NCBI RefSeq assembly: GCF_014196625.1
Contig: NZ_JACIDZ010000005.1
Coordinates: 186,001-250,000, forward strand
Origin: Martelella radicis
Lineage (GTDB): Bacteria; Pseudomonadota; Alphaproteobacteria; Rhizobiales; Rhizobiaceae
Length of the DNA: 64,000 bases
Direction: 5' to 3'
Shown: piece after piece, positions 1-64,000 of the stretch
Numbering within the stretch: position 1 is the stretch's first letter
Layout of the letters: each line of letters opens with the position of its first letter
Made by a program: the position numbers and the translations under genes
The notes under the pieces: model-generated
The model's database searches: none
Told to the model about the DNA's origin: nothing
Seen by the model: only the letters and a program-made list of their open reading frames with translations

Positions 1-1189
1 AACGCGTCGTGGTGGCCGGCGCACGGGTCGCGGCGGCGGTAGGCGCGGCGCTGGTCGTCGCCGACGCAGCAGGCCGTGCCGGTACCGGAATGGAGCGCGT
101 GGCGGCGGCAGGCGACGCAGCGGACGAAGACGCGGCGGCAGGCGCTGTGGTGGAAGAGGCGGAGGCAGGCGCAGGTGTTGCGGCGGGCGTCTGACGGCCG
201 GGCGTGGGCAGCGACGAACCCGTAGCCGGCAGCGCGCCTTGCGGCGACGTCACGGACGATGGCGACAGCCCCGGCGCCGGCGGCACATTGACATAGCCAC
301 CCGAAGGCAGGCTTCCGGGAGGAAGGCGCACGACATCGACGCTGATCTCGTCGCCGGTCGCAACCGGCGCGGCGGCGCGGGTCGTGGTGGTGGTTGTCCG
401 GGTCGTTGTAGAACGGGTCGTCGAGCCCGAAAGAACCTTCTCGGTATCGGCGACACGCTCCGAGCGGTCGTCATAGGCCCGGCGCGGATAGACCGGCGCG
501 CCGGTCTCGCCCAGAAGCGGCGGCGGGGCTGCCTGCTCGCCATAGGGGTTCCAGCCATAGGCCTCGACGGCCGCATTGACGGTATAGCCGTACATGATGC
601 CGAGCAGATCGTCCTCGCTCGCGCCGCTTTCGCAGAAGCGGACCCTGATCTGGATCGTGCCGGCCTGGCCGAAGGCCGCGCGCGTGTCGCGCCCGGGTCT
701 GATCTGCTGCCAGCCATACATGCACAGGTCGTCGCCGCGGCCGTAACCGAAGGCATAGCCGAACGGACCGTAGTTGTTCTGAACGTAGTAGGGCGACTGC
801 GTCATCCTGACGCCGGAAAGCTCCTCGCGCATTTCTTCGTCGACGCGAAGGTCGGTGACGGCGCGATAGTCGAGCGCCCTGCCGTTCATGGGGGAATAAT
901 TGCGCGTCCCGAAGAAGATGGCGTTGATGTAGTTCTGCCCCGGCGTGCGCGCATCGGTGCGCAACAGGATGCGCTGGTCGATGGCGTTCGAATACTGCGT
1001 CTCCAGCACCGAGATGATCGCCGGCCCGCCCGGCGGAGGCATGACTACGGCTTCCTCGGGCATGAGGTTGCGGACATTCGCGGTATAGGGCATGAGGTTG
1101 CCGGCACACCCCGCGAGCAAGCCTACCCCAATGAGGGCCAGTGCCGCGCGGCATCCGGTCCTGATCTGATAGGCAATTGCGTTCATCAT
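1..1189 (-). CDS. bcsN: Cellulose biosynthesis protein BcsN, lipoprotein (3' end outside window)
   Basis: A minus-strand frame opens at ATG 1189 and runs off the left edge with no stop, so at least 396 residues are seen and the C-terminus is missing. The N-terminus is a lipoprotein signal: a hydrophobic run ending in the lipobox LLAGC with the lipidated Cys near residue 28, so the protein should sit in the membrane facing the periplasm. The central part carries motifs I associate with rhizobial BcsN: NNYGPFGYAFG, CMYGWQQIRPG, RFCESGAS, MYGYTV and WNPYG. After about residue 230 the chain turns into Thr-rich and then Ala/Ser/Pro/Thr-rich low complexity, typical of an extended periplasmic linker. 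BcsN is known from bcs clusters of the Agrobacterium type, usually just upstream of bcsA, which would lie beyond the edge. The family call rests on remembered motifs, not a search. Confidence 0.72.
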   Translation of the reverse strand, partial: MMNAIAYQIRTGCRAALALIGVGLLAGCAGNLMPYTANVRNLMPEEAVVMPPPGGPAIISVLETQYSNAIDQRILLRTDARTPGQNYINAIFFGTRNYSPMNGRALDYRAVTDLRVDEEMREELSGVRMTQSPYYVQNNYGPFGYAFGYGRGDDLCMYGWQQIRPGRDTRAAFGQAGTIQIRVRFCESGASEDDLLGIMYGYTVNAAVEAYGWNPYGEQAAPPPLLGETGAPVYPRRAYDDRSERVADTEKVLSGSTTRSTTTRTTTTTTRAAAPVATGDEISVDVVRLPPGSLPSGGYVNVPPAPGLSPSSVTSPQGALPATGSSLPTPGRQTPAATPAPASASSTTAPAAASSSAASPAAATRSIPVPARPAASATTSAAPTAAATRAPATTTR

Positions 1190-1581
1190 GATACGGCACA
1201 CCTCGGCTTCGCTGCGAAAGACCGTCCTCAGGCCTGATCGCGCAGGATTTCCGCACCATGTTTTTCAGATTTAGGTAAACAAACGACTAACAAACCGGTT
1301 TAGCCCCCGGTCGCCACCGGCCCACAAAAAAAACAAATCGATCGTCAAAAGCACCGATCCGGCTCGATTTTTAATATTTCTTAACGACAATATGGATTTG
1401 TAGTGTCCAAAGCTGTGCTCACTGCCGGGAACGCTTTATGCCGGAAGTTCCCGCCGCAGGCTTTTTGGGAAGCGATCGGTGGAAAGCGGTCATTCTGAAA
1501 GGGATGAAAAGCAGCGAAAGATGATGAACGGGCGTGGTTGCGGAACTTGAATGCCGTGCGCTTGGCCGGAGTAAGGATGTT
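1190..1581. promoter_or_regulatory. Divergent intergenic region between bcsN and the TPR gene
   Basis: These 392 bases have no gene. They are AT-rich in the middle (about 1320-1410, with an A-run at 1325 and TTTTTAATATTTCTTAACG near 1370) compared with the GC-rich flanks, as expected for back-to-back promoters of two cellulose-related units. I see no convincing -35/-10 pair or clear operator. Confidence 0.45.
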
Positions 1582-4461
1582 ATGAAACTGACTTATATTG
1601 CACTGACCGCCGGCGCGATCGCCCTGATCGGTGCAATCGGCATGAGCGGCCCGGGCCGAAAGCTGCCCCTGACCGAAGCGCAGGCCCAGTCCTCGGACGC
1701 GTTCGAGCAGGCCTATGAGCAGATCCTCGAAAACGACACGCCCGCGACCGCCCCTGCCCCCGAGCCGCGCTTTGCCCCCGTCAGCGAGGCGCAGGCCCAG
1801 GAACCGAGCGAGAACTTAAGAAACCTTTCGACCAGCGCGCAGGCGCCGCAGGGTGATGCGGTCACCGAGATCAGCCGCGGCCAGACCGAAACCGCACCGC
1901 CCCAGGAGCCGGCAACGCCGGCGGTGGATGAAAGCGCGCTGCGCTATTTCGCCCAGCAGGGAGACCTTCAGCGTCTGCAGGCGGAAATTTCCCGGCTGCG
2001 CTCGCTTTACCCCAACTGGACGCCGCCGGCCAATCCGCTGGCGGTCGAGGACGGCGAGGACGAGCAGCTCAACGCCATGTGGGCGGCCTACGCCAAGGGC
2101 GATTATGCCGAGGTTCACCAGTTGATCCAGGATCGTAGGACCGAAGAGCCGGATTGGACGCCGCCCGCCGACCTGGTCAACCGCCTGCATATCGCCGAGA
2201 CCCGGACCAAGCTTCTCAGCGCGGCCGAGGACAGCAACTGGGAAGACGTCATCGACTATGCCTCCCAGGCCCCGAGCCTCCTGACATGCGCGGAAATCAA
2301 CGTCCTTTGGCAGGTCGGCGAAGCCTTTGCCCAGACCGACAAGCTCTCGCGCGCCATGGATGCCTACACCTACATCCTGAAGAACTGCGACAACCCGCAG
2401 GAACGCCTGGCCACCATGCAGAAGGCCATGGCCTTCATGCCCTATGACGACATGAAGACCCTTCTGGGCTTCGAGCGCCAGGACGACGATGGCAAGGGCG
2501 AATTCCAGGAAATCCGCGATGCTCTCCTGCGCGATCGGTTCGCCCAGGCAGGCGAAGACAAGACGATCGTCGTCTCGCCCGATGACCTCGCCCATATGGA
2601 GAAGCTCGCCAATGACAGCCAGGACGCCAAGGACAGCGAGCTGCTGGCCTGGTACTTCCTCGTGCGCGGCAGCGAGTCCGCGGCGGAGGAATGGTTCCGC
2701 AAAGCGCGCTCGGAAGGCGATTCCGCCGAGATTTCGCAGGGTCTCGCCCTGATCCTGATCGAGCAGGACAATGCCGAGGAAGCGGAATCGGTCATGTATC
2801 CCTGGCGCAATGACTCCGCCGAGGCCCTCGATACCTATCTCAATGCCGTCACCAACATGCTTGGCCGCATCCCCCGCAAGGATTACAGCCAGGAAGTGCT
2901 CACGCGCATGGCCGATGTCGTCACCGAGGCCAAGAGCATGACCGCCGCCCAGCAGTTCGGCTGGTATTCGAACGACTACGGTGATCCCCTGGCCGCCCTG
3001 CAATGGTTCGAGGCGGCCCTGTCATGGCAGCCCGATTACGAACCGGCGGCCTATGGCGTGACACTGATGCTCAACACGCTGAATTACAGGCCCGGCGTTT
3101 ATCTGATGCAGCGGATCTGGGCTCCCTATTCCGAGCGCATTGCCTGGCTCAACGACCCGAACGCGCCTGTCACCACGATCGAGAACGTGATGGCGACCGT
3201 ATTCGAGCTGACCGCGCTTGAGCAGACCGACGGCACGACGCGCACGGTTGCCGTTCCGGTCGCCGAAATCGACCTGTCAACCGGCCAGCAGACCCCGCTG
3301 GGCGCCGCCGCCGCTCCCGCCGCCAGTCAGGCTGGCGGCACCGGCGTATCGCTGACGGCCCCGCTCTATGCCCCGGGCACGCAGCCGCTCACAGGCGCCG
3401 CCGCCGAAACCGCGCCGGTCAATTATGTGCCGGAATACTACGAATATTATTACGGCAACGCCGCCGCCGGCACGCCTCCGATTGCCGGAGATTCGACCGT
3501 TGCCTCGCGCATGCGTGCGATCGAGCGCCTGACCATTCCGCGCTCGATGATCCAGACCGATCCGATCACCGGCGTGCAGACCGTCACCGTCCTCAATTCG
3601 GCGCTCGAACCGGAACAGAGGCGCTACAATGTTTCCGCCGCCCAGGTTCAGGCCGCCTTCTACACGACGGGCCAGCCCTCGGATAAAACCGTGATCTATC
3701 GCTTCGACGAACAGGCCTATGTCAACCGCGACTATCTGAGACAGTTCCAGATCACTTATTACCTCGCTCAGGCAAACGAGACCGGCGACAATGTCACCAT
3801 CTCGACATTGCCGGCCGGCACGCAACTGCCCGCCGGCACGCCGGTGGCAACCGTGACGCCCGCCGCGACGACGACCCGCACGACATCCCCGGCGACCACC
3901 ACCACGCGCAGGACGACTTCGACGTCCTCCTCATCCGGCGGCTCGTGCTGGAGCGGACGCTCAGCCGACGGCCTGTCGCCCGACGCAGCTCTGAGGCAGG
4001 GCTGGTGCCTGATGGACATGGAGCGCCCGATGGAGGCCGCCCGCGCCTTCGAGACCGCGCTTGGCTCAAGTTCCGCTAAGAACCGCGAAGAAGCCGCCTA
4101 TGGCCAGTCACTCGCCTATCTGCGCATGGGCCTGACCAGCAAGGCCGCCGTTGCCGCTGCGGAAGAACCGTTGAACTCGGAACGTCAGCTCAACCTCCAG
4201 GTCCAGATCCTGACGAAACGCGCGATCGCAGCTTATCAGGGCGGCCATTACGAGGACGCGCTTCTCATCCTGAACCAGCGCAGCCAACTTGCGCCTGACG
4301 AAACCGGCCTGATGGTGATCCGCGGCTACGCCTATTACAATCTCGGTCGCTACTTCGATGCGCAGAAGGTGTTCGAGGCGCTTACCGAAATGGGCAACCG
4401 CAAGGGCATGGAAGGGCTGGCTCTGGTACGCGGCCAGCTTGGCCTGCCGGGCACGCAGTAA
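1582..4461 (+). CDS. Large secreted TPR-repeat protein of the cellulose cluster (BcsK-like)
   Basis: The start at ATG 1582 is preferred over the in-frame upstream codon at 1534 because AAGGA lies five bases before it and a signal-peptide-like hydrophobic stretch follows at once (residues 3-22). The 959-residue product is mostly alpha-helical repeat: TPR-like units around 110-500 (repeated Trp/Tyr/Ala spacing such as DPLAALQWFEAALSWQP) and again at about 790-950 (AARAFETAL, GYAYYNLGRYFDAQKVFEAL). Between them is a linker with a Thr/Ser-rich segment near residue 780. It is divergent from bcsN. In Agrobacterium-type bcs clusters a large TPR protein, BcsK, accompanies bcsN/bcsA; this fits by architecture and position. 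No outer-membrane beta-barrel like that of BcsC is visible at the C-terminus. The role is probably a periplasmic scaffold for cellulose or exopolysaccharide assembly, by inference. Confidence 0.6.
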   Translation: MKLTYIALTAGAIALIGAIGMSGPGRKLPLTEAQAQSSDAFEQAYEQILENDTPATAPAPEPRFAPVSEAQAQEPSENLRNLSTSAQAPQGDAVTEISRGQTETAPPQEPATPAVDESALRYFAQQGDLQRLQAEISRLRSLYPNWTPPANPLAVEDGEDEQLNAMWAAYAKGDYAEVHQLIQDRRTEEPDWTPPADLVNRLHIAETRTKLLSAAEDSNWEDVIDYASQAPSLLTCAEINVLWQVGEAFAQTDKLSRAMDAYTYILKNCDNPQERLATMQKAMAFMPYDDMKTLLGFERQDDDGKGEFQEIRDALLRDRFAQAGEDKTIVVSPDDLAHMEKLANDSQDAKDSELLAWYFLVRGSESAAEEWFRKARSEGDSAEISQGLALILIEQDNAEEAESVMYPWRNDSAEALDTYLNAVTNMLGRIPRKDYSQEVLTRMADVVTEAKSMTAAQQFGWYSNDYGDPLAALQWFEAALSWQPDYEPAAYGVTLMLNTLNYRPGVYLMQRIWAPYSERIAWLNDPNAPVTTIENVMATVFELTALEQTDGTTRTVAVPVAEIDLSTGQQTPLGAAAAPAASQAGGTGVSLTAPLYAPGTQPLTGAAAETAPVNYVPEYYEYYYGNAAAGTPPIAGDSTVASRMRAIERLTIPRSMIQTDPITGVQTVTVLNSALEPEQRRYNVSAAQVQAAFYTTGQPSDKTVIYRFDEQAYVNRDYLRQFQITYYLAQANETGDNVTISTLPAGTQLPAGTPVATVTPAATTTRTTSPATTTTRRTTSTSSSSGGSCWSGRSADGLSPDAALRQGWCLMDMERPMEAARAFETALGSSSAKNREEAAYGQSLAYLRMGLTSKAAVAAAEEPLNSERQLNLQVQILTKRAIAAYQGGHYEDALLILNQRSQLAPDETGLMVIRGYAYYNLGRYFDAQKVFEALTEMGNRKGMEGLALVRGQLGLPGTQ

Positions 4462-4462
4462 G

Positions 4463-4975
4463 TCAAGAGACGCCGGAAAGGCTTGCCAGGATGCGTGCCG
4501 CGGCCGCCTCGGCGGACATCCGCGCCGTATCGATGTGCAGGACCGCCTCGCTCCAGGGCACATAGTCGCGGTCGAGAACGCCCTGCCAGCCGGGTTGCAC
4601 ATGCCCCTTGACGATGTCGCTGACCCGGGTTTCGATCCGGACGCGATGGCTGGCAGCATCCGAACAAAGGATTTCGACGCCCAGAAAACCGGCTCTGGCG
4701 CTTTTCGCAGCCTCTTCGAACATCGCGCGCGTCAGCGGCCATGGATTGACGCAGTCTATGACGACATCCTGGCCGATTTTCAGGTTCGAGGCGGCAACCG
4801 CCGCCGCGATCTCGTAGCCGAGCGGTCCGATATCACGGTGTGGGTCATCGATCCGCAGAACGGCCTCGATCTCATCGACACGCAGGAACACCGCCGGCCG
4901 GCATTGCGCGACGCGCCGGCCGATCGTGGTCTTACCCACGCCCGGCAACCCGGCAAAGGCGATCAGCCTCGCCAC
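4463..4975 (-). CDS. Small P-loop kinase / AAA-type ATPase
   Basis: A 170-residue protein with a Walker A loop near the N-terminus (GLPGVGKTT, residues 8-16) and a shikimate-kinase-like overall size, followed by VFLRVDEIE and VVIDCVNPWP, where the Asp residues could bind Mg2+ or substrate. This is the pattern of small nucleoside-monophosphate-kinase-like proteins that phosphorylate small molecules; the substrate is unknown. It starts 12 bases after the stop of the DUF2093 gene and is the third gene of a probable mutL-DUF2093-kinase transcript. It ends one base from the stop of the convergent TPR gene at 4461, so there is no room for a terminator between them. Confidence 0.7.
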   Translation of the reverse strand: MARLIAFAGLPGVGKTTIGRRVAQCRPAVFLRVDEIEAVLRIDDPHRDIGPLGYEIAAAVAASNLKIGQDVVIDCVNPWPLTRAMFEEAAKSARAGFLGVEILCSDAASHRVRIETRVSDIVKGHVQPGWQGVLDRDYVPWSEAVLHIDTARMSAEAAAARILASLSGVS

Positions 4976-4987
4976 GTCAGGCCCGCA

Positions 4988-5221
4988 TCAGGACTTGCCA
5001 AGCGGCAGGGCTCCGGCCTTTTTCTCCGCCTCGAATGCGGCTGGCGCGTCGGCATAGGCCTCCTGGCGGGCGACGCTCCAGTAACGCAGTTCGTCGAGCG
5101 GGATGCGCCGGCCGGTAACAGCGCAGATCACGTGCGTGCCGGGCACGACGACCTCGAAATCGGCATCGAGATACCTGATCTTTGCCTCGCCCCTGCCATT
5201 GCCTTCCAGGATATTCAACAC
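4988..5221 (-). CDS. DUF2093 small protein
   Basis: A 77-residue protein. The start is a GTG at 5221, chosen because a strong ribosome site (GGAGAT) lies just upstream; the longer frame up to 5473 overlaps mutL and is not needed. The sequence (GEAKIRYLDADFEVV, PGTHVICAVTG, IPLDELRYWSVARQEAYA) matches what I know of DUF2093, a short conserved family of alphaproteobacteria that often follows mutL. The pair of motifs around AVTG and the conserved YWSVARQE suggest a small folded domain; no function is known. It starts 33 bases after mutL. Confidence 0.82.
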   Translation of the reverse strand: MLNILEGNGRGEAKIRYLDADFEVVVPGTHVICAVTGRRIPLDELRYWSVARQEAYADAPAAFEAEKKAGALPLGKS

Positions 5222-5253
5222 GTCATCTCCTAAACAGATCGCTCCCGCATCGT

Positions 5254-7128
5254 TCAGCGCCCGAAAAGGCGCTCGATGTCGGAAAGCTTCAACTCGATAT
5301 AGGTCGGGCGGCCGTGATTGCATTGCCCGGAGCCCGGCGTTTCTTCCATTTGCCTGAGAAGAGCATTCATTTCCTCGACGCGCAAGCGCCGACCGGAACG
5401 CACGGAACCGTGACAGGCCATGGTGGCGGCAACGCTCTCGAGCCTCGCGCGCAAGCCGTCCGCCGTCTCCCACTCACCCGCCTCGTCGGCAAGCTGGCGG
5501 ATCAGCGCCGGCGCATTGACCTCGCCCAGCATGGCCGGGGTCTCGCGCACCGCGATCGCGCCGGGTCCGAAACGCTCATAGACGAGACCAAGACGGCTCA
5601 TCTCCTCGGCAAAGGGCATCAGCCGGTCGCAATCCTCCTCCGGCATGTCGACGATTTCCGGAATCAGCAACACCTGCGAGGGCAGGTTGCGATCGGCAAG
5701 CGCCTTGCGCAAGGCCTCATAAACCAGACGCTCATGGGCGGCATGCTGATCGACGATCACCAGGCCGGTTTCCGACTGGGCGACAATGTAGTTCTCATGC
5801 ACCTGCGCGCGGGCAGCGCCGAGCGGGTGACGCAGCACCGCCGCCTCGCCTGGCTGTTCGACGTTTTCCGACCGCGCCGAGGGCGTTTCGAAGCCGGCAA
5901 GCATCGCGCCGCCGCCCGGCTTCTCGCCCGCCAGGGCCGCGCCGCCGCCAAGGGCCGGATTTGCGCGCTCCTCGAAACCTTCCGGCCGATAGGGCGAAAG
6001 CTCGGCCGACCAGTTCACATTCGAGGGACGGACATCGCGATGGTCGAAGCCGCCGCCGAACCTGCCCGGCTGCGGCGCGTGTGGCGCGGCGCCCGGCCTG
6101 AATGCCCTGAGCATCGCATCCGCTCCGGTGGAAGACGCCCGGTCGCCGCTCTTCGTCAGCGCCTCGCGGATCGCGCCGACGATCAGCCCGCGGACCAGCC
6201 CCGGATCGCGAAAGCGGACATCGGCCTTTGCCGGGTGAACATTGACGTCGACCAGCGCCGGATCGAGCGAGAACCACAACACCGCCATCGGATAGCGCCC
6301 CTTCGGCACGGTCTCCGCATAAGCCGCGCGGATCGCGCCCATCAGAAGCTTGTCCTGCACCGGACGACCGTTGACGAAGGCATAGAGATGACCGGAATTG
6401 CCGCGATTGAAGGTCGGCACGCCGACAAAGCCAGTAAGCCCGACATCTTCGCGCGCAGCGTCGATCTCGATCGCGTTCGGCCGGAAATCCTTGCCCAAGA
6501 CCTGGGCGACGCGGGCGAGCCGGTCATCGCCGGTCGCCGGCAGTTCCAGGGTCGAGCGATCGGAGCCCGACAGCACGAAACGCACGGCCGGAAAAGCCAG
6601 CGCCATGCGCTTGACGACCTCGGTAATAGCGCCGGATTCGGCCCGCTCGCTTTTCAGGAATTTCAGCCGGGCCGGCGTGGCGAAGAAGAGATCGCGCACC
6701 TCGACGATGGTGCCCGGATTGACCGGCGCCGGCTGCGGCTCGCTCAACCTGCCGCCGTGAAGCTCGATCCGGTAGCCCTCGGGGGCGCCCTTCGTTCGGC
6801 TGGAAACGGTAAGCCGCGCCACCGAGCCGATCGATGGCAGCGCCTCGCCGCGGAAGCCGAGCGTGCGAATATCGGTGAGGTCGGCGGAGATCTTCGAGGT
6901 GCAGTGCCGCTTGACGGCAAGCGACAGGTCTTGCGGGTTCATCCCGGAACCGTTGTCGGTCACGCGCAGAAGCGCCTTGCCGCCGCCGGCGGTCGCGATC
7001 TCGATGCGCGTAGCGCCAGCATCAAGCGCATTTTCCACCAGTTCCTTGGCAGCGCTCGCCGGCCGCTCGATGACCTCGCCGGCGGCAATCTGGTTGATGA
7101 CGGTTTCCGAAAGCTGTCTGATGCTCAT
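5254..7128 (-). CDS. mutL: DNA mismatch repair protein MutL
   Basis: A 624-residue MutL, the matchmaker ATPase of mismatch repair that couples MutS to strand incision. The N-terminal GHKL ATPase is complete: [10 protein letters not shown] (about 14-23), [12 protein letters not shown] with the catalytic Glu and Mg-binding Asn, DNGSGM, and TLGFRGEAL. After a proline-rich linker (about 340-430) the C-terminal dimerisation domain carries [12 protein letters not shown], which fits the DQHA-x2-E-x4-E motif of endonuclease-competent MutL. That is expected in bacteria without MutH. It ends with [10 protein letters not shown] and SDIERLFGR. The gene heads a mutL-DUF2093-kinase transcript and diverges from the flavoprotein at 7281. 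Confidence 0.96.
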
Positions 7129-7280
7129 GGGGCCTATTTAAAGAGATTCGCGCTGTTTTGAAACGCCGGCGACAGGTGCCATCCCCGCTTTTGGCGCGCA
7201 ATGAACAGCCTCCGGCGCGTTCGCGGGCATATCCGTGCAATTTCGGTGTAGCATGACCGCAAGAAACGTCGGAGGCTGCC

Positions 7281-9323
7281 ATGAATGATGATCCCTTGCT
7301 TCAGCCCTTTCAGCTCAAGCATCTGCGTCTCAAGAACCGTCTTATGTCGAGCGCCCATGAGCCTGCCTATGGCGAAGGCGGTCTGCCGACCGAGCGCTAC
7401 CGGCTATACCATCGGGAAAAGGCGAAAGGCGGCATCGCGCTGACCATGACGGCGGGATCGGCCGTTGTCGCGCCCGATTCCCCTGCGGCCTTCGGGAACC
7501 TTCATGCCTATCGTGACGAAATCGTTCCGCTGATGGCGCGCCTTGCCGAGGACTGTCACGCGCACGACTGCGCAGTGATGATCCAGCTCACGCATCTCGG
7601 CCGGCGCACCAGCGGCTGGAACATGGGCGACTGGCTGCCGGTCCTTTCCGCCTCGCCGGTCCGGGAGCCGGCCCACCGCACTTTCCCCAAGGCGATGGAG
7701 GATTTTGACTTTGACCGGATCGCCGATGACTACGCCACCGCTGCCGAAAGGATGATGGCGGCAGGCCTCGACGGCATCGAGATCGAGGCCTATGGCCATC
7801 TCCTGGACAGCTTCTGGTCGCCGGCCACCAATCAGCGCGACGATGACCATAACGGCCCGCTTGAAAACCGTCTGCGTTTCACCTTCCAGGTGCTCGACGC
7901 GATCCGCAACCGCTGCGGACCGGAATTCATCGTCGGCATGCGTCTCGTCGCCGACGAGAACCGGGCGGGCGGTCTTTCACGCGCGGAGGGGCTATCGATC
8001 TGTCAGACGCTCGTCGACAGCGGAACCGTCGACTTTCTCAACGTCATTCGCGGCCATATCGACCACGACGCACCGCTGACGGAGGTAATCCCGATCCAGG
8101 GCATGGCATCCGCTCCGCATCTCGACTTTGCCGGCGCGGTGCGGGAAAAGACTCGTTTTCCCGTGTTTCATGCCGCCCGCATCGCCGATGTGGCAACCGC
8201 CCGCCATGCGGTCGCCGAGGGCCGTCTCGACATGGTCGGGATGACGCGCGCCCATATTGCCGACCCGCATATCGTCGCCAAGATCAAGGCGGGCATCGAA
8301 GACCGGATCCGCCCCTGCGTCGGCGCCACCTATTGTCTCGACCGGATCTACGAGGGCGGCGAGGCGCTTTGCATCCACAACGCCGCGACCGGCCGCGAGG
8401 CGACCATGCCGCACGATATTCCGAAGGCGGAAGGCAAGCGACGGGCGGTTGTCGTGGGCGCCGGGCCCGCAGGCCTCGAGGCTGCAAGGGTTCTGGCCGA
8501 GCGCGGGCATGACGTCATCGTTCTCGAGGCCGCCGATGAAGCCGGAGGGCAGGTCAATCTGTTGACCCGCAATCCGCGCCGGCTGGAGCTCGTCGGCATC
8601 ATTGACTGGCGTCTTGCCGAGCTCGAGCGCATGCACGTCGCGATCCGCTACAATGTCTTTGCCGAGGAGGAGGACGTTCTGGCCGAGGAGCCCGACCTGG
8701 TGGTAATCGCTACCGGCGGCATTGCCCAATCCCCACCGCTTGAGGAAGGTGAGGCGCTCGCGGTCTCGAGCTGGGATATTCTCGCGGGCACGGTGAAACC
8801 CGCCGAAAAGGTGCTGCTCTATGACGATCACGGCGGTCATCCGGGCCTCACGGCGGCCGAAGTGATTGCGAAAAGCGGCGCAAAGCTGAAGATCGTGACG
8901 CCCGAGCGCTTCTTCGCGCCCGATGTCGGCGGCATGAACCACGTGCCCTATGCGAGAAGCTTTGCGGAAAACGGCGTCGACATTGCCATCAACAAGCGCC
9001 TTGCAGCGATCCGGCGCGAGGGCAACGGGCTCAAGGCCGTACTCACCTCAGACTATGCGCCGGGCGTTACCGAGGAAATCGAGGCCGCACAGGTCGTCAT
9101 CGAATACGGCACCATGCCGATGGATGATCTCTATTTCACCCTGAGGCCGCATTCGCGCAATGGCGGAGAGGTCGACTACAAGGCGCTGATCGCGCGCAAG
9201 TGGCCTCTGCCGCTGACGCATGCCGATGGTCGTTTCGACCTCTTCCGCATCGGCGATGCGGTCCATGCCCGCAATATCCACGCCGCCATCTACGACGCGC
9301 TGCGCTACTGTTCGCTGATGTAG
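7281..9323 (+). CDS. FMN/FAD iron-sulfur oxidoreductase, N-methylproline demethylase-like
   Basis: A 680-residue member of the trimethylamine dehydrogenase / 2,4-dienoyl-CoA reductase branch of old yellow enzymes. Residues 1-340 form the FMN TIM barrel (LKNRLMSSAHEP, IQLTHLGRR, GIEIEAYGHLLDSFWSP). Then come a cluster-binding segment near 345-365 and a C-terminal FAD/NAD(P) half beginning with VVVGAGPAGLEAARVLAERG. The Cys pattern is RPCVGATYCLDRI followed by ALCIHNAATG, that is C-x5-C-x11-C. The usual second Cys (C-x2-C) is Ala, a variation I associate with the N-methylproline/stachydrine demethylase group. Such enzymes remove N-methyl groups from proline betaines. The ribosome site GGAGG precedes ATG 7281. 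It stands alone, divergent from mutL and almost abutting the convergent lactonase gene. Confidence 0.75.
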   Translation: MNDDPLLQPFQLKHLRLKNRLMSSAHEPAYGEGGLPTERYRLYHREKAKGGIALTMTAGSAVVAPDSPAAFGNLHAYRDEIVPLMARLAEDCHAHDCAVMIQLTHLGRRTSGWNMGDWLPVLSASPVREPAHRTFPKAMEDFDFDRIADDYATAAERMMAAGLDGIEIEAYGHLLDSFWSPATNQRDDDHNGPLENRLRFTFQVLDAIRNRCGPEFIVGMRLVADENRAGGLSRAEGLSICQTLVDSGTVDFLNVIRGHIDHDAPLTEVIPIQGMASAPHLDFAGAVREKTRFPVFHAARIADVATARHAVAEGRLDMVGMTRAHIADPHIVAKIKAGIEDRIRPCVGATYCLDRIYEGGEALCIHNAATGREATMPHDIPKAEGKRRAVVVGAGPAGLEAARVLAERGHDVIVLEAADEAGGQVNLLTRNPRRLELVGIIDWRLAELERMHVAIRYNVFAEEEDVLAEEPDLVVIATGGIAQSPPLEEGEALAVSSWDILAGTVKPAEKVLLYDDHGGHPGLTAAEVIAKSGAKLKIVTPERFFAPDVGGMNHVPYARSFAENGVDIAINKRLAAIRREGNGLKAVLTSDYAPGVTEEIEAAQVVIEYGTMPMDDLYFTLRPHSRNGGEVDYKALIARKWPLPLTHADGRFDLFRIGDAVHARNIHAAIYDALRYCSLM

Positions 9324-9326
9324 CCG

Positions 9327-10208
9327 TCAGATCGCCTTGTAGGCCGGGTCGAAGCGCGGCTTGGCACCCGTGACAAGCGCGAAGGTGAAGCCGGCGTTCG
9401 GCTCTTCGGCGATGGTGACGTCACGGGCGGCCGACGTCACCATCATCCAGCCGCCGTCACGGCCGATGAAGGCCGGGCAGGTCGGCTGCCGGGCGGGAAG
9501 CTGAAACCGGGCGGTCAGCCGTCCGGACGCGTCGTAGCGATCGAGCACGCTGGCGCCGAAACGGGCATTCCAGATGTGGCCGTCGCCATCGCAGATCGCG
9601 CCGTCCATGGCACCGGGCTTGGACGAGGTGTCGATGAAGACCTCCTCCGGGCCGTCAGGCAGTCCGGTCTCGGGATCAAGAGGTACACGCATCAGCTTGT
9701 TGATGCGGCTGTCGACATAATAGCCGGTGGCGCCGTCGGGCGAAAAGCAGATCGCATTGGGGATCGAGACCCTGTCGAAGATCTTCGTCACCTTGCCGGC
9801 AAGCACATGATAGATCGCGCCTGCCTCGTCCTCGCCCTCCTTGCCCATCGTCCCGACCCAGAAGGCCCCGGAATGGTGGACGCGGGCATCATTGGAGCGG
9901 GTCGACGCATCGTCCGGCTCGATTGCGGCATGAAGGCTGAGCGCGCCGGTCGAGGCATCATGGAAATAGAGGCCGGTCTCCATGGCAATCACATGGCGCC
10001 GTTCGTCGACCACTGCCATCGCGCTCGCCATCTCCGGCAGCGAGACGATGCGGCGGTCTCTGGTCGAGGCGTTCAGCAGATGGAGCTTTTTGTTGAGAAT
10101 ATCGAACCACCAGATCTGATCAGACTTCGGATCATAGCCCGGCCCCTCGCCGAGTTCCGTCCGGTCGTTTACCAGAATCCTGCCCTCGAATACGGTCTCT
10201 GCGGTCAT
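9327..10208 (-). CDS. SMP-30/gluconolactonase/LRE family lactonase
   Basis: A 293-residue six-bladed beta-propeller hydrolase that typically opens sugar lactones. Start ATG 10208 is chosen because the family-typical opening (VNDRTELGEGPGYD) follows directly; the longer frame up to 10523 adds over 100 residues without family features. The four metal ligands are recognisable: Glu in ELGEGP, Asn in TRSNDARV, Asn in SIPNAICFSPDG and Asp in PGAMDGAICDGDG. The gene is monocistronic, with a stop three bases from the convergent flavoprotein gene. No transporter or dehydratase adjoins it, so the substrate cannot be inferred. A second, diverged SMP-30 gene lies at 26455-27366. Confidence 0.85.
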   Translation of the reverse strand: MTAETVFEGRILVNDRTELGEGPGYDPKSDQIWWFDILNKKLHLLNASTRDRRIVSLPEMASAMAVVDERRHVIAMETGLYFHDASTGALSLHAAIEPDDASTRSNDARVHHSGAFWVGTMGKEGEDEAGAIYHVLAGKVTKIFDRVSIPNAICFSPDGATGYYVDSRINKLMRVPLDPETGLPDGPEEVFIDTSSKPGAMDGAICDGDGHIWNARFGASVLDRYDASGRLTARFQLPARQPTCPAFIGRDGGWMMVTSAARDVTIAEEPNAGFTFALVTGAKPRFDPAYKAI

Positions 10209-10579
10209 GATTGCTACCGGCGCTCCTCTTGTCCTGTTATGGCTGTCTGTGCGATCGCGAGAGCCTCTCCCGCCAGAATCGCAGACTTTCCCGACCGTGC
10301 AAATGAGGAAAGCCAACGAAGGCCGATAAATCAAGCAATCTTGCCTCCAGCACGCCGGTCGGCGGCACAATCTCCCCCGAAAAGGCCGAAAAGCAGGCTT
10401 TGGGAAAAAAAATGTCGTGTTTTTGCAACTGCGGCGGATCGCGCGCGCCGGGCCCAAAAAATAAGCGGAGTCAATAATTTGTGCACTGCAGCATGTCCGC
10501 GAAGCCGCTTCGCTGACGGTCACTCAAGTCTAAATCACTGTTCTTCCCGCAAAAAAGCCGCTTGCATTGGCTAATGTAA

Positions 10580-10713
10580 TCGTTCATCTTCTCCCCAGTT
10601 CCAGAGGGGATGAAAACAAACACGCGCCCAAGAGCGCGATCTGAAAACAATAGAAACGCCGGTGCGACGGACTTTCAAAGTCCCGTATTTCGCCCCGGCG
10701 TTTCTATTTTTTT
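10580..10713 (+). ncRNA. Candidate small RNA: three hairpins ending in an intrinsic terminator
   Basis: Three successive stems lie in non-coding DNA. Stem 1: TTCATC..CCCC (10583-10596) pairs with GGGGATGAA (10606-10614) with a 4-base bulge, putting a C/U-rich CUCCCC stretch next to the loop. Stem 2: CGCGC (10623-10627) with GCGCG (10634-10638). Stem 3: a perfect 14-bp stem AATAGAAACGCCGG (10649-10662) / CCGGCGTTTCTATT (10695-10708), enclosing a second nested hairpin (10667-10686) and followed by seven T (10707-10713). This is the layout of rhizobial trans-acting small RNAs, which pair C/U-rich loops with ribosome sites. An attenuator leader for mrp is the alternative. I cannot assign it to a named family, and I see no clear promoter. 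Confidence 0.55.
10649..10713 (+). terminator. Strong intrinsic terminator with a nested hairpin
   Basis: A 14-bp perfect outer stem, an inner 9-bp stem with one bulge (ACGGACTTT / AAAGTCCCGT) and a run of seven T directly after the outer stem. It is the 3' end of the small-RNA candidate and would also stop read-through toward mrp. Confidence 0.8.
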
Positions 10714-10850
10714 CCGCTTTTCCCGAAAGCGCCATTACGCGCTCGTTCCGGCGCTCCCGCCGCCGTAGGGAACCTCCTGCGCGCGCTTTGCCATTGGTCT
10801 TTACGGCAATCTTCACTATCTAGACATTCAGTCAGAACAGGAAGGGCGCC

Positions 10851-11981
10851 ATGACCGATATCAGCAAGGAACAGGTTCTCAGAAGCCTCGAAATCGTGAC
10901 GCTTGCCGACGGCAAGCCGCTGGCCTTCAGCGGCCTCGTTTCCGATATCTTCATCGCCGACGGCAAGATCTACTTCTCGCTGAGCGTGCCCGCCGAAAGG
11001 GTCGAAGCCTTCGAGCCGGTGCGCCTTGCCGCCCAGAAGGCGGTTGAGGCCCTGCCCGGCGCGCGACAGGCGCTGGTGACGCTGACGGCCGACAAGCAGG
11101 CCGCCGAGCCCCCGAAACGGGCGGCGCCGGAGCAAAAGCCCGAGATGCCGAGAGGCAATGCGGGCGGGCAGCGTCCGGCCAAGCCTGAAATCCCCGGCAT
11201 CGGCTCCATCATCGCGGTTGCCTCCGGCAAGGGCGGCGTCGGGAAATCCACCACCTCGGTCAATCTGGCCCTCGGCCTTGCGGCGGAAGGCTTGAGGGTC
11301 GGTCTTCTGGACGCCGATATCTACGGTCCCTCAATCCCCCGGCTGATGGGACTTTCGGGCCGGCCGATGCAGGGACCGGGCCGCACGATCATGCCGATGG
11401 AAAAATACGGCCTCAAGGTGATGTCGATCGGGTTTCTGGTCGATGAGGGCACGGCGGTCATCTGGCGCGGGCCGATGGTGCAGTCGGCGCTGATGCAGAT
11501 GCTGCGAGAGGTCGCCTGGGGCGAACTCGACGTGCTTGTGGTCGACATGCCCCCCGGCACGGGCGATGCGCAGCTCACCATGGCTCAGCAAGTGCCGCTT
11601 GCCGGAAGCGTGGTCGTCTCCACGCCTCAGGATCTTGCGCTGATCGACGCGCGAAAGGCGATCGCCATGTTCAACAAGGTCTCCGTGCCGGTTCTCGGCA
11701 TCGTGGAAAACATGAGCGCCTTCGTCTGCCCGAATTGCGGCGAGACCCACCATATCTTCGGCCATGGCGGTGCGAAGGCCGAAGCCGAGAAGATCGGCGT
11801 CCCCTTCCTCGGCGAGGTGCCGCTGGCCATGGATATCCGCACCACCTCGGATGCCGGAACGCCGGTCGTCGCCGGGGAGCCGGACGGGGTGCACGCAACA
11901 GCCTACCGAGCGATTGCCGCCGCGACGAAGGCCGGCCTTGCTACAAAGACCAGCAAGGGCCCATCGATCGTTTTCGACTGA
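10851..11981 (+). CDS. mrp: Mrp/NBP35-family iron-sulfur cluster carrier ATPase
   Basis: A 376-residue cytoplasmic P-loop ATPase that carries Fe-S clusters to target proteins. The N-terminal 90 residues form the DUF59 (MIP18-like) domain. A charged Pro/Ala linker (about 92-120) leads to the ATPase with the deviant Walker A ASGKGGVGKST, then LDADIYGPS, DVLVVDMPPGTGDAQLT and the paired cysteines FVCPNCGE that bind the bridging cluster between subunits. Length and order are normal. The ribosome site AGGAAGG lies before ATG 10851. The gene sits downstream of the small-RNA candidate and is convergent with nagA, seven bases away. Confidence 0.95.
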   Translation: MTDISKEQVLRSLEIVTLADGKPLAFSGLVSDIFIADGKIYFSLSVPAERVEAFEPVRLAAQKAVEALPGARQALVTLTADKQAAEPPKRAAPEQKPEMPRGNAGGQRPAKPEIPGIGSIIAVASGKGGVGKSTTSVNLALGLAAEGLRVGLLDADIYGPSIPRLMGLSGRPMQGPGRTIMPMEKYGLKVMSIGFLVDEGTAVIWRGPMVQSALMQMLREVAWGELDVLVVDMPPGTGDAQLTMAQQVPLAGSVVVSTPQDLALIDARKAIAMFNKVSVPVLGIVENMSAFVCPNCGETHHIFGHGGAKAEAEKIGVPFLGEVPLAMDIRTTSDAGTPVVAGEPDGVHATAYRAIAAATKAGLATKTSKGPSIVFD

Positions 11982-11987
11982 GCCTTC

Positions 11988-13142
11988 TCAGGCGGCCGCA
12001 AAAACGCGGGCGCCGCCGACATAGGTGGCCTTCAGCGAAAGGTCTTCGCCAAGCAGGACGAAATCGGCATCGGCCCCTTCGGCAAGCCGTCCCTTGTGGT
12101 GCGCGCCCACGGCATCGGCCGGGTAAAGCGAGGCCATGCGGAGTGCCTCCCCGAGCGGCACGCCAAGCATCCTGTGGCAGTTCCTCACGCAGGTCAGCAT
12201 GTCAGTGTCGGCGCCCGCGAGCGTGCCGTCTTCAAGCTTCAGCCGGCCTTCGCCACGGTAGATCGTGCGGCCATTCAGGGTGAAGCTCTCCATGTCCGTC
12301 CCGGTGACCGACATGGCGTCGGTGACGAGGAAAATCCGCCCGGGGCCCCTCTTGGCCCGGAGCGCGACGCCCATGGCAACGGGATCCACATGATAACCGT
12401 CGGCAATCAACCCGCAGGAAAGGCCGCCATCGGACAGCACTGCGCCGACGAGGCCCGGTTCCCGGTGGTTGAGCGGGCTCATCGCGTTGAAGAGATGGGT
12501 CGCCATGGAAGCGCCCGCCATGCGATATTCGCCCGCCGTGGCGCAGCTTGTCGCGGTGTGTCCGAGGCTGACTGTGAAGCCTGCTTGCGCAAGCCGCGAG
12601 ACCTGCTGGCGCCTGACGCTTTCCGGCGCAATCGTGGTCAGAGCCACGCCGAAGCTTCCGGCGTTTTCGGCGAGAAAATCGCAATCTTCCGCCGCCATTG
12701 GCCGGATCAGCGCCGGATCGTGGGTGCCCTTCTTGGCAAGCGCGAGATGCGGCCCCTCCAGATGGAGTCCGAGAAAGCCCGGCACGCCCGCCGCATGTGC
12801 CGCCTTGCCCGCGGCGACCGCCTTTATGACGGTTTCGCGGGTATCGGTGATCAGCGTCGGCAGGAGCGATGTCGTGCCGAACTGCTGATGAGCGCGGCAG
12901 ATGGTCTCGATACCGGAGAGGCTCGGTTCGTTGTTGAACAGCACCCCGCCGCCGCCATTGACCTGTAGATCGACAAAGCCGGGTGCCAGGATCAGGCCAT
13001 CGGCCCGAATGATCTCGACATCGGCCGGCACGCGGCGTTCGGCCGCAAGGCCCACAAACTTCGAGCCGGCAAAGACCAGCGCCAGGCCGTCATGAAAGCT
13101 TTCACCATCGAAAAGCCTCGCGCCGCAAACCGCCTTTTTCAT
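11988..13142 (-). CDS. nagA: N-acetylglucosamine-6-phosphate deacetylase
   Basis: A 384-residue amidohydrolase that converts GlcNAc-6-phosphate to glucosamine-6-phosphate plus acetate. Visible signatures are APGFVDLQVNGGGG, HLEGPHLA (metal Glu), SLGHTATS, THLFNAMSPLNHREPG, DGYHVDP and FLVTDAMSVTG with the catalytic Asp. Length is normal for the family. It begins one base after the stop of the SIS gene (TGAGATG), so the two are translationally coupled, and it is the last gene of the GntR-SIS-nagA operon. In such operons NagA and the SIS deaminase together feed fructose-6-phosphate to glycolysis. Confidence 0.95.
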   Translation of the reverse strand: MKKAVCGARLFDGESFHDGLALVFAGSKFVGLAAERRVPADVEIIRADGLILAPGFVDLQVNGGGGVLFNNEPSLSGIETICRAHQQFGTTSLLPTLITDTRETVIKAVAAGKAAHAAGVPGFLGLHLEGPHLALAKKGTHDPALIRPMAAEDCDFLAENAGSFGVALTTIAPESVRRQQVSRLAQAGFTVSLGHTATSCATAGEYRMAGASMATHLFNAMSPLNHREPGLVGAVLSDGGLSCGLIADGYHVDPVAMGVALRAKRGPGRIFLVTDAMSVTGTDMESFTLNGRTIYRGEGRLKLEDGTLAGADTDMLTCVRNCHRMLGVPLGEALRMASLYPADAVGAHHKGRLAEGADADFVLLGEDLSLKATYVGGARVFAAA

Positions 13143-13143
13143 C

Positions 13144-14175
13144 TCACTCGGTCTCCGTCACCTTGTTGAGCGCCACCGGCTGATCGGGATTGAGCCCGCG
13201 AGCACGCGAAAGCTGTTCGATGAAACTGTAATAGGGCACGATGAGCGCGAGCGCGTCGGTCAGCGGATGACCGGTCGCCACGAATGGAAGCCTGACGGTC
13301 CCGCCCTCGCCCAGATCGGAGGAAAGAAAAACATCCGCTCCCTTCGCCGCCATGCCGGAGGCGGTTCTGGCGATTGCCGCTTCCGCTTTGTCGCGCGCGG
13401 CAAATGCGATCACCGGGAAGCGCGCCTCCACCAGAGAGACAGGCCCGTGCAGGACTTCCGCAGACGAATAGGCCTCGGCATGAAGCTCGGATGTTTCCTT
13501 GCACTTGAGCGCCGCTTCGCTGGCAATCGCGAAACTCGGCCCGCGGCCCAGCACATAAAGGGACTGCGCATCCTTCAGCGCCCCCATCAGCGGCGACCAG
13601 TCGCAGGCAAGCGCGCTCCCGAGGTCATCGGGCAGCCTCGCAAGCGCTTTTCTGAGCGCGCCGTCATCAGCCCATTCAGCGAGCACGCCAAGGCCGGCGA
13701 CAATGGAATTGACATAGGATTTGGTAGCGGCGACGGCCTTCTCCGGTCCGGCGGCGATATCGACCGGCTGATCGGCGGCCTCCGCAAGCGGCGAGTCAAT
13801 GGTGTTGACGAGTGACAGGGTCAACGCGCCGCCGCGCCGCGCCGCCTTTGCGAGCGCGACGATATCCGGGCTTTTTCCTGATTGCGAAATCGAGATCGCC
13901 GCCGCCGCCCCCATCTTCAACGGCGCGTCATAGATCGAGGCGAGCGACGGGCCGAGAGAGGCCACAGGCACGCCGGTCGTCAGCTCGATCGCGTATTTGA
14001 GGAACAGTGCGGCGTGATCGGAAGAACCGCGCGCGACCGTGACGATGACGCCGGGGTCCTTTTCGGCCAGCGCCCTGCCGGCCCGTTCGAAGGCTGCGCC
14101 GCTGGTATCCAGAAGCCTGGCGGCGGCAGCCGGAATCTCCTCGATCTCACGGCGCATATGGGTCTGTTCGGTCAT
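13144..14175 (-). CDS. SIS-domain sugar-phosphate isomerase/deaminase (glucosamine-6-phosphate deaminase type)
   Basis: A 343-residue protein with two SIS domains, like the isomerase half of GlmS but without the glutaminase domain. Residues such as VARGSSDHAALFLKY, AAISISQSGKSPDIV, VAATKSYVNSI and LGRGPSFAIASEAALKCKE mark the sugar-phosphate sites. The second in-frame ATG (14175) is chosen because AAAAAGG lies eight bases upstream; the first, at 14196, has no usable ribosome site. With nagA directly downstream, the likely reaction is glucosamine-6-phosphate to fructose-6-phosphate plus ammonia (NagB-II/AgaS type). GalNAc-derived substrates are an alternative. Confidence 0.85.
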   Translation of the reverse strand: MTEQTHMRREIEEIPAAAARLLDTSGAAFERAGRALAEKDPGVIVTVARGSSDHAALFLKYAIELTTGVPVASLGPSLASIYDAPLKMGAAAAISISQSGKSPDIVALAKAARRGGALTLSLVNTIDSPLAEAADQPVDIAAGPEKAVAATKSYVNSIVAGLGVLAEWADDGALRKALARLPDDLGSALACDWSPLMGALKDAQSLYVLGRGPSFAIASEAALKCKETSELHAEAYSSAEVLHGPVSLVEARFPVIAFAARDKAEAAIARTASGMAAKGADVFLSSDLGEGGTVRLPFVATGHPLTDALALIVPYYSFIEQLSRARGLNPDQPVALNKVTETE

Positions 14176-14200
14176 TGCATGGCCTTTTTGCTGCATCGCC

Positions 14201-14950
14201 TCAGTCCTGATCGGAATAGGTCAGTTCGGCGACTAGGTCGTAAATATCACTTCGATAGAAGGATCGGGTGAACTCAATGGCCCGCCCGGCGGCATCAAAC
14301 CCCGTTCGGCTTATGGCGAGCGCCGGCGCCCCGGAAAAAACGCCGAGAAGCGCGGCCTGCTCATCCGTCAGGAGGGAGGCCGTGATGTGCTCATTTGCCC
14401 GCACCAGACGGATGCCGCGTTCGGCAAGCGCGGCATAGAGCGAGGACCCGACTTCTGCCGGCGCGTCCATGATGTCGCCGGGAAGCGAAGTGTGTTCGAG
14501 CGCCATCGGCCGGTCGTTGGCGAAGCGGATACGGCTCAGCCTGGCAACATGCCCGCCCGGCGTCACGCCAAGCGTCTCCGCCTCCTCGGCCGAGACAGGA
14601 AAAAGACCGCGCTCCAGCCAGCGGGAATGCGGCCTGAGGCCGCGCGCCTTCATGTCCTCGGTAAAGGATGTCAGACGCTTCAGCTTCTGTTCGATACGTC
14701 CGGTAGGAAAGGCAACGAAAGTACCCGCCCCCTGGCGGCGCGTCAGAACGCCCTCGCTCGTCAGTTCGGCGATTGCGCGACGCACCGTAACCCGGCTGAT
14801 GCCGATGCGCCCGGCAAGATCGCGCTCCGGCGGCAGGGCCGTCCCGCCCTGGAGAGCGCCGCAGGCGATCGCCGCCTGGATAGCGCTCTTCAGGCGGCGG
14901 TAGAGCGGACCGTCACCGGCAAGGTCGATATCTTCAAACAGCGTCTGCAC
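14201..14950 (-). CDS. GntR/HutC-family regulator of the amino-sugar operon (NagR-like)
   Basis: A 249-residue regulator starting at GTG 14950 with GGAAT upstream. Residues 10-75 are the winged helix (LYRRLKSAI, LPPERDLAGRIGISRVTVRRAI, GVLTRRQGAGTFVA). Residues 90-245 are the UTRA effector domain (FTEDMKARGLRPHSRWLE, EHTSLPGDIM, YAALAERGIRLVRANEHI). HutC-type regulators next to nagA usually sense GlcNAc-6-P or GlcN-6-P and repress the operon. It is the first gene of the GntR-SIS-nagA unit and so probably regulates itself through the repeats at 14983-15001. Confidence 0.9.
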   Translation of the reverse strand: MQTLFEDIDLAGDGPLYRRLKSAIQAAIACGALQGGTALPPERDLAGRIGISRVTVRRAIAELTSEGVLTRRQGAGTFVAFPTGRIEQKLKRLTSFTEDMKARGLRPHSRWLERGLFPVSAEEAETLGVTPGGHVARLSRIRFANDRPMALEHTSLPGDIMDAPAEVGSSLYAALAERGIRLVRANEHITASLLTDEQAALLGVFSGAPALAISRTGFDAAGRAIEFTRSFYRSDIYDLVAELTYSDQD

Positions 14951-14982
14951 ACCATATTCCTAATCTCGGACTTGACAGAACT

Positions 14983-15001
14983 AATACCAATTAAATACCA
15001 A
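14983..15001 (-). promoter_or_regulatory. Paired direct repeats upstream of the GntR gene, probable operator
   Basis: Read on the minus strand, TTGGTATT occurs twice, at 15001-14994 and 14990-14983, exactly 11 bp apart (one helical turn), 33 bp before the GntR start. The core TTGGTAT resembles half-sites of NagR/DasR-type regulators. A TTGACA-like hexamer on the plus strand overlaps it. Operator function is inferred. Confidence 0.45.
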
Positions 15002-15117
15002 AATGCAAGCATGGTCGAGGCAACGCCATGGCAAAATCGCCCGGCAACAGAGACAAGCAGACTTGCGACAACCGGCGGGTGAGGCTCATATGGGAGGCTT
15101 GAAACCGGGAAGGACGC

Positions 15118-16038
15118 ATGCAGCTACAGGCCATCATATATTTCAACGAACTGGTGCGTTCGCGCTCCATCCGCCAGGCCGCCGAGGCGCTCGGCGTTTC
15201 GCCCATGGCCGTTAGCCGCCAACTGGAGAATCTCGAAGCCTATTTCGACGCGCCGCTGGTGGAGCGCGGCGCGCGCGGGATCGTGCTGACGGCGGCAGGC
15301 AGCCTGCTTGCCGAACGCACGCTCGGCGTGATCCGCGACCTTCAAAGCGCCCGACAGGTGATTGACGACCTGCGCGACCTGAAGGCCGGCCATGTCTCGC
15401 TGCATGTCAACGGCGCCGTGATCAGCGCGATCCTTGCCCCGGCGCTCGCCGAATTCTATGCGCTCTACCCGGCAATCTCGATCGCGGTGACGGTCTCGTC
15501 TGCCGAGGCCGCGATACGTGCCGTTGCGGCCGGCGAAACCGACCTGGCGGTAACGATGTTCTCGCCAAAGGATGGCGAAACGGAGACGCTGTTTGAACTG
15601 CCGGTTCTGCACCAGCCCGTGATGTCGCCCGACCATCCGCTCGCCGCCTGCGAGACGGTGACGCTCGAGGCCATCCGCGACCATGCCGTGGCCATGCCGG
15701 ATCGCGCCTTCAGCATCCGCCGCGATTTCGACGCCCGCCAGCGCGACGCCGGGTTCGAGCCGATGGCCGCAACCTTCGAGACCTCGTCGCTTGAACTGCA
15801 GAAGGAACTGGCGCGCAGCGGCGCGGCCATCCTCATCCTGCCGGCGATGACCGTGACCCGCGAGCTCCGCGAAAAGGCGCTGACCGTCCGCCCCTTCGAG
15901 AAGCGCGCCGAGATCGCCACCGACATCAGGCTGATCCGTACTGACGGGCCGACGCCGACCTTCGCGGCGAAACGCCTGGCCGACTTTCTCAAGACATTCC
16001 TGTCCGCCCATGACGAACTCGTTCAGCCGGGGGACTGA
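15118..16038 (+). CDS. LysR-family transcriptional regulator
   Basis: A 306-residue regulator with ribosome site GGAAGGA before ATG 15118. The N-terminal winged helix is clear (FNELVRSRSIRQAAEALGVSPMAVSRQLENLEAYF, given here as family-typical across residues 9-43). The LysR substrate-binding domain follows (about 90-295; HVSLHVNGAVISAI, AVAAGETDLAVTMFSP). It stands divergent from the amino-sugar operon and just before the dipeptide-type ABC operon in the same direction, so it is the best candidate to control that importer. The ligand is unknown. Confidence 0.88.
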   Translation: MQLQAIIYFNELVRSRSIRQAAEALGVSPMAVSRQLENLEAYFDAPLVERGARGIVLTAAGSLLAERTLGVIRDLQSARQVIDDLRDLKAGHVSLHVNGAVISAILAPALAEFYALYPAISIAVTVSSAEAAIRAVAAGETDLAVTMFSPKDGETETLFELPVLHQPVMSPDHPLAACETVTLEAIRDHAVAMPDRAFSIRRDFDARQRDAGFEPMAATFETSSLELQKELARSGAAILILPAMTVTRELREKALTVRPFEKRAEIATDIRLIRTDGPTPTFAAKRLADFLKTFLSAHDELVQPGD

Positions 16039-16046
16039 GAGCACCA

Positions 16047-16067
16047 GTGAAACGATTATCGTTACAC
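16047..16067. promoter_or_regulatory. 21-bp palindrome upstream of the ABC importer
   Basis: GTG-A-AACGAT-T-ATCGTT-A-CAC is symmetric except for the A/A pair. It lies nine bases after the LysR stop and 25 bp before the predicted -35 of the importer operon. There is no T-run, so it is better read as an operator than a terminator. The cognate regulator is not identified. Confidence 0.45.
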
Positions 16068-16091
16068 TGATTAAAATTTATATGTTAACCG

Positions 16092-16119
16092 TTTACACAT
16101 CGACCGCGATCACGATATA
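16092..16119 (+). promoter_or_regulatory. Predicted sigma-70 promoter of the dipeptide-type ABC operon
   Basis: TTTACA at 16092-16097 and GATATA at 16114-16119 with 16 bp between them, 40 bp before ATG 16159. This is one of the better matches to the alphaproteobacterial consensus in the window. Confidence 0.45.
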
Positions 16120-16158
16120 GACCCTCCCAGTTTGATCCACGGGAGAGGATTTCCAACC

Positions 16159-17658
16159 ATGAACAGACGTTTCGGCGCCCGAGCCCTTCTTGCAGCTTCC
16201 GTCTTTACCGGCCTCATTGCCTCCGCTCCGGCCTTCGCCGAGACAAAGACGGACCTCGTTCTCGCCATGAGCACCGAACCGACCGGCCTCGACCCGACGG
16301 CTGCGGCTCCCGTCGCTATTGGCCAGGTCGTGTGGCAGAACGTCTTCGAGGGCCTGGTGGCCATCAACGAGGACGGCGCGATCGTGCCGCAGCTTGCGAG
16401 CGACTGGACGGTCTCCGATGGCGGCCTGACCTACACGTTTGCTCTTCAGGACGGGGTCACCTTCCACAATGGCGAAGCATTCGATGCGGAAACTGCCAAG
16501 TTCACCATCGAACGCATCATCGCCGAAAATTCCGTCAATCCGCAAAAGGCGCTCTATGGCGCGATTGAAAGCGTGGAAGCGCCCGATGCCGGGACGCTTG
16601 TGCTGCATCTCTCCCGGCCCGCCTTCGACCTCCTCTACTGGCTCGGATTTCCTGCCGCCGTGATGGTGGAACCGACCAGTGCCGAGACCAACGCTATCGA
16701 TCCGGTCGGAACCGGCCCCTTTGCCTTTGCCGAATGGCGCAAGGGCAATGAGGTGAGCCTTGCCGCCTATCCCGGTTATTGGGGCGACAAGCCGGCGCTC
16801 GAGAACGTCACCTTCCGCTTCATCGCCGATCCGCAGGCCCAGGCTGCTGCGCTCAATTCCGGCGGCGTCGACGCCATTCCCGAATTCACCGCGCCCGAAC
16901 TCGTGAGCCAGTTCGAAACCAAGGGCGATTTCGATGTCGTGCTCGGCACGACCGGCATGGAGGTCGTCGCCGGCATGAACAATGCCGAACCGCCCTTCGA
17001 CGATGCCCGCGTGCGCCGGGCGTTGATGATGATGCTCGATCGGCAGGCAATCGTCGATGCCACCAATTCCGGCTTCGGCACGCCGATCGGCAGCCATTTC
17101 TCCCCGTCTGATGCCGGTTATGAGGACCTGACCGGCGTTCTGCCCTACGACCCGGAAGCAGCAAAGGCGCTTCTGGCCGAGGCCGGCTATGGCGACGGGC
17201 TCTCCTTCACCATGAAGGTGCCGAACCGCACCTATGCCGAGCGCGCGGCGGAAATCATGCAGGCCTATTTTGCGCAGGGCGGCGTGACGATGACGATCGA
17301 ATCCTCGGAATTCCCGGCGACATGGATCAAGGACGTATTCAAGGACACCAATTACGACATGACCATTATCGGCCATGCCGAACCGCTTGATATAGGCATC
17401 TATGCCCGCCACCCCTATTACTTCAATTATGACAACCCCGATTTCGACGCGACCATGACCGACATCGCCAACGCGACGGATGAGGACGCCCGGCTCGAAG
17501 GCTATCGCAAGGCCCAGGAAATTCTGGCCGAAGACGTGCCGGCGCTCTTCCTTTACGCCTGGCCCAAGATCGGTATTTTCAAGACCGGGCTTGAGGGCAT
17601 GTGGGAAAACGAACCGGTGCCTTCCAATGATGTGACGGACGCCCGCTGGAGCGAATAG
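16159..17658 (+). CDS. ABC transporter substrate-binding protein, family 5 (dipeptide/oligopeptide type)
   Basis: A 499-residue periplasmic binding protein. The start ATG 16159 has a strong site (GGGAGAGGA, nine bases upstream) and opens with a Sec signal peptide (positive MNRRFGAR, hydrophobic core, ASAPAFAE cleavage region). The SBP_bac_5 signature is plain: LAMSTEPTGLDPTAA, YTFALQDGVTFHNGEAFDAET, VGTGPFAFAEW and the C-terminal IYARHPYYFNYDNPDFD. It is the first gene of a complete five-gene importer (16159-21035). The amino-sugar genes nearby raise the possibility of a peptidoglycan-fragment substrate, but this is inference. Confidence 0.92.
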   Translation: MNRRFGARALLAASVFTGLIASAPAFAETKTDLVLAMSTEPTGLDPTAAAPVAIGQVVWQNVFEGLVAINEDGAIVPQLASDWTVSDGGLTYTFALQDGVTFHNGEAFDAETAKFTIERIIAENSVNPQKALYGAIESVEAPDAGTLVLHLSRPAFDLLYWLGFPAAVMVEPTSAETNAIDPVGTGPFAFAEWRKGNEVSLAAYPGYWGDKPALENVTFRFIADPQAQAAALNSGGVDAIPEFTAPELVSQFETKGDFDVVLGTTGMEVVAGMNNAEPPFDDARVRRALMMMLDRQAIVDATNSGFGTPIGSHFSPSDAGYEDLTGVLPYDPEAAKALLAEAGYGDGLSFTMKVPNRTYAERAAEIMQAYFAQGGVTMTIESSEFPATWIKDVFKDTNYDMTIIGHAEPLDIGIYARHPYYFNYDNPDFDATMTDIANATDEDARLEGYRKAQEILAEDVPALFLYAWPKIGIFKTGLEGMWENEPVPSNDVTDARWSE

Positions 17659-17660
17659 AC

Positions 17661-18641
17661 TTGGCGCAAGCCGCAGGACTTTCAAAACGCAGGAAGGGCG
17701 CGCCGGCACGGCTGGCGCGCCGTTTCGCCTTCTTGCTCGCAAGCCTTCTCGCCGTCTCCTTCCTCATCTTCGCGGTGATGGCGGCCGTGCCGGGCGATCC
17801 GGCGGAGATCATGCTGGGCACGTCGGCCGCTCCCGATACGCTTGCAGCGCTTCGCCACCAGCTCGGCCTCGACCAGCCGTTTCTCCTTCGCTATCTCGAC
17901 TGGCTTTTCGGCGTGCTGACGGGCGATCTCGGCAATTCCTACACCTATTCCACACCTGTCGGCGCCCTGATCGCCGAACGGCTCGCCGTCACGCTCCCTC
18001 TCGCGGGCCTTGCCATCTTCCTCTCGCTGGCAATCTCAGTGCCGCTTGGCGTGCTGGCCGCAGCAGATCCCAACGGCCCTGTCGATCTCGTCGCCTCGTT
18101 CTTCGCCCAGATCGGCATCGCCGTGCCCAATTTCTGGATCGGGCTCCTGCTCATCCTCGGCGTGGCGCTCACCTTCGGCTGGTTTCCGGCCGGTGGATTT
18201 CCGGGCTGGGAGGCCGGATTTCTGGCTGCCCTCAACGCGCTCGTGCTGCCGGCAATCGCGCTCGCCATTCCGCAGGCCGCGGTGCTGACGCGCGTCACCC
18301 GCACTGCCGTGCTCGAACTGACCGGCGAGGATTTCGTCCGCACCGCCCGCGCCAAGGGGGCAACGCCGTCCTACGCGCTCTGGCGCCATGTGGTCCCGAA
18401 CGCGCTGATCCCGGTCGTCACCATGCTCGGCCTGCAGATCTCGGTGCTGATTGCCGGCACGGTACTGGTTGAAAACGTCTTCGCCCTGCCGGGAATGGGC
18501 ACGCTTGCCTATCAGGCGCTCTCCCAGCGCGACCTGATCGTGGTGCAGAATGTCGCTCTCTTCTTCGCGGCGATCGTCATGGGGCTGAACTTCGCCGTCG
18601 ACGCGCTCTATGCCGTCATCGATCCGAGGCTGAGGCGATGA
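17661..18641 (+). CDS. ABC transporter permease, DppB-like
   Basis: A 326-residue inner-membrane permease. The start is a TTG at 17661, supported by GGAG nine bases upstream and by the lack of an alternative ATG before the first membrane span. It has six predicted spans, the N-terminal DppB-type pattern (AVPGDPAEIMLG, LGLDQPFLLRYLDWL) and the EAA loop ELTGEDFVRTARAKGA-x-PSYALWRHVVPNALIP that contacts the ATPase. It follows the binding protein after two bases and overlaps the next permease by four. Confidence 0.92.
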   Translation: MAQAAGLSKRRKGAPARLARRFAFLLASLLAVSFLIFAVMAAVPGDPAEIMLGTSAAPDTLAALRHQLGLDQPFLLRYLDWLFGVLTGDLGNSYTYSTPVGALIAERLAVTLPLAGLAIFLSLAISVPLGVLAAADPNGPVDLVASFFAQIGIAVPNFWIGLLLILGVALTFGWFPAGGFPGWEAGFLAALNALVLPAIALAIPQAAVLTRVTRTAVLELTGEDFVRTARAKGATPSYALWRHVVPNALIPVVTMLGLQISVLIAGTVLVENVFALPGMGTLAYQALSQRDLIVVQNVALFFAAIVMGLNFAVDALYAVIDPRLRR

Positions 18642-19456
18642 AACGTCTTCCCCTTTCCCTTCTGGTCGGAGGAGCGATCACCGCGCTCTTCGTGGCGGCG
18701 GCAATCCTCAGCCGCTTCTGGACGCCCGTGGACCCGACCGCGATCAACATCCCGGCCCGGCTGAAACCGCCAGGTCCGGGCGGTCTTCTGGGCGCCGATC
18801 ATTTCGGCCGCGACGAGGCCTCGATGATCATGGCAGGCGCCTGGACCTCGCTCAGCATCGCCTTTTCCGGCGTTTTCATCGGCGGCGTTTTCGGCACTGC
18901 GCTCGGCACGGTGGCAGCGGCCCTGCGCGGCCGTTTCGAGGCCGTGGTCATGCGGGTAAACGACGTGATCTTCGCCTTCCCGCCGGTGCTCTCGGCCCTG
19001 CTGCTTGCCGCCGTCCTCGGCGGCGGGCCGGCAACGACCGTCACCGCCATCGCGCTGTTCATGGTGCCGGTCTTTGCCCGGGTCACGCGGGGTGCCGCCC
19101 TGCAGATTGCCGCGCGCGACTATATCCTCGCCGCCCGCATGGCTGGAAAATCCGGCCTGCGCATCACGCTCGAACATGTGCTTCCGAACATTGCGGCGCA
19201 GATCATCGTGCAGTTCGCCATCCAAACGGGGCTTGCGATCCTGACGGAAGCGGGGCTTTCCTTTCTTGGCCTCGGCGTCTCGCCGCCAACCCCATCCTGG
19301 GGGCGGATGCTGGCGGAGGCACAGACCTACCTTACCGCCGCGCCGCATATGGCGCTTGCCCCGGGCCTTGCCATCTCGGCAGCCGTTCTCGGCCTCAATC
19401 TTCTGGGCGACGGGCTCGGCGAGATGACTGATCCGCGCCGAAGGAGCAGCCGATGA
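18638..19456 (+). CDS. ABC transporter permease, DppC-like
   Basis: A 272-residue permease that starts within the last codons of dppB (ATGA overlap). It has the DppC features: a single N-terminal span, GLLGADHFGRDEASMIMAGA, and the EAA loop RDYILAARMAGKSGLRI-x-LEHVLPNI. It ends in the typical GLAISAAVLGLNLLGDGLGE. It pairs with the preceding permease to form the channel of the importer. Confidence 0.92.
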   Translation: MKRLPLSLLVGGAITALFVAAAILSRFWTPVDPTAINIPARLKPPGPGGLLGADHFGRDEASMIMAGAWTSLSIAFSGVFIGGVFGTALGTVAAALRGRFEAVVMRVNDVIFAFPPVLSALLLAAVLGGGPATTVTAIALFMVPVFARVTRGAALQIAARDYILAARMAGKSGLRITLEHVLPNIAAQIIVQFAIQTGLAILTEAGLSFLGLGVSPPTPSWGRMLAEAQTYLTAAPHMALAPGLAISAAVLGLNLLGDGLGEMTDPRRRSSR

Positions 19457-20256
19457 TGCTCGAGGTCGAAAACCTGAAGGTCCGGTTCAAGACCCGCGAC
19501 GGCGAACAGGCGGTGCTCCACGGCATCGACCTTTCGCTTGCGCGCGGCGAGACGCTCGGCATTGTCGGAGAAAGCGGCTCGGGGAAATCCATGCTGGCGC
19601 TGGCGACGATCGGGCTTCTCCCGCGCGGCGCCTCGGCCACCGGAGAAATCCGCCTTTCCGACGAGAACCTGCTTCGGCTTTCCGAACGGCAATTGAGCGC
19701 GATCCGCGGCGCGCGGATCGGCATGATCTTCCAGGAGCCGATGACCGCGCTCAATCCGGCCATGACCGTCGGCAGCCAGATCGCCGAAGCCTTGAGGCTC
19801 CATCGCAGGATTGCCCGCGGCGTGGCGCGGCAGGAAGCGATGCGCCTGCTGGAGATGGTGCAGATCGCCAGAGCGTCCGCCAGAATAAACGCCTATCCGC
19901 ACGAACTTTCGGGCGGCGAGCGCCAGCGCGTCGGCATCGCCATCGCCCTCGCGCTCAAGCCAGAGCTTTTGATCGCCGACGAGCCGACAACGGCGCTTGA
20001 CGTCACCGTCCAGGCGGAAATCCTCGACATTCTCGATGAGTTAGTGCGCGAGCTCGGCATCGGCCTGTTGCTGATCTCCCACGATTTCGGCGTCATTGCC
20101 CGCATGGCCGACCGGGTCGCCGTGATGCATGACGGGCGCGTGATGGAAACAGGCAGCGCTGAAGACGTTATCCGCCGGCCGTCCCATTCCTATACGAAGC
20201 GCCTGCTGTCATCGCTGCCCCGACGGGTGCGTGCCGGGCTTGGAGACGGCTCATGA
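19453..20256 (+). CDS. ABC transporter ATPase, DppD-like
   Basis: A 267-residue ATPase with Walker [10 protein letters not shown]-loop FQEPMTALNP, signature LSGGERQRVGIA, Walker [13 protein letters not shown] and switch His SHDFGV. It is shorter than a full DppD because the C-terminal Cys-containing oligopeptide domain is missing after about residue 255. It overlaps both neighbours by four bases. Confidence 0.92.
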   Translation: MMLEVENLKVRFKTRDGEQAVLHGIDLSLARGETLGIVGESGSGKSMLALATIGLLPRGASATGEIRLSDENLLRLSERQLSAIRGARIGMIFQEPMTALNPAMTVGSQIAEALRLHRRIARGVARQEAMRLLEMVQIARASARINAYPHELSGGERQRVGIAIALALKPELLIADEPTTALDVTVQAEILDILDELVRELGIGLLLISHDFGVIARMADRVAVMHDGRVMETGSAEDVIRRPSHSYTKRLLSSLPRRVRAGLGDGS

Positions 20257-21035
20257 CCCCGCTTCTGCGCACCGAAAACCTCACCCGCCACTATGACAGC
20301 GACGGTCCCGCTGCCCTCGACAATGCCTCGATCAGCCTTCAGGCAGGCGAAATTCTCGGCATTGTCGGCGAAAGCGGGTCCGGCAAATCCACACTCACGC
20401 GTCTCGTCATGGCGCTCGACAGGCCGAGTTCGGGCACTGTGTTCTTCGAGGACCGGCAGATCACCGCGCTTTCCGAACGGCAAGTCCGTCCGTTGCGGCG
20501 CGATTTCCAGATGGTGTTTCAGGACCCCTACGGCTCGCTCGATCCGCGCCACACCGTCGGCCGGATCATCGGCGAGCCGCTCGGCCTAGAGGACAACGCC
20601 CCGCGTGGGGCAAAACGGCGGGAGAGGATAACCGCTCTTCTGGAAGAGGTCGGGCTGAAGCCCGGCGATATCGACCGCTATCCGCACCAGTTCTCCGGCG
20701 GCCAGCGCCAGCGCATTGCCATCGCACGCGCGCTCATCACACGGCCGAAGCTGCTGGTTGCCGACGAGCCGACGTCCGCCCTCGACGTCACGGTGCAGGC
20801 CCAGATCCTGAAACTGCTTCTCACGATGCGGGCGGACCACGGCCTCTCGATCCTGCTGATCACCCACGATATCGGCGTGGTCGAGGAGATCTGCGACCGG
20901 GTGGCAGTGATGCAACAGGGCAAGATCGTCGAATCAGGAAGCGTGCGTGAGGTGCTGGACACGCCGCAAGAACCCTATACGCGTCGCCTGCTCTCTGCCG
21001 AGCCGACGCTTGCACGGCTCAGGCGGCCAACATGA
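20253..21035 (+). CDS. ABC transporter ATPase, DppF-like
   Basis: A 260-residue ATPase, the last gene of the importer, with [44 protein letters not shown] and THDIGV. Like its partner it lacks the usual C-terminal extension. It ends at a hairpin (21037-21070) and marks the left edge of the accessory region. Confidence 0.92.
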   Translation: MTPLLRTENLTRHYDSDGPAALDNASISLQAGEILGIVGESGSGKSTLTRLVMALDRPSSGTVFFEDRQITALSERQVRPLRRDFQMVFQDPYGSLDPRHTVGRIIGEPLGLEDNAPRGAKRRERITALLEEVGLKPGDIDRYPHQFSGGQRQRIAIARALITRPKLLVADEPTSALDVTVQAQILKLLLTMRADHGLSILLITHDIGVVEEICDRVAVMQQGKIVESGSVREVLDTPQEPYTRRLLSAEPTLARLRRPT

Positions 21036-21036
21036 A

Positions 21037-21070
21037 AAAGCCCGGCCTGTTGGTCCGGAGGCCGGCCTTT
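21037..21070. terminator. Terminator-like hairpin after the ABC operon
   Basis: AAAGCCCGGCCT (21037-21048) pairs with AGGCCGGCCTTT (21059-21070) with one mismatch around a 10-base loop. The T-run is weak on the plus strand and better on the minus strand (TTTTT), so it may act in both directions. Confidence 0.55.
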
Positions 21071-21124
21071 CAGGGCGCACATCAGCGGCGATCTTCCTGG
21101 TATCCTCACGCTTTCTCCTCGAGT

Positions 21125-21160
21125 ATTTCGCAGTCAGATGGCAACATCTGACTGCGAAAT
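21125..21160. repeat. Perfect 16-bp hairpin with a GCAA loop
   Basis: ATTTCGCAGTCAGATG (21125-21140) and its exact complement (21145-21160) surround GCAA, a GNRA-type tetraloop. No T-run follows. It sits between the end of the ABC operon and the transposon scar. It could be a mobile palindromic element, a processed RNA end, or a recombinase or replication site; only the structure is certain. Confidence 0.5.
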
Positions 21161-21294
21161 GCGTCAAAACAAATAGATAGAGTGAGATCGGCGGTGCAAA
21201 AGGGGCCACGGAAGCGGCGGAATAAATAGGTCGCGGGCGGAGTAGATTCCAGCCACCTATTTTCCTTCTGCAATGAGCGCAGGAGGGACAGAGG

Positions 21295-21530
21295 ATTTAC
21301 GCTGTCAATCGGCGTTGTAATGGGACCAAATTCAGGCGTCCAGAAGGCCCCTCCCTTGGGTTGCACTCGGCGCTCAGCGCGCGCGGGCCCGGAGCCACCA
21401 ATTTAGCATAGAGGCCTTCGGGCGCGGGTTGTTTGGCTTCTTCGGCTATAGCTTTGAGAACGGTTTCTGAAGCGCCAGGATTCGTTTCCGGTTTCGATGA
21501 TCTCGCGGTGGTGCGTGAGCCGGTCGGGGA
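21295..21530 (-). mobile_element. IS21-family remnant with the 3' end of istB
   Basis: On the minus strand, 21530-21403 encodes the C-terminal end of an IstB-type ATPase (DRLTHHREIIETGNESWRF, then a stop). It is followed down to 21295 by non-coding sequence resembling an IS21 right end (GGTCCCATTACAACGCCGATTGACA, about 21329-21305, quoted here only as a landmark in part: CAACGCCGATTGACA). Everything upstream (istA and most of istB) is gone; the break at about 21530 joins the IS3 fragment. Confidence 0.65.
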
Positions 21531-21533
21531 TCG

Positions 21534-21880
21534 CAGTTCACCTCTATCGACTTCACGGCGGTGCTGAAGAACGCCGAAATCGCCATCTCTATGGGTGGCA
21601 AGGGGGCGTGGCGGGATATCGTCTTTGCCGAGCAGCTCTGGCGGTCGATTAAATACGAGGAGGTCTATCTCCACGCCTACAAGACTGTGTCTAAGGCCCG
21701 CGTTGGCATCGGTCGCTATCTGACCTTCTGCAACACCCGACGCTCGCATTCATCCCTTGACCGGCAGACGCCGGATCAGGCCTACTTCAACGCGCTGGAA
21801 CCAATGAAGTTGGCAGCATAATCGAGGCGGAAAGCCACTTATCAAACGCCCGAAACTGTTTAGACAAACCGAGCCACCTC
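21534..21880 (+). pseudogene. IS3-family transposase OrfB, C-terminal remnant with right end
   Basis: From 21534 to 21821 the plus strand encodes the last 95 residues of an IS3 (IS51-like) DDE transposase: QFTSIDFTAVL, GKGAWRDIVFAEQLWRSIKYEEVYLHAY, GIGRYLTFCNTRRSHSSLDRQTPDQAYF. The final catalytic Glu region is present but the N-terminal two thirds are absent, so it is inactive. The ~60 bases after the stop end in a GAGCCACCTCT-like terminal repeat near 21880, where a recombinase fragment begins. The OrfA/OrfB head of the same type of element is found at 32626-32870. Confidence 0.75.
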
Positions 21881-22036
21881 TCCACTGCCTTGAACGATGA
21901 CGTCTTGCGCGAAGAGGCGACACAGACAATTCGCGCGCTGATAGAGGACGTGCGGCTGATCTCTGAGGACGGCCAGCTGGTGATCGAACTGATCGGCGTT
22001 CTGGCAGGTATTTTGTCGTTGGGCGAGAAACAGCAA

Positions 22037-22063
22037 AACCCCTCCAGCGCGGCTGAAGGGGTT
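22037..22063 (-). terminator. Terminator-like hairpin beside repeat copy A
   Basis: AACCCCT (22037-22043) pairs with AGGGGTT (22057-22063), with CAGC/GCTG pairing inside after one mismatch. On the minus strand it is followed by TTTTG. It lies 13 bases beyond the tRNA-like end of copy A, in the place of a tRNA terminator, although it is also inside the recombinase reading frame. Confidence 0.45.
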
Positions 22064-22064
22064 C

Positions 22065-22114
22065 GACAATTAACACTGGTTGCGGGGGCAGGATTTAGAC
22101 ACTGTTTTGTCCGG
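22065..22114. repeat. Direct repeat copy A, tRNA 3'-end-like (possible att site)
   Basis: About 50 bases nearly identical to 46633-46681 in the same orientation; both contain a GACAA-(T/C)-TAA start, TGGTTGCGGGG, CAGGAT and GACACTGTTTTG. Read on the minus strand, the core AAATCCTGCCCCCGCAACCA is the acceptor and T-arm end of an elongator tRNA-Met-like gene including CCA. The remaining tRNA body is absent. Confidence 0.6.
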
Positions 22115-22326
22115 CCGTGAGGCCTTCTACTTCTTCAGTATCTCTTGCAAAGGAAGGTCCGCAGCGCGCGACGACGACGATAAATGTCACATCGAAGTTT
22201 GTGGTCCGGCCAGACCCTCGCTCCCAGATGTTCGGTCCCTGCACTTGATGGATTGGGTTGACCTCAGTTCTTCAGGCCTCTCTGTCCACCTCTCGCAAAT
22301 GAATTCGTATGGGGCGGGCCGCTCCG

Positions 22327-23373
22327 TCAATCGACCAGCGCTTGCTGACGCAACGTCAGCCCGTCCTTGTCGAAGCGATGCAGGTTCCTGGGATCGAAGG
22401 AAAGTCCGATGCTCGCCCCCGGCTCCGGCGCTTCCTGGCCTTCAGCCAGCACGAGAAATGTCCCGGCGCCTTCCACCGCCACATGCAGGAGCGAACTGCC
22501 GCCGGTATATTCGCTGAGGATCACCTGTCCGGTCAGCATGCCGTTCTCCGCCACCATTCGCAGATGCTCGGGCCGAATGCCGATCCTGTCGGCATCGCCG
22601 ACAGTCACCCCTGCCGCTTCAAGCGCCGGCGCAACGACCCTTGCGTCGCAGACATTCATTTTCGGGCTGCCGATGAACTGCGCGACGAACACATTGTCCG
22701 GGTGCGCGTAAAGCTCTTTCGGCGTGCCCACCTGCTCGATCAGCCCATCGCGCAGGACCACGATACGGTCGGCAAGCGTCATCGCCTCGATCTGGTCGTG
22801 GGTGACATAGATCATCGTGTTGCCGAGCCGGCCATGAAGGGCGGCGATCTCGGCGCGCATATGGACCCTGAGTTCCGCATCGAGGTTCGAAAGCGGTTCA
22901 TCGAACAGGAACACGTCGGGATCGCCGACGATCGCGCGACCGATCGCCACGCGCTGCCGCTGCCCGCCGGAAAGTTCGCGGGGATAACGCTCAAGCAGCG
23001 TTTCAAGCTGCAGTGTCTTTGCCGCAGCGTCGACCTTGCGGGCGATCGCGTCCGGCTTTTCCTTGCGCACCTTGAGGCCGAAGCCCATATTCTGGCGGAC
23101 CGTCAGATGCGGGTAGAGCGCGTAGGACTGGAACACCATGGCGACGCCGCGCTTTGCCGCCTGCACCTCGTTCATCCGACGCTCGCCAATGAAAAGGTCG
23201 CCGCTGGTGATATCTTCCAGGCCTGCAATCATGCGCAGGAGAGTGGACTTGCCGCAGCCGGAAGGCCCAACGAAAACGATGAACTCGCCGTCATGGATGT
23301 CGAGGTCGATACCGTGGATGACCTCGGCCTTTCCGAAGGACTTGGTTACGGTGTTGAGCTTGAGATTACTCAT
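22327..23373 (-). CDS. ABC sugar transporter ATPase, UgpC/MalK family
   Basis: A 348-residue ATPase starting at ATG 23373 with AAAGG upstream. It has Walker A GPSGCGKST, Q-loop FQSYALYPHLTV, signature LSGGQRQRVAIG, Walker B VFLFDEPLSNLD, switch His THDQIEAM, and a C-terminal TOBE/MalK regulatory domain (about 235-348; IGRPEHLRM-like IGIRPEHLRM). It is the last gene of the minus-strand sugar-acid operon (28890 down to 22327) and energises the permeases at 23400-25171. Confidence 0.93.
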   Translation of the reverse strand: MSNLKLNTVTKSFGKAEVIHGIDLDIHDGEFIVFVGPSGCGKSTLLRMIAGLEDITSGDLFIGERRMNEVQAAKRGVAMVFQSYALYPHLTVRQNMGFGLKVRKEKPDAIARKVDAAAKTLQLETLLERYPRELSGGQRQRVAIGRAIVGDPDVFLFDEPLSNLDAELRVHMRAEIAALHGRLGNTMIYVTHDQIEAMTLADRIVVLRDGLIEQVGTPKELYAHPDNVFVAQFIGSPKMNVCDARVVAPALEAAGVTVGDADRIGIRPEHLRMVAENGMLTGQVILSEYTGGSSLLHVAVEGAGTFLVLAEGQEAPEPGASIGLSFDPRNLHRFDKDGLTLRQQALVD

Positions 23374-23399
23374 GTCATGCCTTTCGGTCCCTGAGGGGC

Positions 23400-24251
23400 T
23401 CAGCCCTTCACTCCGGACATTGCGAAACTTTCGATGATCTGCCGCTGCGCGATCAGGTAGACGATCAGGATCGGCACCACGGCGAGGCTGGTGGCGGCAA
23501 GCTGGAGATGCCAGAGCGGCGCGCCATAGGGATCGGTGAAATTGGAAAGCGCCAGCGGCAGCGTGAATTTCTCCAGGCTGGACAGGAACACCAGCGGCTC
23601 GAGGAAGAGGTTCCACGAAAACAGGAAGGTGATGATCGCGACCGCCGCGAGAGCCGGCTTCGACATCGGGATCGCGATCTTCCACCAGATGCCGAACCGC
23701 GACAGGCCATCCATCTTGCCGGCTTCCTCAAGCTCCTTGGGAAGCGAGACGAAATATTGCCGCATCAGGAAGGTTGCCATCACCCCGTGCGGACCGAAAA
23801 CCGGCAGCACGATCAGGGGAATATGGGTGTCCATCACGTTCAGCCATTTCATCAGGAAGAAATTCGGAACGATCGTCACTTCCTCCGGCACCATCAGCGC
23901 CGACATCAAGAACAACATCAACAGGCCCGCACCGGCAAAGCGCATGCGCGCCAGCGCGTAACCCGCCAGCGAGGAAATGAAGAGCGTCAGTCCCGTGACC
24001 GCAAGCGCGATATAGATCGAGTTGAAATACTGGCGCGCGAAGGGCTGGTACTCGAAGACCTCGACGAAGTTGGTCCAGCGCCAGACCGTCGGGATCAGGC
24101 TCGGCTGGCCGAAGATCTCGTTGGCGTTCTTGAACGCAGACGACAGCATCCAGAGGAAGGGAAATATGAACGGCACGGAAACCACGCCGAGCGCGACTAC
24201 CCAGCAGATTTTCGATATTTTGCGGGCCTGGCCGGTTGTCAGTTCCATCAC
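23400..24251 (-). CDS. ABC sugar transporter permease, MalG type
   Basis: A 283-residue permease with six spans and the EAA loop ELEEAGKMDGLSRFGIWWKIAIPMSKPAL. The start ATGATG at 24251/24248 overlaps the stop of the MalF-type gene by four bases. Late in the chain, FLFSWNLFLEPLVFL is typical for carbohydrate-uptake-1 permeases. Confidence 0.92.
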   Translation of the reverse strand: MMELTTGQARKISKICWVVALGVVSVPFIFPFLWMLSSAFKNANEIFGQPSLIPTVWRWTNFVEVFEYQPFARQYFNSIYIALAVTGLTLFISSLAGYALARMRFAGAGLLMLFLMSALMVPEEVTIVPNFFLMKWLNVMDTHIPLIVLPVFGPHGVMATFLMRQYFVSLPKELEEAGKMDGLSRFGIWWKIAIPMSKPALAAVAIITFLFSWNLFLEPLVFLSSLEKFTLPLALSNFTDPYGAPLWHLQLAATSLAVVPILIVYLIAQRQIIESFAMSGVKG

Positions 24252-25171
24252 GCCGATCCCTTCTGCCTGAGCATGACCTGCACCAGCGTCAGCACCAGAA
24301 CGATCACGAACATGATCATGGCGAGCGCCGAGGCGTAGCCGACATTGAAAAACTCAAAGGCCTGCTGGTAGATGTAGAAGGCAAGCACCAGCGTGCCGTT
24401 TTCCGGTCCGCCGCCGGTCATCAGATAGATGTGGTCGAACACCTTGAACGAGCCGATCGTGGTGATGACCATGATGATCAGCGTGCTCGGCGCCAGAAGC
24501 GGCCAGGTGACCATGGTGAAGATCTGCCAGCGACCGGCGCCCTCAAGGCGGGCTGCTTCCTCATAGTCTCGCGGAATGGCCTGGAGCGCTGCGATGTAGA
24601 GGATCATGTTGAGACCGACCATTTTCAGCACACGCGTGACGATCACGGCGGCCATCGCCCAGTTCGGCTCCCTGAGCCAGTTCGGGCCGTCGATCCCGAT
24701 CAGCGCCAACGTCTGGTTGACGGCGCCGGCTTCACCCTGAAGCAGGAATTTCCAGACGATCGCCCAGGCAACGGCGGAGGTGACGACCGGCGCGAAAAAC
24801 GCCGTGCGGAAGAACACCACGCCCCTGCCCGGCCGGCACAGCGCCAGCGCCAGTGCCAGCGCCAGCGCCATGTTGAGCGGCACCAGTCCTGCCGCGAAAA
24901 TCACCGAATTGCGAATGACGTGCCAGAAATCGGGGTTGACCGTCAGCGCATCGGCATAATTCGCCAGGCCGACATAGGTCATCTTCTGACTGAGCAGGTT
25001 CCACTCCGACAGCGAATAGATGACCACCGCGATCAGCGGGCCAAGGAAGAAGATCAGGAAACCGACGACCGTGGGACTGACGAACAGCCATCCCTCGAAC
25101 ATCTCCCTGCGGCGAAGGGTCAGCCACGGCACGCGTTGCGCCGTGGTCCCGTTTTCATTGGGGCTCGTCAT
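24248..25171 (-). CDS. ABC sugar transporter permease, MalF type
   Basis: A 307-residue permease: cytoplasmic N-terminus (MTSPNENGTTAQRVPWLTLRR, cited as residues 1-21 in part: WLTLRRREMFEGWLF), first span SPTVVGFLIFFLGPLIAVV, and the EAA loop DYEEAARLEGAGRWQIFTMVTWPLLAPS. It follows the binding-protein gene after ten bases. Confidence 0.92.
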   Translation of the reverse strand: MTSPNENGTTAQRVPWLTLRRREMFEGWLFVSPTVVGFLIFFLGPLIAVVIYSLSEWNLLSQKMTYVGLANYADALTVNPDFWHVIRNSVIFAAGLVPLNMALALALALALCRPGRGVVFFRTAFFAPVVTSAVAWAIVWKFLLQGEAGAVNQTLALIGIDGPNWLREPNWAMAAVIVTRVLKMVGLNMILYIAALQAIPRDYEEAARLEGAGRWQIFTMVTWPLLAPSTLIIMVITTIGSFKVFDHIYLMTGGGPENGTLVLAFYIYQQAFEFFNVGYASALAMIMFVIVLVLTLVQVMLRQKGSA

Positions 25172-25181
25172 TCCGTCTTAC

Positions 25182-26426
25182 TCAAAGCTGGTTTTCGATC
25201 GACGCGCAGACAGCCTCAAGCGCTGCCGGCACATCGGCATCGGCCCGCCACAAGGCATCCATGCGGGGCTTCATGGCGGCATAGATCTGCGCATAATTCG
25301 CATGGCTCGGAAGCACGCGACCTTCTTCGATCGCCTCGCTGACATAGGCCATCTGCTCCGGCGAGATCAGCTTGTTGGCCTCGATGAAGGTGTCGCTTTC
25401 CAGCACCGACTTGCGCGCCGGCGGGAAGAACTGCGACATGGTCTCGGAGTTTTCCGGGTTTGTCATATAGGCGATGAATTCCTTGGCCAGATCCTTCTGC
25501 TCACCCTGGGAGAACACCACAATGCCCGCCTGACCGATGACCGGCGATGCACCCGCCGGACCCGTCGGAAGCGGGGCGATGCCCCATTCGAAACCGGCAT
25601 CGGCAAGACGCGATGCGCGTGAAATCTGGTTGATCGTCATCGCAGAATTACCGGAGAAGAAGTCCCCGACCTCGCCGGGCGGAACGATCGACTTGTCGTC
25701 GAAAACCATGTCGTGGAGCTGGGTGACTGCGGCGACGGCTTCAGGCTTGTTGAAGCCGCATTCGCCATCCTGCCAGGCAAAGCCGCCATAGGCGCGGATC
25801 GGCGGCATCAGCGCATGCATGATCCGCGAATCGTAACCTTGGCCGTCCTTGAACTCGAAACCCCATTTGCCGTCATTGGCAGCCGTCAGCGCCGCTGCGA
25901 CTTCCTGGAATTTCTCCATGTCCCACGCGCCCTTTTCGGCAAGCTCGGCCGGCGTTTCGAGACCGGCGGCCTCGAACATGTCCTTGTTGTAGTAGATCAT
26001 GAAGGGCGAGGTCGAGAACGGCAGGCCGTTGATGACCTCGCCGTCGGTCCAAAGCCCCATGGCCGGCTCGGAAAAGTCTGCCAGATCGTAACCATCGGTG
26101 GCTTCCAGCGCAGGGCGCAAATCCTCGATCACGCCCGCCTCGGCAAAACCGGGCGTCACGTCTTCGAACATCCAGCCAAGATCGGGCGGATTGCCGCCGG
26201 CAAGCTGGAATGTCAGCTTCTGGGTATAGTCGGCCGCCGGGATGGTCTCGTACACGACCTTCACGTCCGGATGGGTTTCGGTAAAGCCTTCCGCGATCGC
26301 ATTGAACATTGCAAGATGCGCGTCATTGCCGGTCCACAACGTGAACCGCAGCTCCTCCGCCGACAGCGATCCGGCAGCAAGCAGACTTGCGGCGGCCGTC
26401 GTAAAAAGAAGTGATTTCATTCTCAT
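25182..26426 (-). CDS. ABC sugar transporter substrate-binding protein, family 1
   Basis: A 414-residue periplasmic protein. ATG 26426 is chosen because GGAGGAG lies six bases upstream. Signal peptide at 1-24 (MRMKSLLFTTAAASLLAAG, cleavage near LSAEE). The mature part is a family 1 sugar-binding protein (LRFTLWTGNDAHLAMFNAIA, PPDLGWMFEDVTPGFAEAG, SPFMIYYNKDMFEAAGLETP, FIAYMTNPENSETMSQF). Its neighbours suggest an aldose, aldonate or an oligosaccharide that yields one. Confidence 0.92.
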   Translation of the reverse strand: MRMKSLLFTTAAASLLAAGSLSAEELRFTLWTGNDAHLAMFNAIAEGFTETHPDVKVVYETIPAADYTQKLTFQLAGGNPPDLGWMFEDVTPGFAEAGVIEDLRPALEATDGYDLADFSEPAMGLWTDGEVINGLPFSTSPFMIYYNKDMFEAAGLETPAELAEKGAWDMEKFQEVAAALTAANDGKWGFEFKDGQGYDSRIMHALMPPIRAYGGFAWQDGECGFNKPEAVAAVTQLHDMVFDDKSIVPPGEVGDFFSGNSAMTINQISRASRLADAGFEWGIAPLPTGPAGASPVIGQAGIVVFSQGEQKDLAKEFIAYMTNPENSETMSQFFPPARKSVLESDTFIEANKLISPEQMAYVSEAIEEGRVLPSHANYAQIYAAMKPRMDALWRADADVPAALEAVCASIENQL

Positions 26427-26454
26427 CGGGTTCTCCTCCCTTGATTGCATTTCT

Positions 26455-27366
26455 TCACTGCAATTCCTTCTGCCCGTGATCGTCGGGCAGAACACTGACC
26501 GGCGGGACAGGCATGCCCGCGACATCGCTCGCAAACATGAAAACCGCACCGGCAAGCGGCTCGTCAGCGGCGGTCCTGCCTTCGGGCAGGATCGACATGC
26601 TGGTGACGCAGATCGTTTTCAGGTCGTGGCCGCAAAAGGCCAGTTTCGTCGGGCGACTGACGGGCAGATCGATGTGAGCAAGCACTTCGCCTTCCGGCGA
26701 GAGGCGCGTGATCCGCCCCGCATCGATGCCGGCAAACCAGTAGCAGCCCTCGACATCCATCGCCGCGCCGTCCACACGCCCCTCCTGCGGGCGATGGAAC
26801 ACGCGGCGGTTGGAAAGCCGCCCGGAACCGCGATCAAGATCAAAGGCCCAGATCGTGTTGACCTCGGGATGGCTGTCAGCAAGGTAGAGCGTCGTTCCTT
26901 CGGGTGAGACGGCAAGCCCGTTCTGGGTCTGCAATCCGTCGAGTTCGGCAACGCCGCCGCTGCGGTCGAGACGGAACAGCCTGCCCGGCACGCCGGATGC
27001 GCGCGGTTCGGCCAGCGATCCCGTCCAGAACCGTCCGTCAAGATCAACGCAGCCATCATTCATGCGCCAGCCCGCATCCGGCATGGCCGGGCTCGCGATC
27101 GGCAACAGGCTGCCATCGCCCGCAAGCCGATGCCAGCCGGTCCCGGCCGCCACGATCAGATCCCCCTCGAGATCGCGCGCCAGCGCTGAAGGGGAAATAT
27201 CGAAAGACAATGTGGTGACCGGCCCGCCTGCAAGAGGCATGCGATGAAGCTTTCCCGCCGGAATATCCACCCAGGCGACCTCCCCGCTCTCGGGAAGCCA
27301 GAGCGGACCTTCGCCGACGATATCGGGCGACTTGTGCAGAACCCTGATTTCGGGCGCGCGCATCAT
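26455..27366 (-). CDS. SMP-30/gluconolactonase family sugar lactonase
   Basis: A 303-residue beta-propeller lactonase. Start ATG 27366 overlaps the stop of the SDR gene by four bases. Metal ligands are visible: Glu in DIVGEGPLW, Asn in WRMNDGCVDLDG, Asn in QTQNGLAVSPEG and Asp in GRVDGAAMDVEG. In this operon it would open the lactone made by the SDR and deliver an aldonate to the enolase-family dehydratases across the divergent promoter. Confidence 0.9.
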   Translation of the reverse strand: MMRAPEIRVLHKSPDIVGEGPLWLPESGEVAWVDIPAGKLHRMPLAGGPVTTLSFDISPSALARDLEGDLIVAAGTGWHRLAGDGSLLPIASPAMPDAGWRMNDGCVDLDGRFWTGSLAEPRASGVPGRLFRLDRSGGVAELDGLQTQNGLAVSPEGTTLYLADSHPEVNTIWAFDLDRGSGRLSNRRVFHRPQEGRVDGAAMDVEGCYWFAGIDAGRITRLSPEGEVLAHIDLPVSRPTKLAFCGHDLKTICVTSMSILPEGRTAADEPLAGAVFMFASDVAGMPVPPVSVLPDDHGQKELQ

Positions 27367-28142
27367 GTGCGCTCTCCCGGCAGACCGCCCGGCGCGTCGC
27401 CGAGGCTCCATCCGCCGTCGACGGGCACCGTTGCGCCGGTGATATAGGCGGCCTGATCCGAGCAGAACATCAGCACCGGCGCGACGCAATCGTCCGGCCT
27501 GCCCTGACGGCCCGCCGGGATCTTGGCCGTTACGGCGTTGCGGAAATCGGGATCGGCGTAGCGGGAAGCGGTGCGCTCGGTCTCGATCGCGCCGGGCGCG
27601 ATCGCGTTCAGCGTCACGCCCGATCCGGCGACATCGCGGGCGATGGCGGCAAGGGCGGTATATTGCGCGGATTTCAGGGCGGCATAGACCAGCGTCTCGG
27701 CGCGCGGGCGCGCGGCCATGATGCTGCCGACCGCAACCACCCGGCCCCAACCGCGTTCCGCCATGGGCGGCACCAGGGCCTGGCAGAGCGTCAGGAATGA
27801 CGTGAAATTGGCCTCGACATGACGGTTGACGGTTTCCTCGGTAACGGACTGCCAGGGACCGCGCTGCTCGATAGCAGCATTCGCAATCAGGATGTCGAGC
27901 GGTCCGCCTTCAAGCACCCTGGCGGCAAGCCCTGCCGCCGCTCCGGCTTCGGTAAAATCGGCCTCATGCGTTTCAGCCGCGGCGAGCGTCTCGCGCGCTC
28001 CGGCAGCGCCGTTCAGGTGGTGCAGGACGACGGTCGCGCCGGCGGCATCGAGCGCGCGCGCGATGGCGCGCCCGATGCCCTGATCGGCACCGGTCACAAG
28101 TGCGCGCCGGCCGGAAAGGAAACGCGGGTCAGTCATCGTCAT
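27363..28142 (-). CDS. Short-chain dehydrogenase/reductase, probable sugar dehydrogenase
   Basis: A 259-residue classical SDR: cofactor loop VTGADQGIGRAIA (residues 16-28), IANAAIEQ, the catalytic Ser in VGSIMAA and the YAALK (Y-x3-K) pair, then APGAIETE and the C-terminal GGWSLGDAPGG. The His-x-Leu context after beta-2 (VVLHHLN) suggests NADP+ or NAD+ without clear choice. The start overlaps the GntR stop by 14 bases; a second ATG at 28136 is possible. With a lactonase next door, the probable role is oxidation of an aldose at C1. Confidence 0.88.
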   Translation of the reverse strand: MTMTDPRFLSGRRALVTGADQGIGRAIARALDAAGATVVLHHLNGAAGARETLAAAETHEADFTEAGAAAGLAARVLEGGPLDILIANAAIEQRGPWQSVTEETVNRHVEANFTSFLTLCQALVPPMAERGWGRVVAVGSIMAARPRAETLVYAALKSAQYTALAAIARDVAGSGVTLNAIAPGAIETERTASRYADPDFRNAVTAKIPAGRQGRPDDCVAPVLMFCSDQAAYITGATVPVDGGWSLGDAPGGLPGERT

Positions 28143-28890
28143 CCGTCTCCATCTGATCGGCGACCTCGAAGGACGCGATGTCCGCGGCCTTGTAGTGATC
28201 GTCGATCATGCGGACGGCTTCTTCGACATTGCCATCGCGGATGGCGGCATAAAGCGCCTCATGCCGGGCGACGGTGCGGTCCCAGTCCTCCGCCGTCCTG
28301 TTGGACCGGCGCGAGAACAGTTCCGAGACCTCACGCTGGACAGAGCGCAGCCCCTCGCCCTGCATCCGGATCATGGAGTTGCCTGTGGCTTCGGCCATGC
28401 CGAGGTGGAAGGCAATGTCGGCCTCGATGAACAGCTCCGCCTGACCCAGCCCCTCGCGCATGGCTTGCGCCGCCTTGGCCATCTGCTGCACGCCTTTTTC
28501 GGCGCGGCGCTCTGCGGCCAGACGGGCAATGCCGCTCTCGAAGAGGTGGCGCATCTCGTTGGCCTCGCGCAGGCGGGTCAGGCTCGAGCGCACGGCGTAG
28601 CCATATATACGGTCAAGCGGCTCCCCGGTGATGGCGGTGGCGCGGGCAACCTTGCCGCGCTGCGTCTGGATCAGACCGACGCCGGAAAGCTGCCGCAGCG
28701 CTTCGCGCGCGATCGGCTTGCTGACACCGAATTCACGCGCGATCTCACCCTCCGAGGGGAGCGGATCGCCGGGCGTGATGCGGCCGTCGAAAAGCGCGGC
28801 AGCAATGACATCGGATACCGCATCGGCAAGCCGCGGCGGCGTTGCCAGCTTGGTCGCGAAAAAGGGCTTTTCTGTCGGAGCGTCAGTCAT
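28129..28890 (-). CDS. GntR/FadR (FCD)-family regulator of the sugar-acid locus
   Basis: A 253-residue regulator. ATG 28890 is chosen for the AAGGA seven bases upstream. Winged helix at about 15-75 (LPSEGEIAREFGVSKPIAREALRQLSGVGLI, quoted in part: FGVSKPIAREALRQL). The FCD effector domain is at about 95-235, with the metal-type pattern (EADIAFHLGMAEATGN, and HEALYAAIRDGN). It is the first gene of the minus-strand operon and faces the dehydratase operon, so it likely controls both through the palindromes at 28933-28961. Confidence 0.9.
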   Translation of the reverse strand: MTDAPTEKPFFATKLATPPRLADAVSDVIAAALFDGRITPGDPLPSEGEIAREFGVSKPIAREALRQLSGVGLIQTQRGKVARATAITGEPLDRIYGYAVRSSLTRLREANEMRHLFESGIARLAAERRAEKGVQQMAKAAQAMREGLGQAELFIEADIAFHLGMAEATGNSMIRMQGEGLRSVQREVSELFSRRSNRTAEDWDRTVARHEALYAAIRDGNVEEAVRMIDDHYKAADIASFEVADQMETDDDD

Positions 28891-28932
28891 GGTTCCATCC
28901 TTCGATTGGCTGAGGGGTACCATGGCTTCACC

Positions 28933-28961
28933 AACATAGCAACTATGTTTTTAGGTTGCTA
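28933..28961. promoter_or_regulatory. Overlapping palindromes in the divergent GntR/dehydratase promoter
   Basis: AACATAG-CAA-CTATGTT (28933-28949) is a perfect 17-bp palindrome. TAGCAAC (28937-28943) and GTTGCTA (28955-28961) form a second inverted repeat with an 11-base gap, sharing the left half. Two interleaved sites midway between divergent units are what one expects for an autoregulated FCD-type GntR protein. Confidence 0.6.
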
Positions 28962-29010
28962 AGATATCGTTGTTAAGCTAGACAGACTCGACATTCAGGA
29001 GGAACAGAAC

Positions 29011-30159
29011 GTGCCCGATGCCGCCGCGCACCCGATTGCGGACATAATTGCCCACCCGCTTACGCAGAAATTGCCCACGCCCACAGAAACGTCCTGGGGG
29101 CGTTATGACGCGGTCTCGATCATGCTCGTCGAAGTGCGAACGACGACAGGCCTCACGGGTTATGGCGAAACGCTCGCGCGGTTTGCCCCCCGCGCCTATG
29201 CGGAACTGGTGGAGCGCGCGCTGAAGCCCCGGCTTGTCGGCCGCGATGCTCTCAACATCTTAGCCAACTGGGCGCTGATGCGCCGTGCGCTTTCCGGCCG
29301 CGCGGGAGGCATGCTGATCGAGGCCATCGCCGGCGTCGACATCGCGCTCTGGGACATTGCGGGCAAGGCCGCGGGATTACCGATCTACCGGCTTCTCGGC
29401 GGCGAGGGCCGCGCCTCGGTTCCCGTTTATGCGGCATCGGTCAGTTGGGACCCGCTCGAGGAGCGCGCAGCAGAGCAGGCGATCGCGTTCGCCCGGCGCG
29501 GATTTTCATCGATCAAGGTCAAGATCGGCCGCAGCCCCGAGGCTGCCTGCAAACGCATCGCCACGGTCAGGCAGGCCGTCGGCGACGGCGTGGAGCTCAC
29601 CGCCGATTCCAACTGGGCCTATAATCTCGATGAGGCGGTTATGGTCGGCAAGGCGCTGGAGCGCCATGGCTATGCCTGGTTCGAGGAACCTCTGCGCCCC
29701 GAAGACGAGGATGGCTATCGGCAGCTTCGCGCCCGCTGCGCCGTTCCGCTTGCCGCCGGCGAAAGCAATTACGCCGTTGATCAGGCGATGGCTCTGACCT
29801 GCGACCGGACGCTTTCCGTGCTTCAGCCCAATGTCACCCGTTCCGGCGGCATTACCGAGACACTGGCGATGGCCCGGCTCGCGGCCCAGCATGACGTCGC
29901 CTATGCGCCGCATGTGGGCATGTCGGGCATCATCTGCGAGGCGGCGAGCCTGCATGTAGCGGCGGCAGCCGCGAACACCCGGATCATGGAATGCGCGGCA
30001 AGCGCCAACCTGTTCAAGTCGGAGGTTGCGGATCTGCGTCCGGGCGGGGAACGCGCCGAGGGCGGAATGCTGAGCGTGCCGCAGGGACCGGGTCTCGGGA
30101 TCGAAATCAACTGGGAGGGCGTCGCCCGCATGGAAAAAATGGCAAGGGAGGCCGCCTGA
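29011..30159 (+). CDS. Enolase-superfamily (mandelate racemase-like) sugar-acid dehydratase, copy 1
   Basis: A 382-residue protein starting at GTG 29011 after a strong AGGAGGA. It has the capping domain (1-115) and the barrel with the KxK base (SIKVKIG), metal ligands in ADSNWAY, WFEEPL and AAGESNY, and the His of the dyad in YAPHVGMSG. The Asp expected to pair with that His, in the LQPDxxRxGG motif, is Asn (residue 274, LQPNVTRSGG), unlike in the next gene. It is closely related to copy 2 over the whole length (shared blocks such as SWGRYD, ETLARFAP, MRRALSGRAGGML). The predicted family reaction is abstraction of the proton alpha to a carboxylate, followed by dehydration or epimerisation; the substrate is unknown. 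Confidence 0.9.
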   Translation: MPDAAAHPIADIIAHPLTQKLPTPTETSWGRYDAVSIMLVEVRTTTGLTGYGETLARFAPRAYAELVERALKPRLVGRDALNILANWALMRRALSGRAGGMLIEAIAGVDIALWDIAGKAAGLPIYRLLGGEGRASVPVYAASVSWDPLEERAAEQAIAFARRGFSSIKVKIGRSPEAACKRIATVRQAVGDGVELTADSNWAYNLDEAVMVGKALERHGYAWFEEPLRPEDEDGYRQLRARCAVPLAAGESNYAVDQAMALTCDRTLSVLQPNVTRSGGITETLAMARLAAQHDVAYAPHVGMSGIICEAASLHVAAAAANTRIMECAASANLFKSEVADLRPGGERAEGGMLSVPQGPGLGIEINWEGVARMEKMAREAA

Positions 30160-31298
30160 TGGCCGTCGAGACGAATGGCGACATCCTGATCAGCGATGTC
30201 ATAGCGTATCCGTTGACGCAGAAATTGCCGCAGCCAACCATCACCTCGTGGGGGCGCTACGACGAGGTCTCGATCGTGCTCGTTGAAGTGCGCACGGATG
30301 CCGGCATCGTCGGCATTGGCGAGACGCTGGCGCGCTTTGCGCCGCATGCCTATGCCCATCTGATCGAGGATGCCCTGAAGCCGCGTCTTGTGGGGCAGCC
30401 CGCCGGCAATATCGCCGCCCACTGGGCCAACATGCGCCGCGCGCTTTCGGGGCGGGCGGGCGGCATGCTGCTCGAGGCGATTTCCGGCGTCGATATCGCG
30501 CTCTGGGATATTCTCGGCAAGGCGGCGGACCTTCCCGTCCATGCGCTCCTGGGCGGCATCGGCCGCAAGCGCATTGATGTCTATGCCGCCGCGGTGAACT
30601 GGCGCGACGACGCGCTGATGGAAGAGCAGCTCGATGAGCTTCTGGAGCAGGGCTTTCGCCAGATCAAGATCAAGATGGCCTCCCCGGTTGCCGATGCCTG
30701 CCGCAAGATCGAACTGATGCGTCGCCGCGCCGGCGACGAGGTCGCGCTGTGCGTCGACGCCAACTGGGCCTATGGCCTGGATGAGGCGGTCGAGGTTGGC
30801 AAGGCGCTGGCCGATTGCGGCTATGTCTGGTTCGAGGAGCCGCTTGCCCCGGAAAACGAGCAGGGCTACGAGGAACTCAGAAGGCTTTGCGATGTGCCGC
30901 TTGCCGCTGGCGAGAGCAATTTCACGGTCGACCAGGCCAAACGGCTGGTAACGTCTCGCACGCTTTCCGTATTGCAGCCGGATGTGGCACGCGCCGGCGG
31001 CATAACCGAGACCCGGCGCATGGCCGAGCTCGCACGCGCCTTCGATGTCGACTACGCGCCGCATATCGGCATGTCCGGCATCGTCTGCGAAACCGCTTCC
31101 GTCCATCTTTCGGCCGCGATGCCGAACTTCCGGATCATGGAGTGCGAGGGCGACCGCAGCCCGTTCAAGACCGAACTTGCCGATCTGGCCCCCGGCTGCC
31201 TGCGCCAGAAGGATGGCACGCTCGACGTGCCGCAGGGGCCGGGCCTCGGCCTTCAGATCAACTGGGATGCGGTCGAACGGCTGCGCGCGCCCGAATGA
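30159..31298 (+). CDS. Enolase-superfamily (mandelate racemase-like) sugar-acid dehydratase, copy 2
   Basis: A 379-residue paralogue of the preceding gene; ATG 30159 overlaps its stop by one base. The catalytic set is complete: QIKIKMA (KxK), VDANWAY, WFEEPL, AAGESNF, LQPDVARAGG with Asp 275, and YAPHIGMSG. It likely makes a 2-keto-3-deoxy acid from the aldonate delivered by the lactonase and SDR of the divergent operon. No aldolase or KDG kinase is in the locus, so the pathway must finish elsewhere. Confidence 0.92.
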   Translation: MAVETNGDILISDVIAYPLTQKLPQPTITSWGRYDEVSIVLVEVRTDAGIVGIGETLARFAPHAYAHLIEDALKPRLVGQPAGNIAAHWANMRRALSGRAGGMLLEAISGVDIALWDILGKAADLPVHALLGGIGRKRIDVYAAAVNWRDDALMEEQLDELLEQGFRQIKIKMASPVADACRKIELMRRRAGDEVALCVDANWAYGLDEAVEVGKALADCGYVWFEEPLAPENEQGYEELRRLCDVPLAAGESNFTVDQAKRLVTSRTLSVLQPDVARAGGITETRRMAELARAFDVDYAPHIGMSGIVCETASVHLSAAMPNFRIMECEGDRSPFKTELADLAPGCLRQKDGTLDVPQGPGLGLQINWDAVERLRAPE

Positions 31299-31318
31299 CA
31301 TCTTTCAAGGAGACCTCC

Positions 31319-32224
31319 ATGGCCAATGCCGCCGCACCGGACGCACTGGAAACCGCGATGCTGAGGGCGATTCGCCTTTCCGATCCCAATCTCAGCCGTT
31401 TCGATCCGCTGCGTCGGATCATCAGCCTAGATGATTTCTCGCGTGGCCATTGCGGCTGGTCTCAGCTTGTCGGCAATTACGAGGATACGCTCGACACCAT
31501 GCTGCCGGGTTACGCCCAGCACACCTCGGCGATGCTGTCGACCCTCAGCCACTGGGACGCCGGCTCCCACGGCGGCGTCGACAGCTCCTACGCCCTGAAG
31601 ATCGCGACCCGCGCCAGACCGGGCGCGCAGAACGTTGCGATCAAGCGGTTGACGGCGCGCGAGCGCGGCCCGATCCGCTTTGAATGCTACTTCACCTTCA
31701 AGCCCGAAGCCACGGAACTGAAGCTCAGCGAGACGGATGTCCGCTCCTTCGGCTTCCTGTTCGACCTGCAGGGCGGCGACACCGACGGCGATGTCGAGCG
31801 GGTGATGCCGCATGTGCGCTTTCTCAACGCCGAGCACGGCAAGCATATCCAGAAATGGCAGTTCAAGTCGAAGACCAGCGAGATGCTGAAGATCGGCGAC
31901 GACGACAAGACCGCGACCCATTATCACCTCTCGCCCGATGGCTGGGAAGACCTGCCCGGTGGCGACCAGCGGCTTTGCTATAACGAGATCGCGACCAAGG
32001 TGAACTGGAGCTATCTGCGGTTCGACTTCGATCTCGCCAGCATGCGGGCAACAAGCCTGCGCTGCAACGACCGCGAATTCGACGTGTCGGGCTTCGCGCC
32101 GATGCGCATTCCGGCGATGAAGAACCTCTGGTGCATGCTGAATTTCTGCCTGTTCGCCGAAACCGATGTCGCCAAGCGCGCTTTTCTCTATGTCGATTCA
32201 GTCTGCATCTCGGGGGATTTCTGA
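31319..32224 (+). CDS. Conserved protein of unknown function (possibly DUF6772)
   Basis: A 301-residue protein with AAGGAGA before ATG 31319. No signal peptide or membrane span. The sequence is rich in aromatic beta-strand patterns (CGWSQLVGNYEDTLD, HWDAGSHGGVDSSYALKIATRA, IRFECYFTFKPE, VNWSYLRFDFDL), suggesting a beta-sandwich or jelly-roll fold like carbohydrate-acting lyases or binding domains. The conserved HWDAGSHGG and CYNEI segments look like active-site loops. I believe it matches the unannotated family DUF6772, from memory. It lies 20 bases after the dehydratase and overlaps the next small gene by one base, so it belongs to the same catabolic operon. Confidence 0.75.
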   Translation: MANAAAPDALETAMLRAIRLSDPNLSRFDPLRRIISLDDFSRGHCGWSQLVGNYEDTLDTMLPGYAQHTSAMLSTLSHWDAGSHGGVDSSYALKIATRARPGAQNVAIKRLTARERGPIRFECYFTFKPEATELKLSETDVRSFGFLFDLQGGDTDGDVERVMPHVRFLNAEHGKHIQKWQFKSKTSEMLKIGDDDKTATHYHLSPDGWEDLPGGDQRLCYNEIATKVNWSYLRFDFDLASMRATSLRCNDREFDVSGFAPMRIPAMKNLWCMLNFCLFAETDVAKRAFLYVDSVCISGDF

Positions 32225-32559
32225 TGCTGCCGGAAAACATCACAGCCATCATCGCCCGCAATGAAAGCTGGAGCGGCCATGCCGCAACAGAACCATATGA
32301 GGCAGGTTGGGCGCATGAGGCGGTCATCTTCGCGCGCGCGCTGAAGACGCCGAAAGGCGTTCTGCCAAAAGCCGTTGTCGAAATCTCGCCGGATGGCATC
32401 CACTGGACGGCGGAAGGAACGACCCTCAGCCTGCCGGAAGCCAGGGACGAGTTGACGGCGGCCAAGCTGTCGCATTTCGGCGGCTGGCTCCGCCTCTCCG
32501 CCGAGTTGCCGGAGGGGTCGGAGATCACCGTTCTGGTCACGTTGCATTTGAAAGCTTGA
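32224..32559 (+). CDS. Small conserved protein of unknown function
   Basis: A 111-residue protein starting at ATG 32224 on the stop of the previous gene (TGATG overlap). No signal peptide. Strand-rich sequence with Trp and acidic/hydrophobic alternation (ESWSGHAATEPYEAGWAHEAVIFARAL, in part; VVEISPDGIHWTAEG; HFGGWLRLSAELPEGSEITV), compatible with a single small beta-sandwich. I do not recognise the family. The tight coupling to the 301-residue protein suggests the two products work together. The transposon scar begins about 70 bases downstream. Confidence 0.7.
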   Translation: MLPENITAIIARNESWSGHAATEPYEAGWAHEAVIFARALKTPKGVLPKAVVEISPDGIHWTAEGTTLSLPEARDELTAAKLSHFGGWLRLSAELPEGSEITVLVTLHLKA

Positions 32560-32625
32560 CGGAATCACTGCAGATCGACGCTGAGCGAGCTCCTGGATCG
32601 TGGCGGGAGATCTGCACAGCTGGGA

Positions 32626-32870
32626 TAGGTGGACTTTCTGCCTGACTTCGGTTGGGATGCCGTGAACAGGAGATACTGACGAGACGACCGCGCCGGAACC
32701 ACAGCCCGGCTTTCAAGGCGAAGATGGCGCTTGCCGCCGTCCGGGGTAAGCAGACGCTGGAGAATGATGCTTCGCAGTTCCCCGGTCTCTGCCGCGATAA
32801 CCGGAGTGCTCGGCAAGGCGGGATTGCCGGGGAACAGGAAATGATCGACCGTTCACACAACCTCTCGGTC
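32626..32870 (+). pseudogene. IS3-family remnant: left end with fused OrfA and OrfB heads
   Basis: After a left-end-like sequence (AGGTGGACTTTCTGCCTGA from about 32626), the plus strand encodes the OrfA N-terminus (TRRPRRNHSPAFKAKMALAAVRG, residues read from 32679). It passes through a degraded stretch and ends with an OrfB-like start (MIDRSHNLSV near 32840). The rest of both frames is missing. The motifs fit the same IS51-like type as the OrfB tail at 21534-21880. The minus-strand monooxygenase ends at 32880, just past the break. Confidence 0.65.
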
Positions 32871-32879
32871 GATGCCATG

Positions 32880-33842
32880 TCATGCGATCGCCGGCAGTGT
32901 CATCAAGGCTTCGGCATATTCTCGGGCGATTTCTCGGACGACGTCGCTTGCCGGTTTTATAGCGGTGACCAATCCCGCGCTCTGCCCTGCCTCAACCTTG
33001 CCAAGCGCCATGTCGCCATCAAGCGCCGCCATTTTGAGGGTTGATCGGGCAAAGATATCACGGCGTACCTCGATATCCGCGCCACCGCCCTCGAGCGCGG
33101 TCATACTCCGCGTAAAATCGTTCCGGATCGCCCGGATCATGCCAACGTCGCGCCCGACACAATCGGTATCGGCAACGCCGGCGGAAAGGACCGCCTGTTT
33201 GTAGCTGTCGGCAACGCCGGCTTCGGGCGTGGCGATGAAACGGGTTCCGAAACTCGCCCCGTCCGCGCCGAGCGAGAGTGCCGCCAGCAGCCCGCGCCCG
33301 TCGGCAAAGCCCCCCGATGCAATGATGGGTATCTCGCCGCCAATCGCCCGCGCAACCGCCCGCAGCAGCACCAGCGTACTGACCTGGGTCGGCGGCGGAT
33401 GCCCGCCCGCCTCGCCGCCAACCACGACCAGTCCATCGACGCCTGCCCGCATCGCCTTCACCGCGTGCTCTTCGCTCGCCACGACATGCAGACAGGTGGT
33501 GCCGATGGCCTTGAAACGATCGAGATATTTCTGTGTCCCGCCCTGGGAGCAGACGAGGATCGGCACGCGCCTGGCTTCCAGGAGGTCCATCATCTGGTCA
33601 GCGCGCTTGTTGTAGAGCGGCAGGTTGACGGCGAAGGGACGATCCGTCCCGGCGCGGATATCATCGATGGCCTGTTCGAGCGCCTCGATATACATCGGAC
33701 CAGCGGCAAGAACGCCAAGTCCCCCGGCCCGCGACACCGCCAGCGGCAGCGCCGCGTTGGACGAGGCCCACGACATGCCGGCCTGGCAGATGGGCAGGTC
33801 AATACCCAGAAGCCGCGTCAGACGCGTTTCGATCTTCATCAC
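32880..33842 (-). CDS. Nitronate monooxygenase-family FMN enzyme
   Basis: A 320-residue TIM-barrel flavoprotein of the 2-nitropropane dioxygenase / FabK-like family. Motifs: LLGIDLPICQAGMSW, SRAGGLGVLAAG, ILVCSQGG, VVVGGEAGGHPPP and IIASGGFADGRGLLAALSLGADGASFGTRF (in part: GFADGRGLLAAL). It would oxidise an alkyl nitronate or act as an FMN-dependent reductase on a CoA-linked or unsaturated acid. It is the last gene of the long minus-strand run and lies against the IS3 scar. Confidence 0.88.
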   Translation of the reverse strand: MMKIETRLTRLLGIDLPICQAGMSWASSNAALPLAVSRAGGLGVLAAGPMYIEALEQAIDDIRAGTDRPFAVNLPLYNKRADQMMDLLEARRVPILVCSQGGTQKYLDRFKAIGTTCLHVVASEEHAVKAMRAGVDGLVVVGGEAGGHPPPTQVSTLVLLRAVARAIGGEIPIIASGGFADGRGLLAALSLGADGASFGTRFIATPEAGVADSYKQAVLSAGVADTDCVGRDVGMIRAIRNDFTRSMTALEGGGADIEVRRDIFARSTLKMAALDGDMALGKVEAGQSAGLVTAIKPASDVVREIAREYAEALMTLPAIA

Positions 33843-33894
33843 TCACTCCGTGCGAACACTCCGGCGCGGGCATTGATCCCGCGCCGGAAGGTGG

Positions 33895-34920
33895 TCATTC
33901 GACCATCATCATCTTGTAGTCTTCCTGAACAAGCGGCGCGTTTTCAGCCCACCAGTTCACATCGATGATCACCTGCTTTTCCGCATTCGCGGGCGCAGTG
34001 TTGGATGCCGCCAGAACCTCGTCGGAGAAGGTGGCAACTTCGAAAGCCTTCTGGTTTGTCGGTCCGTAATAGGGCATCATTTCCGGAATGCGCGCCTGGG
34101 TTTCGGGCGCCACAACGCCGGCGATGAACTTCTGCGCGGCCTCGACATTGTCCGAGCCCTTGAGGATCGCCAGGCATCCATTGCCGAGAATGCCGTCGGT
34201 ATAGGTGAAGGCAACCGGAGCGCCGTTGTCGATAACGCCGGTGACGCGGCTGCCCCAGATCGCAAGCATGTCGACCTCGCCGTCCGCCACCAATTGGGCC
34301 GACTGAGCGCCCGAGGTCCACCAGACGTCGATCGCGGGCTGGATGCGCCGGAGCGCATCGAAGGCCCGGTCGGTATCAAGCGGATAGAGATCCTCCTTGG
34401 CCACGCCATCGGCCAGAAGCGCGATCTCGATCATTTCCTGCGGATAGGCGCCGAGCGCCCGGCGCCCGGGAAATTCCTCGGTGTTCCAGAAGTCGGCCCA
34501 GTTCTTGGGCGGATTGTCGCCATACTTATCCGTATTGTAGGCCAGAACGACCGAGTAGGAATTGATGCCGATCCAGTCTTTCCCCTTGGCCCCGTCCGCA
34601 ATGCCATCGGCGTCGATCACGTCATAGTCCAGCGGCTCGAAGATCCCCGCGGCTTCACCCACGGCGCACTGGTCCGCGCCCATATGCACGATATCCCAGC
34701 CGGGATTGCCCGACTGCACCTGCACTCTGACGCCGGCCATGCCGTCATGGGTTTCCTGCCTCAGGGTCAGGCCGGCCGCCTCTGCCGCCGGTTCCCAGAG
34801 CGTCGCCGCCAGATCTTCCTGCACCTTGCCGCCGAAGCCGGCAATGGTCAGTTCCTGCGCTGATGCCGCGCCGCCCGAAACAAACAGGCTCAGCGCCACA
34901 AGACTTGCTGCTTTCTTCAT
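33895..34920 (-). CDS. ABC transporter substrate-binding protein, spermidine/putrescine (PotD) type
   Basis: A 341-residue periplasmic protein with signal peptide (MKKAASLVALSLFVSGGAASA) and a PotD/family-1-like fold (LTIAGFGGKVQEDLAATLWEPAAEAAG, in part; WDIVHMGADQCAVGEAAG; NSYSVVLAYNTDKYGDNPP). It is separated from its permeases (40220-41940) and ATPase (41937) by five CoA-enzyme genes but shares their strand and operon. A partial terminator (34959-34977) precedes it, which may set a different expression level for the binding protein. Confidence 0.9.
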   Translation of the reverse strand: MKKAASLVALSLFVSGGAASAQELTIAGFGGKVQEDLAATLWEPAAEAAGLTLRQETHDGMAGVRVQVQSGNPGWDIVHMGADQCAVGEAAGIFEPLDYDVIDADGIADGAKGKDWIGINSYSVVLAYNTDKYGDNPPKNWADFWNTEEFPGRRALGAYPQEMIEIALLADGVAKEDLYPLDTDRAFDALRRIQPAIDVWWTSGAQSAQLVADGEVDMLAIWGSRVTGVIDNGAPVAFTYTDGILGNGCLAILKGSDNVEAAQKFIAGVVAPETQARIPEMMPYYGPTNQKAFEVATFSDEVLAASNTAPANAEKQVIIDVNWWAENAPLVQEDYKMMMVE

Positions 34921-34958
34921 GGTCTTCCTCCCTTTGCGGCCGAACGCCGCATTGCTCC

Positions 34959-34977
34959 AAAAGGCCCGGTCCGGGCC
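34959..34977 (-). terminator. Short perfect hairpin with T-run inside the long operon
   Basis: GGCCCGG (34963-34969) and CCGGGCC (34971-34977) around one base; on the minus strand the stem is followed by TTTT. It lies between the acyl-CoA ligase and the binding-protein gene, so it could attenuate or process the transcript. Confidence 0.4.
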
Positions 34978-34981
34978 GTCA

Positions 34982-35010
34982 TCATCCCGGCTTGCGCCGG
35001 GGTCCCGAGG
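34982..35010. repeat. Palindromic element CATCATCCCGG..CCGGGGTCCCGAGG
   Basis: CCCGG, six bases, then CCGGG, inside a context (CATC..GTCCCGAGG) that resembles dispersed palindromic elements common between alphaproteobacterial genes. Only one copy is visible here, so the repeat status is a guess from general knowledge. Confidence 0.3.
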
Positions 35011-35025
35011 GGTTCCCCCCCCACG

Positions 35026-36618
35026 TCAGACCTGCTCGAGCAGCCGGCGCGCGTGGTCCGCCAGCTTCGACTTCTGCACCTTGGCCGAAGCCGTCATTCC
35101 AATGTCCTCGAAGGTATCAACGATCCAGATGTGGCGCGGCACCTTGAACCCCGCCATCGCCGCTCTGGCCCAGTCGCCAAGCTGCGAAACATCCAGCGTC
35201 GCGCCATCATTCAGGATGATGAACGCGGCACAGACCTCCTGAAGCCGGTCGTCCGGCACGCCGACGACCTGGGCCTGACGGATGGCCGGATGCCGGTGAA
35301 GAATATCCTCGACCTCCTCGGGCGAGACATTCTCGCCCCCCACCCGCACGATGTTCTTGAGCCGCCCTAGAAAGGCGAGCCGTCCTTGCGCGTCCAGGCT
35401 GCCCAGATCGCCCGTGGACAGCCAGCCATCAGAATCGAGCGTCTCGGCTGTCTTTTCGGGCATGTCGAAATAGCCCGACATCACCGACCAGCCCCTCACC
35501 CGGATTTCACCCTTCTGTCCGGATGGCAGGCGCTCGCCAGTGCCGGGATCGAAAATGCCGACTTCGAGGCCGGTTTGCGGCCGCATCAGTCCGCCCGTGC
35601 GGACATCTTCCGTCTCCCACCACGCAGACTGGGCGATGTTCGGTGAGGCTTCGGAAAGCCCGTAGCCGGAAACGCAGTCGACGGCGCCCAGTTCATGCAC
35701 CACCCGGCGCAGCACCGTGGCCGCGCCCGCCACCCAGGCGCCGCGCAGGGCCAGACGCCGCGCGGCCCGATCGGGATGGTTCAGCAGCATGAGCGCCATC
35801 GTGTCGTTTCCCGAGAAATGCGTGCAGCGTTCCTCCTCCATCAGGCGCAGCGCCTCCCCGGGTTCGAAACGCTCCATCGTGACCAGCGTGACGCCATGCT
35901 GCAGGGCGGCGCAGAGCGACAGCGACGTTCCCGCGACGTGGAAAAAGGGACGCGCGGAGTGGAACCTGTCGGCAACCCGCAGCCCCATCCGCTGGGCCGA
36001 GATGAAACCGTTCGTCAGCAGCGCGTGCTGGCGCAGCATCACCCCCTTGGGAAAGCCGGTGCTGCCCGAGGTGTATTGCATCAGGATGACGTCCCCAGCC
36101 TGCGACCGCTCCGGCGTGCCGGTCACTGGACGGGACAAGAAGTCCTGCCAGGTCTCTGCCCAGGGTGCGGAGCCCGAAGTCAGCACCACGCGCTCGAGAT
36201 CCGGCAACCGGCCGTTCATCAGGGGACCCAGCAGCTCGATGAAATCACTCGACAGCACCCGGTCCGCGGTGATCAGCAGGCGCACCCGCGACTGGCTCAG
36301 GCAGTAGGCGATATCCTCGCTGCGCAGGCGGGTATTGACGGGAACCGTCACCGCGCCGATCGATCCGAGCGCCAGAAACAAGGCCTGGAACAGCGCGCCA
36401 TTGCCGAGGCAGAGACCAACATGCATGCCACGCCGTACGCCCGCCGCATGAAGTGCGCCGCGCAGCCGCGCAACCTCGTCTCCCAGTTCCGCGAAAGTCC
36501 GGCGTCCGTCAGGCGCAACGATCGCCTCGACATCGGGCGCCAGAGCGACGGTGCGCTGAAGGGCCGCCTCTATGGTCACGGGGCAGAGCGCGCCGGCGCG
36601 GATAGCATCAGCCTGCAT
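35026..36618 (-). CDS. AMP-forming acyl-CoA synthetase
   Basis: A 530-residue ANL-superfamily enzyme that activates a carboxylic acid with ATP and CoA. Motifs in order: the AMP-binding P-loop MQYTSGSTGFPKGVM, VSGYGLSEASP, GEIRVRGWSVMSGYF, STGDLGSLDAQGRLAFLGRLKNIVRVGGENVSPEEVE (in part: GRLKNIVRVGGENVSP) and a C-terminal KVQKSKLAD with the adenylation Lys. Its start overlaps the neighbouring crotonase stop by 11 bases (36608/36618). The substrate is probably the acid made by the alcohol and aldehyde dehydrogenases of this operon. Confidence 0.92.
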   Translation of the reverse strand: MQADAIRAGALCPVTIEAALQRTVALAPDVEAIVAPDGRRTFAELGDEVARLRGALHAAGVRRGMHVGLCLGNGALFQALFLALGSIGAVTVPVNTRLRSEDIAYCLSQSRVRLLITADRVLSSDFIELLGPLMNGRLPDLERVVLTSGSAPWAETWQDFLSRPVTGTPERSQAGDVILMQYTSGSTGFPKGVMLRQHALLTNGFISAQRMGLRVADRFHSARPFFHVAGTSLSLCAALQHGVTLVTMERFEPGEALRLMEEERCTHFSGNDTMALMLLNHPDRAARRLALRGAWVAGAATVLRRVVHELGAVDCVSGYGLSEASPNIAQSAWWETEDVRTGGLMRPQTGLEVGIFDPGTGERLPSGQKGEIRVRGWSVMSGYFDMPEKTAETLDSDGWLSTGDLGSLDAQGRLAFLGRLKNIVRVGGENVSPEEVEDILHRHPAIRQAQVVGVPDDRLQEVCAAFIILNDGATLDVSQLGDWARAAMAGFKVPRHIWIVDTFEDIGMTASAKVQKSKLADHARRLLEQV

Positions 36619-37369
36619 TGCCGACCTCGCTGGAAAATTTCGCCACGCCGGCCTGCCAATCCGTTTGCGTCAGAAGCTGCCGGATCGCGGCCATTTCGAT
36701 TTCGATGCCGGAGGTCAGGTCGGTGCGACTGCCCTGGTCGACGGCCTGCTTCGTCAGCCGCATGGCAACGCGAGGCGCCGATGCGACTTTCTCCGCGATC
36801 GCCTCGACTTCGGCCTCCAGATCATCCACCGCGACCAGCCGGCTCACCAGACCGGCGGCGTAGGCCTCCTGCGCATCCATCTTGCGCCCCGTGAAAAGAA
36901 GCTCCTTTGCCCGCGCCACCCCGATACGCCGCTGCAGGCGCTGCGTAGCGCCGACCGTGCCCCACTGCGGTTCAGGAAAAAGAAAGGTCGCGGCATCCGA
37001 GGCGACGATGAAATCGCAGGCCATCGATATCTCGCCGCCCGAGCCCACCACAGCGCCCTGAACGGCGCAGACCACCGGGATCGGACAGGCTTCGATCGTC
37101 GCATAGGCGCGGAACGAGGCTTGACGCCGGGCCAGAACCCAGGCCTCGTCCTTGCCCTTTCGCTCCCGCATATCGGCCCCGGCGCAAAACACCGGGCCGG
37201 CGGCGTCGAGGATGATGACGGCGGTTTCGCCATCGCCCTGAAAACTGTCGAATGCCGCCTGAAGCGCATGACACAGTTCGAGATTGACCGCGTTGCGCGC
37301 CTCGGGCCGGTTGAGCGTTATCCGGGCGATCGGCCCCTGGCGCACAGTCCTTACAAGTTCCGGCGTCAT
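36608..37369 (-). CDS. Enoyl-CoA hydratase/isomerase (crotonase family), first copy
   Basis: A 253-residue crotonase. The oxyanion-hole motif is FCAGADMRER. The two acidic positions that define hydratases are present: Glu in SGGEISMACD and Glu in FLFPEPQWGTVGA. It overlaps the CaiB stop by four bases. It is distinct from the second crotonase of the same operon, suggesting two successive CoA-thioester steps. Confidence 0.9.
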   Translation of the reverse strand: MTPELVRTVRQGPIARITLNRPEARNAVNLELCHALQAAFDSFQGDGETAVIILDAAGPVFCAGADMRERKGKDEAWVLARRQASFRAYATIEACPIPVVCAVQGAVVGSGGEISMACDFIVASDAATFLFPEPQWGTVGATQRLQRRIGVARAKELLFTGRKMDAQEAYAAGLVSRLVAVDDLEAEVEAIAEKVASAPRVAMRLTKQAVDQGSRTDLTSGIEIEMAAIRQLLTQTDWQAGVAKFSSEVGNAG

Positions 37370-38547
37370 GCCACCACTCCCTTCTGTCTCAATTCGGCGA
37401 CGCGATCGGCGTCCAGACCCAACTCCATCAGAATGTCATCGGACTGCTCGCCAAGCCGTGGCGGCGCAACAAAGCGCGGCCCCTCATATCCGGAATACCG
37501 GCCCGGTGTTCCCAGCGCCGGCGTTGATCCGCTGCCGCTGTCATCGTAGCGGCCCACGATCCCGCGCGCGGCGGTATGCGGATCGGAAAGGATTTCCGGC
37601 ACGGTGTTCACCTCGCCGACCGGCACATCCGCCCGGCGCAGAGCATCGGCCAGTTCGGCCCGTTCACGGGTCAGGATAAGGGCGCGCATGCGGCGCATGA
37701 CCTCGTCGCGCTGTTCGACCCGCATCGCCATTTCGGCCCATTCTTCAGGAGCGTCCAGCTTCAGCACCTCGACCACCGCGGGCCAGTGCTGATCGGAGGC
37801 GGAAATGAATATCCACTGCCCGCCCGCACACTCGAAGGCGGCGGAAGGCACGCGGCCCAGATGCTCCGTCCCTGTCCGGGTCGGCGTGATACCGTCGGCG
37901 AAGTGCCAGGCGGCGGGCAGGCTCAGCAAGCTGACCTGAACATCCATCATCGACAGGTCGACATGGCATCCCTGCCCCGTCTTCTGCCGCCCCATGAGCC
38001 CCGTCAGCGCCGAAATGGCAATCCACAGCCCCGATGTCATGTCGGCAAAGGGCACCCCCACCTTGGCAGGTGGGCCATCGGGATACCCCGTCAGGTCGAT
38101 CACCCCGGAGAGCGCCTGAAAAACGGTATCGTACCCCTTGCGGGTGCTGTAGGGGCCGGTCTGGCCGAAACCGGTGTTCGACACATAGACAATACCCGGG
38201 TTGACCGCGCGCACGGCGTCATAGCCGAGCCCCATGCGATCCATCGTGCCGGGGATGAAATTCTCGACGACCACATCAGCCTTCGCCGCGAGATCAAGAG
38301 CAATGCGCTGGCCTTCCGGTTTGCGCAGATCGATGGCGATCGAGGTCTTGCCGCGATTGAAGGCCGAATAATAGGCGCTCTGTCCGCCTTCGAAGAAGGG
38401 CGCGAAGGTCCGGCTTTCGTCGCCCTTTCCAGGCCGCTCCACCTTGATGACCCTGGCGCCCGCATCCGAAAGGATCTGCGTGGCCATCGGCCCGGCCAGC
38501 ACGCGGCTGAAATCGACAATGGTGATCCCGTCGAGCGGTCGCATCAT
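37366..38547 (-). CDS. CaiB/BaiF family III CoA-transferase
   Basis: A 393-residue family III CoA-transferase: MRPLDGITIVDFSRVLAGPMATQILSDAGA (in part: DFSRVLAGPMATQ), VIKVERPGKGDE, NRGKTSIAIDLRKPEG, and the catalytic Asp region VPFADMTSGLWIA. It overlaps neighbours by four bases on both sides. It transfers CoA between carboxylic acids and sits next to an HMG-CoA-lyase-like gene, a common pairing in soil bacteria. Confidence 0.93.
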   Translation of the reverse strand: MMRPLDGITIVDFSRVLAGPMATQILSDAGARVIKVERPGKGDESRTFAPFFEGGQSAYYSAFNRGKTSIAIDLRKPEGQRIALDLAAKADVVVENFIPGTMDRMGLGYDAVRAVNPGIVYVSNTGFGQTGPYSTRKGYDTVFQALSGVIDLTGYPDGPPAKVGVPFADMTSGLWIAISALTGLMGRQKTGQGCHVDLSMMDVQVSLLSLPAAWHFADGITPTRTGTEHLGRVPSAAFECAGGQWIFISASDQHWPAVVEVLKLDAPEEWAEMAMRVEQRDEVMRRMRALILTRERAELADALRRADVPVGEVNTVPEILSDPHTAARGIVGRYDDSGSGSTPALGTPGRYSGYEGPRFVAPPRLGEQSDDILMELGLDADRVAELRQKGVVA

Positions 38548-39278
38548 TTAACCTCCCGGAAGGAACGCATCATCGCGTTCACATCGCGCCCTGCAAGCAT
38601 GGCAGCTTCGAAGTGAAGCTCACCAACGCGGTAAAACAGCGATTTGGTCGCAGCCATCGCCCGCGGCTCGATTGCGGCCCAGGTCTGCGCGATTGCGAGC
38701 GCGGCCGGTAGCGGATCACCATCGACAACGCGATTGACCAGGCCCAGCGCCATGGCTTCATCTGCATCGATCAGGCGGCCGAGCGAGATCATCTCGAAGG
38801 CGGCCTTGCGCCCGAGCGCCCTTTGCAATCCGGTCATGACCAGGGCGGGCACGATGGAGTGTTTGGTTTCCGGATAGCCGAATTTGAGGCCGCGCGCCGC
38901 AACAACCATGTCGCAGCCAAGGGCAAGTCCCGCGCCGCCGCCGACCGTGGCGCCGTGAATGGCGGCGACAAACGGCTTGCCCTGCCCTTGCGCTGCTGCC
39001 TGAAGGCGGCAGGTCAGATCGGCGCGCGCCATGACGCGGTCCTGCTGATCGGGCGTCAGATCCTTGAATTCAGCCAGATCCGCTCCGGAACAGAAACCTC
39101 GCCCGGCGCCGCGGATCACGGCGGCGCGGATAGAGGCGTCGCGGCCCACGCTTTCGATCGCATCCAGAAGCTGCTGCGTCAGGGCCGTATTCAGCGCGTT
39201 GAGCTTTTCCGCCCGATCCAGCGTTATGATCCGGACCGCATCGCGATCCTCCACCTCAACGAAGGCTTCCGTGCTCAT
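38544..39278 (-). CDS. Enoyl-CoA hydratase/isomerase (crotonase family), second copy
   Basis: A 244-residue crotonase. ATG 39278 is preferred over 39296 because AAGGAG is placed nine bases upstream. The oxyanion motif FCSGADLAEF is normal. At the first catalytic-Glu position the sequence reads GGGAGLALGCD, without Glu, whereas the second Glu is kept (FGYPETKHSIVPAL). One-Glu crotonases often act as isomerases or on methylglutaconyl-type substrates, so the reaction may differ from that of the first copy. Confidence 0.9.
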   Translation of the reverse strand: MSTEAFVEVEDRDAVRIITLDRAEKLNALNTALTQQLLDAIESVGRDASIRAAVIRGAGRGFCSGADLAEFKDLTPDQQDRVMARADLTCRLQAAAQGQGKPFVAAIHGATVGGGAGLALGCDMVVAARGLKFGYPETKHSIVPALVMTGLQRALGRKAAFEMISLGRLIDADEAMALGLVNRVVDGDPLPAALAIAQTWAAIEPRAMAATKSLFYRVGELHFEAAMLAGRDVNAMMRSFREVK

Positions 39279-39299
39279 TGTGTATTTCTCCTTCATCGG

Positions 39300-40223
39300 T
39301 CAGGCAGCCGGTGACAAAAGCCCGGCTCGGGCTACCTTGCTGTCCAGCTGACGGCCCAGCACGGCTTCGCAATTCTCGGACAGGCGCATCATCGCATCGA
39401 GGTCGATACCGGTGGCGATGCCTTCGGCCTCGAACAGACTGACGAGGTCTTCGGTTGCCACGTTTCCGGTACGGCCCTGGCCGTAGCTGATCTTCGCGGG
39501 ATGGCCGCCAACCCCGCCGAAAGCGCTGTCGAAATGGCAGCAACCGACATCATGGGCCGCCATGCAGTTGGCTAGCGCCGACCCGCGCGTATCGTGGAAA
39601 TGCGCGACCGGCACGATGTTCGGAACCTCATCGAGAAGACGGCGGAACAGGTGGCGCACGCTGCGCGGCGTACCCGTCCCGACAGTATCGCCGACGGTCA
39701 ACAGTTCTGCCCCGAGATCGGCGAAGCGGGCTGCATCCTCGACGACCCGGCCGGGATCGACCTTTCCCTCAAACGGGCATCCGAGCGCCACCGACAGCAC
39801 GCCGACGATGCGAAAGCGCCCTTTGGCGAGCCGCGCCATTTCCTCGACCCGCGCCCACTGCCCGGCCCTTGTCGTGCGCAGATTGCGTTCGGTGTGACCT
39901 TCCGTGGCAGAGGCAAGAAAGCTGATCTCGGTCGCGCCAAACCCGGCGGCGAGGTCATCGAGAGCGCGAGCTACGGCTCGCTCGTTCGGGCAGGTCGCCT
40001 TGTAGTGTACGCCCTCGCCGCGCCGGATGCGCCGCAAGACCTCGGATGCATCGGCGAAGACCGGGATCCGCCCGGGATGGCTATAGCTCGTCGCCTCGAT
40101 GCGGGGAAAACCCGCAGCGGTCATTGCGTCGATCAGTGCCACCTTCCTGTCCGTCGACACCTCCACGGTTTCGTGCTGGAGCCCGTCGCGGGCAAAACAT
40201 TCGCACAGGACCACCGACATCAC
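39300..40223 (-). CDS. HMG-CoA lyase-like enzyme (DRE-TIM family) lacking the usual Cys
   Basis: A 307-residue DRE-TIM aldolase-type enzyme: the catalytic Arg-Asp pair in ARDGLQHE (12-18), VAHFHDTRGSALAN with metal-binding His residues, and TGNVATEDLV. In true HMG-CoA lyases the flexible loop reads GGCPYAPGA with the catalytic Cys. Here it reads GGVGGHPAKISYGQGRTG, with His 241 in that position. The enzyme probably cleaves a related 3-hydroxyacyl-CoA rather than HMG-CoA. The start overlaps the permease stop by four bases. Confidence 0.85.
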   Translation of the reverse strand: MMSVVLCECFARDGLQHETVEVSTDRKVALIDAMTAAGFPRIEATSYSHPGRIPVFADASEVLRRIRRGEGVHYKATCPNERAVARALDDLAAGFGATEISFLASATEGHTERNLRTTRAGQWARVEEMARLAKGRFRIVGVLSVALGCPFEGKVDPGRVVEDAARFADLGAELLTVGDTVGTGTPRSVRHLFRRLLDEVPNIVPVAHFHDTRGSALANCMAAHDVGCCHFDSAFGGVGGHPAKISYGQGRTGNVATEDLVSLFEAEGIATGIDLDAMMRLSENCEAVLGRQLDSKVARAGLLSPAA

Positions 40224-41029
40224 GCGTCCTCCTTGCGCAGCACGAGGAACAGCGCCATGCTGATGATGACGACCCCGACCAGAAGCGACGAGACCGCGGC
40301 AACCGTCGGGTCGACCTGATCACGGATGTTGGAGAACATGCGCCGCGTCAGCGTCTCGTTCTCGCCGGAGGAAATATAAAGAGCGATCACCACCTCATCG
40401 AAGGATGTGACGAAGGCGAAGACCGCGCCCGACAGGATGGAAATCCTGATCTGCGGCAGCGTGACCGTGAAGAAGGCCACGAATTCGCTTGCGCCCAGAG
40501 ACCGCGCGACCTTGTGCTGATCCATGTCGAAACTGGTCAGCCCGTTGCCGACCGCAACCAGCACAAAAGGAAGCGCCAGCATCGAATGAGCGATGATCAG
40601 CCCGGCGAGCGTGCCGTTGAGACCGATCTTCGCGTAGACGAAGAACACGCCGACCGCGATCAGGATCAGGGGCACCAGCATGGGCAGCATGTAAAGCCCG
40701 CGCGTCAGCGAGAAGACGGGCCCATAGCGGCGATGCATCCCCCAGGCGGCGGCCGTGCCCAGTGCCGTCGCGATCAGCGTGACCGGCACGGCCACCTTGA
40801 TCGAGGTCCAGAGTGCGCCCAGCCATTCAGGCGAACCGAGGAAGGCCCGGTACCAGCGAAGCGACAGTTCGCGCGGCGGGAACTCGAGATATTCGCCGGC
40901 CGAAAAAGACATCGGAATGACGAGGATGCAGGGCACCACGAGGAAGATCATTACGAGGCCTACGACCAGGTAGAGCCACAGGCGGTCGCCATGGGTGATC
41001 TGGGTTTCGGTGACAGGCGACTTCAGCAT
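40220..41029 (-). CDS. ABC transporter permease, PotC type
   Basis: A 269-residue permease of the spermidine/putrescine class, six spans, with the EAA loop KVARSLGASEFVAFFTVTLPQIR and the N-terminal VVGLVMIFLVVPCILVIPMSF. It abuts the PotB-type gene (stop/start share base 41029). Confidence 0.92.
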   Translation of the reverse strand: MLKSPVTETQITHGDRLWLYLVVGLVMIFLVVPCILVIPMSFSAGEYLEFPPRELSLRWYRAFLGSPEWLGALWTSIKVAVPVTLIATALGTAAAWGMHRRYGPVFSLTRGLYMLPMLVPLILIAVGVFFVYAKIGLNGTLAGLIIAHSMLALPFVLVAVGNGLTSFDMDQHKVARSLGASEFVAFFTVTLPQIRISILSGAVFAFVTSFDEVVIALYISSGENETLTRRMFSNIRDQVDPTVAAVSSLLVGVVIISMALFLVLRKEDA

Positions 41030-41940
41030 TAGCGCGCCCCTCCGGCGAGATTGAGAAGCACACGGATGGCGAGGAGAACCACCGCCGTTGCCAGCACCAG
41101 CACAACCCCGAGCGCCGAGGCCGATCCCCAGTTGCCGTAAAGCGAGATATTGTCACCGATCTGCATTGCCCACATGTAGACGCGGCCGCCGCCCAGAAGC
41201 ACGGGCGTGACGAAAAAGCCGAGGCAGAGCACGAAGACCAGCCCCGCTCCCGCTCCGAGGCCGGCCACGGTCTGCGGGAAATAGACCTGGCGGAAGGCCT
41301 GGGCGGGCGTTGCCCCGCAATTGGCAGCAGCCTTCATCAGCGCCGGATCGACGGCCTTCATCGAGGCATAGAGCGGCAGGATGAGAAACGGCAGCATCAC
41401 ATGCGTCATGCCGATGATCGTGCCGAGTTCATTGTGAACGAGGGCCAGAGGCTCGCTCGTCAGCCCGAGAGACTGCAGCCATCCGTTGACCAGTCCGGTG
41501 CGCTGCAACAGAACCAGCCATGCATAGGTTCTGACCAGAACCGAGGTCCAGAACGGTAGTAGCACTGCGACGAGGATCACCGTCGCCATGCGCGGGCGCG
41601 CCTGGCTCATCATGTAGGCCAGAGGGTATCCCATCACGACAGACAGGACCGTGACGATGCCCGCCACGCGGAAGGTCGTGAAGAAGGAGCGGATATAGAG
41701 GCTCCGCCCGAGCCGCTCATAGTTCGACCAGCTGAGATTGCCCGCGGCGTCAAAAGCCGAAAGATAGAACAGCCAGCCGACGGGAACCAACAAGACGATG
41801 CAGATCAGCAGGCTGCCGGGCAGCGTGAGCCCCATGTTCGAGGCATTTTCCCTGCGCGCCTGGGCGGCCAGCACGCCGGCATTCAGCCTGCCCTCGCCCG
41901 TCAGCCGGGCAGAACCGTGAAAGGAGGTGTCAGCCATCAC
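41029..41940 (-). CDS. ABC transporter permease, PotB type
   Basis: A 303-residue permease with a long cytoplasmic N-terminus, span SLLICIVLLVPVGWLFYLSAF, and EAA loop ALMKAAANCGATPAQAFRQVYFPQ. ATGATG at 41940/41937 overlaps the ATPase stop by four bases. Confidence 0.92.
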   Translation of the reverse strand: MMADTSFHGSARLTGEGRLNAGVLAAQARRENASNMGLTLPGSLLICIVLLVPVGWLFYLSAFDAAGNLSWSNYERLGRSLYIRSFFTTFRVAGIVTVLSVVMGYPLAYMMSQARPRMATVILVAVLLPFWTSVLVRTYAWLVLLQRTGLVNGWLQSLGLTSEPLALVHNELGTIIGMTHVMLPFLILPLYASMKAVDPALMKAAANCGATPAQAFRQVYFPQTVAGLGAGAGLVFVLCLGFFVTPVLLGGGRVYMWAMQIGDNISLYGNWGSASALGVVLVLATAVVLLAIRVLLNLAGGAR

Positions 41941-42995
41941 GCCTCACCTTCCACCAGAAGGGTGTTCTGCTGGGAAATCCAGAAACTGATGCTCTCCCCC
42001 GGATTGGGCACCGGAATATTGGCCGAATGCGGATTGCAACGCACATCGATCGCCACGCCGTCCGGCAATTCAAGGCTCAGGAGGAAGCTGTCGCCCTGGT
42101 AGAGCACGTCACACACCGTGGCGACAACGCGGTTGGCGGGGCCTGCAGGTTCGCTCCAGGCCATCCGTTCGGGCCGCAACAGCAGCCACGCCTGGTCGCC
42201 GCCGCGCCACGGGTCACGCGCGACAACCGGCTCCCCGAAAAGGCTCGGGCCATTTGCCCCGACCTTGACCGGCAGAAATCCGGATTCCCCGATAAACTCG
42301 GCCACGAAACGATTGGCCGGGTGATCGTAAAGGCGGCTCGGCGTATCATATTGGGCCAACTGGCCATGATTGATAACCGCGATCCGATCCGACATCGTCA
42401 GCGCCTCGCGCTGGTCGTGGGTGACATAGACCGTTGTGGTGCCAAGCTGATCATGCAGCCGCTTCAGTTCGATCTGCATATGTTCGCGCAGGTTCTTGTC
42501 GAGCGCGGACAGAGGCTCATCCATCAGGAGAATCTTCGGCTCGAACACCATCGCCCGCGCAAGGGCGACACGCTGGCGCTGACCGCCCGAAAGCGCGCTG
42601 ATCTCGCGGTCGGCCAGATGGCCCATCTTGACCACATCAAGCGCTTCACGGGCGCGACGCTCGATCTCGGGCCGGGCCACCTTGCGCAGCTTCAGTGGAT
42701 AGCCAACATTCTTGATGACGGTCATGTGCGGAAACAGCGCATAGCTCTGAAACACCATGCCGAGATTGCGCTTGTGCGGCGGCAGGGTGAGGAACTCGGT
42801 CCCGTCCATCCTGACACTGCCGCTATCGGGACGGGTGAAACCCGCCAGCACGTTCAAGAGCGTGGTCTTGCCCGATCCCGAAGGCCCGAGCAGGGTGACG
42901 AACTCGCCCGGCTCGATGTCGAGGCTCACCTTGTCCAGTGCCCTGAAGGCACCGTAGTTCTTTTCGACGTCGCGTATGACGACCTGGCCGTCCAT
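41937..42995 (-). CDS. ABC transporter ATPase, PotA type
   Basis: A 352-residue ATPase. ATG 42995 is selected for GGGAGGAC six bases upstream. Walker A GPSGSGKTT, FQSYALFPHMTV, LSGGQRQRVALA, ILLMDEPLSALD, THDQREAL and a C-terminal TOBE domain (about 270-345). It forms the importer with the permeases at 40220-41940 and the binding protein at 33895. Confidence 0.93.
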   Translation of the reverse strand: MDGQVVIRDVEKNYGAFRALDKVSLDIEPGEFVTLLGPSGSGKTTLLNVLAGFTRPDSGSVRMDGTEFLTLPPHKRNLGMVFQSYALFPHMTVIKNVGYPLKLRKVARPEIERRAREALDVVKMGHLADREISALSGGQRQRVALARAMVFEPKILLMDEPLSALDKNLREHMQIELKRLHDQLGTTTVYVTHDQREALTMSDRIAVINHGQLAQYDTPSRLYDHPANRFVAEFIGESGFLPVKVGANGPSLFGEPVVARDPWRGGDQAWLLLRPERMAWSEPAGPANRVVATVCDVLYQGDSFLLSLELPDGVAIDVRCNPHSANIPVPNPGESISFWISQQNTLLVEGEA

Positions 42996-43082
42996 ACTGT
43001 CCTCCCGCAATCCGATGTGGCCCTGAATTCCTGCTGGGGTGACCTCCTCAGCCGCCCGCAGCCTGTTCGTGGCGCCTCCGCG

Positions 43083-44216
43083 TCAATCGAACTCGATGAC
43101 CTGCCGGACGACCGATCCCTCGGCCAGGCGGTCAAACCCCTCATTGATCTGATCCAGTTTCAGCGTACCTGACAGCAGTTTCTCGACGGGCAGGCGGCCC
43201 TGCCGGAACAGGTCGAGATAGCGCGGCACATCCAGCGTCGGGATCGATGACCCGAAATAGCTGCCCTTTACCGTCCGTTCGCCCGCGACCAGCGTAATCG
43301 GCGGCAGGTTCCAGATGGTGTCATTGCGCGCAAGGCTTGCCGTGACAGTTGTGCCGCCGCGACGGGTCACGGCATAGGCCATCTCCATCACGCCCGGCGC
43401 TCCCGCCATTTCCAGCGCGTAATTGAGGCCGCCTCTGGTATGGTCAAGCACATCCTGGACACAGCTTTCCGACCGAGCGTTGAACGTTGCTGTCGCGCCG
43501 AGTTCCAGCGCTTGCGCCAGCTTGGCCTCGTTGACGTCGATCGCCACGATCTCCCGCGCGCCGGCAGCCTTGGCCATCATCACGGCAGACAGGCCGACGC
43601 CGCCAAGTCCGAGTACCGCAACGGTCGATCCGACCCTGACGCCGGCAGCCCGGTTCACCGCCCCGCCGCCAGTCAGGATGGCGCAGCCGAACAGCGCCGC
43701 GAATTTCGGCGTAACCTTCTCGGCGACAGGGATCAAAGAGTGGCGCGACACGACCACCATCTCGGAAAAGGCCGACAGCCCGGCCTGATGGTGGACATCA
43801 TGCCCCTTGTATTTCATCCGTCGCGCGCCCGACAGCAACGTGCCGGCGCCATTCGCCCTGGTGCCTTCCTCGCACAGGACAGGGCGACCATCGGTGCATT
43901 CCGGGCAGTGGCCACAGCGCGGCACGAAGGAAAAGATCACCTGGTCGCCGGGGGCAAGATCACGCACCCCCGGCCCTGTTTCCAGCACCTCGCCGCAGGC
44001 CTCGTGCCCCAGAACCATCGGCATGTCCTTGGGCCGGTCACCTGTCATGAAACTGAGGTCGGTGTGGCACAGGGCTGCGGCCGTCACCTTGACGAGAACC
44101 TCTTCGGGGCCAGGGGGATCCAGGGTAATTTCGGCAATTTCGATCGGCCGGGTTTTGGCATAGGGGCCTTCAATCCCCTGCTTTGTCAGAAGCGCGGCGC
44201 GCGTTTTCAATGTCAT
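43083..44216 (-). CDS. Zinc-dependent alcohol dehydrogenase (class III-like MDR)
   Basis: A 377-residue medium-chain dehydrogenase; ATG 44216 follows AGGAGCG at a good distance. Catalytic zinc ligands in ALCHTDLSF and GHEACGEV, the structural zinc lobe CGHCPECTDGRPVLC, and NAD-binding VLGLGGVGLSAVMMAKAAGA. It starts 11 bases after the aldehyde dehydrogenase stop, so the two probably act in sequence, oxidising a primary alcohol to an acid. Confidence 0.92.
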   Translation of the reverse strand: MTLKTRAALLTKQGIEGPYAKTRPIEIAEITLDPPGPEEVLVKVTAAALCHTDLSFMTGDRPKDMPMVLGHEACGEVLETGPGVRDLAPGDQVIFSFVPRCGHCPECTDGRPVLCEEGTRANGAGTLLSGARRMKYKGHDVHHQAGLSAFSEMVVVSRHSLIPVAEKVTPKFAALFGCAILTGGGAVNRAAGVRVGSTVAVLGLGGVGLSAVMMAKAAGAREIVAIDVNEAKLAQALELGATATFNARSESCVQDVLDHTRGGLNYALEMAGAPGVMEMAYAVTRRGGTTVTASLARNDTIWNLPPITLVAGERTVKGSYFGSSIPTLDVPRYLDLFRQGRLPVEKLLSGTLKLDQINEGFDRLAEGSVVRQVIEFD

Positions 44217-44227
44217 CGTCTCGCTCC

Positions 44228-45664
44228 TCACGCAGCCAGGGTCGCGGTGCTGACGAATTTCGTGGTGACGAAGGCTTCCATGCCCTCGACCCCGCCTTCG
44301 CTGCCGTAACCGCTTTCCTTCATGCCGCCGAAAGGCGTTTCCGGGGAGGCAATGCCGAAATGGTTGATCGAGACCATCCCGGCCTCAAGCCCGTCAGCCA
44401 GTTGCGAGACCGTGTGCTGGCTCGAGCCGAAGGCGAAGGCGGCAAGGGCGAAAGGCAGTTGATTGGCCTTTTCAATCGCGGTTTCCAGCGAGGAAAATGG
44501 CGCGATCGGGGCAACCGGGCCGAAAGGCTCCTCGACCATCAGGCGCGCATCGTCCGGCACATCGGTCAGCACGGTGGGCGCATAGAAATAGCCCTCATTG
44601 CCGATGCGCCGCCCACCGGTGCGAACGGTCGCGCCGCGCGCGGCCGCATCGGCCACGAACGCCTCCATCGCCTCAAGCCGCCGGGCGTTGGCCAGCGGTC
44701 CCATCTGCACGCCATCCGCGAAGCCCTCGCCCACCTTGAGCGCCTCCGCGCCCTTGACGAAGCCATCGACAAAGCGCTCGTAATGGCGCTCATGCACCAT
44801 GAAGCGCGACGGAGAGGCGCAGACCTGACCGGCGTTGCGGAACTTCAGCCCGACGGCGAGCGCCAATGCGGCATCGACATTCGCATCCTCGGCTACGATG
44901 AAGGGCGAATGACCGCCAAGCTCGAGCGTGCAGCGCTTGACATGCCGCGCCGCCAGTTCGCCCAGATGCTTGCCGACCGGGATCGAGCCGGTAAAGGTGA
45001 TCATGCGCACCGGCGCGGCGGGGATGAGATATTCCGAAATATCGGCAGGCACGCCGTAGACAAGGTTCACGACGCCCGCAGGCACCCCGGCATCGGCAAA
45101 GCAGCGCACCAGCTCGACGCAGGAGAACGGCGTTTCCTCGGGGCATTTGACAATGATCGGGCAGCCCGCGCCAAGCGCGCCGGCAATCTTGCGCACCGCC
45201 TGGCTGACCGGGAAATTCCACGGCGAAAACCCGGCGACGACGCCGAGCGGAACCCGGTGCGAAATCTGGCTGACATTGGGCGCCCTGGAGGGAATGACCC
45301 GTCCGTAGATGCGCCGTCCCTCCTCGGCCGCCCAGTCGATGTGATCCGCCGATCCCATGACCTCGCCCTTGGCTTCCGGAAAGGGCTTGCCCTGCTCGCT
45401 CGTCATCAGCCGGCCGATCGCCTCGGCGCGCGAACGCAAGAGATCGGCAGCCTTGCGCAGGATCGCGGAGCGCTCATAGGCAGAGACACGCGACCAGGTC
45501 ACAAAGGCAGCGGCTGCGGCATCCAGCGCGCGATCCAGATCGGCGCGATCCGCCATGGCCACGGCGCCGATGACCGCGCCGGTCGCCGGGTTCAGAACGT
45601 CCGCCGTGCCGGCCCCTCCACCGCACCACTCCCCTGCGATCAACATTTGCGCACAATCGACCAT
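44228..45664 (-). CDS. NAD(P)+ aldehyde dehydrogenase (succinate-semialdehyde type)
   Basis: A 478-residue ALDH. ATG 45664 is chosen because GAGGAG lies eight bases upstream. Motifs: FSPWNFPVSQ, KCPEETPFSC, FTGSIPVGK, catalytic Glu in LELGGHSPFIV and catalytic Cys in NAGQVCASPSRF, then EEPFGPVAP. It is the first gene of the twelve-gene minus-strand run and faces the MarR gene. Confidence 0.93.
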   Translation of the reverse strand: MVDCAQMLIAGEWCGGGAGTADVLNPATGAVIGAVAMADRADLDRALDAAAAAFVTWSRVSAYERSAILRKAADLLRSRAEAIGRLMTSEQGKPFPEAKGEVMGSADHIDWAAEEGRRIYGRVIPSRAPNVSQISHRVPLGVVAGFSPWNFPVSQAVRKIAGALGAGCPIIVKCPEETPFSCVELVRCFADAGVPAGVVNLVYGVPADISEYLIPAAPVRMITFTGSIPVGKHLGELAARHVKRCTLELGGHSPFIVAEDANVDAALALAVGLKFRNAGQVCASPSRFMVHERHYERFVDGFVKGAEALKVGEGFADGVQMGPLANARRLEAMEAFVADAAARGATVRTGGRRIGNEGYFYAPTVLTDVPDDARLMVEEPFGPVAPIAPFSSLETAIEKANQLPFALAAFAFGSSQHTVSQLADGLEAGMVSINHFGIASPETPFGGMKESGYGSEGGVEGMEAFVTTKFVSTATLAA

Positions 45665-45791
45665 CCGGATTCTCCTCAGCATTCAGATTGAATTCTGTAT
45701 CAACTATATAGATCACTCTGTCAACCATTTTAGTTTCTATTGATATCATTTTGATGCGACTGTATGCTCACCGCATTTGCAGGAGACCTCG
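45665..45791. promoter_or_regulatory. AT-rich divergent promoter between ALDH and MarR genes
   Basis: The 127 bases are markedly AT-rich. On the minus strand TTGACA (45724-45719) is a perfect -35 with GATACA 17 bases on. TTGA-N8-TCAA (45688-45703) is an inverted repeat between that -10 and the ALDH start, a good place for MarR repression. TGATATCA (45740-45747) is a second short palindrome toward the marR side. Confidence 0.5.
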
Positions 45792-46352
45792 ATGCTGGAC
45801 CAGAACGACGACACGACTGCGCACCTTGATGGCATAGGGCCTGAGGACGGCGACATCCGCCACCTTTTTTCCTATAACCTTCAGAGACTTGCCGGCATGT
45901 CGTCGCGCATCGCCTCGCTCGCGTTGGAACGCGATTTCGGCGTAACGGTGCAAGAATGGCGCACGCTGGCAGTGCTCGATTTTCTCGATGCCGCGCCCCT
46001 GCACCTTCTGGCGCAGCGTGCCGGCGTCCAGAAAAGCCAGATGAGCCGGCTTATCAACGACCTCGAGGAGCGCGACATGGTGGCGCGCGAGCAGCATCCC
46101 CGCGACAAGCGCAGCGTCGTGTTGCAGCTCACTCCGGAGGCCAAGGACCTTGTGAAACGGATTTTGAAGAAATCACGCGAACGAAACGAACACATGCTGC
46201 GGGAGTTGTCGCAGGACGAGCGTCAATCTCTGATGCGCCTAATCGGCAAGATCACGACGGCAACGGCCGAAACGCTGGACCACTACAAGCAGGAAAGCGA
46301 CGACTCCCTGCCTCGCAGCTACGCATCGGCCAGCCTCTACCTTCCGGAATAG
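45792..46352 (+). CDS. MarR-family regulator
   Basis: A 186-residue regulator; ATG 45792 follows AGGAGA. The winged helix spans about 45-125 (VTVQEWRTLAVLDFLDA, LAQRAGVQKSQMSRLINDLEERDMV, HPRDKRSVVLQLTPEAKDL). MarR proteins beside acyl-CoA ligase operons often sense the CoA thioester or the acid substrate. Divergent from the ALDH-headed run, it is the obvious controller of it. Confidence 0.92.
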   Translation: MLDQNDDTTAHLDGIGPEDGDIRHLFSYNLQRLAGMSSRIASLALERDFGVTVQEWRTLAVLDFLDAAPLHLLAQRAGVQKSQMSRLINDLEERDMVAREQHPRDKRSVVLQLTPEAKDLVKRILKKSRERNEHMLRELSQDERQSLMRLIGKITTATAETLDHYKQESDDSLPRSYASASLYLPE

Positions 46353-46587
46353 AACAGCCGGCAATGGCAACTGAGCGTCCGATGCTGGCTCACCCCATGC
46401 TGCGCACAGCGTGAGCCACCCCTTCATTCCGTCCGTCTCCGTGTCGTGAGGGACCCTACGAGAAGCTGGAGGACGTTCAAGGGCTCAGGTCATGACGTCC
46501 TGGATGACGTGGCGGGGGTCTTTTCGGCTTGGGTTACAACAAGGAAGCCCCTTCGGCTTTTCTGCGTGAGCGGAGATCGCCAAGACG

Positions 46588-46626
46588 ACAAAAGCCCCGC
46601 TGGTTTTCACCGAGCGGGGCTTTTGT
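46588..46626. terminator. Strong bidirectional intrinsic terminator
   Basis: A perfect 14-bp stem ACAAAAGCCCCGCT (46588-46601) / AGCGGGGCTTTTGT (46613-46626), with GGT/ACC pairing further in and a TTTC loop. There are four T on one strand and four T on the other at the stem base. It is placed just past the tRNA-like 3' end of repeat copy B when read on the minus strand. Confidence 0.8.
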
Positions 46627-46632
46627 ATATCG

Positions 46633-46681
46633 GACAACTAAAGTTGGTTGCGGGGCAGGATCTGGACACTGTTTTGCTCGG
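46633..46681. repeat. Direct repeat copy B, tRNA 3'-end-like (possible att site)
   Basis: Matches copy A at 22065-22114 in the same orientation with a few substitutions and one missing G in the G-run. Read on the minus strand it ends in GATCCTGCCCCGCAACCA, again like a tRNA-Met acceptor end with CCA. The missing G makes this copy the more degenerate. Confidence 0.6.
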
Positions 46682-46895
46682 AGACGCTGAAGGGCTTGTT
46701 CAACAATGTATCATTCGGCGTGATGCTCGAACCTCGCATACTCCATATCTTTCAAAGACTTACCGCGCCGATCGGCGTTGAACGCCCATGCTGAATGACA
46801 ATGGCGAACCGCTGGCCGCCTTCGCGTACTTGCTTTGCAGATAACTGACCGGGCAATCTGGCCTTTCGCATGCGTAACATCAGGGGGAGATCGAC

Positions 46896-47777
46896 ATGCA
46901 GGCTGCACCGTCCGGCACACAGGGAAGTTACACAGGTGGCATCATCCTGATGAGCACAGGTGTAGCCTTCCTGAGTGCCAATGATGCGGTGGCCAAGGCA
47001 TTGACCTCTCACTACTCGCCGCTTCAGATCCTGTTCTTGCGTAACGTGATCGCCTTGCCTTTCACTGTGCTGATTGCCCTCGTCATGGGCGGGCGGCCAG
47101 CGCTGAAGACATACCGGCCGATGGCGCATCTGTTGCGCGGCGTGCTGTGGGTCAGCGCCACAATGCTATTCTTCACCAGTTTCATATATCTCGGTCTTGC
47201 AGAGGCCACCGCGCTGATCTTCGTGGCCCCTGTCTTCATTACAGTCATTTCGGCGTTGTTTCTCGGGGAGAAGGTCCATACACGGCGATGGCTTGCCGTC
47301 CTTTTCGGTTTTATCGGCGTTCTCGTGGTCATCCGCCCGGGCGGCGCGACCTTTCAGGCCGCATCGCTGCTGCCCGTCGCCACGGCGCTCGTCTATGCAT
47401 TGCTGATGCTGAGTGCCCGTTGGGTCGATGCGCGCGAAACTGTGTGGACGCTGCTGGTCTACCTGACGGGCACGGCAGCGCTGATCAGCACCTTCATCGT
47501 ACCTCTTGTCTGGGTGCCGGTGCGCATCGAAGACTTCTGGCTTTTTGCAGCCATCGCCGTGCTTGGCACGGGTGGCATGACGATGATGACCCAGGCCTTT
47601 CGGCTGGCCCCGGCCGTGATTGTCGCCCCTTTGGACTATACCGGTCTCATCTGGGCCACGCTGCTTGGCTGGCTAATCTGGCGGGAAAGCCCGGACGCCA
47701 TGACCGTCTTCGGCGCAGCGATCATCATCGCCAGCGGCGTGTTCACGATCTTCCGTCAAAAAGGAAAAGCGTCGTGA
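46896..47777 (+). CDS. EamA/DMT-superfamily transporter
   Basis: A 293-residue inner-membrane protein with two EamA halves and about ten spans (GGIILMSTGVAFLSANDAVAKAL, in part; APVFITVISALFLGEKV; LAPAVIVAPLDYTGLIWATLLGWLIWRE, in part). The typical end-of-repeat Glu residues (LGEKV, WRESP) are present. It is convergent with the hydroxyproline epimerase gene 70 bases downstream. The role may be export or import of an amino acid or organic acid; nothing in the sequence fixes the substrate. Confidence 0.85.
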   Translation: MQAAPSGTQGSYTGGIILMSTGVAFLSANDAVAKALTSHYSPLQILFLRNVIALPFTVLIALVMGGRPALKTYRPMAHLLRGVLWVSATMLFFTSFIYLGLAEATALIFVAPVFITVISALFLGEKVHTRRWLAVLFGFIGVLVVIRPGGATFQAASLLPVATALVYALLMLSARWVDARETVWTLLVYLTGTAALISTFIVPLVWVPVRIEDFWLFAAIAVLGTGGMTMMTQAFRLAPAVIVAPLDYTGLIWATLLGWLIWRESPDAMTVFGAAIIIASGVFTIFRQKGKAS

Positions 47778-47847
47778 ACGCCAGGTGGCACGCCGGCCCG
47801 AGTTGCCGACAAGGGCGACGACTATCCGCTGGCAGACGCCGCCGAGA

Positions 47848-48792
47848 TCACCGAGGAGAGCTGACAACGATGCCGTTGCGGAAGGGGTCCTTGGCATGGA
47901 ACATCAGTTCGGCCACGGACATGACATAGGCCTGGCCCGTGATCGATGGGATCACGCCACCGTGCTTGCCCGCCATGTAGGATAAGCGATAGGTGGAGCC
48001 GATGATGCTCTCCTGCAGGATTTCCTGCCCTTCGGCCAGTTGTCCGGAGGCTGCAAGGCATGCGAGCCGTGCTGAGCTGCCTGTCCCGCAGGGAGAACGG
48101 TCATAGGCATCGTCAGGGCAGAGCACGAAGTTTCGACTGTGCGCCGCCTCGTCGGCGGCCGGACCGTAGAAGATGATGTGGTCCACCGGCTCCCCGTTCT
48201 CGCCGCCGATCTTGCGCGCATTGAGCGTGGTTCGCGTGGCGACCGCCAGATCGGTCAGCGCACGGATATTGTCCGGCATCACCGGGAGGGGAGCCGGATC
48301 AACGAGAAAGAACCAGTTGCCGCCATAGGCAATGTCACCGGTTATCGTGCCAAAGCCTGGCACGTCCACCGCCAAGCCCGCAGCCACCCGCCGGCTTTCG
48401 ATATTGGTGACGGTGACCGTGCTTTCGTCCTGCACATCAACGGTGACGACGCCGGCAGGCGTCTCGATACGGTGCAAACCCGTACCGATACGGCCCATGT
48501 GATAAAGCGTGACGGCCAGACCGATCGTGCCGTGACCGCACATGCCAAGGACTGCCCCGACATCGAAATAGATGACTCCGGTGACGCAGGACGGGTCGAC
48601 CGGAGGCACCAGAAGCGCTCCGACCATGGCGACCTGCCCGCGCGGCTCAAGCACCACGGCGCGATAGTCGTCGTAAAAACGGGTCGCAAGGCGCTCGGCG
48701 CGCTCGGAAAGCGGGCCGGAGCCGAGATCGGGAAAGCCATCGAGGATGACCCGCGTCGGCTCGCCTGCGGTATGGCTGTCGATCACATGCAT
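47848..48792 (-). CDS. 4-hydroxyproline 2-epimerase (proline racemase family)
   Basis: A 314-residue proline racemase-family enzyme. ATG 48792 is used because GGGGAG lies six bases upstream. Both catalytic cysteines are present: Cys 85 in GMCGHGTIG and Cys 235 in DRSPCGTGSSARLA. This marks an epimerase rather than the trans-3-hydroxyproline dehydratase, where the first Cys is Thr or Ser. The likely reaction is trans-4-hydroxy-L-proline to cis-4-hydroxy-D-proline, the first step of bacterial hydroxyproline use. It lies 28 bases after the DapA-like gene in one transcript. Confidence 0.9.
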   Translation of the reverse strand: MHVIDSHTAGEPTRVILDGFPDLGSGPLSERAERLATRFYDDYRAVVLEPRGQVAMVGALLVPPVDPSCVTGVIYFDVGAVLGMCGHGTIGLAVTLYHMGRIGTGLHRIETPAGVVTVDVQDESTVTVTNIESRRVAAGLAVDVPGFGTITGDIAYGGNWFFLVDPAPLPVMPDNIRALTDLAVATRTTLNARKIGGENGEPVDHIIFYGPAADEAAHSRNFVLCPDDAYDRSPCGTGSSARLACLAASGQLAEGQEILQESIIGSTYRLSYMAGKHGGVIPSITGQAYVMSVAELMFHAKDPFRNGIVVSSPR

Positions 48793-48820
48793 TCTCTGCT
48801 CCCCGCCCCGGCTTCGCGCT

Positions 48821-49753
48821 TCAGGCTGCCCAGTTCGCGTACCAGGCCTTGAACTGCTTGTACTGATCTTCGGCAAAAGCCTTTTGCGACGCCGTCAGGG
48901 CGTCGGTTTCGTTGAAATGCAGGCTATATTCCGCGTCACCATTCAGCACCATGAGATATTTGTAGAACAGCACGAGATCGGCGCCCTCATCGAACTTCGA
49001 AAGCACCATCAGCGCCTCCTCGAGTTCGCGCGCCTTGACGCGGGCTTCACTGTCGCCATCGGCAGCGGCCCTGCAGAGCGAGACGAGATGCAGGACTTCC
49101 TTGGGAAGGGCGTTACCGATGCCGGTAATCGCACCGGTGGCGCCGCATTTCACGAACCCATGGAAGACCTGGGTATCGACGCCAACCATCAATGTCAGGT
49201 CATCATCACCTGAGGTGATATTTTCCGCAGCATAGGATAGATCGGCCGCGCCGCCAAATTCCTTGAAGCCGATCAGGTTGGGATGGTCGGCACGCAGATC
49301 GAAGAACAGGTCCGCACGGGTTGCAAAGCCGTAATAGGGGCTGTTGTAGATCACTGCGGGAAGGCCGTTGGCGGCTTCGAGAATGGCCGAGAAATGCGCC
49401 TTCTGGGCCGAGACCGAGTTGCCGCGCGAGAGAACACGCGGAATGACCATCAGCCCCGCCGCGCCGACGCGGGCGGCATGGGCCGTGATCGCCACAGCCG
49501 ACTTCGTATTGATCGCGCCGGTTCCCACGATGACCGGAACGCCTGCCTCGACCAGCGCCTCGACGCCCTTCATCCGCTCCTCGTCGGTCAGCAGCGGCCA
49601 GTCGCCCATTGACCCGCAATAGACAACGGCGGACATGCCCGCATCGACAAGCTCCCGGCCCTTCCGCGCAAGCGCTACGAAATCCGGCTTCCGGTCATCC
49701 GTGCAGGGTGTCATCAATGCCGGAATACAGCCGGTGAAAATCGTATCGCTCAT
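48821..49753 (-). CDS. DapA-family lyase, probable pyrroline-4-hydroxy-2-carboxylate deaminase
   Basis: A 310-residue class I aldolase-fold protein. ATG 49753 is preceded by AAAGGA at eight bases. The Schiff-base Lys 164 lies in LIGFKEFGG and the catalytic Tyr 136 in VIYNSPYYG; the substrate loop GSMGDWPLLTDEER differs from the GTTGE loop of true DapA. Being co-transcribed with the hydroxyproline epimerase, it most likely deaminates pyrroline-4-hydroxy-2-carboxylate to 2-oxoglutarate semialdehyde, the substrate of the ALDH at 57436. Another keto-acid lyase activity is possible. Confidence 0.82.
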   Translation of the reverse strand: MSDTIFTGCIPALMTPCTDDRKPDFVALARKGRELVDAGMSAVVYCGSMGDWPLLTDEERMKGVEALVEAGVPVIVGTGAINTKSAVAITAHAARVGAAGLMVIPRVLSRGNSVSAQKAHFSAILEAANGLPAVIYNSPYYGFATRADLFFDLRADHPNLIGFKEFGGAADLSYAAENITSGDDDLTLMVGVDTQVFHGFVKCGATGAITGIGNALPKEVLHLVSLCRAAADGDSEARVKARELEEALMVLSKFDEGADLVLFYKYLMVLNGDAEYSLHFNETDALTASQKAFAEDQYKQFKAWYANWAA

Positions 49754-49862
49754 CTGGGGTCCTTTCCTGGGCACGCGGAATTGGTGTCTGTGGGCAATCA
49801 TAGGCATTGGGGCTCAAGGCCAAACTGATCAATTTGCAACCTCACTATCATCAGTTATACAG

Positions 49863-49874
49863 TTTGTCGACAAA
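49863..49874. promoter_or_regulatory. Palindromic operator TTTGTCGACAAA, site 1
   Basis: A perfect 12-bp palindrome 110 bases upstream of the DapA-like gene. TTGTCGACAA recurs at 51105-51114 and, with one change, at 60304-60313, each in front of genes of the same putative pathway. The TTGT-NN-ACAA form is typical for FadR/VanR-type GntR regulators. Confidence 0.6.
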
Positions 49875-49986
49875 TAAAGTAGTCCTTGTTGATCCCCATC
49901 TCTCGGCATGGCGCTCCAGAGGCCCAGTTCGAAGCGAAATCCGGGAACGGCAGCGCGTGCCGGCCGGGGCACACTGCCCAATCCAT

Positions 49987-51021
49987 TCATGGCACTGGCG
50001 ACGTGTCCACGCTCGCCCGAGAGACCACGCTTTCGCGCCGAACAAGCGAGCACGGCAGGCGAATGACGCCTTTTTCGACGGGCTCGCCGCGGGTGAGCTG
50101 CAGCATGGCAAGCCCTGCCCGGTGGCCGATTTCCTTCAGTTCCATGTCAATGGTGGTCAGTGGCGGGCGGGTCTGGCGGGAGACGACCTCCCAGTTGTCG
50201 AAGCCGATCACCGAAACATCGGCGGGCACGGAGATGCTGTGGTCACGCAAGCCGTCGAGAACGCCGCGGGCAATTTCGTCGCTGCCGCAGAAAATACCGT
50301 CAGGAAGTTTTTTGCGCGCGGACAGTACGCGGCCGATCGCCTCATGCCCCCATTCCTCCGACCATGCGCCAAACATAACCGGTGACGATGGACCACACCG
50401 ATTGCGATAAACTTCCGCTCGGTTTCTGGCGGCAAGCCAGCTTTCAGGCCCGGTAATATGCAGAATGTCACGGCAGCCGGCCTCCTGAAGATGCGCTATC
50501 GCAAGCATCGCGCCATGCGCGTCGTCGGGGACGAAGCTGGTGCTCAGGAACGGTCCCGCCGCAAAGGCATAGATAACCGGGACGTTCAGCACGGTGAGGT
50601 CGATGGGCGGTTCGACATCGAGACGCGTCGCGGTGAAGATGATGCCGTCGACCTGCTTGTCGAGAAGCGCCTGCAGATGCAGTTCGGCGAGGCGCCTGTC
50701 GCCGCTTGTGGCGCAGAGAAAGGCTGAAACGCCGTGGTCGACCAGGACCTCCGAAACCCCGGAACTGATCGGAAGCGTCAGCCGGCCATAGGTATCGTCG
50801 GTGATGATGCCGATGGTGAGGCTCCTGCGGCTAAGCAGGCTGCGGGCAAGCGCGTTCGGCCGGAAGCCGATTCCCCGCGCAATCCGGAGCACGCGCTCGC
50901 GGGTTTCGACGTTGACGCGGCCGACGCCGTTCAACGCGTTGGAGGCTGTTGAAAGGCTCACCTCGGCGGCCTTGGCGACGTCCCTGAGTGTGCATCTGCG
51001 GTGCTGTATCGGCTTGATCAA
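49987..51021 (-). CDS. LacI-family regulator of the arabinoside ABC operon
   Basis: A 344-residue LacI protein. The start is probably TTG 51021, because GGGCAGGGA is placed six bases before it and the HTH begins right after (CTLRDVAKAAEVSLSTASNALNG). An ATG at 51075 would put an operator inside the coding region. The periplasmic-binding-like effector domain covers about 70-335 (TIGIITDDTYGRLTLPISSGVSEVL, in part; FVPDDAHGAMLAIAHLQEAGC; GFDNWEVVSRQTRPPLTTI). It diverges from the sugar importer with GH127 and probably represses it through 51037-51089. Confidence 0.88.
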   Translation of the reverse strand: MIKPIQHRRCTLRDVAKAAEVSLSTASNALNGVGRVNVETRERVLRIARGIGFRPNALARSLLSRRSLTIGIITDDTYGRLTLPISSGVSEVLVDHGVSAFLCATSGDRRLAELHLQALLDKQVDGIIFTATRLDVEPPIDLTVLNVPVIYAFAAGPFLSTSFVPDDAHGAMLAIAHLQEAGCRDILHITGPESWLAARNRAEVYRNRCGPSSPVMFGAWSEEWGHEAIGRVLSARKKLPDGIFCGSDEIARGVLDGLRDHSISVPADVSVIGFDNWEVVSRQTRPPLTTIDMELKEIGHRAGLAMLQLTRGEPVEKGVIRLPCSLVRRESVVSRASVDTSPVP

Positions 51022-51036
51022 TGCTATTCCCTGCCC

Positions 51037-51058
51037 TTTGATAAAACCTTTTATCAAA
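51037..51058. promoter_or_regulatory. LacI-type operator, site 1
   Basis: Ten-base arms TTTGATAAAA and TTTTATCAAA pair perfectly around CC. It lies just upstream of the LacI start, in the divergent control region. Confidence 0.65.
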
Positions 51059-51069
51059 TGAAAACAATG

Positions 51070-51089
51070 ATGCAAAAACCTTTTTGCAT
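51070..51089. promoter_or_regulatory. LacI-type operator, site 2
   Basis: Nine-base arms ATGCAAAAA and TTTTTGCAT around CC. The central AAAA-CC-TTTT matches site 1 and the two centres are 32 bp apart, about three helical turns. Both could therefore be bound on one face by a LacI tetramer or two dimers. Confidence 0.55.
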
Positions 51090-51104
51090 CTTAATGAACA
51101 CAAA

Positions 51105-51114
51105 TTGTCGACAA
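51105..51114. promoter_or_regulatory. Palindromic operator TTGTCGACAA, site 2
   Basis: A perfect copy of the 10-bp core of site 1 (49863-49874), 67 bases before the binding-protein start and beside the LacI operators. The sugar importer may thus answer to two regulators. Confidence 0.55.
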
Positions 51115-51180
51115 CATTTTTCTTCTGCCATACCGTTATCAAACGTCAAGCCAAATGACGAACCGAAGAAGGGGAATGAC

Positions 51181-52425
51181 ATGCTGAAGAACAAACTCAT
51201 GCTTGCTGCATTGACGCTGGCAGCATCCGCCTCGATGGCCCAGGCCGAAGACGTGAACCTGTGGGTGCGCACCTCCTCGGCAGCCGTGCTTCAGGCGCTG
51301 GCCGAGAAATACAACGCCGCCCATGACGACACCGTCAACGTCACCGCCGTCATCGCCGAGCAGATGGTGCCGAAGCTTGGCGCGGCCATTGCCGGCGGCG
51401 CGCCGCCCGAAGGCGCGGTGCTCGACCTGATCTACCTTCCGACATTTGCCGCCAACGACACTCTGGAAGACATCACCGGTTTTGTCGACGGCCTGCCCTA
51501 TGCCGATGCGCTGAGCCCGTCCCATATCCGTCTCGCCACCTATGACGGCAAGATCTACGGCGTTCCCGCCCTGCCCGACGCCTCGATCATCGCCTACAAT
51601 ACCGACCTGTTCGAGCAGGCCGGCCTCGATCCGGACACAGCGCCTGCATCGCTCGACGAAATCGTCGATGCCGCTCAAAAGATCAGCGCGCTCGGTGACG
51701 ATACCTACGGCTTCTATTTCGTTGCCAATTCCGGCAGCTGGCTGATCTATGATTTCCTGCCGCACATCTGGGCGGCCGATGCCGATATCCTGACCGATGA
51801 CGGCCGCGAAGCCACGATCGACACACCGGCCATGCGCGAAACGCTCGAAGACTACCGCACGATGTGGCAGGCGGGCGCCATTCACCCGACATCGCGTTCC
51901 GGCAATGGCAACAACGCCGTGGAAGCCTTCGCCTCGGGCAAGGTCGGTGTGCTGATGACCGGTTCCTATATCGTCAACCTGCTCGACAGCACCTACCCGG
52001 ACGTCAATTTCGCCGTAGCCCCGATCCCCGGCCCCACGGGCGGCCAGTCGAGCTTTGCCGGCGGCGATACGCTTGCGATGATCAAGGGCATTGCCCCTGA
52101 GAAGAAGGCCGTGATCGAGGATTTCGTCAAATACTACATGGAGCCCGAGCAGCAGGTCTTCATCACGCAGGAATCCGGCATGCCGTCGCGCACCGACCTG
52201 GCGGAAGAGGCCTATGCCAATTTCGATCCGCGCAACCTCATCGCCTATGACATCCTGTCGAAGGCGCGCACGCCCTACACCTACGCCTCAGACGAGCTGT
52301 TCGTCAGCCGCACCGGCCCGTTCCTGAACCTGATCCAGAGCGCGGTCTTCGGCGATGACGTGGATGGCGCGATCGAGACTGCCCAGGACGATTTCACCAA
52401 GATCCTCGACCGGACCAATCCGTAA
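51181..52425 (+). CDS. ABC sugar transporter substrate-binding protein, family 1 (arabinoside candidate)
   Basis: A 414-residue periplasmic protein with AAGGGG before ATG 51181 and a clear signal peptide (MLKNKLMLAALTLAASASMA, cut near AQAED). Family 1 sugar-binding features: ASIIAYNTDLFEQAGLDPD, LTDDGREATIDTPAMRE, GNGNNAVEAFASGKVGVLMTGSY, DTLAMIKG. It heads a five-gene operon with two permeases, a GH127 enzyme and an ATPase. The context suggests short beta-L-arabinofuranosides (for example from extensin) as ligand, by inference. Confidence 0.92.
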   Translation: MLKNKLMLAALTLAASASMAQAEDVNLWVRTSSAAVLQALAEKYNAAHDDTVNVTAVIAEQMVPKLGAAIAGGAPPEGAVLDLIYLPTFAANDTLEDITGFVDGLPYADALSPSHIRLATYDGKIYGVPALPDASIIAYNTDLFEQAGLDPDTAPASLDEIVDAAQKISALGDDTYGFYFVANSGSWLIYDFLPHIWAADADILTDDGREATIDTPAMRETLEDYRTMWQAGAIHPTSRSGNGNNAVEAFASGKVGVLMTGSYIVNLLDSTYPDVNFAVAPIPGPTGGQSSFAGGDTLAMIKGIAPEKKAVIEDFVKYYMEPEQQVFITQESGMPSRTDLAEEAYANFDPRNLIAYDILSKARTPYTYASDELFVSRTGPFLNLIQSAVFGDDVDGAIETAQDDFTKILDRTNP

Positions 52426-52512
52426 CGCGCAGCCACGGGCGGACAAGCGCCGCCCGTGGCCCGAAAATACTGCCAACCCCACTGAAATCATCAACCTCAG
52501 GGACTTCACGTC

Positions 52513-53433
52513 TTGTTATTCAAGCGCGCGTCAAAAAAGCATCCGCAGACCGGTGATGGCGAGCCGCATGGCTGGCTGGGGCTCGCCTTCATTGCGCCGA
52601 GCATGGTGTTCATCATCGGCCTGTTCATCATACCGCTGGTGATGACGGTGTGGATGAGCTTCTTCCGCTGGCCGCTGCTCGGCCGCCGCAAGTTCATCGG
52701 CCTCGACAATTATGCCGAGCTTCTCGGCGATACCCAGCTCTGGCAGTCCTTCGGCTTCACCCTGCTTTATACGGTGCTGGTCACCACCGCGATCATGGCC
52801 GTTGCTCTGCCGCTGGCGCTGTTGGTCGACCGCCCGCTGCGCAGCGTCGGTTTCTTTCGCACCGTGTTCTTCATGCCGGTCGTCATCGGCTTCGGCGCGG
52901 CCTCGACACTGTGGCTCTGGCTGCTCAATCCCGACAGCGGCGTGTTCGCACGGCTTCTGACCGGGCTTGGCCTTTTCGATCACGCACCGCGCCCGCTTGA
53001 AAGCTTCTGGCCGGCGCTCGCGGTCATCATTCTCATGGTGGTCTGGAAAACCGCCGGCTTCACCATGGTCATCCTGCTGACCGGCCTGCAGAGCATTCCC
53101 AATGACGTGATCGAGGCCGCGCGGATCGATGGCGCCAGCCCCTTTAGCCGGTTTCGCCGGATCATCCTGCCGCTGATGCGCAATTCGGTGCTCTTGGCGC
53201 TGATCCTCAACGTCACCTCGTCGATGCTCGCCTTCGACCAGTTCTTCATCATCACCCAGGGCGGGCCGAACAACAGCACCATCTCGGCGGTGTTCACCAT
53301 CTATCTCGCGTCGTTCTCGTCCTATCGGCTTGGCTACGGTTCTGCCCTTTCCTTCGCCCTCTTGGTCGTGCTCGTCGCCATCAGCTCGATCCAGCTTTCA
53401 TTCATGCGCCAGCGGCCGGAGGACGGACGATGA
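52513..53433 (+). CDS. ABC sugar transporter permease, MalF type (arabinoside operon)
   Basis: A 306-residue permease. The only start ahead of the first span is TTG 52513 with AGGGA upstream. Spans include GLAFIAPSMVFIIGLFIIPLVM; EAA loop DVIEAARIDGASPFSRFRRIILPLM. It overlaps the next permease by four bases. Confidence 0.9.
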   Translation: MLFKRASKKHPQTGDGEPHGWLGLAFIAPSMVFIIGLFIIPLVMTVWMSFFRWPLLGRRKFIGLDNYAELLGDTQLWQSFGFTLLYTVLVTTAIMAVALPLALLVDRPLRSVGFFRTVFFMPVVIGFGAASTLWLWLLNPDSGVFARLLTGLGLFDHAPRPLESFWPALAVIILMVVWKTAGFTMVILLTGLQSIPNDVIEAARIDGASPFSRFRRIILPLMRNSVLLALILNVTSSMLAFDQFFIITQGGPNNSTISAVFTIYLASFSSYRLGYGSALSFALLVVLVAISSIQLSFMRQRPEDGR

Positions 53434-54302
53434 ACGTCAAAGACCTGTTCATGGAAGCCGACGAAGGCTACGGCGCCGTTGCCGGCCGTCTCCTCCTGCT
53501 GCTGGCGATGATCGTTCTGGCGGTGTTCTTCCTGATGCCGATCGTCTGGTCCTTCGCCAATTCGTTTAAACCCGCGGCCGAGGCGCTGGCCCATCCGGTG
53601 GCTCTGTTTTCAAAGGCGTTTTCGCTGGAAAACTACCGCCGCCTCGAACATGTCGGCGCCGGCTGGTATGTCTATGCCACCAATTCCGTGCTGATCGCGC
53701 TCGGCACCATCGCCTTCACCGTCGCCGTGGCGGTGCCTGCCGGATACGGCTTCTCCAAATTCCGCTTTCCCGGCCAGACGGCGATCTTCGTTCTCGTCAT
53801 GGCGACGATGATGATCCCGTTCCAGTCGATCCTGACGCCGCTGTTCCTGATCCTCAAATTCCTGCATCTGCAGAACAGCCTGCTCGGCCTGGTGCTGATC
53901 TACACCACGTTTCAGCTGCCGTTCTCGATCTTCATGATGCGCAACGCCTTCGACGCGATCCCGAAGGCACTGGTCGAGGCCGCGCGCATCGACGGCGCGT
54001 CGCAATGGACGCTGGTGCGGCGCATCCTGATGCCGCTGGCGCTGCCCGGTGTGGCCACCGTCGTCATGTTCGCCTTCCTCAATTCCTGGAACGAATTCCT
54101 GGCGGCGCTGATCTTTCTGTCGGACCAGAACAAGTTCACCCTGCCGATCATGCTGGTGAACGTCTCCTCCGGCATTTACGGCATCATCGACTGGGGCGCG
54201 CTCCAGGCCGGCATCTCGCTCACCATGATCCCCTGCATCCTGATGTTCCTCGCGCTGCAGCGCTACTATGTGCGCGGCCTGACCGCCGGGGCCGTCAAAT
54301 GA
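53430..54302 (+). CDS. ABC sugar transporter permease, MalG type (arabinoside operon)
   Basis: A 290-residue permease with EAA loop ALVEAARIDGASQWTLVRRILMPLALPG and the typical FAFLNSWNEFLAALIFL. The start ATG 53430 overlaps the MalF-type stop (ATGA). Confidence 0.92.
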   Translation: MNVKDLFMEADEGYGAVAGRLLLLLAMIVLAVFFLMPIVWSFANSFKPAAEALAHPVALFSKAFSLENYRRLEHVGAGWYVYATNSVLIALGTIAFTVAVAVPAGYGFSKFRFPGQTAIFVLVMATMMIPFQSILTPLFLILKFLHLQNSLLGLVLIYTTFQLPFSIFMMRNAFDAIPKALVEAARIDGASQWTLVRRILMPLALPGVATVVMFAFLNSWNEFLAALIFLSDQNKFTLPIMLVNVSSGIYGIIDWGALQAGISLTMIPCILMFLALQRYYVRGLTAGAVK

Positions 54303-54325
54303 CACAGTCTTCCCAAGGAGTATCC

Positions 54326-56269
54326 ATGTCATCGTCCGCGTCGAAAATGACGACCGGTGAACGCCTTCACCGCCACGAACGCTATGTCCCCGTCGACCAC
54401 ACCCGCGTCGCCTTCAATGCCGGGTTCTGGAAAAGCTGGCAGGAAACGGTCCGCGACGTCACCATTCCCACCCAGCACAAGCGACTGGAAGAGGAAGGCT
54501 TTCTCGAGGTTCTCGATTTCGACAACCCGCCCGGCCCGCTCGCCCGACCGATCCAGCCGAGCGGATTGTCGATGCAGCATTTCTTCGATTCCGATTTCGG
54601 CAAGTGGATCGAGGCGGCAAGCTACACTTTGAAAAACCATCCGAACCCGGATATCGAGGCAAAGATCGACGCCATCGTCGAAAAGCTCGAACACGGGCAG
54701 ATGGAAGACGGCTATCTCAACAGCTGGTTCATCCGCCGCGAGCCGGAAAAGCGCTGGACCAATCTGCGCGACCTGCATGAGATGTATTCGATGGGCCATC
54801 TCATCGAAGGCGCCGTCGCCTATTTTGAAGCCACCGGCAAGCGCCGCTTTCTCGACGTGATGATCCGCGCTGTCGATCATATCATCGACACGTTCGGCCC
54901 CGAACCCGGCAAGCTCAGGGGCTATGACGCGCATGAGGAAATCGAGCTGGCGCTGGTCAAGCTCTATCGGGTGACCGGTGATCCTCGCCATTTGAAGCTC
55001 TCCACCTATTTCGTCGACGAGCGCGGACAGATGCCCTCCTATTTTGACGATGAGGCCCGCCGGCGCGGCGAGGACCCGGCCGATTATGTCTACGAGACCT
55101 ATGCCTATAGCCAGGCCCACAAGCCGGTGCGCGAGCAAAACGAGGTCGTCGGCCATGCCGTGCGCGCCATGTATCTGCTCTCGGCGATGACCGATCTGGC
55201 CTTTGAAAACGACGATCCGAGCCTGAAGGATGCCGCCGACCGGCTGTTTGCCAATCTCACCGGCCGCCAGCTTTATGTCACCGGCGGCCTCGGCCCGTCG
55301 GCGGCAAACGAAGGCTTCACCCGCGCCTTCGACCTGCCCAACGAAACCGCCTATGCCGAAACCTGCGCGGCGGTTGCGCTCGGCTTCTGGTGTTCGCGCC
55401 TGGCCGAAACCGACCTCGACGGCAAATATACCGATCAGCTTGAAACCGTGCTGTTCAACGGCGCGCTTTCCGGCATCGCCCGCGATGGCGAGCATTATTT
55501 CTACGAGAATGTTCTGGAAAGTCACGGCCAGAACCGGCGCTGGAAATGGCACTACTGCCCCTGCTGCCCGACCAATATCGCCCGCTTCATCACCTCGCTC
55601 GGACAGTATTTCTACACCACCAAGGGCAATGAAATTGCGGTGCATCTTTATGGCGCCAATGCCGCCGAATTCGATCTTGACGGAACATTCGTGCGGCTCA
55701 GGCAGGAGACGGCCTATCCCTGGGAGGGCGATATCCGTATGACGCTCGGCCTGTTCCAGCCGACGGACCTCACCTTGAAACTGCGCATCCCCGGCTGGTG
55801 CCGACGGGTGCGGGCGACACTCAACGGACGCGACGTACCGCTTGTTGCCGTGAAAGGCTACGTCACGGTGAGCGACACCTTCGAAGATGGCGACGAACTG
55901 CGCCTCAGCTTCGACATGCCGGTGGAACGGCTCTATGCCCATCCGGCCGTTGGCGAGGATGCCGGGCGCGTCGCCTTCCGCCGCGGCCCGGTGGTCTACT
56001 GCGTCGAGGAAACCGATATCGGCATCGAGCCGCAGCGCCTGCGCATTGCCCCCGATGCCAGCCTGGAAGCCCGCTATGACGCCGATCTTCTTGGCGGGGC
56101 CGTGGTGCTGGAGGGCGAAGGCTTCGAAGCCGCCACGGACGGTTTTGACGGCGGGCTTTACCGAACTTCGCCGCCTGCCCTGAAACCCCGGCCGTTCCGC
56201 GCCATTCCCTATCACCTTTGGGCCAATCGCGAAGCCGGCGCGATGCAGGTCTGGCTGACGGAAAAGTAG
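54326..56269 (+). CDS. GH127 family glycoside hydrolase, probable beta-L-arabinofuranosidase
   Basis: A 647-residue enzyme. ATG 54326 is chosen for AAGGAG five bases upstream; an ATG at 54299 overlaps the permease stop and has no site. There is no signal peptide, so it acts in the cytoplasm. The alpha/alpha-barrel catalytic domain holds every position known for HypBA1 of Bifidobacterium longum: Glu 329 (NEGF, acid/base), Glu 345 and Cys 347 (AYAETCAA, zinc ligands), and the pair Cys 413-Cys 414 (CCPTNIAR; nucleophile and ligand). The 16-residue spacing between the two Glu is the same as in HypBA1 (322/338). Beta-sandwich domains follow from about 450. It removes terminal beta-L-arabinofuranose, as in hydroxyproline-linked arabinans of plant cell-wall proteins. 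It sits inside the importer operon. Confidence 0.9.
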   Translation: MSSSASKMTTGERLHRHERYVPVDHTRVAFNAGFWKSWQETVRDVTIPTQHKRLEEEGFLEVLDFDNPPGPLARPIQPSGLSMQHFFDSDFGKWIEAASYTLKNHPNPDIEAKIDAIVEKLEHGQMEDGYLNSWFIRREPEKRWTNLRDLHEMYSMGHLIEGAVAYFEATGKRRFLDVMIRAVDHIIDTFGPEPGKLRGYDAHEEIELALVKLYRVTGDPRHLKLSTYFVDERGQMPSYFDDEARRRGEDPADYVYETYAYSQAHKPVREQNEVVGHAVRAMYLLSAMTDLAFENDDPSLKDAADRLFANLTGRQLYVTGGLGPSAANEGFTRAFDLPNETAYAETCAAVALGFWCSRLAETDLDGKYTDQLETVLFNGALSGIARDGEHYFYENVLESHGQNRRWKWHYCPCCPTNIARFITSLGQYFYTTKGNEIAVHLYGANAAEFDLDGTFVRLRQETAYPWEGDIRMTLGLFQPTDLTLKLRIPGWCRRVRATLNGRDVPLVAVKGYVTVSDTFEDGDELRLSFDMPVERLYAHPAVGEDAGRVAFRRGPVVYCVEETDIGIEPQRLRIAPDASLEARYDADLLGGAVVLEGEGFEAATDGFDGGLYRTSPPALKPRPFRAIPYHLWANREAGAMQVWLTEK

Positions 56270-56278
56270 GAGACGGAC

Positions 56279-57379
56279 ATGGCACGACTGACACTGAAGA
56301 ATGTGGTCAAATCCTACGGCATCTACGAGGCCGTCAGGGGCATCAATCTCGATATCGAGGACAATGAATTCGTCGTTTTCGTCGGCCCATCGGGCTGCGG
56401 AAAATCGACGACGCTCAGAATGATCGCCGGGCTGGAACATATTTCCGGCGGCGAGATTATCATCGGCGACGATGTCGTCAATCGTCTGGCGCCGGGCAAG
56501 CGCGATATCGCCATGGTGTTCCAGAACTACGCGCTCTACCCGCATATGAGCGTGCGCGAAAATATCGCCTTCTGCCTCGAACAGCAGCGCCTGCCGAAGG
56601 CCGAGATCGAAAAACGCATCACCGAGGCGACCAATACGCTGCGGATTTCGGAACTGCTGGAGCGCCGCCCCGGCGAACTTTCCGGCGGCCAGCGCCAGCG
56701 CGTCGCCATGGGCCGCGCCATCGTGCGCGATCCGAAAGTCTTCCTGTTCGACGAGCCGCTCTCCAATCTCGACGCCAAGCTCAGGGTCAGCATGCGCACG
56801 GAGATCAAGCGGCTGCACCAGTTGCTGCCGACGACGACGGTCTATGTCACCCACGATCAGGTCGAGGCAATGACCATGGCCGACCGCGTGGTGGTGATGA
56901 ACCAGGGTCTCGTCGAACAAATGGGCGAACCGCAGGAGCTTTACTCAAGGCCGGTCAGCAAGTTTGTCGCCGGCTTCATCGGTTCGCCGTCGATGAACTT
57001 CCTGCCCGTCACGCTTGAGGCGGAAGGCGAGGCGCTTTTCCTGCTTTTTGCGGATGGCACCCGCATGGAAATCCCGGCCGAAAAGGCAGCGCAGTTCCGT
57101 CCTCATGCCGGTCGCGGCGCCACCTTCGGCATCCGTCCGGAGGCGATCACGCTCAGGCAGGAGCGCGACGGCTTCGTCCCCTTCGATGCGGCAATCGATC
57201 TGGTCGAGCCACTGGGCGCGACCACCATGGCCTATTTCAGCATTGCCGGTGAGGAAATCTGCGCCAGCGTCGAGCCCGAGGAAAACCTGCGGGCCGGCAC
57301 CACCGTGCCGTTATCCTTCAACCTCAACCGGATGCACCTGTTCGACCTGGAAACCGAACAGTCGCTGGCCGTTCACTGA
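56279..57379 (+). CDS. ABC sugar transporter ATPase, UgpC/MsmK type (arabinoside operon)
   Basis: A 366-residue ATPase, nine bases after the GH127 stop. Walker A GPSGCGKST, FQNYALYPHMSV, LSGGQRQRVAMG, VFLFDEPLSNLD, THDQVEAM, then a TOBE regulatory domain (about 245-360, FGIRPEAITL). It completes the importer and is convergent with the ALDH gene. Confidence 0.93.
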   Translation: MARLTLKNVVKSYGIYEAVRGINLDIEDNEFVVFVGPSGCGKSTTLRMIAGLEHISGGEIIIGDDVVNRLAPGKRDIAMVFQNYALYPHMSVRENIAFCLEQQRLPKAEIEKRITEATNTLRISELLERRPGELSGGQRQRVAMGRAIVRDPKVFLFDEPLSNLDAKLRVSMRTEIKRLHQLLPTTTVYVTHDQVEAMTMADRVVVMNQGLVEQMGEPQELYSRPVSKFVAGFIGSPSMNFLPVTLEAEGEALFLLFADGTRMEIPAEKAAQFRPHAGRGATFGIRPEAITLRQERDGFVPFDAAIDLVEPLGATTMAYFSIAGEEICASVEPEENLRAGTTVPLSFNLNRMHLFDLETEQSLAVH

Positions 57380-57435
57380 ACCGGGCCGCCACCATGTGAC
57401 GGGCCGGGCGGCAACGCGACGCGGCTCCCTGGCCC

Positions 57436-58965
57436 TCAGCCTTGCCCGCGCAGGGCCTTCGGAAGCAGGTCTGCCGGCATATCCTGATAGGAAACCGGAC
57501 GCAGGAAGCGATCAATCGCGAGTGTCCCGACTGAGGTTGAACGGGCGTCGGAGGTTGCCGGGTACGGCCCGCCATGAACCATGGCCGGAGACACCTCGAC
57601 ACCGGTGCCAAACCCGTTGACCAGCAGGCGGCCGGCCAGCATTTCCAGTTTCGGCATCAGTTTTCCAGCTGCCGGGTAGTCGCCCGCAGCAATATGGAGC
57701 GCGATGGTCAATTGCCCTTCGAGACCGTCGATCACGGTCTCCAGTTCCTCCGGATCGCGGCATCTGACGATCAGGCCAGCACTGCCAAAGACTTCGTCAT
57801 GCAGGCTCTTGTCGTTGAGGAAGGAAGCAGCCGTTGTTTCGAAAAGGGCGGCCTGTCCGTGAAAATCGTCGCCCTGCTGTCCTTCGGCCAACCGGGTCAC
57901 GGCGCCGTTGCCAACAAGCCGGGCCACGCCGTCACGATAAGCCTTGCTGATGCCGGGGGTCAGCATGGTCTGGGCCGGAACATCTTTCAGAGCCTCGACG
58001 GCACCGGCCTTGAAGGCTTCGAGACCCTCGCTTTCAACGGCGAGGATCAGGCCGGGATTGGTGCAGAACTGACCGGCGCCCAGCGTCAGGGACGCCGCGA
58101 AAGCCGTGCCGATCTCGCGGCCACGCGCCTTCAACGCTTCGGGGAACAGAAGGACCGGGTTGATTGCGCTCATTTCGGCATAAACCGGGATCGGTACGTC
58201 GCGTTTCGCCGCAATATCGATCAGCGCGAGGCCGCCCCGGCGCGAACCGGTGAAGCCGACGGCGCGGATAAGGGGGTGGGCAACCAGAGCACCGCCGATG
58301 TCATAGCCGGTATCATGCAGCATCGAGAACGTACCCTCCGGCATGCCGCAATCGATGACGGCCTGCTGCACGGCACGGGCCACCAGTTCCGATGTGCCAA
58401 GATGGGCCGGATGGGCCTTGACCACGACCGGACATCCGGCCGCAAGTGCGGAGGCGGTATCACCGCCGGCCACAGAAAACGCCAAAGGAAAATTCGACGC
58501 GCCGAAGACAGCAACCGGGCCAAGCCCGAGCTTGCGCAGCCTGAGATCGGGCTTGGGCGGCGTGCGCGTCGCATCGGCGGGATCGAAACGCAGATCCTGA
58601 AACGCGCCTTCCCGCACAACGCCGGCAAACAAACGCAGCTGGTTAACGGTGCGCATGCGTTCGCCCTCCAGACGCGCGCGCGGCAGGCCGCTTTCGGCCA
58701 TCGCCCGCTCGATCAGCAGGTCTCCGATGGACAGGATATTTTCGGCCGCCTTTTCCAGAAATGCGGCTCGGTCTTCCAGCGCTGTCTCGCGGTAGACCGG
58801 AAACGCCTGCCATGCCAGATTCACCGCCTCCTCGAGATCGGCTGCGCTCGCACCGCCAAAGACACCATCCAATGCCTTCCCGGTGGCGGCTTCCAGTGCC
58901 GTCAGCGTGCCATTCTCGCCCCTGCGTGTCTTATTGCCGATCAGCAATTCGCCGGTGATTGTCAT
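57436..58965 (-). CDS. Aldehyde dehydrogenase, probable 2-oxoglutarate-semialdehyde dehydrogenase
   Basis: A 509-residue ALDH. ATG 58965 with GAGGAT upstream is preferred; the frame upstream to 59085 is not needed. Unlike common ALDHs it belongs to the branch with [38 protein letters not shown], catalytic Glu in [14 protein letters not shown] and catalytic Cys in [11 protein letters not shown]. This is the branch of NADP+-dependent 2-oxoglutarate-semialdehyde dehydrogenase (hydroxyproline-inducible type III). It would give 2-oxoglutarate, the last step of hydroxyproline degradation. It lies downstream of the peptidase gene on the same strand. Confidence 0.88.
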
Positions 58966-59081
58966 TGGTGAATCCTCAGTCTGGTGTTCAGTTCGATCGT
59001 GTTTCAAGCGCAGCAGGACATAGCTGCCGTCTTCGATGATGTCGGCAGGAGGCCGGTCTCTCGGCGGTGCGTGCGAAAGCG

Positions 59082-60224
59082 TCACGCAAAGGGTTCAGTC
59101 GGGCTTTTGCCGGGCTGCGTGAACCAGATCGGCCCACTGTCGCCCATGTGAATGATGTCTTCGAGACGCACGCCGAAGGCATCAGGCACCACAATCATCG
59201 GCTCGTTGGAAAAGCACATGCCGGGGACAAGCGGCGTGGTGTTGCCGCGCACGATAAACGGCGCTTCGTGGATATCCATGCCGAGCCCGTGGCCTGCCCT
59301 GTGCGGCAGGCCGGGCAGCTTATAGTCGGGTCCAAGGCCATGGGCGGCGATTATGCGGCGGGCGGCATCGTCGAGGGTTTCCGCCGTAACGCCCGGTTTT
59401 GCAGCATCGAACACCGCCTGCTGTGCCTCCCGCTCGATCGCCCATATCCGCGCGAACTCAGCCGAGGGCTCGCTTTTGACGTAGGTGCGCGTCATGTCCG
59501 ACTGATAGCCGCCGACAATCGTGCCGGTATCGACCAGGATGATATCGCCCTCGGCATAGGTCTGGTCGTAATCGACGCCATGCGGCAGCGACGTCGCTGC
59601 ACCGAAAGAGCAGATCGCAAACGTGCTGCCCGAACCGCAGAGCGCACGATGGGTCTCCTCGATAAAGCGCACGACCTCCGAAGCGCGGATCCCTGGTTCG
59701 ATCAGCGCATGAACCCGGCGATGCACCTCCAGCGTCGCGTCCATCGCATACTGCATCAGCGCGATCTCGGCCGGCGATTTCACCGCCCTGAGCGCCGAGA
59801 TCATCGGCCCGCCATCGGTGAGCCGCTCCGGCGCGATCTGCCGTGCCAGGGCCGAATAGACGAAAAAGGGTAGCGCATCATCAAGCGCCAGTGTCTGTTG
59901 GCGGCCGAGAAGCCTTGCCACGAGCGCTGCGGCATTTTCATGCTCTTCCCATGCGGCGATATCGCCTTCGATCCGTTCGAGCGTTTCGATTTTCGAGACC
60001 TCGAAGGCCGGGGCGATATAGGTCAGGCGATCGGCAGTAATCAGGGCGCCGACCAGGCGTTCGCTGGGATGCCAGACGAGCCCGGTAAAATAGGTGAGGC
60101 TTGTGGTCGGCCCCACAAGCACGGCATCCGTGCCAGCCGCCTCCATGGCCGCGCGCAGACGTGAGATGCGGCCCTTGCGCTCTTCTTCGCCGATCGGTGC
60201 TGGACGATTGCTGGCGGTTGTCAC
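59082..60224 (-). CDS. M24 metallopeptidase (Xaa-Pro dipeptidase/aminopeptidase type)
   Basis: A 380-residue protein. GTG 60224 is chosen for GGAG eight bases upstream; an ATG at 60269 lacks a site. The N-terminal creatinase-like domain (about 10-140) precedes the pita-bread domain with the five metal ligands: Asp in VDTGTIV, Asp in YQSDMTRTY, His in [13 protein letters not shown], Glu in FSNEPMIVV and Glu in RLEDIIHMG. Members cut bonds before (hydroxy)proline or hydrolyse creatine-like amides. Between a peptide importer and hydroxyproline enzymes, release of hydroxyproline from small peptides is the natural reading. No signal peptide, so it is cytoplasmic. Confidence 0.88.
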
Positions 60225-60291
60225 AGCGATTTCTCCACTTTCATTCGGGCACGAGCCGGGATTGCTCATTCATCAAATCGGCCCTACCATA

Positions 60292-60324
60292 TTTGTCGTC
60301 AGTTTGTCGACATTATCATTGACA
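60292..60324. promoter_or_regulatory. Operator-like repeats TTTGTCG (site 3) and promoter between M24 and peptide importer
   Basis: TTTGTCG occurs at 60292-60298 and 60303-60309, 11 bp apart. The second forms TTGTCGACAT (60304-60313), one base from the perfect palindrome of sites 1 and 2. TTGACA at 60319-60324 is a good -35 for the plus-strand importer. The 175-base divergent region so serves both the peptidase/ALDH and importer units. Confidence 0.55.
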
Positions 60325-60399
60325 AGCATTGCTCAATCGCAAAAATTGCTTGGGAACCGATGGGCATGACCATGCCGTGACAAAAAAGGGAACACTGCC

Positions 60400-62142
60400 A
60401 TGACTGCATTCAACGGAAGAAAACTGCTGAGGCTCGCCATCTCAGTGCTTGCCGCCTCCACAGCCACGGCGGCACTTGCAGCATCACCTCAGACCGGCGG
60501 AACGCTGAAGATCGTCGGAACCGCCGATATCGATCATTTCGATCCGACCTCGGCGGCTCTCGTCACTTCGAACAACTTCCTGCGTGCTGTCAGCCGTCAG
60601 CTGATCAGCTATGAGGCTTCGACCGATGACGATGCCAGGCTTCAGCCGAAAGGCGATCTGGTGACGGAGGTGCCCCAGCCGACCAATGACGGCCTGACCT
60701 ACACCTTCACCCTGCGCGATGGTGTTGCCTGGGATGCGCCGGACGGCCCGCGCCCGATGGTCGCCGCCGATTTCGAACGCGGCATGAAGCGCATGTGCAA
60801 CCCCTCTCTCGGCTCGGCGGCTCTGACCTACTATGTCGACCTGATCGAGGGCATGCGCAGTTTCTGCGATGGTTTCGCCGAGATCGAACCGACCGCTGCG
60901 GCAATGAAGGACTATATCGAAAACAACGATATCGCTGGCATCGAAACGCCGGATGACAAGACCATCGTCATCAACCTCACCGAAACGGCGGGCGACTTCA
61001 TCTACATGCTGTCACTGCCGACCTCAGCACCGGCGCCGGTCGAAGTGCTCGACTATATGCCCGATGGCCCGGACTACCGCGACAACTTCATTGCCTCCGG
61101 CCCCTATACCGTCGAAAGCTATGTGCCCGACAGCACGATCAAGCTGGTGCGCAACCCGGCATGGACCACTGAATCCGACCCGCTGCGCGGTGGCTATGTC
61201 GATAATATCGACATCACCTTCGGCATTCAGCCGGATGCGGCCATCCAGCAGCTTCAGGCCGGCGACGCCGACATGACCTACGACATCATCATTCCGCCGG
61301 CGATTTTGCAGATGCTGACGGCGACAGGTGATGACATGCTCCTCACCATGTCGGTTGGTCGCACAGCCTTCCTCTGGTTCAACACGATGACGGACAATAA
61401 TGACGGCGCGCTGCGCGACCTGCGTATTCGCCAGGCGGTGCAATATGCCATCGACAAGGCCGCCATCGTGCAGCAGATGGGCGGGCCGATGGTCGCCGCC
61501 CCCCAGAACGGCATTTTCGGTCCCGGCGTTCTCGGCTTCCATGAATTCGACCTCTATCCCAGCGAGGGGTCGGCCGGCGATCCCGAGAAGGCCAAGGCGC
61601 TGCTTGCCGAAGCCGGATATCCCGATGGCATCACGCTGAAAATGCCGTTCCGCAACCAGAATGCCGAACCGGCGATTGCACAGACCATTCAGGCCAGCCT
61701 GAAAAAGGCCGGCATCGAGTTGGAACTGACGCCGGTTGCGCCGTCGGACTATTATTCGAAGTTCATGACCAACCAGGAAAACACCAAGGCGGGGCTGTGG
61801 GATATCGCGCCGGTGGGCTGGTCGCCGGACTGGGTTGGCGGGGCCGCCCGCTCTGTGTTCCAGCCGCAGTTCACCTATAACGGCACGCATCAAACCTATA
61901 ACTATGTCGACTACAACAATCCGGAGGCCAACGAGATCGCCAAGCAGGCCATCAACGCGACAACGCCGGAGCAGGCTTCCAAGCTTTGGGGCCAGGTCGA
62001 CGAACTGGTGATGAAGGACTCGCCGGTCGCACCCTACACGACCGAAAACGTGATCCTCTACCACGGTGAAGCGGTCGAGAATTTCCAGCCCTATGCGCTT
62101 GGCGCCCAGGGCGACTGGACCAATGTCTGGCTGAGCCGCTGA
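60400..62142 (+). CDS. ABC transporter substrate-binding protein, family 5 (peptide type)
   Basis: A 580-residue periplasmic protein with AAGGGAA before ATG 60400 and a signal peptide (KLLRLAISVLAASTATAALA, cut near ASPQ). SBP_bac_5 features: GGTLKIVGTADIDHFDPTSA, YTFTLRDGVAWD, IASGPYTVESYVPDSTIKLVRNPAW (in part) and IRQAVQYAIDKAAIV. It is longer than the 16159 homologue by about 80 residues. It heads the peptide importer whose ATPase follows; the context suggests hydroxyproline-containing peptides. Confidence 0.92.
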   Translation: MTAFNGRKLLRLAISVLAASTATAALAASPQTGGTLKIVGTADIDHFDPTSAALVTSNNFLRAVSRQLISYEASTDDDARLQPKGDLVTEVPQPTNDGLTYTFTLRDGVAWDAPDGPRPMVAADFERGMKRMCNPSLGSAALTYYVDLIEGMRSFCDGFAEIEPTAAAMKDYIENNDIAGIETPDDKTIVINLTETAGDFIYMLSLPTSAPAPVEVLDYMPDGPDYRDNFIASGPYTVESYVPDSTIKLVRNPAWTTESDPLRGGYVDNIDITFGIQPDAAIQQLQAGDADMTYDIIIPPAILQMLTATGDDMLLTMSVGRTAFLWFNTMTDNNDGALRDLRIRQAVQYAIDKAAIVQQMGGPMVAAPQNGIFGPGVLGFHEFDLYPSEGSAGDPEKAKALLAEAGYPDGITLKMPFRNQNAEPAIAQTIQASLKKAGIELELTPVAPSDYYSKFMTNQENTKAGLWDIAPVGWSPDWVGGAARSVFQPQFTYNGTHQTYNYVDYNNPEANEIAKQAINATTPEQASKLWGQVDELVMKDSPVAPYTTENVILYHGEAVENFQPYALGAQGDWTNVWLSR

Positions 62143-62235
62143 TGATCGCAGCGGCTGCCCATTGCAGCTGCCACATGCAGACCAAGGCGGGCGGGGCCTC
62201 CCCGCCTGCCACCGTTCTGTCCTGGAGGCAATTTT

Positions 62236-64000
62236 TTGACATCCATTCTCGACATACGTGATCTGACTGTCGAAATTCCGACCGAGGACGGCATCGTCCA
62301 TGCGGTCAACAAGGTTTCCTTCCGTGTCGAAAAGGGAACGCTTTTCGGGATCGCAGGCGAATCCGGCTCCGGTAAGAGCGTCCTGACGCAGGCCATCATG
62401 GGCTTTCTGCCCAACGCCGAGATCTCGGGGCAGGCCGTGTTCGAAGACGAGAACCTTCTTGCCGTGTCACACCGGCGCCTGCGTGCCTTGCGGGGCTCTC
62501 GCATCGGCATGATCTTTCAGGACCCGCTCTCAAGCCTGCACCCCTACTACACGATCGGCGCCCAGATCGCCGAAATGGTCCACGCCCATGAGCGGGTTTC
62601 GCGCAAGGCGGCCAGGGCGCGGGTGGTCGACATGCTGTCGCGCGTCGGCATTCGTGATGCGGAGCAGCGTTTCGATGATTATCCCCATCAGTTCTCCGGC
62701 GGCATGCGACAGCGCGTGATGATCGCCATGGCGCTGATCCTCAATCCGCCGCTCATCATCGCCGACGAACCCACGACCGCACTTGATGTCACCGTTCAGG
62801 CACAGATCATTGCGCTGCTGGACGAGATGCGCCGTGAGCGCGGTACGACCGTGATCATGATCACCCACGACCTGTCGCTGCTTTCCTCTATCGCCGACAA
62901 GGTCATGGTCATGTATGCGGGAAACCGTATGGAGATCGGGCCTTCGGCAACCCTTTTTTCTGCGCCGGTGCATCCTTATACCGCCGGCCTTTTGAATTCC
63001 TCGCCGGCGAAATACACGCCCGGCTCCATGATCGAGCCGATCACCGGCCGCCCGCCAAGCCTCCTGTCACCGCCGAAGGGCTGCGTGTTCCGCCAGCGCT
63101 GTGCCAAGGCCATGGACATCTGTATCCGCGTCCCGCCGCTCAGGTTGTTCGATGACGGGACAGAGGCTCTATGCTGGAAAGAAGGGGAGGATCGCACTGA
63201 ACCCGCCACATCCTCCCTATCACGCGAGACCGCCACGGCGGGCCCCATTGCCCGCGACCGCACAAAAATGATCGAAGCCGTCAATGTGCATTTGAGCTAT
63301 GAGACCGGCGGCGGGATGCGCGGTGTGCCCAAGACGCTTGATGTTCTCAAAGGGATCGACCTGACGCTCTTCAAGGGCGAGACGCTTGGCCTTGTGGGCG
63401 AATCGGGTTGCGGGAAATCCACGCTTGCGCGGGTTCTGGCAGGGCTGGTTCCCGCCAGTTCCGGCGACGTTGTCGTCGAGGGGCAGATGCTCGATAGCCT
63501 GACGCATGACGACTGGCGCGCCATGCGAAAACGCATCCAGCTTGTATTCCAGGACCCCTTCGGCTCGCTCAATCCGCGCCGACGGGTCAGCTCCATCATT
63601 GGCGACCCATTCCGCATTCACAAGGTCTGTTCCGGCGCCGAACGCAAACACCGCGTTCAGGCGCTGATGGAACGCGTCGGCCTGAACCCGGAACATTACA
63701 ACCGCTACCCTTCCGAGTTCTCCGGCGGCCAGCGACAGCGCATCGGCATTGCCCGCGCGCTCGCGCTTCATCCCGATATCATCATCTTCGACGAGCCGGT
63801 TTCCGCGCTTGATGTCTCGATCCAGGCGCAGATCCTCAATCTGATGCGCAGCCTGCAGCAGGAAATGGACCTGACCTTCCTGTTCATCTCGCATGACCTG
63901 TCCGTGGTCCGCCATGTCTGCGACAGGATTGCCGTCATGAACAAGGGGCGCATTGTCGAACTTGGCGCAGCCGAAGACATCTATGCCGCACCGCGCGATC
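62236..64000 (+). CDS. Fused DppD-DppF type ABC ATPase (3' end outside window)
   Basis: The frame starts at TTG 62236 (GGAGG eight bases upstream) and is open to the right edge, 588 codons. Two ATPase units are fused. Unit 1: [51 protein letters not shown]. Between the units is an oligopeptide-type Cys domain ([16 protein letters not shown]). Unit 2, from about residue 345: [51 protein letters not shown] checked that the frame is continuous across the join. No permease lies between this gene and the binding protein, so the permeases should follow beyond the edge. Confidence 0.92.

Follow-up and report, generated by a model that had tools for sequence, protein, structure and literature searches.

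What do two coupled genes in a sugar-acid operon of Martelella radicis do? They lie in the window, by which we mean the whole stretch of 64,000 nucleotides that was analysed. The original prediction was that they supply chemistry missing from the operon, perhaps as a cytoplasmic glycan lyase or hydrolase with an accessory domain, or as a lactone-processing enzyme. We tentatively favor the idea that the pair forms a carbohydrate-active enzyme of two subunits in the cytoplasm, most likely a glycoside hydrolase, acting on an imported sugar. We give this reading a little less than an even chance, and its catalysis and its complex are what we infer. The features at the center of the question are as follows:

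31308 to 31312, plus strand: AGGAG, likely ribosome-binding site of the DUF6772 gene (sequence)
31319 to 32224, plus strand: DUF6772 gene, 301 aa (Pfam PF20562), predicted concanavalin-A-like beta-sandwich, probably cytoplasmic
32222 to 32226, plus strand: TGATG stop/start overlap of the two genes (sequence)
32224 to 32559, plus strand: small partner gene, 111 aa, predicted DUF6385-like beta-sandwich

The description of the pair itself has held up. The open reading frames at 31319-32224 and 32224-32559 have one base in common, the A of TGATG at 32224, and this arrangement suggests that the large and small genes are translationally coupled. Both products are strand-rich in the predicted models. 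The segments HWDAGSHGG and CYNEI that had been singled out in the 301-residue protein are indeed present, with H84, C220, N222 and E223 invariant in 45 aligned homologues. With this base composition, the probability that a given start opens a frame of 300 codons by chance is about 2e-4, but homology is much stronger evidence that the genes are real: the large protein matches its Pfam family at E 1.9e-135, its relatives are 70-97% identical, and dN/dS is low. In five comparisons the large gene gives ratios of 0.09-0.14 and the small one ratios of 0.12-0.29; they are rough, since dS is above 1 in all five. Judged from their sequences, both are real, conserved genes. Neither protein has a hydrophobic N-terminal segment by hydropathy over the first 60 positions (the maximum over 15 residues is 0.73 in the large protein and 0.91 in the small one), so a cytoplasmic site is likely for both.

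The large protein is a member of PF20562 (DUF6772) by the curated cut-off, scoring 451.1 bits where 27 are needed, and the match is full-length, with residues 16-301 covering profile positions 2-284 of 284. Pfam lists PF20562 as a domain of unknown function. The small protein scores 17.2 bits against PF19912 (DUF6385), below the cut-off of 26.8, and is not a member by the curated rule. However, 54 of the 55 aligned partner proteins match DUF6385 at E<=0.05, the best at 1.6e-6, so it is likely a remote relative of that family. (Besides the window sequence, the partner alignment contains 54 of the 62 rows that passed filtering; those omitted are five from plasmids and three others.) NCBIfam gave no match for either protein and a PDB sequence search none for the large one. 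Profile searches for a named family or a solved relative reached only E 0.48-0.82, and a search of the accessible literature found no paper naming DUF6772 or DUF6385. Across Pfam, NCBIfam, PDB and profile comparisons we found no tie of the large protein to any enzyme family. DUF6772 is a named, functionally uncharacterised family with a known type of fold.

The family is uncommon, being found in 3 of 398 genomes in an even sample of the phylum and in 3 of 385 in one of the class (the window genome is included in both). A scan of species genomes confirmed 162 relatives, and the best 80 of these 162 were used for the 80-locus counts below. These 80 are 70-97% identical to the large protein, and by their record titles they come from Alphaproteobacteria, among them Martelella, Rhizobium, Mesorhizobium, Bosea, Microvirga, Paracoccus and Salipiger. 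Six further alphaproteobacterial relatives (67-78% identity) and one from an actinomycete, Nonomuraea (35%), were found in plasmid records. Among 38 matches to two peptide patterns in viral contigs there was no true relative, and DUF6385 appeared in 0 of 200 genomes of the phylum and likewise in 0 of 14 controls, which makes that scan uninformative. One Chelativorans metagenome bin holds two DUF6772 loci (L009 and L015, 79% and 81% identical to the window), which are either a true second copy or the product of a mixed bin.

How constant is the pairing? The 80 loci are L002-L081; the count leaves out L001 (the window itself), the plasmid loci L084-L088, and L082, L083 and L089-L097, where L082 and L097 are the genome record of L077 again at 100% identity. 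The small gene is present in all 80 (best 80 of 162), and so is the one-base overlap, as TGATG in 79 and TAATG in one. In Nonomuraea the partner, at 34% identity, lies directly downstream of the large gene without an overlap. Because the overlap is so constant and the partner is kept even there, we regard this as strong genomic evidence for a joint function: the two genes would form one functional unit, and their products may form a physical complex.

We turn to the predicted folds. An AlphaFold2 model of the large protein, made with 40 homologues, has a mean pLDDT of 70 and a pTM of 0.71, and residues 25-90 fall below 50. By Foldseek it belongs to the concanavalin-A-like class, where 55 matches reach E<=0.001, in alignments that are loose among the matches listed (query TM-score 0.25-0.39, rmsd 8 to 16 A). 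A second aligner gives Z 14.3 to a domain of BT_1020 and, among the matches listed, Z 13.3-14.1 to legume lectins, ERGIC-53 and relatives; these lectin alignments run over model residues from about 30 to 301 and superpose 172-193 residues at 3.2-4.2 A. With moderate confidence we assign the model to the concanavalin-A-like lectin/glucanase fold, a jelly-roll sandwich of two sheets. A pocket is not readable from it, given the pLDDT of 70, the low stretch at 25-90 and the loose Foldseek alignments. The small protein is modelled as a single beta-sandwich with a pLDDT of 96. It lies nearest to the C-terminal domain of XepA (Z 10.9) and to YomS (Z 10.6), PDB 6i56 and 6i5o, at 2.4 A over 95 residues. 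These phage-derived Bacillus proteins share only 5-10% identity with it. Modules of the carbohydrate-binding (CBM) type match lower, among many other sandwiches, and Foldseek gives just two matches at E<=0.001. The predicted sandwich resembles carbohydrate-binding modules, but it is a common one, and capsid, furin and spore proteins stand in the same match list.

It is important to realize that the fold match does not give the function, since lectin folds can also be purely binding. The main and serious rival to our reading, if an unlikely one, is that the pair is a non-catalytic cytoplasmic complex that buffers, senses or presents an imported sugar. The top fold matches of the large protein are mostly lectins among the matches listed (legume lectins, ERGIC-53, Emp46/47), and those of the partner include CBM-type sandwiches. 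YesU of Bacillus subtilis (PDB 1oq1), which we take to belong to DUF1961 (PF09224), offers a precedent. YesU is a concanavalin-A-like protein without a signal peptide, encoded beside a rhamnogalacturonan acetylesterase gene, and is reported to bind fucosylated glycans (PMC6120924). It has 220 residues and is mostly monomeric, and the authors propose that it is secreted and takes part in adhesion (PMC6120924). The likeness extends to a start/stop overlap with the next gene (PMC6120924). In YesU's case the product of that gene is a DUF624 protein, and no catalysis is known for YesU itself. The 301-residue protein has no Pfam match to PF09224; a relation by fold alone is possible. DUF1961 was found in none of 249 genomes scanned. 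Against a role in binding alone, 48 invariant columns, many of them charged, are probably more than lectins usually keep, and it would be unusual for a catabolic divergon to retain a pure binder at all of its loci.

These 48 positions, out of 301, do not vary among 45 homologues, one of which is as low as 37% in identity, and many are Arg, Lys, Asp or Glu. The DUF6772 alignment consists of the window sequence and 44 of the 45 rows that a similarity filter retained, most of them above 65% identity. Four of the 12 predicted strands analysed have conserved polar residues alternating on one side. In strand 118-129 the side carrying R120, E122, Y124, T126 and K128 has a mean conservation of 0.96, against 0.79 for the other side; the corresponding values are 0.95 and 0.81 for the strand with D149 and Q151, 0.99 and 0.77 for that with R161, H165 and R167, and 0.94 and 0.77 for that with Y232, D236 and D238. 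Strand 288-299 lacks such a bias (0.89 vs 0.87), as do several others. The conserved face could be the ligand or active-site face of the predicted fold, and its arginines suggest that the ligand of the large protein may be acidic. Membership of a glycoside hydrolase family on this fold takes two catalytic carboxylates and hydrolysis of a glycoside. E122, D149, D236 and D238, which lie on one face of a predicted sheet, are candidates only for the carboxylates.

Another possible reading is a lyase. Alginate lyases of family PL7 carry out beta-elimination on a similar fold, and the large protein might split a uronate-containing disaccharide in this way. The polysaccharide lyase vAL-1 is among its fold matches (E 1.8e-4, rank 25), R120, E122, H84 and Y232 are invariant, and an arginine-rich conserved face would suit a carboxylate. 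However, there is no Pfam match to PF08787 (PL7), and the hhalign comparison with that profile is an 18-column alignment at a probability of 0.06%, made against 15 of the 23 places found. An enzyme for unsaturated uronates was not seen among the annotated neighbour clusters (clusters 12, 14 and 17-20 fall outside them). We consider a lyase improbable. Comparison with DUF1080 (PF06439), taken up below, is similar, with no Pfam match and a 19-column hhalign alignment at 0.1% (against six of the 14 places found). Both profile comparisons used shallow alignments, with an effective diversity of 1.9 for DUF6772, and are weak evidence of absence. DUF6772 may be related to DUF1080 or PL7 by fold alone.

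The remaining arguments come from the neighbourhood, which is a divergon in the window:

22327 to 23373, minus strand: importer ATPase, start codon uncertain (gene call)
23400 to 24251, minus strand: importer permease B (plasmid-record homologues are annotated carbohydrate ABC transporter permease)
24248 to 25171, minus strand: importer permease A (Pfam BPD_transp_1)
25182 to 26429, minus strand: sugar-binding protein of a CUT1-type ABC importer, start codon uncertain (Pfam SBP)
26455 to 27366, minus strand: SMP-30/gluconolactonase-like protein, optional (Pfam)
27363 to 28142, minus strand: SDR oxidoreductase (Pfam)
28129 to 28923, minus strand: FadR/GntR-type regulator (Pfam GntR and FCD; the NanR subfamily match is below cut-off)
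28935 to 28947, no strand: operator-like palindrome CATAGCAACTATG in the divergent promoter region
29011 to 30159, plus strand: MR/MLE enzyme, first copy, VLQPN (Pfam; motif from translation)
30159 to 31298, plus strand: MR/MLE (enolase-superfamily) enzyme, second copy, VLQPD (Pfam)

The importer ATPase clusters with the gene at 12326-13378 of L081 (Pfam ABC_tran/OB_MalK), and the PDB relatives of the sugar-binding protein are mostly sugar-binding proteins. The pair had been placed after the dehydratases. Two enolase-superfamily genes do precede it, and "dehydratase" is a likely name for them: both resemble sugar-acid dehydratases in NCBIfam, in matches that are all below the curated cut-offs. 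The first copy has VLQPN where the second has VLQPD, a difference that presumably falls at a catalytic position of MR/MLE enzymes, so the first copy may have a different reaction. Two MR/MLE copies stand directly before the pair in the window and in 6 of the 80 loci (L002, L004-L007 and L026; best 80 of 162).

The case for missing chemistry was that the operon lacks an aldolase, kinase or hydrolase. A Pfam scan of nine operon proteins indeed found no aldolase or kinase, but the argument is weak: the genome outside the operon has one KDPG-aldolase match and 11 DHDPS-family matches, so an aldolase need not come from the pair. One DHDPS/aldolase-family match lies in the window itself, outside the divergon, at 48995-49738 on the minus strand. 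Nothing points to the lactone processing that was also proposed, and the SMP-30 lactonase-like gene is present in only 22 of the 80 loci (best 80 of 162).

Counts of neighbours were made with codon-scored gene calls and tblastn over the 80 loci, and a stricter count of ortholog clusters took nine genes upstream and five downstream of the pair. By tblastn (best 80 of 162), both importer permeases are found in 76 loci, a sugar-binding protein of either type in 77, an MR/MLE enzyme in 78, the FadR/GntR regulator in 75 and some SDR in 75. Of the four loci without permeases, three are on short contigs (5.9, 8.2 and 11.7 kb) and one, L079, is near a contig end. The ortholog clusters for the same 80 give 73 for the SDR, 72 for GntR, 78 for MR/MLE, and 75 and 74 for the permeases. 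Homologues lying mostly outside sugar loci would have spoken against the original prediction; those examined sit in sugar-transport loci. In nine of the 80 loci, from Rhizobium and relatives (L010-L014, L016, L020, L021 and L039; best 80 of 162), an FAD-dependent oxidoreductase cluster (PF12831 in L010), followed by another SDR, lies downstream on the opposite strand.

Could the pair instead act after the MR/MLE enzyme, on a 2-keto-3-deoxy acid or a lactone? The MR/MLE gene is in 78 loci and immediately upstream of the pair in 50 of the 80 (best 80 of 162), which is what such a role would lead one to expect. However, L011 and L021 lack the MR/MLE gene and keep the importer, the SDR and the pair. 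The best MR/MLE matches in their genomes are 34% identical and none is above 38%, compared with 73% for the ortholog in a Rhizobium comparison genome; these remote paralogues could substitute. The aldolase families elsewhere in the genome also count against this role, and we know of no aldolase or lactonase with a concanavalin-A-like fold. We think it very improbable. The pair appears to be independent of the MR/MLE enzyme and to follow the importer, since in L011 and L021 it is kept with remote paralogues only.

A different order of steps would have the SDR oxidise C3 of an imported glycoside and the DUF6772 protein cleave the 3-keto sugar. DUF1080 proteins, which also have a concanavalin-A-like fold, provide the model. 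One member of DUF1080 has been characterised as a 3-ketotrehalose hydrolase and a second is proposed to act on 3'-ketolactose, both in bacterial sugar catabolism (PMC9007349). The Caulobacter DUF1080 protein described there carries a putative signal peptide and acts together with LacABC (PMC9007349). An SDR cluster near the pair in 73 of the 80 loci (best 80 of 162) agrees with this order. Against it stand the short DUF1080 alignment given above, a LacABC-type dehydrogenase not seen among the annotated neighbour clusters (again with clusters 12, 14 and 17-20 outside), and the five of 80 loci (best 80 of 162) without an SDR. Our search for literature on 3-ketoglycoside hydrolases with SDRs found nothing usable. 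We judge the 3-keto route quite improbable.

These five loci (L063, L066, L070, L075 and L081) have no tblastn match to GntR or to any of three SDR queries. They carry instead genes for an RpiR-type regulator, a DoeB-like deacylase, a PLP enzyme, a Rid-family protein and an MlrC-type protein. The annotation is from L081, with presence checked in all five, and the PLP enzyme of L081 is near CuyA/D-cysteine desulfhydrase (D-cysteate sulfo-lyase). The L094 genome has the MR/MLE enzyme, SDR, importer, RpiR regulator, deacylase and PLP enzyme all together. The deacylase and PLP genes hint that the compound imported there may be an amide of a sugar acid and an amino acid, and because five of the 80 loci (best 80 of 162) have them and lack SDR and GntR, the chemistry downstream varies between loci. 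In Nonomuraea a divergent MFS sugar-type transporter stands on one side of the pair and a LacI regulator on the other, and the 30.9 kb read there contain no MR/MLE match. Taken together, L011 and L021, the variant loci and Nonomuraea make a transporter with the pair the most constant association. What appears to be new here is the constant coupling of DUF6772 to a DUF6385-like partner, and a tie to the importer rather than to MR/MLE.

The divergent promoter region also holds an operator-like site. Among 85 loci, 73 have a GntR-divergent region short enough to count, and CNTAGNNNCTANG is present in 47 of the 73, as compared with 12 matches in the rest of these loci, which comes to 1.48 Mb. The 26 without it are 21 loci of the Bosea-type arrangement (for example L050 and L052-L057), L046, L047 and the plasmid loci L085-L087. 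Over the whole genome of 4.99 Mb, CNTAGCAACTANG is matched once and a control pattern twice. In L011 and L021 the site is between the GntR gene and the DUF6772 gene, just before the latter. We read the palindrome as a putative operator of the GntR-type regulator. A second palindrome, ATCAC-N4-GTGAT, is found in seven of the 73 regions, L003 among them, and may be an alternative site in some loci.

We believe the glycoside hydrolase reading is supported by the overlap in 80 of 80 loci, the importer in 76 of 80, the pair kept in L011, L021 and Nonomuraea, the concanavalin-A-like matches at Z 13-14, the one-sided conservation in four strands, the operator-like site and the N-termini. It is weakened by the want of a link to an enzyme family, by lectin folds that are also binders, by the moderate model and its loose Foldseek alignments, by the strands that lack a one-sided bias, by a neighbourhood sample made of the closest 80 of 162 relatives, and by the five of 80 loci with other chemistry. 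The proposal made at the outset, a glycan hydrolase or lyase in the cytoplasm with an accessory domain, is partly supported: the folds, the N-termini and the sugar-transport loci agree with it, and its catalytic residues are at most candidates.

Under this glycoside hydrolase reading the CUT1-type importer would bring in a glycoside or conjugate, probably acidic, and the pair would act on it first, releasing a sugar or sugar acid. The substrate site of the 301-residue subunit would be formed by R120, E122, Y124, K128, D149, Q151, R161, H165, R167, Y232, D236, D238 and N275, and the 111-residue sandwich, like a carbohydrate module, would complete or stabilise that subunit. Non-phosphorylative sugar oxidation supplies the pathway logic for the order of SDR, SMP-30 protein and MR/MLE enzyme. 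The SDR, joined by the SMP-30 protein in loci that have it, would oxidise the released sugar, the MR/MLE enzyme would dehydrate the product to a 2-keto-3-deoxy acid, and general aldolases would split that acid. In this scheme we infer the catalysis, the type of cleavage, the acidity of the substrate, the physical complex and the order of the steps. A bolder version makes the pair a new, obligate two-subunit family of intracellular carbohydrate-active enzymes on acidic glycosides or sugar-acid conjugates, with an active site built from both chains, residues 25-90 folding on the partner, and supply by the CUT1 importer in Alphaproteobacteria and by another transporter in Actinomycetota. In this extended form we hold the idea to be unlikely.

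Two proteins known only as DUF6772 and "hypothetical protein" belong constantly to a sugar-uptake locus in a range of Alphaproteobacteria from soil, plants and the sea. If the pair is an enzyme, it would represent a carbohydrate-active family of two chains that has yet to be described, and the adjoining importer gene would give a direct handle on its substrate. If it only binds, it would join YesU among lectin-like proteins without a signal peptide that are tied to sugar-degradation genes.
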